DNA of 34,132 nucleotides. It comes from Patescibacteria group bacterium. Its GTDB lineage: Bacteria > Patescibacteriota > Minisyncoccia > Phycocordibacterales > UBA918. The position numbers were made by a program, and so were the translations under genes. The DNA is taken from assembly GCA_019745315.1 (NCBI GenBank), contig JAIETH010000008.1, positions 1-34,132 on the forward strand. The letters run 5' to 3'. Positions 1 to 34,132 of this stretch are shown piece by piece (the first letter of the stretch is position 1; every line of letters starts with the position of its first letter). Under the pieces are notes generated by a model. That model did not search any database, was not told the DNA's origin, and saw only the letters and a list, made by a program, of their open reading frames with translations.

Positions 1-180
1 CCAAACATTGCAGGAGACCAAGCAACTATTCCAGCAGGTATGATTAAGGATACTGCAGGTAACTGTGTGACTCCTCCGGTTGACGTATGTCCAAACATTG
101 CAGGAGACCAAGCAACTATTCCAGCAGGTATGATTAAGGATACTGCAGGTAACTGTGTGACTCCTCCTGTGACTGTTCCA
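1..180 (+). repeat. 90-bp tandem coding repeat (two copies visible)
   Basis: Bases 1-77 recur without a mismatch at 91-167, a period of 90 bp or 30 codons. The array probably continues to the left of the window. Near identity at DNA level, not only protein level, points to recent duplication or ongoing homogenisation, so the copy number is likely to vary between strains. Confidence 0.95.
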
Positions 181-1935
181 CTCTGTGATAGTTTTTCTCT
201 TTCGCCTTCTACAATTACCTCTGCACAAGATGTAACCCTTACGTGGGCAACAACAAATGCTGATTCAGTTTCTATTAGTGGTGGCGTTGGTGCTGTAGCG
301 GTTGATGGTTCAGTTACTCGTCTTGTTTCAGAAGATACAACATTTGTACTGACCGCAACAAAGGGTACACAAACTGCTACCTGTCAGGCTGCTGTTGACT
401 TCAATCCAGTATCAAATCCAGTACTTTCATGTGATGCGTTTTCAATCAACCCAAGTTCAGTTGATCGTGGAAATACTGCGACCATGTCATGGAATACAAC
501 AAACGCTGATTCAGTATCTATCGATAACGGTATCGGTTCTGTTTCAGGAGATGGAACTCGTGATATTACGGTAAACGAAGATCGAACATATACACTTACT
601 GCAACTCGTGGTGCGCAAACAATTACCTGTACTGCGCCTGTGTCAGTTAATTCTGACGGAGGCGGAGGTGGTGGAGGTGGTTCAAGTAGTCCTCGTTGTA
701 TAGACTTCGACGCATCTGATACCCGAATTCAGGCTGGTGAGTCAGTAGAGCTTTCATGGCGTACTACTCGTGGAGACAGACTTGTTATCGAACGTGATGT
801 ATTTTCTACTCGCGACGATGACGAAGTAGATCGTGGTTCAGTTATTGTAAAACCTACGAAAGATACGAAGTACACTCTTACCGTGTATCGTGGAAGTCGT
901 AAGGACACCTGTACTACTGAGATCCGTGTAGACGATATTACTACTATCACTACTCGTGATCAGGAGCCGCTTACTTCTATCTCATTCACTAACATTCCGT
1001 ATACTGGTTTTGACGCGGGTCCATTCCTCACAAGCGTGTTCTATACACTTCTCGCTCTCTGGAGCCTTGCAGTTGCATACGTACTTGTAATCAAGCGTGG
1101 TTCAGTACTTGGATTTTCTCTTCCATTTGCACAGCCAGTTATGGGAGGGCACGGTACACTTATGCCGCACAATGAGTTTGTCGCTCATCATGAAGCACGT
1201 GCACATGCACATGTTACTCCTGCGGTGTTTGCGCCAGTTGCTCATACATCTCACGCTCATGTTGCACCTACACACGCTGTGCCTGAGAATCTTCCGACTA
1301 TTGGATATGCTCAGCATGTTGCTTCGAAGGAGGTTGCTCATGAAGTTGTGGCACCCGCAGGAGAGCGTACTACCATCGCATACCTCGAGGATGCAGCTCA
1401 TGCGCACAATGTACTTCTTTCAAGTGATGCACTTCGTGCAATCATCGATCAGGGAGAAACACTTCATGATAACGAAACACTACTCACTGAAGTGATTGCT
1501 CGCGCTAAAGGTGCGTATCCTCGTGAGGACGGATGGATAATCCTCAATCGCGAACGTGTGACCGCACTTTTCGCTGATGAAGAATCAGAGGAAGATACTG
1601 AGGTAGAAGAAGTTTCTACTCCAGTGCACGTAGAAGGTTCAAGTACTCTCGCTGAGGCGATTGTGACGAGTAACACAACTCTTGCATACCAAAAGCTTGG
1701 TGAGTCACCAATCTTTGCTCTCGCTGATGCTGCTGAAGCTCTTGATGCTGTTGTGCGCGCTCGTCGTGGTGCTGGAAGCGCTTCAGACATGCTTATGCGT
1801 GCAGCTGCCGGAGTAACAGATGAGAAATTGAAGAATGCAGTTGTAGCTTTAACAAGCGCAATTGACGGAACATATGATGATGAGTCTGCTGCGATACGTC
1901 TTGCAATCATCAAAGCCCTCAAAGCCGTAGCTTAA
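1..1935 (+). CDS. Repeat- and Ig-like-domain surface protein, single membrane segment, 5' end outside window
   Basis: The reading frame is open to the left edge, so the N-terminus (presumably with a signal peptide) is missing; the track's ATG at 40 lies inside a repeat and is not the real start. Numbered from that ATG, visible parts are: two 30-residue Cys-containing repeats ('PNIAGDQATIPAGM'); three Ig-like beta domains of about 75 residues (about 48-120, 130-200 and 218-300), each with a Cys near both ends that could form a disulfide; a poly-Gly/Ser linker near 205-217; an IPYTG motif at 319-323; a hydrophobic membrane segment at about 326-350 followed by KRG; then about 280 residues that are His/Ala-rich at first and helical and acidic later. 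The N-terminal part is probably extracellular and the C-terminal part cytoplasmic. A cell-surface or adhesin-like role is inference. It ends at a bidirectional terminator. Confidence 0.8.
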   Translation, partial: PNIAGDQATIPAGMIKDTAGNCVTPPVDVCPNIAGDQATIPAGMIKDTAGNCVTPPVTVPLCDSFSLSPSTITSAQDVTLTWATTNADSVSISGGVGAVAVDGSVTRLVSEDTTFVLTATKGTQTATCQAAVDFNPVSNPVLSCDAFSINPSSVDRGNTATMSWNTTNADSVSIDNGIGSVSGDGTRDITVNEDRTYTLTATRGAQTITCTAPVSVNSDGGGGGGGGSSSPRCIDFDASDTRIQAGESVELSWRTTRGDRLVIERDVFSTRDDDEVDRGSVIVKPTKDTKYTLTVYRGSRKDTCTTEIRVDDITTITTRDQEPLTSISFTNIPYTGFDAGPFLTSVFYTLLALWSLAVAYVLVIKRGSVLGFSLPFAQPVMGGHGTLMPHNEFVAHHEARAHAHVTPAVFAPVAHTSHAHVAPTHAVPENLPTIGYAQHVASKEVAHEVVAPAGERTTIAYLEDAAHAHNVLLSSDALRAIIDQGETLHDNETLLTEVIARAKGAYPREDGWIILNRERVTALFADEESEEDTEVEEVSTPVHVEGSSTLAEAIVTSNTTLAYQKLGESPIFALADAAEALDAVVRARRGAGSASDMLMRAAAGVTDEKLKNAVVALTSAIDGTYDDESAAIRLAIIKALKAVA

Positions 1936-1956
1936 ATAATGTAAGGTTTGAAATAG

Positions 1957-1984
1957 AAAAAGCGCGCCGTATGGCGCGCTTTTT
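1957..1984. terminator. Bidirectional intrinsic terminator
   Basis: Stem agcgcgcc / ggcgcgct with loop gtat, flanked by an A-run on the left and a T-run on the right. It sits between the convergent surface-protein gene and thrS and can serve both strands. Confidence 0.9.
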
Positions 1985-2001
1985 CTGTACGTCTCTCATT
2001 A

Positions 2002-3753
2002 CTACGCGTGAGCCTTTGTTTTTATTTCAGTGGTGAGTTTCTCTACAAGTGCTGCGAGAGTTATCTTTTCTGTTGCACCTGCGCGTGACTCAAGTGTGAT
2101 ATCTTCTGCCTCAACTTCTTTATCGCCAATCACCGCAAAGTAGGGAAGGCGTGCAGTTTTTGCTGCTCGTATTTTCTTCCCAAGATTCTCGTCACTTTGA
2201 TCCATCTCTGCGCGAATTCCAGCGTCTTTGAGAGCTGAAAGAATAGTCCGTGCACACGCTTCATGGGCTTCGCCTACCGTCACTATACGAATCTGCTCAG
2301 GAGCAAGCCATAGAGGGAAGTTACCGCCATAATGTTCGATGAGGATTCCGATAAACCGATCAGGAGAACCAACGAGTGCGCGGTGGATCATAACAGGAGT
2401 TTTCTTTTGTCCGTCTGAGTCTATATACGTAAGTCCAAAGCGTGATGGCATACTAAAGTCGAGCTGTACGGTTGAAATTTGCCATGTGCGACCGAGTGCA
2501 TCAACTGCCATAATATCGATTTTCGGTCCATAGAATGCAGCTTCTCCTTCTGCAGATTTAAATTCAATACCTTTTTCTGTAAGAAGTTTTTCAAGGATAC
2601 CTTGAGAGTTTTCCCATACAGAGTCATCGCCAAGATACTTTTCTTTTTTTTGAGGATCGCGGAGTGAGAGGCGCATCCAGTATGATATTCCGTATGTTTT
2701 GAGCGCTTCTTCGATTGCGTTTAAGATTTGAGATATCTCTTCTTCTATCTGATCAGGTCGACAAAATACGTGTCCGTCGTCTTGTGCAAAAGCGCGGAGG
2801 CGGGTGAGCCCTGAAAGCTCTCCAGGACGCTCGTCGCGATACAGGTTTGCAAAGTCAGAATAGCGAATTGGAAGATCTCTATAGCTCCGCATTTGAGACG
2901 CATAGATTTGAGTGTGCTGCGGGCAATTCATCGGTTTCATAAACATCTCATCTTCAACATATTGTGATTTCACAGAGAGCATATCTTCTTTGTATTGATC
3001 ATAGTGACCAGATATTTTGAAAAGCTCCCCTTTATTTATGTTGGGTGTATGTACTTCTCCAAAGCCAAGCTTATTATTGAGCTCTCGGGAATAGCCTACG
3101 ACTGCATTGCGAACAGTGTTCCCTCGGGGTGTCCAGAGTGGCATTCCTGAACCCACAAGGTCAGAGAAGGTAAAGAGATCGAGTTCTTTACCAAGCTTGC
3201 GGTGATCGCGCTTTTTAGCTTCTTCTATTTGAGCGATATATTCATCAAGATCTGCTGCAGTCGCAAATGCGAGTCCATAAATTCGGGTGAGCATGGTATT
3301 TTTTTCGTCTCCTCGCCAGTATGCTCCCGCGATCGTCGTGAGTTTAAATCCATTCGGATCAATTTCTTTAGCAGGATTTTCTAGATGACCGCCACGACAG
3401 AGGTCAGTATATTTGCCAGACGTGTAGAGTGTGATCTTTTCTCCTCGAGCTTCAATTTCGTTTATGAGTTCAATTTTGTATTGATTGCCTTTATAGAATT
3501 CACGTGCTTCGTAAGCCGTTACTTCTTTGTGCTCAAAAGACGTCCATGATGAAAACGTCTTACGCATCGTTGTTTGTATCTTTTTCAGATCTTCATCAGT
3601 TGGTTTTTCTCCATCTCCAAAATCAAAGTCGAAGTAGAACCCCGTATCTATTGCGGGTCCAATAGTATGTTTTGCGTGTGGGTAGTGTTGCAATACAGCG
3701 GCTGCAAGGAGGTGGGCAAGGGTGTGGCGTAGGTTGTTGAGGTTGTTTTCCAT
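2002..3753 (-). CDS. thrS: Threonyl-tRNA synthetase lacking the TGS domain
   Basis: Charges tRNA-Thr with threonine in the cytoplasm. The 583-aa protein (about 640 in E. coli) starts directly in the editing domain. Editing-site motifs are present: HTLAH near residue 10 and CRGGH near 118. Class II motifs follow: motif 1 around PRGNTVRNAV, the zinc Cys in MNCPQH, motif 2 in RLRAFAQDDGHVF, and the zinc His in MIHRALVGSPDR. The last 100 residues form the anticodon-binding domain. The N-terminal TGS domain of most bacterial ThrRS is absent; upstream of the ATG there is only the T-box leader, so this is a real loss rather than a wrong start. Expression is probably controlled by the T-box immediately upstream. 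The gene is monocistronic and ends at the bidirectional terminator at 1957-1984. Confidence 0.97.
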   Translation of the reverse strand: MENNLNNLRHTLAHLLAAAVLQHYPHAKHTIGPAIDTGFYFDFDFGDGEKPTDEDLKKIQTTMRKTFSSWTSFEHKEVTAYEAREFYKGNQYKIELINEIEARGEKITLYTSGKYTDLCRGGHLENPAKEIDPNGFKLTTIAGAYWRGDEKNTMLTRIYGLAFATAADLDEYIAQIEEAKKRDHRKLGKELDLFTFSDLVGSGMPLWTPRGNTVRNAVVGYSRELNNKLGFGEVHTPNINKGELFKISGHYDQYKEDMLSVKSQYVEDEMFMKPMNCPQHTQIYASQMRSYRDLPIRYSDFANLYRDERPGELSGLTRLRAFAQDDGHVFCRPDQIEEEISQILNAIEEALKTYGISYWMRLSLRDPQKKEKYLGDDSVWENSQGILEKLLTEKGIEFKSAEGEAAFYGPKIDIMAVDALGRTWQISTVQLDFSMPSRFGLTYIDSDGQKKTPVMIHRALVGSPDRFIGILIEHYGGNFPLWLAPEQIRIVTVGEAHEACARTILSALKDAGIRAEMDQSDENLGKKIRAAKTARLPYFAVIGDKEVEAEDITLESRAGATEKITLAALVEKLTTEIKTKAHA

Positions 3754-3775
3754 GATTTTGTTTCTAAAGATGATA

Positions 3776-3826
3776 ATAAAAAACGTCCGAGCAAAAAATC
3801 GAGGGATCGATTTTTTGCTCGGACGT
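3776..3826 (-). terminator. T-box regulated intrinsic terminator
   Basis: A perfect 20-bp stem (acgtccgagc... plus-strand 3783-3802 against 3807-3826) with loop ggga/tccc, followed on the minus strand by TTTTTA. It lies between the T-box sequence and the thrS start codon and is the regulated terminator. Confidence 0.93.
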
Positions 3827-3949
3827 ATCTCAAGCGAGACCGCGGTTCCACCGAGCTTCTGGTCACTAGAGCGACCAGCGCTTTGGAGTCAGATTAGGCA
3901 TTTCTGCGTCTTTTGTGACTGATGGTTGGTAGCCACCACAATCTCTGAT
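3783..3949 (-). promoter_or_regulatory. T-box riboswitch (thrS leader), compact Stem I
   Basis: On the minus strand the leader carries the T-box core GGTGGAACCGCG. The antiterminator folds as CTCGG / TTGAG around the bulge TGGAACC and a small GCG/CGC hairpin. TGGA would pair with a tRNA ending UCCA, as expected where tRNA-Thr has discriminator U. A Stem III-like hairpin (ctggtc / gaccag, plus-strand 3859-3878) lies before it. The hexamer GCTCGG occurs both 5' of the T-box bulge and in the 3' arm of the terminator, and both can pair with CCGAGC, giving mutually exclusive folds. The predicted start near 3949 leaves only about 60 nt for Stem I (TCAGA/TCTGA base, inner TTGTG/CACAA). Thr ACC triplets lie in the inner loop, but I cannot fix the specifier with certainty. 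Confidence 0.9.
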
Positions 3950-3955
3950 ACCTGT

Positions 3956-3983
3956 ATCCTAGCGCGAAGAAGAGGAATGTCAA
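3956..3983 (-). promoter_or_regulatory. thrS promoter
   Basis: On the minus strand, TTGACA (3983-3978), a 16-nt spacer, then TAGGAT (3961-3956). This places the transcript start near 3949, just 5' of the T-box Stem I. It is divergent from the promoter of the next gene. Confidence 0.7.
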
Positions 3984-3985
3984 TA

Positions 3986-4018
3986 TTTGAAATACCGAGA
4001 ATAGGGGTGTGGTACTAT
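3986..4018 (+). promoter_or_regulatory. Promoter of the 4056 orphan gene
   Basis: An extended -10 TGGTACTAT (hexamer 4013-4018) with a TTGAAA at 3986-3991 at a long spacing. Its -35 region nearly abuts that of the thrS promoter on the other strand. No Shine-Dalgarno sequence is seen before the ATG at 4056. Confidence 0.5.
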
Positions 4019-4055
4019 AACCTAGTACTTATTTAAATTTTTAAAGCGTCACCAT

Positions 4056-4646
4056 ATGTCTATGCGTAGTTTTATCCGAAGATCCTTTCTAGGAATCTTT
4101 TGTTTTACTTTTTTTCTTATTCCTCTCGTTCAGGTAGACGCTGCGCAAGAAAAAAATTATTTAGGCGCAGGAATGATTGGGTTAATACGTAATGATGCCA
4201 ATGCAATTTTCTTCCCACCTTCAGGATGGAAAGAAAATAAATCTACAAAAGATATTTTTGTTGAATTTGCTCTGAAATCTAAAAAAGGTATTCCTACTTT
4301 TATCACCGTTGATGAAGTAAGTGGTGTCTATATCTCTGGCAATTACACAGAAATAAAAACATGGAGTGATTTGACTCGACTGTATATTCCTAGTCTAGAG
4401 AAAGATACTGAATACACACATGTCATCAATAAAAGCTTTATGATCGATGGTGTTCAGGGTATCAGGGTAGATACTCCTGGCACAGACGCTCATATGATAA
4501 ATATTTATTTTGAAAAATTCGGTAAAGTATATGTCTTCCATGCGCAGGTTTCTGCTGACAAATGGAAGGTCAAAAAAACTCAATTAGGAATTGAGCAAAG
4601 CATACAGGTATTGAGTGTGCGGAGACTCGGTATCGAGCGACAGTAG
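4056..4646 (+). CDS. Secreted or lipid-anchored-like hypothetical protein
   Basis: I do not recognise a family. The 196-aa product begins with a typical Sec signal: basic start (MSMRSFIRR), hydrophobic core (FLGIFCFTFFLIPLV) and a likely cleavage site after VDA or VDAA. There is no lipobox Cys, so it is probably a soluble exported protein or stays attached by its signal segment. The mature part of about 165 residues is beta-rich by eye and has no Cys. The gene is more AT-rich than its neighbours, is transcribed alone from an own promoter, and ends at its own strong terminator, so it is an isolated unit between divergent thrS and convergent dnaE. Function unknown. Confidence 0.8.
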   Translation: MSMRSFIRRSFLGIFCFTFFLIPLVQVDAAQEKNYLGAGMIGLIRNDANAIFFPPSGWKENKSTKDIFVEFALKSKKGIPTFITVDEVSGVYISGNYTEIKTWSDLTRLYIPSLEKDTEYTHVINKSFMIDGVQGIRVDTPGTDAHMINIYFEKFGKVYVFHAQVSADKWKVKKTQLGIEQSIQVLSVRRLGIERQ

Positions 4647-4663
4647 CTCACGGGCAAAGAAGT

Positions 4664-4691
4664 AAAAACTGCACAGAGATGTGCAGTTTTT
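4664..4691 (+). terminator. Intrinsic terminator
   Basis: Stem aaaaactgcac / gtgcagttttt with loop agagat, 18 nt after the stop of the orphan gene. The A-run and T-run symmetry also allows use from the minus strand. Confidence 0.85.
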
Positions 4692-4702
4692 AGTGAACGT
4701 CT

Positions 4703-4884
4703 TTCTCAAGTTCTTTAATGGCTTCTACACTATAGAGGGATCTCCATTTTTATGGGCTCAGTGTTTGTCTAAGAGCGAAGCGATTAGGTACAAACACTAG
4801 TCCATATTTGGTTTCATTACGTTATATCCTTCTCAAGTTCTTTAATGGCTTCTACCACTATAGAGGGATCTCCATTTTTATGGG
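4703..4884 (-). repeat. Direct repeat: degenerate copy of the dnaE 3' end
   Basis: Bases 4703-4756 repeat 4830-4884 (54 versus 55 bp) with a single one-base indel (ctac-actata versus ctaccactata). The right copy is the end of the dnaE coding region; the left copy is outside it, shifted in frame by the indel so that a TAG follows at once. Between the copies lie about 73 bp that include the end of dnaE and an inverted repeat. It is a fossil duplication downstream of dnaE. Confidence 0.92.
4760..4798. repeat. Inverted repeat between the two dnaE-end copies
   Basis: agtgtttgt (4760-4768) pairs with acaaacact (4790-4798), and the stem extends inward through ctaa/ttag with a short bulge. No T-run follows on either strand, so a classic terminator is unlikely. 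It may still block read-through or stabilise the dnaE mRNA 3' end. Confidence 0.7.
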
Positions 4885-7800
4885 AGAGGCGACCTTTTAT
4901 CACCACACACTTTTGAGGAACGCAGAGTTCGCGCTTTTCAGCCAGGACAGTAGGGAAAACGACGGCTTCAATGCTCGCTATTTTGTCGCCTATTTTAATA
5001 AATGCCATGCGGTCACCTTTCTTCGTCATGATCTCGCGACTCTCTTCAATGATGCCTGCAACCACTACTGGCACTCCCTCGCGTTCATCAGCTCGTACGC
5101 TCGCAATCGTGGGACGCTTCTTCAAGCCATTTTGGTATGCATCAAGTGGATGACCGGACACATACACACCCAAGAGTTCTTTTTCCCATACAAGCTTTTG
5201 AGCGTCGGGAACTGCTGGAATCGGCTCGAGTGTTATTGGATGTTCAACAGATACTCCGCTTCCTGCAAAGAGTGAGTCTTGGCTTGCGCTCGCGAATGCC
5301 TGAATCTCTTTAATATACGCAAGCATCATATCGACGTTGTGAAGAAGTGTCCCGCGATCATTAAATCGATCAAGCGCTCCGGTCATAATAAGAGCCTCAA
5401 GGGATTTTTTGTTAAAACTTTTAACCGGAACTCGCGAGAGGAAGTTGGGGAGTGAAGTAAATGGTCCGCGCGTTTTGCGTTCTTCAATCAATGCTTCAGC
5501 AACTCCTGTCCCAAAATTTTTAATAGAAGCAAGTCCAAAACGAATTGTTTGAGTCCCTGGAACTACAGAGAAATCATCAAAACTTTCGTTTACGTCTGGT
5601 GGGAGTATTTCAATTCCCATGCGTTCACACTCACTGATGATTTCGTAGATTTTTTCAACGTCTCCTGAGTCGGCGGTCAAAACTGCCGACATGTATTCGA
5701 CAGGATAGTTCGCTTTCATGTATGCGGTTTGATACGCTACGCGACCGTAGCTTGCTGCATGTGCTTTATTGAATCCGTACGCAGCAAATGGCTCAATGAG
5801 TTTCCATAATTTCTCTCCTTTATCAGGAGTGAGTTTGCCGTATTCAGCAAAACCTTTGAGAAGCTTTTCTTTTTCAGCTTCCATCACGGCAGGAATCTTC
5901 TTTCCCATTGCTTTACGAAGCTTGTCTGCTTCAAGCCACGAATACCCAGCGAGCGTTATGGCAACCATCAAAACGTCGTCCTGGTATGTCACCACTCCAT
6001 ATGAGCGATCGAGAATATCTTTAAGGCGCGGATCAAGGTAGGTGATGAGTCGAGGGTTGTGTTTGCGCTCAATATACTGAGGAATAGATTCCATCGGTCC
6101 TGGTCGGTAGAGCGCAACCATCGCATTGATATCGTGAATGCTCGAAGGCTTAAGTTCCTTTAGGAAGTGTGTCATACCAGAGCCTCCCATTTGGAATACT
6201 CCCATCGTTTCGCCACGCGCAAGCATTTCAAAAGTTAATTTGTCGTCGATGGGTACGTTTTCAATATCAACGTCAATGTTGCGAATGCGCGCTACACGCT
6301 TTACCGACTCAGCAAGAATCGCCAGGTTTTTAATTCCCAAGAAGTCGAACTTCAGAAGTCCAACACCGTCTTCTCCCACGGAGTACATGTCGTACTGGGT
6401 GATAATTTTTCCACCCTTCGGGTCGGGTTGCACAGGCACAAAGTGGGTGAGAGGCTCAGGAGAAATCACCACACCGGCTGCATGCACTGAGATGTGTCGG
6501 GCTTTCCCTTCAATTTTCTTTGCGAGGTCAATAATCTCTTTTGTATCAGGATCTTTTTTATAGAGTTCTTTAAGATCAGGCTCTATGTCGATTGCGCGCT
6601 CAATGGTCATCGCAAATCCTTGGCTACCCATGGGGATCAACTTCGCAATTCTGTCTCCGGTCCCATATGGGTGACCGAGTGCACGTGCTACGTCGCGCAC
6701 GGCAGCTCGTGCCATCATGGTTCCAAACGTTCCGATCTGGGCTACTTTATCAGCGCCATATTTACGTCGCGCATAGTCGATCATTTCGTCACGCCTATTA
6801 TCGGCATAATCCATATCGATATCAGGAGCAGAGGGTCGTTCAGGATTGAGGAATCGTTCAAAGGGAAGTTTGTATTCAAGAGGATCTACGGTGGTGATGC
6901 CGAGAGAATAGGTTACGAGAGAGCTTGCAACAGATCCTCTGATTGTTGTGAGGATTTTTTGTTTGCGCGCTTCATTGATAAGGTCTGCTACCACGAGAAA
7001 GTATTTTGAATACCCTTTCATTTTGATAACAGAAAGCTCGTATGCAATACGCTTTTCTACTTCTTCTCCCGAAAGTCCACGCCACACTAGTCCCTTGCGT
7101 GCCTCTTCTTCGAGTTGCTCGTCAGGTGTTTTTCCGCTCGCGATAGGGAAGTCAGGGAAATACCAGCTTCCAAGAGTGATTTCAACAGAGCATGAGTCGG
7201 CAATTTTTAGTGTGTTTTGGAGTGCTTCAGGATAGTCTTTAAAATACGAAACCGCTTTATCTTGCGATATAAAGGAAAAGTCTTCGTTGCGGTCATTCAT
7301 TCCTGAGGTGGTATCGACAGTACCTCCCATTCCGATTTTAACCATCACTTCGCGCGCGCGGCGATCTTCAGGATCAAGATAGTACGTGTCATGAGCAGCA
7401 ACTAAAGGTACACTTTCTGTTTTGGAAAGAGCGACAATTTTTTTCATTAAGTCCATGTGACCCGCAATTTCTGGATGATGTGTGATTTCTAAGTAGCAGC
7501 GATCTTTAAAAATACTTTGGTACCATGAAAGAGTCGCACGCGCCTTTTCTACGTCATCATTTTTAAGTGCGTGACTAGTCTCTCCTGAAAAAGAGGGGAT
7601 GATAGCTATAATTCCTTCCTGGTATTTTTCAAGATGCGCGCGGTCGAGTCGTGGTCGATAATAGAAACCATTCATGTATGACTGCGTCACCAACTCCATG
7701 AGGTTTCTATAGCCCTCATTATTTTGAGCAAGAAGTACGATACGCGCATGAGGCTTGTCGTGTGGCTCTTTATCAAAAAGAGTGCGTGGTGCTAGGTATG

Positions 7801-8008
7801 CATCAATTCCAATGATTGGTTTGATTTCAGCTTTCTTGCATGCTTGATAAAACTCAATAGCACCATAGAGGTTGCCGTTATCGGTAAGCGCAAGAGCGGC
7901 CATACCTTCTTCTTTGGCACGATCGACAAGTTCATCAATGGTAGGGAGTGCATTGAGAAGCGAGTAGTGAGAGTGGGTGTGGAGGTGAACAAAACGCGAG
8001 TCTGACAT
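4817..8008 (-). CDS. dnaE: DNA polymerase III alpha subunit
   Basis: Replicative polymerase catalytic subunit, 1063 aa (about 1160 in E. coli). The N-terminal PHP domain begins with VHLHTHSHYSLLNA, which keeps the HxH pair; a later PHP motif reads AAHDTYYL, where active family members usually have a His instead of the first Y, so PHP metal binding is uncertain. Catalytic aspartates are visible in PDIDMDYAD and in LKFDFLG. A helix-hairpin-helix region and a C-terminal OB fold (VVVAGIIEESREIM to about residue 1050) follow. The protein stops right after the OB fold, so the tau-binding tail of E. coli DnaE is missing. The ATG at 8008 lies 9 nt after a TATAAT, implying a leaderless or nearly leaderless mRNA. 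A fragment of its 3' end is duplicated downstream. Confidence 0.97.
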   Translation of the reverse strand: MSDSRFVHLHTHSHYSLLNALPTIDELVDRAKEEGMAALALTDNGNLYGAIEFYQACKKAEIKPIIGIDAYLAPRTLFDKEPHDKPHARIVLLAQNNEGYRNLMELVTQSYMNGFYYRPRLDRAHLEKYQEGIIAIIPSFSGETSHALKNDDVEKARATLSWYQSIFKDRCYLEITHHPEIAGHMDLMKKIVALSKTESVPLVAAHDTYYLDPEDRRAREVMVKIGMGGTVDTTSGMNDRNEDFSFISQDKAVSYFKDYPEALQNTLKIADSCSVEITLGSWYFPDFPIASGKTPDEQLEEEARKGLVWRGLSGEEVEKRIAYELSVIKMKGYSKYFLVVADLINEARKQKILTTIRGSVASSLVTYSLGITTVDPLEYKLPFERFLNPERPSAPDIDMDYADNRRDEMIDYARRKYGADKVAQIGTFGTMMARAAVRDVARALGHPYGTGDRIAKLIPMGSQGFAMTIERAIDIEPDLKELYKKDPDTKEIIDLAKKIEGKARHISVHAAGVVISPEPLTHFVPVQPDPKGGKIITQYDMYSVGEDGVGLLKFDFLGIKNLAILAESVKRVARIRNIDVDIENVPIDDKLTFEMLARGETMGVFQMGGSGMTHFLKELKPSSIHDINAMVALYRPGPMESIPQYIERKHNPRLITYLDPRLKDILDRSYGVVTYQDDVLMVAITLAGYSWLEADKLRKAMGKKIPAVMEAEKEKLLKGFAEYGKLTPDKGEKLWKLIEPFAAYGFNKAHAASYGRVAYQTAYMKANYPVEYMSAVLTADSGDVEKIYEIISECERMGIEILPPDVNESFDDFSVVPGTQTIRFGLASIKNFGTGVAEALIEERKTRGPFTSLPNFLSRVPVKSFNKKSLEALIMTGALDRFNDRGTLLHNVDMMLAYIKEIQAFASASQDSLFAGSGVSVEHPITLEPIPAVPDAQKLVWEKELLGVYVSGHPLDAYQNGLKKRPTIASVRADEREGVPVVVAGIIEESREIMTKKGDRMAFIKIGDKIASIEAVVFPTVLAEKRELCVPQKCVVIKGRLSHKNGDPSIVVEAIKELEKDIT

Positions 8009-8017
8009 AGTGGTGTC

Positions 8018-8023
8018 ATTATA
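8018..8023 (-). promoter_or_regulatory. dnaE -10 element
   Basis: A perfect TATAAT on the minus strand (8023-8018), 9 nt before the dnaE ATG. Transcription would start about 2-3 nt before the start codon. No clear -35 is seen. Confidence 0.65.
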
Positions 8024-8065
8024 GTGTGCGCTCGCGTGATTGGGAAACTGGGGAAAGAGATACTA

Positions 8066-8095
8066 TTGACATATAGTATATATAAGTTGTATAAT
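8066..8095 (+). promoter_or_regulatory. Consensus sigma-70-type promoter
   Basis: TTGACA (8066-8071), 18-nt spacer, TATAAT (8090-8095): full consensus in both boxes, the strongest promoter in the window. It drives the 8126 gene, which also has a GGAG Shine-Dalgarno at 8114-8117. Confidence 0.88.
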
Positions 8096-8125
8096 CTTTT
8101 TAGATTTTAACCCGGAGAACAGCTC

Positions 8126-8710
8126 ATGTACCGCATCCTTCCGCTTTTGGGAGATGCCGGCCTTGGCATTCTCTCAATCGTTTTCGTCTCGCACTGGTAT
8201 AGCGTAAGCAATATGTACGCATTCTTACTTCTGCCGCTCGCATTTGCGCCAGACCTCGATGCCATCGTCGAACTTCGCAGGCGCGGCAAGGTGGCAGCAA
8301 GCGCCGAGAATCCCTCCGATCATCGTGAACTGCTCCATAAGCCGATCCTCTGGATGCTGGTGACGGGCGCGTGGTGGTACTTCGGTGGATTCTATGGGGC
8401 GGTTGCATTCGTGCTCGTCACGATGCACTTCGTCCACGATTCGGTCTTGACTGGCTGGGGCGTGCCGTGGCTTGCACCCTTTTCGAAGGTGCGAATGAAG
8501 TTTTTCGCGAGCGAAGCAAACCAAGAATCGCTCGCTCGAAAAGACTGGATCCGCACCTGGAAGCCCAAAGATCTCCACAAGGCGATCGTTGCTCACGGCA
8601 ACGAAAACTGGATTCGCGACCTCTACCTACGGCCGACCACTGTGTCGATCGTGGAGTACGGGGTCTTCGCTCTCTCCCTCATCGCTCTTCTTTGGCACCT
8701 GCTCGCATAG
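8126..8710 (+). CDS. Putative membrane-bound metal-dependent hydrolase, YdjM-like
   Basis: The 194-aa product has a hydrophobic start, then PDLD, HRELLHKP with a hydrophobic helix, a second helix with MHFVHDS, and GWGVPWLAPFSK. This order of acidic and His motifs between membrane helices followed by a 'PFSK' segment resembles the YdjM/LexA-regulated inner-membrane hydrolase family (PF04307-type). Substrate is unknown, and the family assignment is by motif only. The gene is clearly richer in GC than dnaE and rnhB around it, has a perfect promoter and a Shine-Dalgarno sequence 8 nt before ATG, which most neighbours lack. These traits suggest acquisition by transfer. A weak hairpin (gctcgcat / atgcgtgc) with a displaced T-run lies at its end. 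Confidence 0.7.
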   Translation: MYRILPLLGDAGLGILSIVFVSHWYSVSNMYAFLLLPLAFAPDLDAIVELRRRGKVAASAENPSDHRELLHKPILWMLVTGAWWYFGGFYGAVAFVLVTMHFVHDSVLTGWGVPWLAPFSKVRMKFFASEANQESLARKDWIRTWKPKDLHKAIVAHGNENWIRDLYLRPTTVSIVEYGVFALSLIALLWHLLA

Positions 8711-8732
8711 TATGCGTGCAGGGCCTTTTTGT

Positions 8733-9347
8733 ATGTACAATGTCAGAGTGAAAAAAGAAAAATTAAAATACATAATCGGCATCGACGAAGCAGGTAGAGG
8801 CGCTCTCGCCGGACCCGTTTCTGTTGGTGGCATTCTGGTTACTCACGATTTTGATTTCTCCCTCTTTTCAAAAGTGAAAGATTCGAAACAGCTTTCTGCC
8901 AAGATTCGTGAGGGTGTTTTTAGAGAAGTGCAGAAAGCTATAAAGGAAGGATTACTTTCATATCACGTCGCCCTTATTTCAGAGAAGGTTATTGATACCA
9001 AAGGTATTACGTATGCGGTTAGGAAGGGAGTTGAAGAGATTCTTAAAAAGTTAGCAATTTCTCCAGATCAGGTTTCAATACTTCTTGATGGCTCGCTCTA
9101 TGCACCCAAAGAATATTTATTCCAAAAAACAATTATAAAAGGGGATGTAACTGAGCCCGCTATTTCGCTCGCATCAATTATGGCAAAAGTCACGCGCGAC
9201 AAAAAAATGATATCACTTCAGAAAAAGTACCCGCAGTATTTTTTTGAAATACATAAAGGATATGGAACGCTTCTGCATAGAGAAGCTATTACGGCGCATG
9301 GACTTTCAGCTGTTCATAGGAGGAGTTTTTGTAAGCGATGGCACTAG
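8733..9347 (+). CDS. rnhB: Ribonuclease HII
   Basis: Cleaves RNA in RNA-DNA hybrids and removes misincorporated ribonucleotides. The 204-aa protein shows IGIDEAGRGALAGPV (catalytic Asp-Glu and the GRG of RNase HII), DSKQLS, LLDGS and ASIMAKVTRD carrying the other acidic ligands, and KGYGT near the end. Length is normal for the family. The track's longer start at 8589 runs through the preceding gene and is rejected. Candidate starts are ATG 8733 and GTG 8748. A TACAAT at 8736-8741 would be a -10 box placing the transcript start at about 8748; if it is real, the protein starts at the GTG as a leaderless mRNA and is five residues shorter. Confidence 0.95.
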   Translation: MYNVRVKKEKLKYIIGIDEAGRGALAGPVSVGGILVTHDFDFSLFSKVKDSKQLSAKIREGVFREVQKAIKEGLLSYHVALISEKVIDTKGITYAVRKGVEEILKKLAISPDQVSILLDGSLYAPKEYLFQKTIIKGDVTEPAISLASIMAKVTRDKKMISLQKKYPQYFFEIHKGYGTLLHREAITAHGLSAVHRRSFCKRWH

Positions 9348-9378
9348 AACGTATTTCCACACATAGACACGAGAAATA

Positions 9379-9407
9379 TTGACGTAGACAAAATAGTGGC
9401 GTACAGT
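9379..9407 (+). promoter_or_regulatory. Promoter of the 9.4-9.8 kb structured unit
   Basis: TTGACG (9379-9384), exactly 17 nt, TACAGT (9402-9407). It predicts a transcript of about 380 nt from about 9414 to the terminator at 9792. Confidence 0.65.
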
Positions 9408-9473
9408 TCATTGTTGGCGTTCTTGTTTCTTTGGCGTGGTGCCAAAGAAACCTTTTTGAGGGGGAATTTCCAG

Positions 9474-9746
9474 TTGAGTAGTGATGTCTTAGAAGCTTTG
9501 TCGCCGCATGACATTCTCGCTATCTGGCAAAGGGAGCGAGAACTGGGGCCAAGGCTCGGAGCTGCCCACTGCGCACGCTTTTGCGCGCTTAGCGCGAACG
9601 AGTGTCCATGGGGTGCGCGTCCTCGGGACGAAAATTGGCTTTTGGTTCCGAGGACTGGCGTGACGTGCGAGAGCTTCGTCATTCACCCGGCCCTCGAGCC
9701 CTACTACGCTGCTCGGGTGGGACAGAGCCCTTCCTCGAGGAGTTGA
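9474..9746 (+). CDS. Possible 90-aa orphan protein (TTG start)
   Basis: An alternative reading of the same unit. A GAGGGGG Shine-Dalgarno (9458-9464) precedes a TTG at 9474 by 9 nt, and the frame runs open to TGA at 9746, 18 nt before the terminator. The product has plausible composition (an amphipathic start, four Trp, several Cys) but no family I recognise. The frame is open further upstream to 9396, and the GC-rich minus strand is also free of stops, so openness alone proves little. The layout (promoter, Shine-Dalgarno, short GC-rich ORF, terminator) matches the orphan units at 14931 and 19580, which is the main support. Confidence 0.4.
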   Translation: MSSDVLEALSPHDILAIWQRERELGPRLGAAHCARFCALSANECPWGARPRDENWLLVPRTGVTCESFVIHPALEPYYAARVGQSPSSRS

Positions 9747-9764
9747 TGAGTCCCTCTGGGGCGT

Positions 9765-9792
9765 GCTGGTGAGATTTCTCGCCAGCTTTTTT
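9765..9792 (+). terminator. Intrinsic terminator
   Basis: GCTGGTGAG / CTCGCCAGC with loop attt, followed by six T. It ends the 9.4-9.8 kb unit and separates it from rpmF. Confidence 0.9.
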
Positions 9793-9807
9793 ATATTCCA
9801 TGCTCTG

Positions 9808-9836
9808 TTGCTCATTTTTTCGTTATCTGGTATAGT
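9808..9836 (+). promoter_or_regulatory. rpmF promoter
   Basis: TTGCTC (9808-9813), 17-nt spacer, TATAGT (9831-9836). The start codon follows 10 nt later, so the mRNA has almost no 5' leader. Confidence 0.75.
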
Positions 9837-9846
9837 CTTGCCACCT

Positions 9847-10230
9847 ATGGTTATTCGAATGAGACATACGCGGGCACATACCCGCAACCGACGTTCACAC
9901 CACGCTCTCAAAGAGACATCTCTTGTTGCGTGTACAAACTGCAAAGGAATGACACGACCTCATCATATGTGTCTTTCGTGTGGTTTTTATAAGGGTCGCC
10001 AAGTACTTGATCTCTCAAGCTTGAAAGTTGCTCGCGATGCACGCATGAAAGCAAAGCGTGAGCGAATCCGCGCTGAGTCAGGAGTTACTCCTACTGCAGC
10101 TCGCGAAGAGGCTCCACAGCTTTCAGCCGGCGAAGTGAAGGAAGAGGTAAAAGCAAAGACAGCTCGCAAGACTACTCGGACACGAAAGGTTGATGGAGCA
10201 TCTTCTGCAAAAACAAAAGAAGAAAACTAA
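9847..10230 (+). CDS. rpmF: Ribosomal protein L32 with C-terminal extension
   Basis: Large-subunit ribosomal protein. Residues 1-58 match L32: a basic N-terminus with RNRRSHHALKE, then a zinc ribbon CTNC...PHHMCLSCGFYKGRQV. The family is usually about 60 aa; here about 65 further residues follow, rich in Lys, Glu, Ala and Thr, which look disordered. The track's ORF start at 9763 is upstream of the promoter and cannot be used. ATG 9847 fits the promoter, with the transcript starting near 9843; ATG 9859 is an alternative. No Shine-Dalgarno is seen, in line with leaderless initiation. Confidence 0.92.
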   Translation: MVIRMRHTRAHTRNRRSHHALKETSLVACTNCKGMTRPHHMCLSCGFYKGRQVLDLSSLKVARDARMKAKRERIRAESGVTPTAAREEAPQLSAGEVKEEVKAKTARKTTRTRKVDGASSAKTKEEN

Positions 10231-10255
10231 ACCTTTTAGACTCGCAGTGAAATCC

Positions 10256-10283
10256 ACATGATCCCGCTTACGCGGGATCATGT
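10256..10283 (+). other. Perfect 12-bp hairpin between rpmF and nusB
   Basis: acatgatcccgc / gcgggatcatgt with loop ttac. Only TTGTAT follows, not a full T-run, so it is either a weak terminator or an mRNA-stabilising or processing hairpin at the rpmF 3' end. Confidence 0.75.
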
Positions 10284-10295
10284 TGTATAGAGCTA

Positions 10296-10304
10296 TGCTA
10301 TACT
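10296..10304 (+). promoter_or_regulatory. nusB extended -10 promoter
   Basis: TGCTATACT, an extended -10 (hexamer 10299-10304), 21 nt before the nusB ATG. No good -35 is visible. Confidence 0.5.
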
Positions 10305-10325
10305 CGACGTAGCATTCTATTTTGT

Positions 10326-11225
10326 ATGGCAAACAGGCACCTTTCCCGCAGTATCGTTCTTCAAACTCTCTTTGAGTGGGATTTAAATAACCTTGATCGA
10401 ACTGCGCTCGCAGAAGTACTCAATCGAAACATTGAAGAATTTGCTCAGAACCGTTCTGATATGCCATTTATGGAGAATCTCCTCGATGGCGTTCTCCAAA
10501 AACAAAAAGAACTAAATCTTGTTATAGAAAAAGCTGCGCCTGAATGGCCTATCGATCGCATCTCTCCAGTAGATCGAAATATTCTCCGATTAGGTCTGTA
10601 TGAGCTTCTGTTTGCTGATCGAAAAGAAGTTCCTGCGAAAGTTGCAATCAATGAAGCGATTGAGCTTGCGAAGCAGTTTGGAGGAGAGAATTCAAGTCGT
10701 TTTGTAAACGGTGTATTAGGTGCGGTGTATAAAGAAATCGGAGAGCCAGGCAAAGCAGAGCTTTCAAAAAGAAAGAATAAAGATGTGCCGTATGATGAGA
10801 TGCCGATACTTCGTTTGGGAGGAGCTGTCGTATACGCCGAAGAGGGTCAAGATCTCTATTTTGCGTTGGTGCATGATGTATTTGGACACTGGACTCTTTC
10901 TAAAGGAAAGCTTGAGGGAGATGAAGACGCAAAAGAAGGAACACGGAGAGAGGTGAAAGAAGAATTGGGTATTGATGTAGTGATCGAAGATATGCTCGGA
11001 ACAAATGAGTACATCGCTTCTCAGCCCGAGAAAGGGAAGATTCGCAAGCAAGTACAATATTTTCTTGCGCGTGCTAATTATGAGGAATTAACTCTTGAAA
11101 AAAAAGGAGGACTTGATGCAGTGCAGTGGTTTAAGGTGACAAGTATTCTTGAATTGAATTTTTACGAAGACATTCTTCCTATTGTCACCAAGGCTGTTAC
11201 GCTTTTGGTATCAAAAAAGCGCTAG
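10326..11225 (+). CDS. nusB: NusB-NUDIX hydrolase fusion
   Basis: One uninterrupted 299-aa frame holding two domains. Residues 1-140 are NusB, the antitermination factor that joins NusE/S10 on boxA RNA: RHLSRSIVLQTLFEWDL at the start, SPVDRNILRLGLYELLF in the middle and NEAIELAKQFGGENSSRFVNGVLG near the end. After a charged linker (KAELSKRKNKD), residues 157-299 are a NUDIX domain with a complete box at 194-216 (GKLEGDEDAKEGTRREVKEE followed by LGI), with all catalytic Glu present, and an RLGGAVVY start reminiscent of Ap4A-hydrolase-like members. NusB normally ends near residue 140. The two activities could be linked by the fusion, but the substrate is unknown. The gene has its own extended -10 promoter and is followed by rnc. 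Confidence 0.93.
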   Translation: MANRHLSRSIVLQTLFEWDLNNLDRTALAEVLNRNIEEFAQNRSDMPFMENLLDGVLQKQKELNLVIEKAAPEWPIDRISPVDRNILRLGLYELLFADRKEVPAKVAINEAIELAKQFGGENSSRFVNGVLGAVYKEIGEPGKAELSKRKNKDVPYDEMPILRLGGAVVYAEEGQDLYFALVHDVFGHWTLSKGKLEGDEDAKEGTRREVKEELGIDVVIEDMLGTNEYIASQPEKGKIRKQVQYFLARANYEELTLEKKGGLDAVQWFKVTSILELNFYEDILPIVTKAVTLLVSKKR

Positions 11226-11301
11226 GTGAGCTCGATTGCAGGTTTCTGTACTTCCTATACTATTTAGGAGTTACGCATAATTGTTTAAAATAACCTTTTT
11301 C

Positions 11302-11994
11302 ATGGACATAGATTTATCGCCCTTAGAGACCATACTTGGCGCAACGTTTAAGGATAAAACCCTCCTTTCTATCGCTGTCACACACCGTTCATTTTTAAAT
11401 GAAAACCGCGCAGTCGAGCATGACCATAATGAGCGTCTTGAGTTTTTAGGAGACGCAGTGCTTGAGTTGGTGGTGACTGATTTTCTCTTTTCAAAATTTG
11501 AAGATAAAGCTGAAGGGGAGTTAACCGCAATACGCGCGGCGTTGGTAAATACCAATACACTTTCTGAAGTCGCATCTCGTCTTGGTATTAATGATTTCTT
11601 ACGTCTGTCTCGTGGAGAGGCAAAAGATACGGGGCGAGCTCGTCAGTATATTCTTGCAAATGCATTTGAGGCAGTCACAGGAGCGCTTTACTTGGATCAA
11701 GGATATAACGCAGCACGTGATTTTATTGCGCGTGAGCTTCTGATTCGAACGGACGACATTGTAGACAAGCGTTTGTGGCAGGATCCGAAAAGTCGTTTCC
11801 AGGAGAAGGCGCAAGAGGTTCTTGGAAAGACCCCCACATATAAAACCTTAAAAGAAGAAGGTCCTGATCATGATCGCACCTTCACTATCGGTGTCTTCTT
11901 GGGGGATGAACAAATTGCGCAAGGTATGGGTCGCTCAAAGCAAGAGGCTGAACAAGCGGCAGCTATAAAGGGGAATGAGGCGAAAGGGTGGTAA
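11302..11994 (+). CDS. rnc: Ribonuclease III
   Basis: Double-strand RNA endonuclease for rRNA and mRNA processing. From ATG 11302 the protein has 230 aa, normal for the family. The RNase III signature ERLEFLGDAVLE and the second acidic site (NAFEAVTGALYLDQG) lie in the N-terminal domain. Residues about 155-228 are the dsRNA-binding domain (DPKSRFQEKAQEVLG to GRSKQEAEQAAA). The track uses a TTG at 11281; I prefer the ATG because family homology starts just after it. A TATACT at 11256-11261 is the likely -10. The next gene starts 10 nt after the stop, so the two are probably co-transcribed. Confidence 0.96.
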   Translation: MDIDLSPLETILGATFKDKTLLSIAVTHRSFLNENRAVEHDHNERLEFLGDAVLELVVTDFLFSKFEDKAEGELTAIRAALVNTNTLSEVASRLGINDFLRLSRGEAKDTGRARQYILANAFEAVTGALYLDQGYNAARDFIARELLIRTDDIVDKRLWQDPKSRFQEKAQEVLGKTPTYKTLKEEGPDHDRTFTIGVFLGDEQIAQGMGRSKQEAEQAAAIKGNEAKGW

Positions 11995-12004
11995 TTTTGC
12001 ATAG

Positions 12005-12496
12005 ATGTTTGAGTCAGTAAGACGAAAAACTCCTGAAAAAGAAACTATTTCTTTTGAAACGCTTGTTCATGAGCTCGGCATTTCTCCTGATGATCTTAAG
12101 AGTTTCATAGATTTATTTACTCATTATGCGGATGAGCAACTTGTTGATATGACGAATGAGTCAGCTGTATTTCGTGTTGTTCGACATTTCATTACACAGC
12201 ATAAAAAAGAAATTAAAGAGCAATTTAAAGATTCAGTATTGGGTCAGTCAGGCTGTTTTGCGTATTCTGTTCGGACATCAGTACTGCTTGGTGCTATGGG
12301 TATCGTAAATAGGCTCGCTCGAGCCACAGGTACGCGTATGCTCCATATTTTGGTTATTGATAAAAATGGTGTTCCGTATGACCCACGTGAGATTACCAAA
12401 GGAAATTTTAATCCAATGAGCCTCTCAGAAATACGAATGTATGGCCGTCTTGTCCAGCCTGTGGTTGCAAAGTGTGATAGTTGTAGAAACTCGTAG
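12005..12496 (+). CDS. Hypothetical protein, 163 aa
   Basis: I do not recognise a family. The start lies 10 nt after the rnc stop, so this gene is likely translated from the rnc transcript. The N-terminal third (FETLVHELGISPDDLKSFIDLF) could form a small helical, DNA- or RNA-binding-like fold. The middle contains a hydrophobic stretch SVLLGAMGIVNRLA, and the C-terminus has PREITKGNFNPMSLSEIRMYG and a CDSC motif just before the end, which might bind metal with another subunit or with the Cys of GQSGCF. No signal peptide is present, so it is presumably cytoplasmic. Its place between rnc and smc hints at RNA or chromosome maintenance, but that is only context. Confidence 0.8.
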   Translation: MFESVRRKTPEKETISFETLVHELGISPDDLKSFIDLFTHYADEQLVDMTNESAVFRVVRHFITQHKKEIKEQFKDSVLGQSGCFAYSVRTSVLLGAMGIVNRLARATGTRMLHILVIDKNGVPYDPREITKGNFNPMSLSEIRMYGRLVQPVVAKCDSCRNS

Positions 12497-12557
12497 CGAT
12501 GAGACCTTTCTACAGCGTATAAAGAATTTTTAGCCGCTCGATGGTAGGATAGAGGCA

Positions 12558-14852
12558 ATGTACTTGAAGTCTTTGGAGGTGAATGGCTTTAAATCTTTTG
12601 CAAAAAAGAGTGATTTGGAGTTCTCTACTGCTATCACCGCAATTGTGGGTCCAAATGGTTCGGGAAAATCTAATACGGCTGAGGCATTTCGTTTTGTGTT
12701 AGGAGAACAATCTCTTAAGAGTATGCGTGGGAAGCGAGGAGAGGACATGATCTTTAATGGATCGACGTCAGTCAGTCGCTCAAACAGGGCGTCAGTAAAA
12801 ATAACGCTTGATAATACTGCAAAGCATTTCCCTATTGATTTTGATGAGATTACGATTGAGCGTACCGTGTATCGCGATGGAACGAACGAGTATGCCTTAA
12901 ACGGTGGCAAGACTCGCCTTAAGGATGTACAAGAGCTTCTCGCGTCAGCTAATATAGGTTCAACAGGGCATCATATTATTTCTCAAGGAGAAGCCGATCG
13001 CATCCTTACCTCAAGTGCTCGCGAGCGACGCGAGATGATCGAGGATGCGCTCGGGCTCAAGGTATTTCAATATAAAAAAGCAGAGAGCGAGCGAAAGCTT
13101 GAAAAAACAACTGCTAATATTGCACAAGTAGAATCGCTCCGAAGAGAAGTGACACCACACCTGCGTTTCCTTGAGCGTCAGGTCAAGAAGATAGAAAAGT
13201 CTCTTGAGGTTCGCGACGAACTCACAAAAATGTATGTGGAGTACTTGAAGCGTGAAGATGAGTATTTGGCATTTAATCAAGATAGACTCTCTGAAGCTCT
13301 TTGTGCTCCGCGTGCTGAATTGGCGCGTCTTGAAACTGAGCTTGCAAGCGCAAACGCAAAACTTGCTGCTGCTGAGAAAGATGAAAAGCGCGATGCGCTT
13401 GTGCTGATAGAAGGTCAGTTGCGTACCGTTCGTGATGAACGCCAGCAGCGCGCGCGTGAAATTGGAAAGCTCGAAGGTCAGATAAGTTATCTTGAGCGGA
13501 GGATTGCTGAGGCTGAGCGACGCCGTGGAGAAACAGTGGCTCGTCCTGCAATTACATATGAGAGGGTTGAATATGCGATATCGAGCGCTGAAAATCTTGC
13601 TGATCAAGCGCGTGGAGAGGTGAATGTAGAAGTTCTGCAGAGACTGATAACTAACATTGTCAGTGTTCTCCGCTCATTCTTGAATGAGGCGGGAAGTACG
13701 AATGAGTCATCTGTTCCCGAAAACAATGATAGTGAAGAGCGCGATACTCTCGTTGCACAAAAAAAAGAACTCGATGAATCTCTCCTTGGTCTTGATAAAG
13801 AAGAAGAAATGCTGCGCCTTGATTACGAAAGCCTCAAGATTTCTATTGAAGCGGAATTAAGTGAGAGCAGAGAGGCGGAGCGTGAGGTATTCCGTATTAT
13901 GGCGCGTGAACAAGAATTAACGCAGCTTATTTCTCGAACTGAAAGAGATCAGGAGCTTGTAGAGCGTGATCGAAATGAATTTAAGCGAGAACTCGAAGAA
14001 GCCGTTGCCCTTATTGGGCGTTCTGTAACAGACTACTTCTCACATGTAGTTGTCGATAGTATGGGAGAGCCGCTTACGCGAGAAATGATTGCACAAGAAG
14101 ATCGCAGTCATCAAATTGAGCGTAGACGTCTTCTTGAAAAAATGAAGATTCGCCTCGAAGAGTTAGGGGCTGGAGCAGCAGATGATATTTTGAAAGAGTA
14201 TGCTGAAGCAAAAGAGCGCGATGAATTTTTGGCACGAGAAATCGCTGACCTTGAAACGTCAGTTGCGTCACTTCAATCGTTGATTACAGAACTTTCTGCC
14301 GAGCTTAATAATCGATTCAAAGATGGTATTGATAAAATAGCAGAAGAGTTTACGAAGTTTTTCATACTGATGTTTGGTGGTGGTACTGCAAGTTTGCGTC
14401 GCATTAAGCCAAAAGAAGTTAAGAAAAAAGATACCGATACCGATATGGCACACGTCTTGGCTAGCAATGGGGAAGAGGAAGTGGATGAATCTATTGAAGA
14501 AGGTATTGAGATAGATGTATCACTTCCTAATAAGCGTGTGCGAGGCCTTGAGATGCTTTCAGGAGGTGAGCGCGCCCTTACCTCTATTGCGCTTATATTC
14601 GCTATGAGCCAGGTTAACCCGCCACCCTTTGTGATTCTTGATGAGACAGACGCTGCGCTCGATGAGGCAAATAGCAAGCGCTATGGAGATATGATTGAAG
14701 CGCTTTCGAAGAGGTCTCAGCTTATTTTGATTACACATAACCGTGAGACTATGTCACGCGCAGGAGTTCTCTACGGAATCACTATGGGAGGCGATGGGGT
14801 TTCTAAAATTCTTTCAGTGAAGTTTGATGAGGCAGTTGAGGTTGCCAAATAG
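12558..14852 (+). CDS. smc: Short SMC-type ATPase without recognisable hinge
   Basis: Chromosome-organising ATPase of the SMC family. The N-terminal head has Walker A GPNGSGKSN (residues 31-39) and MRGKRGEDMIFNGS. The C-terminal head has the signature LSGGERAL, Walker B FVILDETDAALD and the downstream His switch (THNRE). Between them are two coiled coils of about 170 and 250 residues, joined by a low-complexity stretch (NESSVPENNDSEERD, around residues 375-395). Total length is 764 aa against about 1150-1190 for normal SMC, and the roughly 120-residue globular hinge with its Gly motifs cannot be seen; no zinc-hook CxxC replaces it. Both heads are in one intact frame, so this is not a pseudogene. 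The -10-like TAGGAT (12545-12550) ends 7 nt before the ATG, implying a leaderless mRNA. No scpA or scpB lies nearby. Confidence 0.9.
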   Translation: MYLKSLEVNGFKSFAKKSDLEFSTAITAIVGPNGSGKSNTAEAFRFVLGEQSLKSMRGKRGEDMIFNGSTSVSRSNRASVKITLDNTAKHFPIDFDEITIERTVYRDGTNEYALNGGKTRLKDVQELLASANIGSTGHHIISQGEADRILTSSARERREMIEDALGLKVFQYKKAESERKLEKTTANIAQVESLRREVTPHLRFLERQVKKIEKSLEVRDELTKMYVEYLKREDEYLAFNQDRLSEALCAPRAELARLETELASANAKLAAAEKDEKRDALVLIEGQLRTVRDERQQRAREIGKLEGQISYLERRIAEAERRRGETVARPAITYERVEYAISSAENLADQARGEVNVEVLQRLITNIVSVLRSFLNEAGSTNESSVPENNDSEERDTLVAQKKELDESLLGLDKEEEMLRLDYESLKISIEAELSESREAEREVFRIMAREQELTQLISRTERDQELVERDRNEFKRELEEAVALIGRSVTDYFSHVVVDSMGEPLTREMIAQEDRSHQIERRRLLEKMKIRLEELGAGAADDILKEYAEAKERDEFLAREIADLETSVASLQSLITELSAELNNRFKDGIDKIAEEFTKFFILMFGGGTASLRRIKPKEVKKKDTDTDMAHVLASNGEEEVDESIEEGIEIDVSLPNKRVRGLEMLSGGERALTSIALIFAMSQVNPPPFVILDETDAALDEANSKRYGDMIEALSKRSQLILITHNRETMSRAGVLYGITMGGDGVSKILSVKFDEAVEVAK

Positions 14853-14881
14853 TTGCCCCTGCGCCGTATTTGTGGTTTTAT
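14853..14881 (+). promoter_or_regulatory. Promoter of the 119-aa orphan
   Basis: TTGCCC (14853-14858), 17-nt spacer, TTTTAT (14876-14881) preceded by TGG as an extended -10. It begins at the first base after the smc stop codon. Strength is uncertain. Confidence 0.5.
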
Positions 14882-14930
14882 CGGTATGGGCTTGTAGCAA
14901 AAAGTTACAGCATAAAAAGGAGGGGGCTTC

Positions 14931-15290
14931 ATGTCTTTAGAGGGCGTCGAAGGTCGTTTCCCTGTATTGAGAGAGCAGTGTTTGCTGCTCCATCTTTCGG
15001 GGATTCGTTCGGTTGTTGTTGTGTTCGATAATTCAGCGTATCTCATATGGGTATGCAGGGAGGATCGACTGGGCAAATGCATGGAATATGACGTACGGAC
15101 GCCGGAGGGAAGGGTGTTGGGTTCGTGGGGCGATATGACTCCGTCACTGCGTGCCGCTTTTCTTTTTTTGGTCAACGCACTCCAGGAAGCACATTATCCT
15201 GCTCGAGACCCGACTGTCTCCGGTCTTGTGCCGTATCACCCAGGGTGCTGCGGCAGTCCCGAGCGCGAAAAAAGAAATACCCCCGAATAG
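14931..15290 (+). CDS. Orphan protein with strong Shine-Dalgarno, 119 aa
   Basis: No family recognised. An almost perfect Shine-Dalgarno, AAGGAGG (14917-14923), lies 7 nt before the ATG; most neighbours have none. The product has a short hydrophobic strand (IRSVVVVFDNSAYLIWVC), a charged middle, an amphipathic helix (SLRAAFLFLVNALQEAH) and a Cys-containing tail (GCCGSP), and reads like a small folded alpha/beta protein. Codons such as AGG, CGG, CCG and GGG are used more than in smc or rnr, and GC content is higher, which suggests a foreign origin. The gene has its own promoter and terminator, so it forms a self-contained unit between smc and rnr. Confidence 0.72.
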   Translation: MSLEGVEGRFPVLREQCLLLHLSGIRSVVVVFDNSAYLIWVCREDRLGKCMEYDVRTPEGRVLGSWGDMTPSLRAAFLFLVNALQEAHYPARDPTVSGLVPYHPGCCGSPEREKRNTPE

Positions 15291-15303
15291 GAGGCATTAC
15301 CAG

Positions 15304-15326
15304 GAATCCAGATTGGATTCTTTTTT
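15304..15326. terminator. Intrinsic terminator overlapping the rnr stop
   Basis: gaatcca / tggattc with loop gat, followed by six T on the plus strand. The T-run reaches into the stop codon of the convergent rnr gene (15325-15327). Confidence 0.85.
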
Positions 15327-17247
15327 ATATCAACTCAAAATCGAGTGTACGATCTTCAAGGCTTGCTTTTACAAGCTTCACTTGTACTTCGTCGCCAAGG
15401 CGATATGTCTGTTCAGTTTTTTGCCCCTTGATACGATACTTATCTTTTTCATGCGCAAAGAAATCTTTTTTCATAGAGCCCATACGAACCATTCCTTCTG
15501 ATTTTGAGTTTTTCTCTTCTACATAAATTCCCCAGTCAGATGTACCGGTGATAATACCCGTAAATACCTGACCAACTTTTGGAAGCATAAATTCAACCTG
15601 CTTGTACTTGATAGAGGTACGCTCAGCATCCACTGCCTCAGCTTCTTTTGCAGAAGACTGTACAGAGAGCCGTTCATACTTTGAAGACTCCTGTGGGCTC
15701 AATTTAGTCCCATTAAGGTGCTTGTAGAGAAGGCGGTGGACCATTAAGTCAGGATAGCGTCTGATTGGAGAGGTAAAGTGTGTGTAGTACTTAAACGCAA
15801 GGCCAAAGTGCCCAATATTTTTCGTGGTGTAGATTGCTTTTGCCATTGAACGGATGGTTGCCGTTTTGATGAGATTTTCTTCGGGGGTCCCGGTCACTTC
15901 TTTTAAGAGTGTATTGATATCCACTCCCTGCACGAGTCCTTTCTCGTGTTTCAGTTCGTACCCAAGCATCTTGAGGAACAGACCAAGTTCTTCTATTTTT
16001 TCACTATTTGGCACATCGTGAATTCGATATACAAATGCAAGATCTTCTTTGTTCTTTTGTGCGAGTGTGTGTACATATTCTGCAACATAGCGATTCGCAA
16101 GAAGCATAAAGTCTTCGATCATGAGCATCGTTTCAACTCTGGTCTTTAGGCGTACATCGATTGGTTTCCCCTGTGGATCAAGTTCAAAAACCACTTCTGG
16201 TTGATCAAATGCAATTGCTCCATCTTGCTGTCGGCGTGCGCGCAGTAGGCGGGAGAGATCCATCATGATGCGAAGATCGTCATGCATATCGCCGTGACCC
16301 TGATCGAGCACTTCTTGAGCCTCTTCGTATGCAAAGCGTCTGTTCGAGTGAATGATTGTCTTCCCGTACCAGGTGCTCAAGACTCCTGCCTGATGATCCA
16401 TAGTGAAGATTGCAGAAAAAGCGAGTCGGTCTTCATTTGGTCGTAGAGAACAGAGATCATTTGAAAGAATCTCAGGAAGCATCGGGATCACACGGTCTAC
16501 GAGATAGATCGAAGTACCGCGCTCAACAGCTTCTTTATCTATGGCATCATTTTCTTGTACGTAATGAGATACATCAGCAATGTGTACACCGATTTCAAAA
16601 GTGTGGTCATCAATCTTTTTGAATGAAAGTGCGTCATCAAAGTCTTTTGCCGTTTTTGGGTCAATAGTACAGGTAGGTACGTCTCGGTAATCACGTCGAT
16701 TAGGATCATTGATTGCATCAGCAAAAATCTGCTCTTTTGATGCGTGGAGTTTTTCAGCTTGTGCGGCAACGTCGGCGGGGAAATCAACCGCAAATCCGCC
16801 ACTTCGGATAATGGCCTGCATTTCAGTTTCGTGTTCTCCTGCTTTTCCAATGACGTCAAGTATCTCTCCATGAGGGCGCTTTTTTGGATCTTCCCACGAT
16901 GTCATTTTGACAGCGACTTTCATTCCCATTTTGTCGCGTACTGTTTCAGGGAGCGTAAAAAGAACGTGGATACGCTTGCTGTCGGCGCGGAGATGGGGAA
17001 GTCCGTCTTGGAGTACGACAGTTCCTATATATTCCTCTCGTGCTCGAGAAATAACCTTTGTAATTTTCCCAGCTTCACGATTGTATTGATTTTTGCCTGT
17101 AAGGGTAACTTCTACAATATCGCCATCAAGGGCGATATTGGTGTCTTCAGGGGCAATGGTAATATCCTCTTCAAAATCGGGTAAACGTAGGTATCCTACT
17201 CCTTTTCCTCGGATCATAATGACCCCCTCATGTGTTGTGTTCTGCAT
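15325..17247 (-). CDS. rnr: Ribonuclease R (RNB-family 3'-5' exoribonuclease)
   Basis: Degrades structured RNA processively from the 3' end. An N-terminal cold-shock-like OB region (GVGYLRLPDFEEDITI) is followed by the RNB domain with the catalytic DPKTAKDFDDALSF and HIADVSHYV, then FTSPIRRYPDLMVHRLL. A C-terminal S1 domain (VGQVFTGIITGTSDWGIYVEE) completes it. The 640-aa length is short against the 813 of E. coli RNase R, mainly through loss of the N-terminal helix-turn-helix and the basic tail. The track start at 17322 is upstream of the -10. ATG 17247 lies 9 nt after an extended -10 (TGGTATAGT), the same spacing as in dnaE; ATG 17217, preceded by GAGGGGG, is the alternative. Confidence 0.95.
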   Translation of the reverse strand: MQNTTHEGVIMIRGKGVGYLRLPDFEEDITIAPEDTNIALDGDIVEVTLTGKNQYNREAGKITKVISRAREEYIGTVVLQDGLPHLRADSKRIHVLFTLPETVRDKMGMKVAVKMTSWEDPKKRPHGEILDVIGKAGEHETEMQAIIRSGGFAVDFPADVAAQAEKLHASKEQIFADAINDPNRRDYRDVPTCTIDPKTAKDFDDALSFKKIDDHTFEIGVHIADVSHYVQENDAIDKEAVERGTSIYLVDRVIPMLPEILSNDLCSLRPNEDRLAFSAIFTMDHQAGVLSTWYGKTIIHSNRRFAYEEAQEVLDQGHGDMHDDLRIMMDLSRLLRARRQQDGAIAFDQPEVVFELDPQGKPIDVRLKTRVETMLMIEDFMLLANRYVAEYVHTLAQKNKEDLAFVYRIHDVPNSEKIEELGLFLKMLGYELKHEKGLVQGVDINTLLKEVTGTPEENLIKTATIRSMAKAIYTTKNIGHFGLAFKYYTHFTSPIRRYPDLMVHRLLYKHLNGTKLSPQESSKYERLSVQSSAKEAEAVDAERTSIKYKQVEFMLPKVGQVFTGIITGTSDWGIYVEEKNSKSEGMVRMGSMKKDFFAHEKDKYRIKGQKTEQTYRLGDEVQVKLVKASLEDRTLDFELI

Positions 17248-17256
17248 GTGCCCAAT

Positions 17257-17265
17257 ACTATACCA
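17257..17265 (-). promoter_or_regulatory. rnr extended -10 promoter
   Basis: On the minus strand TGGTATAGT (17265-17257), 9 nt before ATG 17247. It is divergent from the rpsP promoter. Confidence 0.6.
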
Positions 17266-17277
17266 GATATATTGGAT

Positions 17278-17306
17278 TTGACCTCTGGGGGTTATTCTGG
17301 TACGCT
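17278..17306 (+). promoter_or_regulatory. rpsP promoter
   Basis: TTGACC (17278-17283), 17-nt spacer, TACGCT (17301-17306) with an extended TGG. The ATG follows 16 nt later, giving a leader of about 10 nt. Confidence 0.7.
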
Positions 17307-17322
17307 TGCGGACACAACACAT

Positions 17323-17655
17323 ATGTTAAAGATGCGACTTCAGAGAATTGGACGTAAAAACAGCCCGTCTTACCGCGTGGTTATTGTTGATTCACGTCAG
17401 GGACCAAAGAGTGGAAAGTTTGTCGACATGATTGGCTTTTATGATCCTAAGGCAGGTACACGACGTATTGACGGCGTAAAGGCGGCTGCATGGATCGGAA
17501 AGGGTGCTCAAGTTTCTCCGACTGTTCACAATATGCTTATTACTGAGAAGATGATTGAAGGAAAGAAGATTATGGGAGTGCCAGCTAAGAAGGAGGCGGA
17601 AGCGGCTCCTGAGGCTCCAAAGGCAGAAGTTGCAGAAGAGGTTGCTGCAGCGTAA
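17323..17655 (+). CDS. rpsP: Ribosomal protein S16
   Basis: Small-subunit ribosomal protein. MLKMRLQRIGRKNSPSYRVV, the VDSRQGPKSGKFVDMIGFYDP core and a region to about residue 80 match S16; the last 25 residues form an Ala/Glu/Lys-rich tail that looks disordered. The true start is ATG 17323, since the longer track ORF extends through the promoter. As in many bacteria, rpsP opens a cluster with a KH-domain gene and trmD, but here each of the first two genes has its own terminator, and rimM and rplS are not in the cluster. Confidence 0.96.
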   Translation: MLKMRLQRIGRKNSPSYRVVIVDSRQGPKSGKFVDMIGFYDPKAGTRRIDGVKAAAWIGKGAQVSPTVHNMLITEKMIEGKKIMGVPAKKEAEAAPEAPKAEVAEEVAAA

Positions 17656-17670
17656 GCCAAAAGAAAGAAC

Positions 17671-17704
17671 ATCAAAAAAACACCCGGAAGGGTGTTTTTT
17701 TGAT
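17671..17704. terminator. Intrinsic terminator after rpsP
   Basis: A 15-bp stem atcaaaaaaacaccc / gggtgtttttttgat with loop ggaa; the A and T runs let it work on both strands. Confidence 0.92.
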
Positions 17705-17738
17705 ACAGGTAGGTATATTGCGTTTGAGAGCTTCCTAG

Positions 17739-17774
17739 CGTACGATTGACATAAGTACGTTACCAGTGTAACGA
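17739..17774 (+). promoter_or_regulatory. khpA promoter with overlapping inverted repeats
   Basis: TTGACA (17746-17751), 17-nt spacer, TAACGA (17769-17774). CGTAC/GTACG (17739-17743 and 17755-17759) brackets the -35, and CGTTAC-cagt-GTAACG (17758-17773) covers the -10. The second repeat looks like a possible operator; no regulator is encoded nearby. Confidence 0.65.
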
Positions 17775-17806
17775 ACATTTACGAGACTAGCAGTTTTACC
17801 CTCAAT

Positions 17807-18166
17807 ATGGAACGAGATCAGCAATTCCTTGAATACGTAGTAAAAGAGCTTGTAGACAATCCAAACGATGTAAAGGTCAACCGAACAGTAGATCAGATGG
17901 GAGTCCTTCTTACATTGGATGTGCATCCAGCAGACATGGGGAAGATCATTGGGCGATCAGGAAATACTGCAAAGGCAATCCGCACACTTCTTCGTGTCGT
18001 TGGTATGAAGTACGACGCACGTGTAAATCTTAAGATCAATGAGCCAGAAGGTGGTCGTGGACCAAATACTGCAAGTTCTATGAACACAGGTATGACTCAG
18101 GCGCAGATTGCAGAAAATCGCGAACCTAAGTCACTTGATGAGGCGATTGAAGACCTCAAGATGTAA
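17807..18166 (+). CDS. khpA: KH-domain RNA-binding protein, KhpA-like
   Basis: A small cytoplasmic RNA-binding protein. The single KH domain carries the GxxG-type loop in GKIIGRSGNTAKAIRTLL (residues about 45-62), preceded by the usual 'FLEYVVKELVDNP' start. The family (KhpA, YlqC-like) is commonly encoded next to rpsP and is linked to RNA chaperoning and cell growth. At 119 aa it is longer than the usual 75-85: after the KH fold there is a polar tail with PEGGRGPNTASSMNTG and a helical acidic end (PKSLDEAIEDLKM). It has its own promoter and two terminators after it. Confidence 0.92.
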   Translation: MERDQQFLEYVVKELVDNPNDVKVNRTVDQMGVLLTLDVHPADMGKIIGRSGNTAKAIRTLLRVVGMKYDARVNLKINEPEGGRGPNTASSMNTGMTQAQIAENREPKSLDEAIEDLKM

Positions 18167-18170
18167 AAAA

Positions 18171-18237
18171 GCTGCTTCAAAGAAGCGGCCCCAGGTTTTT
18201 TTGCTGAAAAAGTGCGCGCCACCGCGCGCTCTTTTTT
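18171..18237 (+). terminator. Tandem intrinsic terminators after khpA
   Basis: First hairpin GCTGCTTC / GAAGCGGC (18171-18189) with a T-run six bases later. Second hairpin GCGCGC-cacc-GCGCGC inside aaaaag/ctttttt arms (18206-18237). Together they separate khpA from the NUDIX-trmD pair. Confidence 0.85.
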
Positions 18238-18325
18238 ATCAGGTCAATACACTAAAAAGTGTTTTTGACCAATACCAGTAATTTCTTTGGTGGTCGTTAG
18301 TGTTGTGGTATGGCATACTTTAGGA

Positions 18326-18775
18326 ATGAAAAAAGGAATTGACTATATAGGTGTTGCAGTTTGTTTTATGTGTCACGATGGCAAAGGAAATTTTCTTTTT
18401 ACCAGAAGAGGGCCGAAAGCGCGTGATGAGCAGGGCAAATGGGAAGTTCCTGCAGGAGGGGTCGAAGTAGGAGAGACAGTAGAAGCTGCTCTTCATAGAG
18501 AATTGAAAGAGGAGTTATGTGTGGAGCCAAAAGCAGTTGAATATATTGGGTATCGAGAGCATATCGCAGAGAGCGAAGAAGGGGCTCGTCACTGGATTGT
18601 GTTTTCATATCTTGTTGAGGTGGATCCGAGCGAAGTAAAAATAGGAGAGCCTGACACGTGCGACGGATTGCATTGGTCGCCGCTCGAGGAAGCGCCAGAG
18701 CCGATGCATCTTGCTATGCGTGATTCTATTATCGTGGTACAAAATCATCTCCGCGCAAAAACAGAACTTCTATAG
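18326..18775 (+). CDS. NUDIX hydrolase
   Basis: A 149-aa single-domain NUDIX protein (nucleotide or nucleotide-sugar pyrophosphatase class; substrate unknown). The NUDIX box reads GGVEVGETVEAALHRELKEE then LCV: all catalytic Glu are kept, but the conserved Gly near the end of the box is Cys. It is a separate gene from the NUDIX domain fused to NusB and clearly diverged from it. The track's TTG start at 18287 is rejected in favour of ATG 18326, which lies 6 nt after an extended -10 (TGGCATACT), so the mRNA would be leaderless. trmD follows 5 nt after the stop, suggesting a two-gene operon. Confidence 0.9.
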   Translation: MKKGIDYIGVAVCFMCHDGKGNFLFTRRGPKARDEQGKWEVPAGGVEVGETVEAALHRELKEELCVEPKAVEYIGYREHIAESEEGARHWIVFSYLVEVDPSEVKIGEPDTCDGLHWSPLEEAPEPMHLAMRDSIIVVQNHLRAKTELL

Positions 18776-18780
18776 ATTTT

Positions 18781-19446
18781 ATGCATTTTCATATCGTGAC
18801 GTTATTTAAAGAAGCGTGTGAGGCGTATACCAATGCGTCGATGTTAGGGCGTGCGCAGGAGAATAAAAAAATAGATGTGTCGTACTATAATCCTCGTGAT
18901 TTCGTAGAAGGAAAAGTACACCTCAAGGTTGATGATAGTCCGTATGGTGGAGGTCCAGGTATGGTGATGTATGCAGAACCAATACTCCTTGCGGTAGAAA
19001 AAGCTCTTTCAAAGAATGAAGGTAAAAAAAGCGAGAAGAAAGATAGGGTGAAAATTTTAATAATGTCGCCTCGTGGAAAAACATTTGATCAAACATATGC
19101 AAAGAAGCTCGCGAAGTCATATACAGATGTTGTATTGATTGCGGGGCGATATGAAGGCATAGATGCGCGGGTAAAAAAAATACTCAAAGCCGAAGAGGTC
19201 TCGACTGGCCCTTATGTCCTTACTGGAGGCGAGCTCCCGGCGCTCACAATAGTGGATGCGGTATCGCGTCATATTCCTGGAGTGCTTGGAAAAAGTGAAT
19301 CTATTGAGGAGACGCGTATTTCAAGCGGTGAGATGTACACACGTCCTGAGACGTTAGTCTGGAAAGGCAAGAAATATAAGGTTCCAAAGGTATTGTATTC
19401 AGGAAATCATAAGCTCATAGATGAGTGGCGGCTGAAGAAGGGGTAA
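18781..19446 (+). CDS. trmD: tRNA (guanine-N1)-methyltransferase
   Basis: Methylates G37 of tRNAs read as CNN codons, preventing frameshifting, with SAM as donor. The 221-aa protein shows DDSPYGGGPGMVM, the SAM-binding trefoil-knot motifs LIAGRYEGIDARV and STGPYVLTGGELPAL, and the end region YTRPETLVWKGKKYKVPKVLYSGNH. Length is close to the family's 230-250. It sits behind the NUDIX gene with almost no gap. In most bacteria rimM lies before trmD and rplS after it; neither is here. It is followed by an independent small transcription unit and then rpoB. Confidence 0.97.
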   Translation: MHFHIVTLFKEACEAYTNASMLGRAQENKKIDVSYYNPRDFVEGKVHLKVDDSPYGGGPGMVMYAEPILLAVEKALSKNEGKKSEKKDRVKILIMSPRGKTFDQTYAKKLAKSYTDVVLIAGRYEGIDARVKKILKAEEVSTGPYVLTGGELPALTIVDAVSRHIPGVLGKSESIEETRISSGEMYTRPETLVWKGKKYKVPKVLYSGNHKLIDEWRLKKG

Positions 19447-19478
19447 TATACACAAAGGTTCCTTTTTTGTTAAAACTA

Positions 19479-19487
19479 TGGTATAGT
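19479..19487 (+). promoter_or_regulatory. Extended -10 promoter of the 59-aa unit
   Basis: TGGTATAGT (hexamer 19482-19487). No convincing -35 is present. Transcription would start near 19494, giving an 85-nt leader before ATG 19580. Confidence 0.55.
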
Positions 19488-19579
19488 AGCGAAGGTTCGT
19501 TCTTCTTCCACCTCAACCACAAGAGGCTTTGTATAAGGCACTTTGTGTCTGCGGTGAAACAAAAGGAGGGGAGTCGGGT

Positions 19580-19759
19580 ATGCCTGGTACTATGAGCCGT
19601 GGTGTTTGTGCGGCAAAAGGAGCGACCAATGAAAAAAAGGGAGCTCACAGAATTCCAGAAGTGAAGCCGAAGTGCTCGGCTCTCGTGGGTGCCTGGGGGT
19701 GCTTTGTCCGACAGTGGCTCAGCGGTCCCGTTTCTCGAGTGCGAACTCGAAGGAAGTGA
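19580..19759 (+). CDS. Possible 59-aa orphan protein
   Basis: AAAGGAGG (about 19562-19569) lies 10 nt before ATG 19580, and the frame ends at TGA 19759, just before a strong terminator. The product is basic, ends in RVRTRRK, has several Cys and Trp, and matches no family I know. The same RNA holds a second Shine-Dalgarno (AAAAGGAG) 6 nt before ATG 19629, which opens an 11-codon peptide in another frame, and a hairpin with a GCGA tetraloop (TCGAGT-GCGA-ACTCGA) near the end. The whole unit, about 315 nt, could therefore be a structured or dual-function RNA. With only 59 codons the coding call is tentative. Confidence 0.45.
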   Translation: MPGTMSRGVCAAKGATNEKKGAHRIPEVKPKCSALVGAWGCFVRQWLSGPVSRVRTRRK

Positions 19760-19765
19760 TTTTTG

Positions 19766-19807
19766 AGACCCTGGGAAGAACGTTCGCGTTCCTCCCAGGG
19801 TCTTTTT
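19766..19807 (+). terminator. Strong intrinsic terminator
   Basis: agaccctggga with gaacg, loop ttcg, then cgttc with tcccagggtct: 16 pairs with one mismatch and a UUCG loop, followed by a T-run. It isolates the 59-aa unit from rpoB. Confidence 0.93.
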
Positions 19808-19824
19808 CTATCCCCAGGCCTTAT

Positions 19825-19853
19825 TTGACTTATATGCCTCAGGCTGGTATCAT
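19825..19853 (+). promoter_or_regulatory. rpoBC promoter
   Basis: TTGACT (19825-19830), 17-nt spacer, TATCAT (19848-19853) with an extended TGG. The start is near 19860, leaving a leader of about 185 nt before rpoB. Confidence 0.75.
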
Positions 19854-19859
19854 GCGCGA

Positions 19860-20044
19860 ACGCAAATTACGGTACTGATTGAGTTTCGTCCGCCTGATTT
19901 TCATATAGAAGGGAAGAAGTAACGTTTTACAATAGTGTTTTTACAAGCTCAATAAGAAGGTTGAGGCCACATTCGCATTCGCGAAGTATTTTTCGTGCAT
20001 ACGTTTTAGTCTTAGTCAGCTTATTGTAAATTTAGGGTGCACAT
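19860..20044 (+). promoter_or_regulatory. Long 5' leader of rpoB
   Basis: 185 nt without a credible gene. A small TTCGC-attc-GCGAA hairpin followed by gtattttt (19972-19992) resembles a weak attenuator. Long leaders are unusual in this window, so post-transcriptional control of rpoBC is possible, but I see no known motif. Confidence 0.4.
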
Positions 20045-23000
20045 ATGGCAGAGAAACAACTTCAGGCGCAGTCGAAGTCACTTCCAAAGAAGTACTTCAA
20101 GAAGTATCGTAAACCTCTCGTTGAATTGCCCGACTTGATCGAGCCTCAGCGTGAATCTTTTAAGTGGCTTGTTGAGCAAGGTATCAAAGAAGTATTTAAG
20201 GAGTTTTCTCCTATTTCAGATTATTCTGAAAAGAAGTTTGAACTTCACCTCAAGAAGTATGAGGTGGGAAAGCCTAAGGTTACACCTGAATTTGCAAAGC
20301 AAAACAAGCTTACCTACGACGCTCCGATTCGAGCGACTGTTTCTCTGAAGAATAAAGTGTTTGGTGGCGAAAAAGATCAGGAAATCTTCCTCACTGATAT
20401 GCCAGTGATGACTGATCACGGAACATTCATCATCAACGGTGTTGAGCGCGTTATTGTGCCGCAGCTCGCTCGTTCATACGGTATTTTCTTTACTGCCTCT
20501 GAATCAAAAGGAAAAACCTACTTTGGTGCAAAAATAATCCCAGCGCGTGGTGCGTGGGTTGAAATCGAATCTGAATCAGATGGAGTGATCTATGTGAAGA
20601 TTGACCGCAAGCGAAAGTTCCCAGTTTCATCACTTCTACGTGTTATGGGGGCAAAGTTTGATAAGGACATTCTGTCACTCTTTGAAAATGTACCTCAAGG
20701 ACCAGAGTACATGAAGGCGACGCTTGAAAAGGATCCTGCGAAGGATGTCGATGACTCATATATTGAAATCTATAAACGTCTTCGTGACGGTGATTTGGCG
20801 ACCGTAGAAAATGCTCGTGAATTTGTAAACTCTATCTTTAGCGAAGATCGATATGATCTTTCAGAAATTGGACGTCATCATTTCAATGAGCGTTTCAATC
20901 GCGCAACAGGAGCAAAAGAAATTGCTCGCAAAGTGGTAACGCTCGAAGACTTGATCACAGTGATCAAGAACATCATTGAGTCAAACCAAACTCCAGGAGC
21001 TCGTCCTGACGATATTGACCACCTTGGATTCCGTCGCGTACGGTACTTTGGAGAAATGCTCCAGCAGCGAATTCGCGTTGGTCTTACACGCATGAAGCGA
21101 AATATCCAGGATCGTATGTCGACGATTGAATCTGAAACATCGCTTCCTATGCAGCTCGTGAATCCACGACCTCTCCAGGCAACGATCAAGGAATTCTTTA
21201 CGACAAACCAGCTTTCACAGTTCGTGCAGCAGCAGAACATGCTCTCTGAACTTGAGCACCTCCGAACACTTTCAGCTCTTGGACCAGGAGGTTTGACTCG
21301 TGAGCGTGCTGGTTTTGAGGTGCGCGACGTACACACCAGTCATTACGGACGTCTCTGTCCAATTCACACACCGGAAGGACCAAACATCGGACTTATCTTG
21401 CGTCTTGCAATGTACTCTCGTGTAAACCGATTCGGTATTATTGAAACACCATATGCAAAAGTTAAGAATGGTGTATTGACTGACGACATTGTGTACTTCA
21501 ATGGACACGAAGAAGAGAAGCACACGATTGCGCACGCTGCGACTGAAGTAGATGCGAAGGGAAACATCGTCCCTGACTTCGTTGAGGTGCGCCGTCACGG
21601 AGATCCGTTTGTAGTGCCAAAGACTGATGTTGATTACATGGACATCGCAACAAATCAGGCATTCTCTGTTGCAACGTCAATGATTCCGTTTTTGAACCAC
21701 GACGACGCAAACCGCGCGCTCATGGGAAGTAACATGCAGAAGCAGGCGACACCATGTGTCGTCCAGGAAGCTCCGCTTGTTGGTACTGGTATTGAGGAGC
21801 TTTCAGCTCGTGACACAGGACGCATGATTGTGGCTGACGAAGACGGTGAAATCGTAGAAGTAGACGCTCGTCACATCGTACTTAAGAACAAAGAAGGAAA
21901 GAAGAAAGAATATACTCTTGCAGTCTTCGAGAGAACAAACGACTTCTCAGCGTTCTATCATCGTCCTGCTGTTTCTCTTGGTGAGATGGTGAAGCGAGGA
22001 GATGTTCTTGCAAACACTTCAACAACTGATGGAGGACAAATGGCGCTCGGACAGAATGCATTTGTTGCCTTCATGAGCTGGTCAGGAGCAAACTACGAAG
22101 ACGCGATTATTATTTCTGAGCGTTTGGTAAAAGACAGCAAGTTCTCAACTATCCACATGGATGAATTGGAAGTTGCCGTGCGTGATACAAAGCTTGGGCC
22201 CGAAGTTACGACTCCAGATATTCCGAACGTAAGTGAGCTTAAGCTTCGTAACCTTGATGAGCACGGAATTATCCGTATCGGAGCAGAAGTGCGCCCGGGA
22301 GATATTCTTGTAGGAAAAGTTACTCCAAAGGGAGAGACACAGCTTACTCCTGAAGAGCGTCTTCTCCGCTCAATCTTCGGAGAAAAAGCAAAGGATGTAA
22401 AAGATACATCTCTTCGACTCGAAGCAGGAAAGCGTGGACGCGTTATTGGTGTCAAAGTATTCTCTCGTGAGAATGGAGATCAGCTTGAAAGCGGTGTTAT
22501 CAAAAAGATTAGCATCACTGTAGCTCAAGTTCGTAACGTATCTGTGGGAGACAAGCTTGCGGGACGACACGGAAACAAAGGAGTTATCTCACGCATCTTG
22601 CCTGAGGAAGATATGCCGTACACAGAAGACGGTCGCCCGATTGATGTGATCCTCACACCACTTGGAGTACCAAGTCGTATGAACCTCGGACAGATTCTTG
22701 AGCTCCACCTTGGTATGGCTGCACACACTCTTGGATACCAGGCAATTGTTCCTCCATTTGCAGGAGCGACTGAAGATGAGATCAAAGAAGAGTTGGTTAA
22801 GGCAGGTCTTCCAGCTGATGGAAAGCTATCACTTCGTGATGGTCGCACAGGAGAAGGATTCGGACAGAAGATTGCTGTTGGATACATGTACATCTTGAAG
22901 CTTCATCACATGGTGGAAGACAAGATTCACATGCGTTCTATTGGACCCTACTCGCTTATTACTCAGCAGCCACTTGGAGGAAAGGCTCAGGTGGGAGGTC

Positions 23001-23242
23001 AGCGTTTTGGAGAAATGGAAGTATGGGCGCTTCTTGGATATGGTGCCGCTCACACACTTCGTGAAATGCTTACGATTAAGTCAGACGATATCGTAGGTCG
23101 TTCAGCAGCATTCGATGCGATTGTACGTGGCGAGCGAATTAGCGCGCCGCATACACCTGCGTCATTCAACGTACTTGTAAATCAGCTCCGTGGACTCTCT
23201 CTCGATGTGCATCTCGGAAAGAATGATGAACGCTCTTATTAA
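20045..23242 (+). CDS. rpoB: RNA polymerase beta subunit
   Basis: Catalytic core subunit of RNA polymerase; 1065 aa against 1342 in E. coli, lacking the lineage-specific insertions. The fork/rifampicin region is clear: QLSQF, LSALGPGGLTRERAGFEV and RLCPIHTPEGPNIGLI. Further downstream are the conserved GQNAFVAFMSWSGANYEDA and GRHGNKGVISRILPEEDMPY, and the C-terminus GGQRFGEMEVWALLGYGA. Within rifampicin cluster I the residues equivalent to E. coli D516, N518 and R529 are Gln395, Gln397 and Thr408. It is transcribed from the 19825 promoter through a long leader; rpoC follows 24 nt later. The usual upstream genes rplJ and rplL are absent. Confidence 0.98.
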   Translation: MAEKQLQAQSKSLPKKYFKKYRKPLVELPDLIEPQRESFKWLVEQGIKEVFKEFSPISDYSEKKFELHLKKYEVGKPKVTPEFAKQNKLTYDAPIRATVSLKNKVFGGEKDQEIFLTDMPVMTDHGTFIINGVERVIVPQLARSYGIFFTASESKGKTYFGAKIIPARGAWVEIESESDGVIYVKIDRKRKFPVSSLLRVMGAKFDKDILSLFENVPQGPEYMKATLEKDPAKDVDDSYIEIYKRLRDGDLATVENAREFVNSIFSEDRYDLSEIGRHHFNERFNRATGAKEIARKVVTLEDLITVIKNIIESNQTPGARPDDIDHLGFRRVRYFGEMLQQRIRVGLTRMKRNIQDRMSTIESETSLPMQLVNPRPLQATIKEFFTTNQLSQFVQQQNMLSELEHLRTLSALGPGGLTRERAGFEVRDVHTSHYGRLCPIHTPEGPNIGLILRLAMYSRVNRFGIIETPYAKVKNGVLTDDIVYFNGHEEEKHTIAHAATEVDAKGNIVPDFVEVRRHGDPFVVPKTDVDYMDIATNQAFSVATSMIPFLNHDDANRALMGSNMQKQATPCVVQEAPLVGTGIEELSARDTGRMIVADEDGEIVEVDARHIVLKNKEGKKKEYTLAVFERTNDFSAFYHRPAVSLGEMVKRGDVLANTSTTDGGQMALGQNAFVAFMSWSGANYEDAIIISERLVKDSKFSTIHMDELEVAVRDTKLGPEVTTPDIPNVSELKLRNLDEHGIIRIGAEVRPGDILVGKVTPKGETQLTPEERLLRSIFGEKAKDVKDTSLRLEAGKRGRVIGVKVFSRENGDQLESGVIKKISITVAQVRNVSVGDKLAGRHGNKGVISRILPEEDMPYTEDGRPIDVILTPLGVPSRMNLGQILELHLGMAAHTLGYQAIVPPFAGATEDEIKEELVKAGLPADGKLSLRDGRTGEGFGQKIAVGYMYILKLHHMVEDKIHMRSIGPYSLITQQPLGGKAQVGGQRFGEMEVWALLGYGAAHTLREMLTIKSDDIVGRSAAFDAIVRGERISAPHTPASFNVLVNQLRGLSLDVHLGKNDERSY

Positions 23243-23266
23243 TCTCATCGTAATCACTCTTAATTC

Positions 23267-26200
23267 ATGACTATGAAAAATCGAACAGTACAGAACTTCG
23301 ATTTCGTAAACCTCAAGCTTGCGAGTCCGGAGAAAATCCTCGAGTGGTCCCACGGTGAGATCACAAAACCAGAGACGATCAACTATCGTACACAGCGCCC
23401 AGAAAAGCAGGGTCTCTTTGACGAACGAATCTTTGGTCCAGTTGAAGACTATGAGTGTTCATGTAAAAAATATCGCGGTATCCGTTATAAGGGTATTGTT
23501 TGTGAAAAGTGTGGAGTTGAAGTAACTCGCTCTATTGTACGTCGCGAGCGCATGGGTCATATTGAACTTTGCGTTCCAGTTTCTCACATTTGGTTCTTGC
23601 GTGGCGTACCGTCTCGTATTGCACTCTTGCTTGGAATTCCAGCAACAGAAGTTGAGAAGGTAATTTACTTTGCAGGATATTTTGTAACAAAGGTTAATGA
23701 AGATGTTCGTACTCGCCTCCTTAAAGAATTGGATACTGAATATCGTTCAAAGCTCAAAGATCTCACAAGCGAAAAGGCTCGCGAAGAACTTCATGAGCGA
23801 CTTGAGGAGACTAAGAATGATATTGAGCGCATTCGTGTTGGTACCGTGCTTGATGAAATGCACTACCATAAGTTCTCAGTAAAATTCAGTACACTCTTTG
23901 AGGCAGCGATTGGTGCAGAATCTATTTTCTCACTCTTCAAGAACCTCGATATGAATGTACTCTTGGCTCGTCTTGAAAAAGAACGAGAGACTGCAGGAGC
24001 TGCTGAGCGCGCAAAACTTGATAAGCGCCTCTCTCTTACACGAGGAATGATTTCTTCAGGCGTTCGTCCTGAGTGGATGTTCCTCTCACGTATTCCTGTT
24101 ATTCCACCAGCACTTCGTCCGATGGTTGCGCTTGAAGGAGGACGTCATGCGTCAAGCGACCTTAACGACCTCTATCGTCGTGTAATCAATCGTAACAATC
24201 GTTTGAAGAAGCTTATTGATATTCATGCTCCAGACGTAATTCTTCGAAACGAAAAGCGTATTCTCCAGGAAGCGGTTGACGCACTTATCGACAACTCAAT
24301 TCGTCATGGCAATACTGCGTACTCAGTAATGAGTCAGGCGCAGCGTCGTCCACTCAAGAGTCTTTCAGATTACCTTAAAGGAAAGCAGGGATACTTCCGT
24401 CAGAACTTGCTCGGAAAGCGTGTGGACTACTCAGGACGTTCAGTGATCGTTATCGGTCCAGAGCTTAAGCTTGACCAGTGTGGTCTTCCAAAGCACATGG
24501 CGCTTGAGCTCTTCCGTCCATTCGTTATCTCAGAGCTTCTCCGTCAGGAACTTGCGTACAACATTCGTGGAGCAGGCCGCCTTATTGAAGACGGTGTTCC
24601 TGAAGTATGGGCAATTCTTGAAGGAGTTATTCGCGACAAGCACGTACTCCTTAACCGTGCTCCAACACTTCACCGACAAGGTATTCAGGCATTCCGTCCT
24701 GTGCTTATCGAAGGAAACGCTATTCAGGTGCACCCACTTGTGTGTCGTGCCTTTAACGCGGACTTCGACGGAGACCAGATGGCTGTGCACGTACCACTTA
24801 CTCCAGAAGCACAGATGGAGGCTCGTGAGATTATTTCAGCAAACAAAAACATTCTTAAGCCAGGAGCAGGAGAGCCTGTGGTTTCTGAAAAGCTCCTCGA
24901 TATGGCGCTCGGATGTTACTGGATGACAAAGATTATTGATGGAGCAAAGGGTGAAGGAAACTATTTCCCATCACCGAACGCTGCTATTACTGCGTATGAC
25001 TTTGGTGCAATTGATTTCCGCGCAAAGATCAAGGTGATGGCAACTGAAACTGCGAAGTACCGTGAATTTAAGGGTGAAATATTTGAAACGTCTGTCGGAC
25101 GACTTCTCTTCAATAGCGTACTTCCAAGCGACTTTGGATTTATCAATGACATGGTGACGCAGCGAACTCTCTTTAACATCATTGTAGATGTGATTGACAG
25201 AGAAGGAACTGATGCAGTGCCTCCAATTATCGACAAGATCAAGCGTCACGGATTTACTTACGCAACACAATCAGGTGTGACATGGGGAATTGATGACGTT
25301 ACGGTACCAAAAGAGAAGCCTGGAATTATTGAAGCTGCGCGTCAGTCTGAGCGAAAGATCGCAGAGCAGTTCGGAGAAGGACTTCTTTCTCGTGATGAGC
25401 GCCGACGCTTTATTGTACAAATTTGGCACAAAGCAAAAACTGATCTTGAAAAGGTGATTCCAGGAACTCTTGATCAGCAAGGTTCAGTGTATGACATGTG
25501 GCAGTCAGGAGCTCGAGGATCTCTCGGACAGATCGCACAGATGGCCGGTATGAAAGGTCTTATCGTCAACACGAGAGGAGAAACTCTTGAATTCCCTGTT
25601 ATTTCTTCGATGAAGGAAGGTATGAGTCCGATTGAGTACTTTATTACAACTCACGGTTCTCGTAAGGGACTTGCTGACACTGCGCTTCAGACTGCGAAAG
25701 CTGGATACCTTACACGCCGACTCTTCGATGTTGCGCAAGATGCCATCGTTACTGAAGCTGATTGTAAGACAAAGAAAAGTATTACGATTCCTCGTATTTC
25801 TGCTTCAGGTATTGCAATTGCATTCTCGAAAGCAATTCGTGGACGTATTCTCGGAGAAGATATTGTTGATCCTTCAGGAGAGAAGCTCTTCAAGAAAGGA
25901 CATCTTATCTCACGCGCTGATGCACTCTTGGTTGAAAAGCGTGAAGATATCGCCGCTGTGTCTGTGCGTTCACCAATGACCTGTGAGACACTCCGTGGTA
26001 TTTGTCAGCAGTGTTACGGTATCGACCTCACAACCAATCACCTCGTTGATCTTGGTGAGGCGGTGGGAACTGTTGCCGCTCAAGCTATTGGAGAGCCAGG
26101 AACACAGCTTACGATGAACACGAAGCATGCCGGAGGAACAGCCTCAGTTGGTGGAGACGTAACGCAAGGTCTTCCTCGTGTTGAAGAAGTATTTGAAAAG

Positions 26201-26929
26201 CGTGCACCAAAGATTCCTGCTACAGTTTCTGTTGCTGAAGGAATTGTTACTGACATTCGTACTGAAGGACGTGAAAAGATTATTGTTGTTGCTCCTGATA
26301 TGGGTGCGAAGGGCGCTCCGAAGAAGAAGGACAATATTGAATACCCAGTACACTACCGTCGTACCGTACTTGTATCAGTTGGAGAAACTGTTAAGCAGGG
26401 ACAACTCATCACAGACGGTTCAGCTGAGCTTCCTGAAATTCTCAAATACGGTGGAGAACATGCAGTACAGGAATACATCATTGCTGAAACAAGCAAGCTC
26501 TATGAACTCCAAGGAGTTACGATTGCTCGTAAGCACATCGAGCTTATCGTTAAGCAAATGCTTTCTCGTCTCAAGATTACGAATGCAGGAGACAGTCACT
26601 TCACTGTAGGAGATGTTATTGAGGAATGGATCTTTGTTGATGCAAACAACAAGCTTAAAGAAGAAGGGCGTGAGCCAGCGAAGGGAGATCTGCTTATTCT
26701 TGGTATTACTGAAGTTTCTCTTACTCGTAAGAGCTTCCTTTCAGCGGCTTCATTCCAGAACACAACTCGTATCCTCATTAATGCGGCAGTTCGCGGAAGT
26801 CGTGACATGCTCACAGGACTTAAAGAAAACGTTATCATCGGTCGCTTGATCCCTGCTGGTACTGGTTTCCCGGGAAGCAAGAAGTACGATATGGTTGAAG
26901 CGCTTCGTCCAGCTGATATAGTTGAGTAG
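23267..26929 (+). CDS. rpoC: RNA polymerase beta' subunit
   Basis: Second catalytic core subunit, 1220 aa. The N-terminal zinc site is complete (CSCKKYRGIRYKGIVCEKCG). The active-site loop NADFDGDQM is at residues 497-505, with the three Mg-binding Asp. The second zinc site (DCKTKK ... MTCETLRGICQQCYG) is also present, and AAQAIGEPGTQLTMNTKHAGG lies before the C-terminal repeats. The start could be ATG 23267 or ATG 23273, two codons apart. No terminator is seen after the stop, so transcription probably continues into dnaG. Confidence 0.98.
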   Translation: MTMKNRTVQNFDFVNLKLASPEKILEWSHGEITKPETINYRTQRPEKQGLFDERIFGPVEDYECSCKKYRGIRYKGIVCEKCGVEVTRSIVRRERMGHIELCVPVSHIWFLRGVPSRIALLLGIPATEVEKVIYFAGYFVTKVNEDVRTRLLKELDTEYRSKLKDLTSEKAREELHERLEETKNDIERIRVGTVLDEMHYHKFSVKFSTLFEAAIGAESIFSLFKNLDMNVLLARLEKERETAGAAERAKLDKRLSLTRGMISSGVRPEWMFLSRIPVIPPALRPMVALEGGRHASSDLNDLYRRVINRNNRLKKLIDIHAPDVILRNEKRILQEAVDALIDNSIRHGNTAYSVMSQAQRRPLKSLSDYLKGKQGYFRQNLLGKRVDYSGRSVIVIGPELKLDQCGLPKHMALELFRPFVISELLRQELAYNIRGAGRLIEDGVPEVWAILEGVIRDKHVLLNRAPTLHRQGIQAFRPVLIEGNAIQVHPLVCRAFNADFDGDQMAVHVPLTPEAQMEAREIISANKNILKPGAGEPVVSEKLLDMALGCYWMTKIIDGAKGEGNYFPSPNAAITAYDFGAIDFRAKIKVMATETAKYREFKGEIFETSVGRLLFNSVLPSDFGFINDMVTQRTLFNIIVDVIDREGTDAVPPIIDKIKRHGFTYATQSGVTWGIDDVTVPKEKPGIIEAARQSERKIAEQFGEGLLSRDERRRFIVQIWHKAKTDLEKVIPGTLDQQGSVYDMWQSGARGSLGQIAQMAGMKGLIVNTRGETLEFPVISSMKEGMSPIEYFITTHGSRKGLADTALQTAKAGYLTRRLFDVAQDAIVTEADCKTKKSITIPRISASGIAIAFSKAIRGRILGEDIVDPSGEKLFKKGHLISRADALLVEKREDIAAVSVRSPMTCETLRGICQQCYGIDLTTNHLVDLGEAVGTVAAQAIGEPGTQLTMNTKHAGGTASVGGDVTQGLPRVEEVFEKRAPKIPATVSVAEGIVTDIRTEGREKIIVVAPDMGAKGAPKKKDNIEYPVHYRRTVLVSVGETVKQGQLITDGSAELPEILKYGGEHAVQEYIIAETSKLYELQGVTIARKHIELIVKQMLSRLKITNAGDSHFTVGDVIEEWIFVDANNKLKEEGREPAKGDLLILGITEVSLTRKSFLSAASFQNTTRILINAAVRGSRDMLTGLKENVIIGRLIPAGTGFPGSKKYDMVEALRPADIVE

Positions 26930-26983
26930 TACCCATCTTGTGCACGGTGTGTGCGAGCTAAGGTTGAGCCAAGGTTGATCACA

Positions 26984-28747
26984 ATGGCAATAACACCGGT
27001 AGAAAACATAAAACAGAGACTCTCCATTATTGATGTGGTGAGCTCTTATGTGGTGCTTCAGAAGGCAGGGAAGAGCTTTAAGGGAAAATCTCCTTTTGTG
27101 AGCGAGCGAACACCCTCTTTCTTTGTGTCTCCCGATCGAGGAATGTACTACTGCTTTTCTACGGGGAAAGGAGGGGACATTTTCTCGTTCATACAAGAGA
27201 TGGAAGGAGTAGATTTTAAGGGTGCGCTTAAAATTCTTGCTGAGCGTGCGGGTGTTGAATTGACTGCAGTAGACCCGCGTTCCCGTGATGATAAAGAAAA
27301 ACTTCTTAGTCTTCTTGAAGACGCAACGCGTTACTTTGTTGTCGAGATGGGAAAGAAAGAGGCGATCTCTGCGTATCTAGTAGAGAGAGGTTTACGGAAA
27401 GAGACCATAGAAAAGTGGCGTATTGGGTATGCTCCAGCGGGGTGGCGTAACCTTAAAGAGCATCTTCTTAAGAAGGGGTATACAGAGGATTTTATTTTTA
27501 GATCAGGTCTTCTTAAGAAGACGAATGATGGATCAAAAAACAGCTACGACGTGTTTCGTGATCGTATTATGTTTCCGATCGCGGATTCTTCAGGGCGCGT
27601 TGTCGGGTTCTCTGGACGCATTGTGACCCAAGACCCAGGAGCACCTAAATATGTAAACTCTCCAGAGACCGAGCTCTTTGTAAAATCACAAGTACTTTTT
27701 GGGTATGATCACGCCAAAAGTGGTATCCGCACATTTGATTTCTCTCTGGTGGTTGAAGGTCAGTTTGACCTCGTGCTCTCGCATCAGGCAGGGTATACCA
27801 ACACAGTTGCGCTCTCGGGTACCGCACTCTCCCTTTCTCACGTAGAGATTTTGCAGCGTCTCTCAAACAAAGTAGTACTTGCACTTGATGCAGATCGTGC
27901 CGGTATTGCGTCAGCCAAGCGATTAAGTGAAGTAATGCTGAAGCGTGGTATGGATGTTAAGGTTGCGCGCATTATGGGGGGCAAAGATCCAGCAGACCTT
28001 GTGCGCGAAGATCAAAAGCTTTTGAAACAGGCAGTCGGTGGGTCAGTCCACGTTGTTGAATTTCTTCTTAATGTACTCCGCGATGAAGTTGCCGACGATC
28101 GTACGTTTAAGTTGCGAGTACGAGAGGAAGTGCTTCCATTTATCGCCCTGATGCCAAACAAGATCGATCAAGAACACTTTGCTCGTATTGTAGGAGAGCG
28201 GCTTGGGGTTACAGAAGAGTCGGTGCGACATGAAATATCTCGAGTAAACGAACGAGCGCCCGTTGATCAAAAGAGTATTCCAAAGGATGTTCAGGCTGAA
28301 ATAAAGGTACGGATTCCACGGCGTCGTGAAGAGGATCTTGTGTCACATCTCTATGGAATCTTGCTCTGGCAACAGGGAGAAGAGTCCCCAGTCCTTGATG
28401 AAAAAGTACTTTACAAAAACCTTGAATTAGTCCTCGGGCATGATAGTATGCAATCGCTTGTAGATTGGGGAGAAGATACAAAAAATGAGGCTATTTTTAA
28501 GACAGAGGCCCTCTATGCCGAGGTTGGTGAGTCTCTCAAAAAGGAGGTTGCGAGCATGCTCCATGAGCTGTATGTCGTCGAGCTGCGGCGTCGTCTCGCG
28601 CAAGCTCGTGAGCGATTGAGGGAGTCTGAGCGATCACTTGATACAGCCCTCCAGGAGCGTGAGCTCGCATTATGCTCTAGTATTAATGAAACACTGAAGG
28701 AGATTATTTTAAAAAATCCATTTGAAAAAGTATTTACGGAGCAATAA
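26984..28747 (+). CDS. dnaG: DNA primase with degenerate zinc finger
   Basis: Makes the RNA primers for replication. From ATG 26984 the protein has 587 aa. The N-terminal zinc-finger domain keeps its fold signature ([30 protein letters not shown]), but of the four CHC2 zinc ligands only Cys57 is left: the others are Ser36, Val39 and Thr60. The polymerase core is intact: [14 protein letters not shown] motifs [11 protein letters not shown] and [11 protein letters not shown], and KDPADLV. The C-terminal DnaB-binding region is less conserved. The track's earlier start is a non-ATG codon and less likely. It lies 54 nt after rpoC and 14 nt before rpoD. Confidence 0.96.
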
Positions 28748-28761
28748 ATAAAAAGAATTAT

Positions 28762-30030
28762 ATGGCACCAAAAAAAGCGCAAAAAAAGAAAGTGGTAAAA
28801 AAAGCTCCAAAGAGTGCTGTTAAAAAAGTATCAAAGCCTAAGGTTATACAGAAAAAGAAGGCAATCAAAAAGGTGGTTAAAAAACCAGCCGCTGTTAAGA
28901 AAGCTCCAAAGAAAGCGGTTGCAAAGAAAGTGGTTAAAAAAGCACCTCTCTCAAAAGCTGATCGCCAAAGCGAAGTGAAGCTTGAGGGTGTTATTGCGAA
29001 GGCTCGTGAAAAAGGATATGTAACGTACGATGAGATTATAAAAGTATTTCCCACTATTGAAGATAGTGTTGAAGTGCTTGAAACACTCTACGAGCGCCTT
29101 GCAACAGCAGGCATCGATGTGCTTGAAAGTGGCGGCATGCTCGGAAACGATGCAAGTGACGATCTCCTTGATAAGCGTAATATCTATCGACGAAGCGAGA
29201 GCGGATACGATTCTATTCAGATGTATCTTCGTGAGATTGGACAGTATCCACTTTTGACTGGTGTAGAGGAGCGAACGCTTGCAAAGCGTATTGTTGACGG
29301 AGATGGAGAGGCACGCAATCTTCTCGCGCGCGCTAACCTTCGCCTCGTTGTTTCTATTGCAAAGAAGTATGTCGGACGAAGTCCTGATCTTACACTCCTG
29401 GATCTTATCCAGGAAGGAAACCTCGGTCTCTTTAAGGCGGTAGATAAATTCGACTTCACAAAAGGATTTAAATTCTCGACCTATGCTACTTGGTGGATTC
29501 GCCAAGCTATCACGCGAGCGCTCGCTGATCAGTCTCGTACTATTCGTATCCCGGTTCACATGGTGGAGACGATGGCAAAATATAAGCAGGTATCTCGACG
29601 GCTTTCTCAAGACCTCGGACGAGATCCTGTTGCCGAAGAGATCGCAACGGAAATGGGTATCGAAGTAGATAAGGTCTACCAGATTGAAAAAATTAGTCAG
29701 GATACCATTTCTCTTGAGACACCGATTGGAGACGAGGATGATCGATCACGACTTTCTGACTTTATTTCTGATGATAAAATTTTGCTTCCAGACCAAGAAG
29801 TAGCCCACAGAATCCTTGCCGATCAGGTAAAAGAAATTCTTGACACGCTTTCAGAAAAAGAGCGAAAAATTCTTGAAATGCGTCACGGACTCCTCGATGG
29901 TACGTACCACACGCTTGAAGAGGTAGGAAAAGAATTTGGTGTGACCCGCGAACGCATTCGACAGATCGAAGCTAAGGCGCTCGAAAAGATTCGCCTTCAC
30001 GATAAGGCACGACGCCTCAAAAGTTACTAG
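28762..30030 (+). CDS. rpoD: Primary sigma factor with Lys-rich N-terminal tail
   Basis: Directs RNA polymerase to -10/-35 promoters. The 422-aa protein begins with about 66 residues made almost only of Lys, Ala, Val and Pro (for example [15 protein letters not shown]), resembling histone H1 C-terminal tails. A region-1.1-like domain follows ([18 protein letters not shown]), then regions 1.2 ([17 protein letters not shown]), 2 ([22 protein letters not shown] and [15 protein letters not shown]), 3 and 4 ([25 protein letters not shown]). All DNA-contacting motifs for -10 and -35 are standard, consistent with the TTGACA/TATAAT promoters in the window. It ends in the long terminator at 30029. Confidence 0.97.
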
Positions 30031-30068
30031 CATTAAAAAAGACCACATGTGTGGTCTTTTTTAATGCT
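30029..30068. terminator. Bidirectional terminator after rpoD
   Basis: A perfect 18-bp stem agcattaaaaaagaccac / gtggtcttttttaatgct with loop atgt. It overlaps the rpoD stop codon and serves the convergent antiporter gene too. Confidence 0.95.
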
Positions 30069-30075
30069 ATATCAT

Positions 30076-32154
30076 TTATTCGACGTGGAATTTTTCTTTA
30101 AGAGTCACGTAGAGCTTAGGCGTAATCAATTCGCGTGAGTAAAGGGAATTGAGTACGCGCTCTTCTACTTTAGTAATTCCGTGAGAAGCAAAGAGGGTTC
30201 CTATTTTTTCAGTAAGATCAGGATATGCTGCAATGCTTTCTTCCATTTTTGCTTGAGAGCCACTACGAAATTCAGTATAGAGGTCAATCACATGCAACAG
30301 AGATTCTTTTGAGAAGATCGAATGCGCTTCTTCGGGATGTATTTTATTCAATTCTTTAAGCACCTTACGAGATATGATCGATTGAGCACGGTAGTACGCA
30401 TATTGCTCGACTGCTTTTTGTGAAGCAGAGAGTGGTCTGAGGAGGGCCCCAATGCGTGCAAGTGTTCGGTCAAATATATCTCGCCCATCAATAATGGTTG
30501 GAAGATCAAGGTTTCCTTTCTCGATTTCTTCAAGTTGGACAGTAAGCTTTCCAAGTATGCGCTTGTATACTGTCTCGTTTATTTCTCCGTAGTGATAGAG
30601 CTCCTTGAGGGCTTTCTTTTCGATGCCGATAGCATACATGCGCAATACCTGCACTACGTAGTCGCGAGTTTCTGTATGGCTTTCTTGAAGAATCGAACAC
30701 GCTTTTTTGTATTCTGCTTCGTGCTCGTGTAGAAGTGTTGTGTATGCATGTTCGGTTATATACCCACGCTCGAAGAATACTTTAAGACGAACCGCTACTT
30801 CTCGATGAGTAAGGGCGCATGCTTCTTGGTACTCAATCTTTTCAAGCTCAGTCATGCGATCAAGCTTGAGGGTGCGCATGAGTGCTTGTATAGTTGTTGC
30901 TTTTACAAAGATGGTGAAGAAGATACATCCGATGGTGAGCGTGAGTATGAAGTCTCGAGGCGCTATATCAAGAGCCCATCCAGGAATAGTAATATCGGGC
31001 GGAATAAGAAGTACGAGCGTCACCGCAAGAGCTCCCCGAAGGCTGCCCCACGAAAGGAGATGTTGCCATGACCGAGGAATTCGTTTTGAGGTGTCTGAAA
31101 AAAGATTAAAGATATAGGTTACAGGGTAGATAGAAAGCGCTCGCGCAAAAGCCACAACAAAAACTGAAATGACTATAGGGAATATGATGTCAGCCTCTCC
31201 AAGGGGGATGTTCGTAAAGAGAATACCAACCATTATAAAGATTACGGAGTTTGCCATGAACGCAAGCTGACCCCACAACTTATCGACAAATTCTTCAGCG
31301 CGAGGATGAATCTTAGGGCGTCCGTAGTTTCCCATAACAATAGAAGCTATGGTGGTTGCTATGATTGATGAAATGGCGAGATCGTATCCTCCAATCTCAA
31401 TATGATGAGAAATAAACTCTGATCCTAGAAATGTTGCGTATGCAAGAACGACGGTGAGTGTGATGCTTGCAAATTCATTGGCGCGTGTGTATTCAATGCA
31501 TTTAGCAAATACCACTCCACAGAGAACACCAAAGAGAACACCACTTGCGATCATAAAGCTAAAGAGGATACTTCCTTCAAGGAGGGTCTGTGATCCATTA
31601 AAGCCGTGAAGTACCACTTCAAGAAGAATGAGGAAGAGTGCAACTGACGTCGCATCATTAAACAAACTTTCCCCTTCAAAAATAAGCGAGAGTCTGCGAG
31701 GTGCGCCATATTCTTTAAAGAGTGCGAGTACGGCTACAGGATCTGTTGCAGAAATCAGCGCTCCAAAGAGAAGTGTAATGCTGAGAGGTACTTCTATTCC
31801 AATCAGTGAGAGTAGAAAAGACAATCCATACCCAATTGCTACGGTTGATACAAGTAAGCTTACTACTGCAAAGAGGGAAATGATTGCACTATCACTCGCA
31901 AGCTTTCTGATACTTATGTTGTAGGCTGACTCAAAGATGAGGGCAGGCAAGAATATGAAAAAGAGAACCTCGGGAGTTAAGTGGAATGACGTGAGGAATG
32001 AAAATGTTTCTGAGGTAGACAGCAGTCCTATCAAAACGCCAAATGCTACCAAGAGTACTGTGTGGGGTACGCGAAGTGCTTTCGACCAAAATACCGCAAG
32101 ACTAGAGATGGTAAGTACCGCACATACTATAAGAAGGGTAGACAATTCGAGCAT
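30076..32154 (-). CDS. Na+/H+ antiporter, CPA1/NhaP type, with long cytoplasmic tail
   Basis: Exchanges Na+ (or K+) for protons across the membrane, for pH and salt balance. Residues 1-420 hold about twelve hydrophobic segments with the CPA1 motifs SATDPVAVLALF and GESLFNDATSVALF, the latter with the Asn-Asp ion-binding pair, and WGSLRGALAV. The remaining 270 residues are soluble, mostly helical and charged, without a recognised domain such as TrkA-N or cyclic-nucleotide binding, and could be a regulatory tail. It is monocistronic, with its own promoter at 32186-32215, and ends convergent to rpoD. Ion specificity cannot be read from the sequence. Confidence 0.93.
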   Translation of the reverse strand: MLELSTLLIVCAVLTISSLAVFWSKALRVPHTVLLVAFGVLIGLLSTSETFSFLTSFHLTPEVLFFIFLPALIFESAYNISIRKLASDSAIISLFAVVSLLVSTVAIGYGLSFLLSLIGIEVPLSITLLFGALISATDPVAVLALFKEYGAPRRLSLIFEGESLFNDATSVALFLILLEVVLHGFNGSQTLLEGSILFSFMIASGVLFGVLCGVVFAKCIEYTRANEFASITLTVVLAYATFLGSEFISHHIEIGGYDLAISSIIATTIASIVMGNYGRPKIHPRAEEFVDKLWGQLAFMANSVIFIMVGILFTNIPLGEADIIFPIVISVFVVAFARALSIYPVTYIFNLFSDTSKRIPRSWQHLLSWGSLRGALAVTLVLLIPPDITIPGWALDIAPRDFILTLTIGCIFFTIFVKATTIQALMRTLKLDRMTELEKIEYQEACALTHREVAVRLKVFFERGYITEHAYTTLLHEHEAEYKKACSILQESHTETRDYVVQVLRMYAIGIEKKALKELYHYGEINETVYKRILGKLTVQLEEIEKGNLDLPTIIDGRDIFDRTLARIGALLRPLSASQKAVEQYAYYRAQSIISRKVLKELNKIHPEEAHSIFSKESLLHVIDLYTEFRSGSQAKMEESIAAYPDLTEKIGTLFASHGITKVEERVLNSLYSRELITPKLYVTLKEKFHVE

Positions 32155-32185
32155 ACGTACATTTATTTTTTAATGACGAAAAACT

Positions 32186-32215
32186 ACTATACTCCTTTGT
32201 CTGAGTTTTGTGCAA
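32186..32215 (-). promoter_or_regulatory. Antiporter promoter
   Basis: On the minus strand TTGCAC (32215-32210), 18-nt spacer, TATAGT (32191-32186); start near 32179, about 25 nt before the ATG. Confidence 0.72.
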
Positions 32216-32255
32216 ATAGTCACTGTGCTTTGCCGGACATAACATATCTTTTGTT

Positions 32256-32285
32256 TTGTCAAAAAAAGCATTTCAAACGTATAAT
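32256..32285 (+). promoter_or_regulatory. Promoter of the UvrD-like helicase gene
   Basis: TTGTCA (32256-32261), 18-nt spacer, perfect TATAAT (32280-32285). The ATG at 32295 lies 9 nt after the -10, so the mRNA is nearly leaderless. Confidence 0.8.
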
Positions 32286-32294
32286 GCAGCTGTT

Positions 32295-34132
32295 ATGTCA
32301 CAGAAAGAGATACTCGGCGCTGAGCAGGCATTTTTAAAGGCCTATGAGGCCTTGAATGACGCCCAGAAGCAGGCAGTTGATGCTATAGAGGGTCCTGTAA
32401 TGGTTATCGCGGGTCCGGGGACAGGAAAGACACAGATTCTAGCTCTCCGCATTGCAAACATACTCCGAAAGACGGACGTGCCGCCTTCCGCAATCCTCGC
32501 GCTCACCTTTACCGAGGCAGGAGTGGCTTCCATGCGCGCTCGTCTCGTCTCTCTGATTGGCGCTCCTGGATACCATGTACGTATCCATACATTTCATGGC
32601 TTTTGCAACACCGTTATAAAGCGCTATCCAGAACGCTTTCCGCGAATTATCGGGAACGAACAAATTCTTGAAATTGATGCATTGCGCATTATTGAAAACA
32701 TTCTTAACGAAGGACAGTTTGAATTACTTCGACCCGTCAATTATCCAACGTATTACGTGCGTGAAATAAAAAGCAAAATTTCTGAAACAAAACGTGAAAA
32801 TATTTCTCCAGAAGATCTTGCAGCACTGATTTTAAAGGCGCAGCACGAATTAGAAAGTGCACCCGATCTTTATCATGAGAAAGGTGCGCATAAAGGAAAA
32901 ATGAAAGGCGTCTATGTTGACGCACAAAAGCGGTTGGATAAAGCGCGAGAGTTTGTGTCTGTGTACTCAGTGTATGAAGAAAAACTTATTGAATCTCACC
33001 AGTATGACTTTGAAGACACGATACTTGAGGCTGTGCGTATGATTGAGGCTGACGCTGAGCTTGCGCTCATTCTTCAAGAAGAGCATCAGTACGTGCTTGC
33101 GGACGAACATCAGGATGCAAATGGTGCTCAGAATAAACTTCTTGAGCTTTTATCTTCCTTTCATGAGTCACCGAATCTTTTTATTGTAGGAGACGAGAAG
33201 CAAGCGATTTATCGTTTTCAAGGAGCCTCTCTCGCCAACTTTTTATTTTTTAAGGAACGATATCAAGGCGCAGTCTGCGTAGAGCTTGAGAGTAACTATC
33301 GTTCGACCCAAACAATACTTGATGCAGCGCATGACGTGATCATGCCGTCGGCGGGTCATGAGGACATACCTCGACCGCGTTTGACCGCTCATGCAAAACA
33401 CGTCGTTTCTCCAATTCGCCTTACGAATACTCAGAACGAAGATTCTGAGCTTGACGCTCTTTCTTCTGATATAGCAGAACTCCTTCAAAGTGGAGTAGAT
33501 CCGCGCGAGGTTGTGGTGTTGGCGCGGAGAAATGCAGACGTTGCTCGTGTCAGTCGTTTACTCGAAAGAGCTGGTATCAAGGTTATATCTGCTAACGATG
33601 AGCAGGTTTTGAGTATGCCTTTGGTACATTCGTTTGTAACCCTCATGCGCGCCGTTGCGTTTTTTGGGCACGATAGTTTCCTCTACCCGCTTCTCTACGC
33701 TCCATTTATTGCACTTGATAATCTCGACATCTATCGTCTTACAGAAAAGCGTCCGCACGGTGTGACACTTACAGAGATGCTCAGTGATGAAAATCTTTTA
33801 CGAGAAGCGGGTATTGGTAATGTTGCGTCATGCAAGGAAGTGTATACGCTTCTTTCCGATATTGTGACCTATACAAAAGATGCTGATCTTGAATCAAGTG
33901 TGCATTACGCGCTTGAGCGTTCAGGAATACTTGCATATCTCCTTTCGCGAAAAGACTCACACATACTCCTTGAAGCGATTCGTACGCTTGTCCGCTACAT
34001 AGCAAGCATTGCAAAAATTCATCCGGCATATGGATTTCGTGAACTCTGTGAATCGCTCACGACAGCTGAAGAGTACGGCATATCACTTCTTGCAGCGAAA
34101 GATGAGCTCTATCCTGGTGTGCGTGTTATGAC
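32295..34132 (+). CDS. UvrD/PcrA/Rep-type superfamily 1 helicase, 3' end outside window
   Basis: Not in the ORF track because it runs off the right edge. I translated it from ATG 32295 for about 612 codons; I checked the start, the motif regions and the end of the frame and saw no stop there. ATP-dependent 3'-5' DNA helicase motifs: Q motif (LNDAQKQAVDAIEGP), Walker A AGPGTGKT, motif Ia ALTFTEAGVASM, IHTFHGFC, motif II ADEHQDAN (usually DEFQDTN or DEYQDTN), motif III VGDEKQAIYRFQGA and motif IV LESNYRS. The His-for-aromatic change in motif II is unusual. The C-terminal 2A/2B domains are partly outside, so UvrD, PcrA, Rep and an AddA/RecB-like protein cannot be separated. Confidence 0.93.
   Translation, partial: MSQKEILGAEQAFLKAYEALNDAQKQAVDAIEGPVMVIAGPGTGKTQILALRIANILRKTDVPPSAILALTFTEAGVASMRARLVSLIGAPGYHVRIHTFHGFCNTVIKRYPERFPRIIGNEQILEIDALRIIENILNEGQFELLRPVNYPTYYVREIKSKISETKRENISPEDLAALILKAQHELESAPDLYHEKGAHKGKMKGVYVDAQKRLDKAREFVSVYSVYEEKLIESHQYDFEDTILEAVRMIEADAELALILQEEHQYVLADEHQDANGAQNKLLELLSSFHESPNLFIVGDEKQAIYRFQGASLANFLFFKERYQGAVCVELESNYRSTQTILDAAHDVIMPSAGHEDIPRPRLTAHAKHVVSPIRLTNTQNEDSELDALSSDIAELLQSGVDPREVVVLARRNADVARVSRLLERAGIKVISANDEQVLSMPLVHSFVTLMRAVAFFGHDSFLYPLLYAPFIALDNLDIYRLTEKRPHGVTLTEMLSDENLLREAGIGNVASCKEVYTLLSDIVTYTKDADLESSVHYALERSGILAYLLSRKDSHILLEAIRTLVRYIASIAKIHPAYGFRELCESLTTAEEYGISLLAAKDELYPGVRVM

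Follow-up and report, generated by a model that had tools for sequence, protein, structure and literature searches.

The primase encoded in the window analysed here, a stretch of 34,132 nucleotides, raises the question of whether a bacterial DnaG can work, and recognise its template, when its zinc domain has lost the residues that hold the metal. The dnaG gene (26984..28747, + strand) encodes 587 residues counted from the ATG at 26984, which also fixes the residue numbers used below; a GTG in the same frame occurs upstream, at 26951. The protein matches TIGR01391, PF01807, PF08275 and Toprim models, and its whole-length match to TIGR01391, the DnaG equivalog model, reaches 381.9 bits against a cut-off of 283.6. 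The RNA polymerase/Toprim core (residues about 122–339, 27347..28000, + strand, with PF08275 at 27347–27718) retains E258-G-x-x-D262 and D302-x-D304, the four acids being invariant in 45 aligned sequences, and its best solved match is 4edg (TM 0.91 by target). The C-terminal part (28304..28747, + strand) is where the helicase-binding domain would be expected. It is poorly conserved, with a mean pairwise identity of 0.19 within the family, and has no Pfam match; DnaB is present in the genome. The genes rpoB, rpoC and rpoD neighbour dnaG in the window, and among the matches listed the closest named relatives of the protein are from Kaiserbacteria and other Patescibacteria MAGs.

The N-terminal zinc-ribbon-type domain (residues 1–105, 26984..27298, + strand) still matches PF01807 at 97.5 bits. 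Alignment with the Aquifex primase (PDB entry 2AU3) and with PF01807 places Ser36, Val39, Cys57 and Thr60 where zinc-binding primases have the CHC2 ligand set Cys-His-Cys-Cys, so that Cys57 is the only one of the four ligands to remain. The first knuckle reads S36-P-F-V39 in place of C-P-F-H (27089..27100, + strand; codons 27089–27091 for Ser36 and 27098–27100 for Val39). The second reads C57-F-S59-T60 in place of C-F-G-C (27152..27163, + strand; codons 27152–27154, 27158–27160 and 27161–27163), and here the change at the ligand is accompanied by a glycine-to-serine replacement at residue 59, which is not itself a ligand. Both the reading frame and the residues on which the original prediction of a primase lacking three of four zinc ligands was based are confirmed.

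We examined related genomes using PF01807, a profile that does not favour the zinc-less form. A CHC2 match was found in 55 of 59 of them. Within the same family the CHC2 domain could be read in 31 genomes, of which 28 are zinc-less, having Ser, then Thr/Ser, Cys and Ser/Thr at the four positions. Since the same change recurs in 28 of 31 genomes read in this way, chance, sequencing error and decay confined to this one genome are ruled out as its source. In other families of the same order the zinc-less form is found in two of 23 genomes (loci L025 and L050). Altogether, 30 of 54 fully read unselected relatives are zinc-less, in addition to the window, although most of these belong to one clade. 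The loss is therefore nearly, but not strictly, lineage-wide, because three same-family relatives (L006, L016 and L017) keep CHCC. The retention of CHC2 ligands by close relatives had been named as an objection to the original prediction. These three do retain them, but they are nested among the 28 zinc-less relatives, which indicates repeated switching and not a refutation. The other objection, that an intact finger might be present in another primase of the genome, found no support: the source genome (771 kb, 98.8% complete) has one PF01807 (CHC2) match, one PF08275 (DNAG_N) match and one normal DnaB, and the CHC2 and DNAG_N profiles revealed no second primase, leaving DnaG as the sole copy.

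The replacements follow a fixed pattern. Intact sequences read either CPFH..CFGC or SPF[T/S/..]..[C/D]FS[S/T]. In a set of 194 primases, residue 36 is Ser in all 141 zinc-less domains and Cys in all 53 CHCC domains, and residue 59 is Ser in 141 of 141 and Gly in 52 of 53, respectively; we note that the 141/141 uniformity is partly selected, as loci L064–L143 were retrieved by motif patterns, and that the unselected relatives agree. Residue 39 is mostly Thr/Ser and residue 60 is Ser/Thr in the zinc-less set, in which residue 57 is divided almost equally between Cys (71) and Asp (70). The association of these switch columns with the state is far above that of all other columns. When a third form was sought among the lowest-scoring intact primase domains, all proved to be CHCC, and hence no series of gradual decay was found. 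The nearest approaches to intermediates are one S-H-D-T sequence (L193) and one CHCC domain with CFSC (L200).

A tree built by a quick method from 173 rows of the catalytic core, with the ribbon excluded, requires at least 17 changes of state by parsimony (45 with shuffled labels), at least nine of them forced by starred branches, with the direction of gain or loss not distinguishable. Residues 36, 39, 59 and 60 switch jointly in eight to nine of nine independent pairs on this tree. How the state has spread is a separate matter. Zinc-less and CHCC alleles may have been swapped by short-tract recombination instead of evolving anew each time, a possibility that we take seriously and place somewhat short of even. 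The three CHCC primases are close sisters of zinc-less ones within one family, and point mutation is unlikely to have restored all four ligands. In addition, this family encodes the two invariant serines almost exclusively with TCN codons, which fits a single ancestral loss, but TCN is also used at other conserved Ser sites in the family and this codon argument is consequently weak. The rest of the ribbon in the three CHCC relatives groups with their own family, so any exchanged tract would have to be very short. For the same reason we rejected wholesale import of a CHCC ribbon into these three relatives. Scanning the three sister pairs at the nucleotide level identified no clear foreign tract.

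Whether the altered domain still functions can be judged in part from its conservation. Within the zinc-less family members, mean identity is 0.83 for the ribbon with the switch columns excluded, compared with 0.65 for the core and 0.19 for the C-terminus, and median dN in the same comparison is 0.09, 0.18 and 0.80, respectively (dS is saturated and no dN/dS value is given). Even without the switch columns, the ribbon is thus better conserved than any other part of these enzymes. It is scarcely credible, then, that the finger is a decaying remnant unnecessary for priming; the missing ligands might suggest as much, but the replacements are specific and recurrent and fall in the best conserved part of the protein.

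The AlphaFold model of 445 residues has pLDDT values of 92–96 over residues 11–90, and a model of the isolated ribbon domain is of moderate confidence. Both match the zinc domain of the Bacillus primase (PDB entry 1d0q) with TM scores of 0.82–0.84 and r.m.s. differences of 2.0–2.1, and the isolated-domain model superposes on the Aquifex structure (PDB entry 2au3) with an r.m.s. difference of 1.4 over 86 columns. The ribbon fold is accordingly predicted to be unchanged, although this is weak evidence of stability, as AlphaFold tends to give the family fold with or without metal. No other conserved Cys or His was found in the 141 zinc-less domains, which makes a replacement metal site unlikely, and the zinc-less ribbon probably binds no zinc. 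The invariance of Cys57 in the 21 zinc-less relatives of alignment A1 could be attributed to binding of another metal, or of a metal shared between two primases through this remaining cysteine. We consider this very unlikely, given that residue 57 is Asp in 70 of the 141 zinc-less domains and that these have no further conserved Cys or His.

In our view, the DnaG of the window is probably a functional replication primase in which the N-terminal ribbon adopts its fold and binds the template with no zinc ion present. The four ligand positions change in concert, to Ser, to Thr/Ser (Val in the window protein), to Cys or Asp and to Ser/Thr, and the Gly-to-Ser change goes with them. The small hydroxyl side chains (and Cys/Asp) may form a hydrogen-bonded, packed knuckle. 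Such a knuckle could substitute for zinc in a purely structural role and leave undisturbed the face of the ribbon that reads the DNA; primers would then be initiated much as usual, whatever the zinc supply or the state of thiol oxidation. We do note that Val39 in the window protein cannot donate the hydrogen bond that Thr or Ser could, which counts against the proposed knuckle. Of the two possibilities raised in the original prediction, recognition of the template without zinc is the one best suited to the sequences, in view of the conservation of the ribbon, its predicted fold and the lack of a second primase. The other, that the zinc-less knuckle alters the template trinucleotide recognised and Okazaki fragments start at other sites, appears unlikely. 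Residues 47 (aromatic) and 62 (Lys/Arg/Gln) do tend to vary with the switch, but this co-variation is weak and was picked from many tests, the switch columns dominate the association with state and the remaining ribbon residues are common to both states.

The primase might also be one of many proteins from which the lineage has stripped zinc. Bacteria are known to economise on zinc through zinc-sparing paralogs (PMC2770081), and all eight same-family genomes that were checked have a zinc-less ribosomal protein bL36. These eight include three with CHCC primases, however, so the states of bL36 and DnaG are uncoupled, and the zinc cysteines are retained in the RpoC and bL32 of the window and in uS14. 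The primase switch is therefore not simply a genome-wide loss of zinc, and we regard general zinc sparing as an improbable explanation. The zinc-less bL36 genes are L248 of the source genome itself (G000:C1:153531-153644) and those of seven family members (L246, L247, L249 and L251–L254); a further one occurs in a Saccharibacteria-type genome (G337, L255).

The zinc-less state is widespread and recurrent, and is not peculiar to the window genome. A pattern scan of GTDB genomes confirmed the zinc-less motif at no fewer than 569 loci, the best 80 of which include Paceibacteria, Saccharibacteria, Flavobacteriales, Cytophagales and one Chlorobiaceae-labelled MAG. The Saccharibacteria DnaG reads S-T/S-D-S, with all four ligands replaced. 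Zinc-less DnaG from Flavobacteriales and Cytophagales has Cys or Asp at the third ligand position, and many Flavobacteriales likewise have all four ligands replaced. We also ran a 48-residue profile of the zinc-less form on 380 Patescibacteria and 248 Bacteroidota genomes; it was calibrated on known cases, which gave a local split between zinc-less (92 bits or more) and CHCC (84 bits or less) sequences, and 60 loci, many of them near the boundary, were read. By this estimate, roughly 40% of the sampled Bacteroidota are zinc-less (about 98 of 248, from matches of at least 88 bits and two read below this value), as are roughly 37 of 358 Patescibacteria, the latter figure also being an estimate because in that group the states overlap at about 82–97 bits. 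One Patescibacteria genome (G281) has two zinc-less DnaG genes of differing sequence (L156 and L157). Among Pseudomonadota, the zinc-less form occurs in Methylobacterium bullatum (SNCS) and on the megaplasmid of Methylorubrum extorquens AM1 (SQCS); the Sinorhizobium, Paracoccus and Tistrella copies are CHCC.

Phage primases can also be zinc-less, as in Caulobacter phage Sansa (STCS) and Flavobacterium phages (SVDS and STDS). The loci concerned are L259, L261 and L268, from Flavobacterium phages laban6-1 and 1H and from Sansa, and the state of the Flavobacterium phage primases agrees with that in Flavobacteriales. A bolder proposal would make the zinc knuckle and the Ser/Thr knuckle two interchangeable states of the primase ribbon, with switching between them retuning template recognition, such that clades and their phages would have different Okazaki start codes following the knuckle state. 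We think it quite doubtful that this is so.

Comparison with bacterial DnaG in general (TIGR01391; PDB entries 1d0q, 2au3 and 4edg) indicates the same domain order, Toprim residues, ribbon fold, single copy and rpoC–dnaG–rpoD neighbourhood; the window enzyme differs in having three of four zinc ligands replaced and Gly59 changed to Ser. The zinc domains of T7 and plant primases likewise form a template-reading ribbon ahead of a Toprim core, but in these the zinc is held by cysteines and the primase is fused to a helicase (PMC10557236), unlike the window DnaG. Ribosomal zinc ribbons of the C-minus type, such as bL36, also keep their role after losing Cys/His ligands; in contrast, the DnaG replacement motif recurs across phyla, and DnaG is an enzyme of replication present only once in this genome. 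DksA without its C4 motif and similar zinc-sparing paralogs (PMC2770081) have lost ligands and presumably kept the fold. Those, however, are zinc-regulated second copies, whereas the window DnaG has no zinc-binding paralog (one CHC2 and one DNAG_N match).

Primase is not mentioned in that work on zinc-sparing paralogs. A review (PMC6163395) notes the strong conservation of the four DnaG zinc ligands, whose precise function it treats as unsettled. No account of a zinc-less DnaG was found in the open-licence literature searched, and it may have been described elsewhere; dnaG does not feature in the main text of the S. epibionticum transposon paper. A primase domain believed to require zinc can apparently do without the metal, which cautions against assuming zinc dependence of every bacterial primase. 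Natural zinc-less primases include close relatives in both states, and comparison of such sister pairs would separate the structural role of zinc from a role in recognition. Some of the genera in which zinc-less primases occur have cultured representatives, among them Chryseobacterium, Shiella, Methylorubrum and Nanosynbacter.

Several other features of the window deserve mention. The main sigma factor (28762–30030) has at its N-terminus a histone-like tail rich in lysine, alanine and proline, about 65 residues long and located ahead of region 1.1. NusB and a NUDIX hydrolase domain are fused in one reading frame at 10326–11225, and an SMC-type protein of only 764 residues at 12558–14852 has both ATPase halves and no Pfam hinge-domain match. 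The threonyl-tRNA synthetase at 2002–3753 (583 residues) apparently lacks the N-terminal TGS domain at its start. Finally, the protein at 1–1935, which runs off the start of the window, contains near-identical repeats (PNIAGDQATIPAGMIKDTAGNCVTPP), after which come repeats of Ig-like appearance and a hydrophobic segment.
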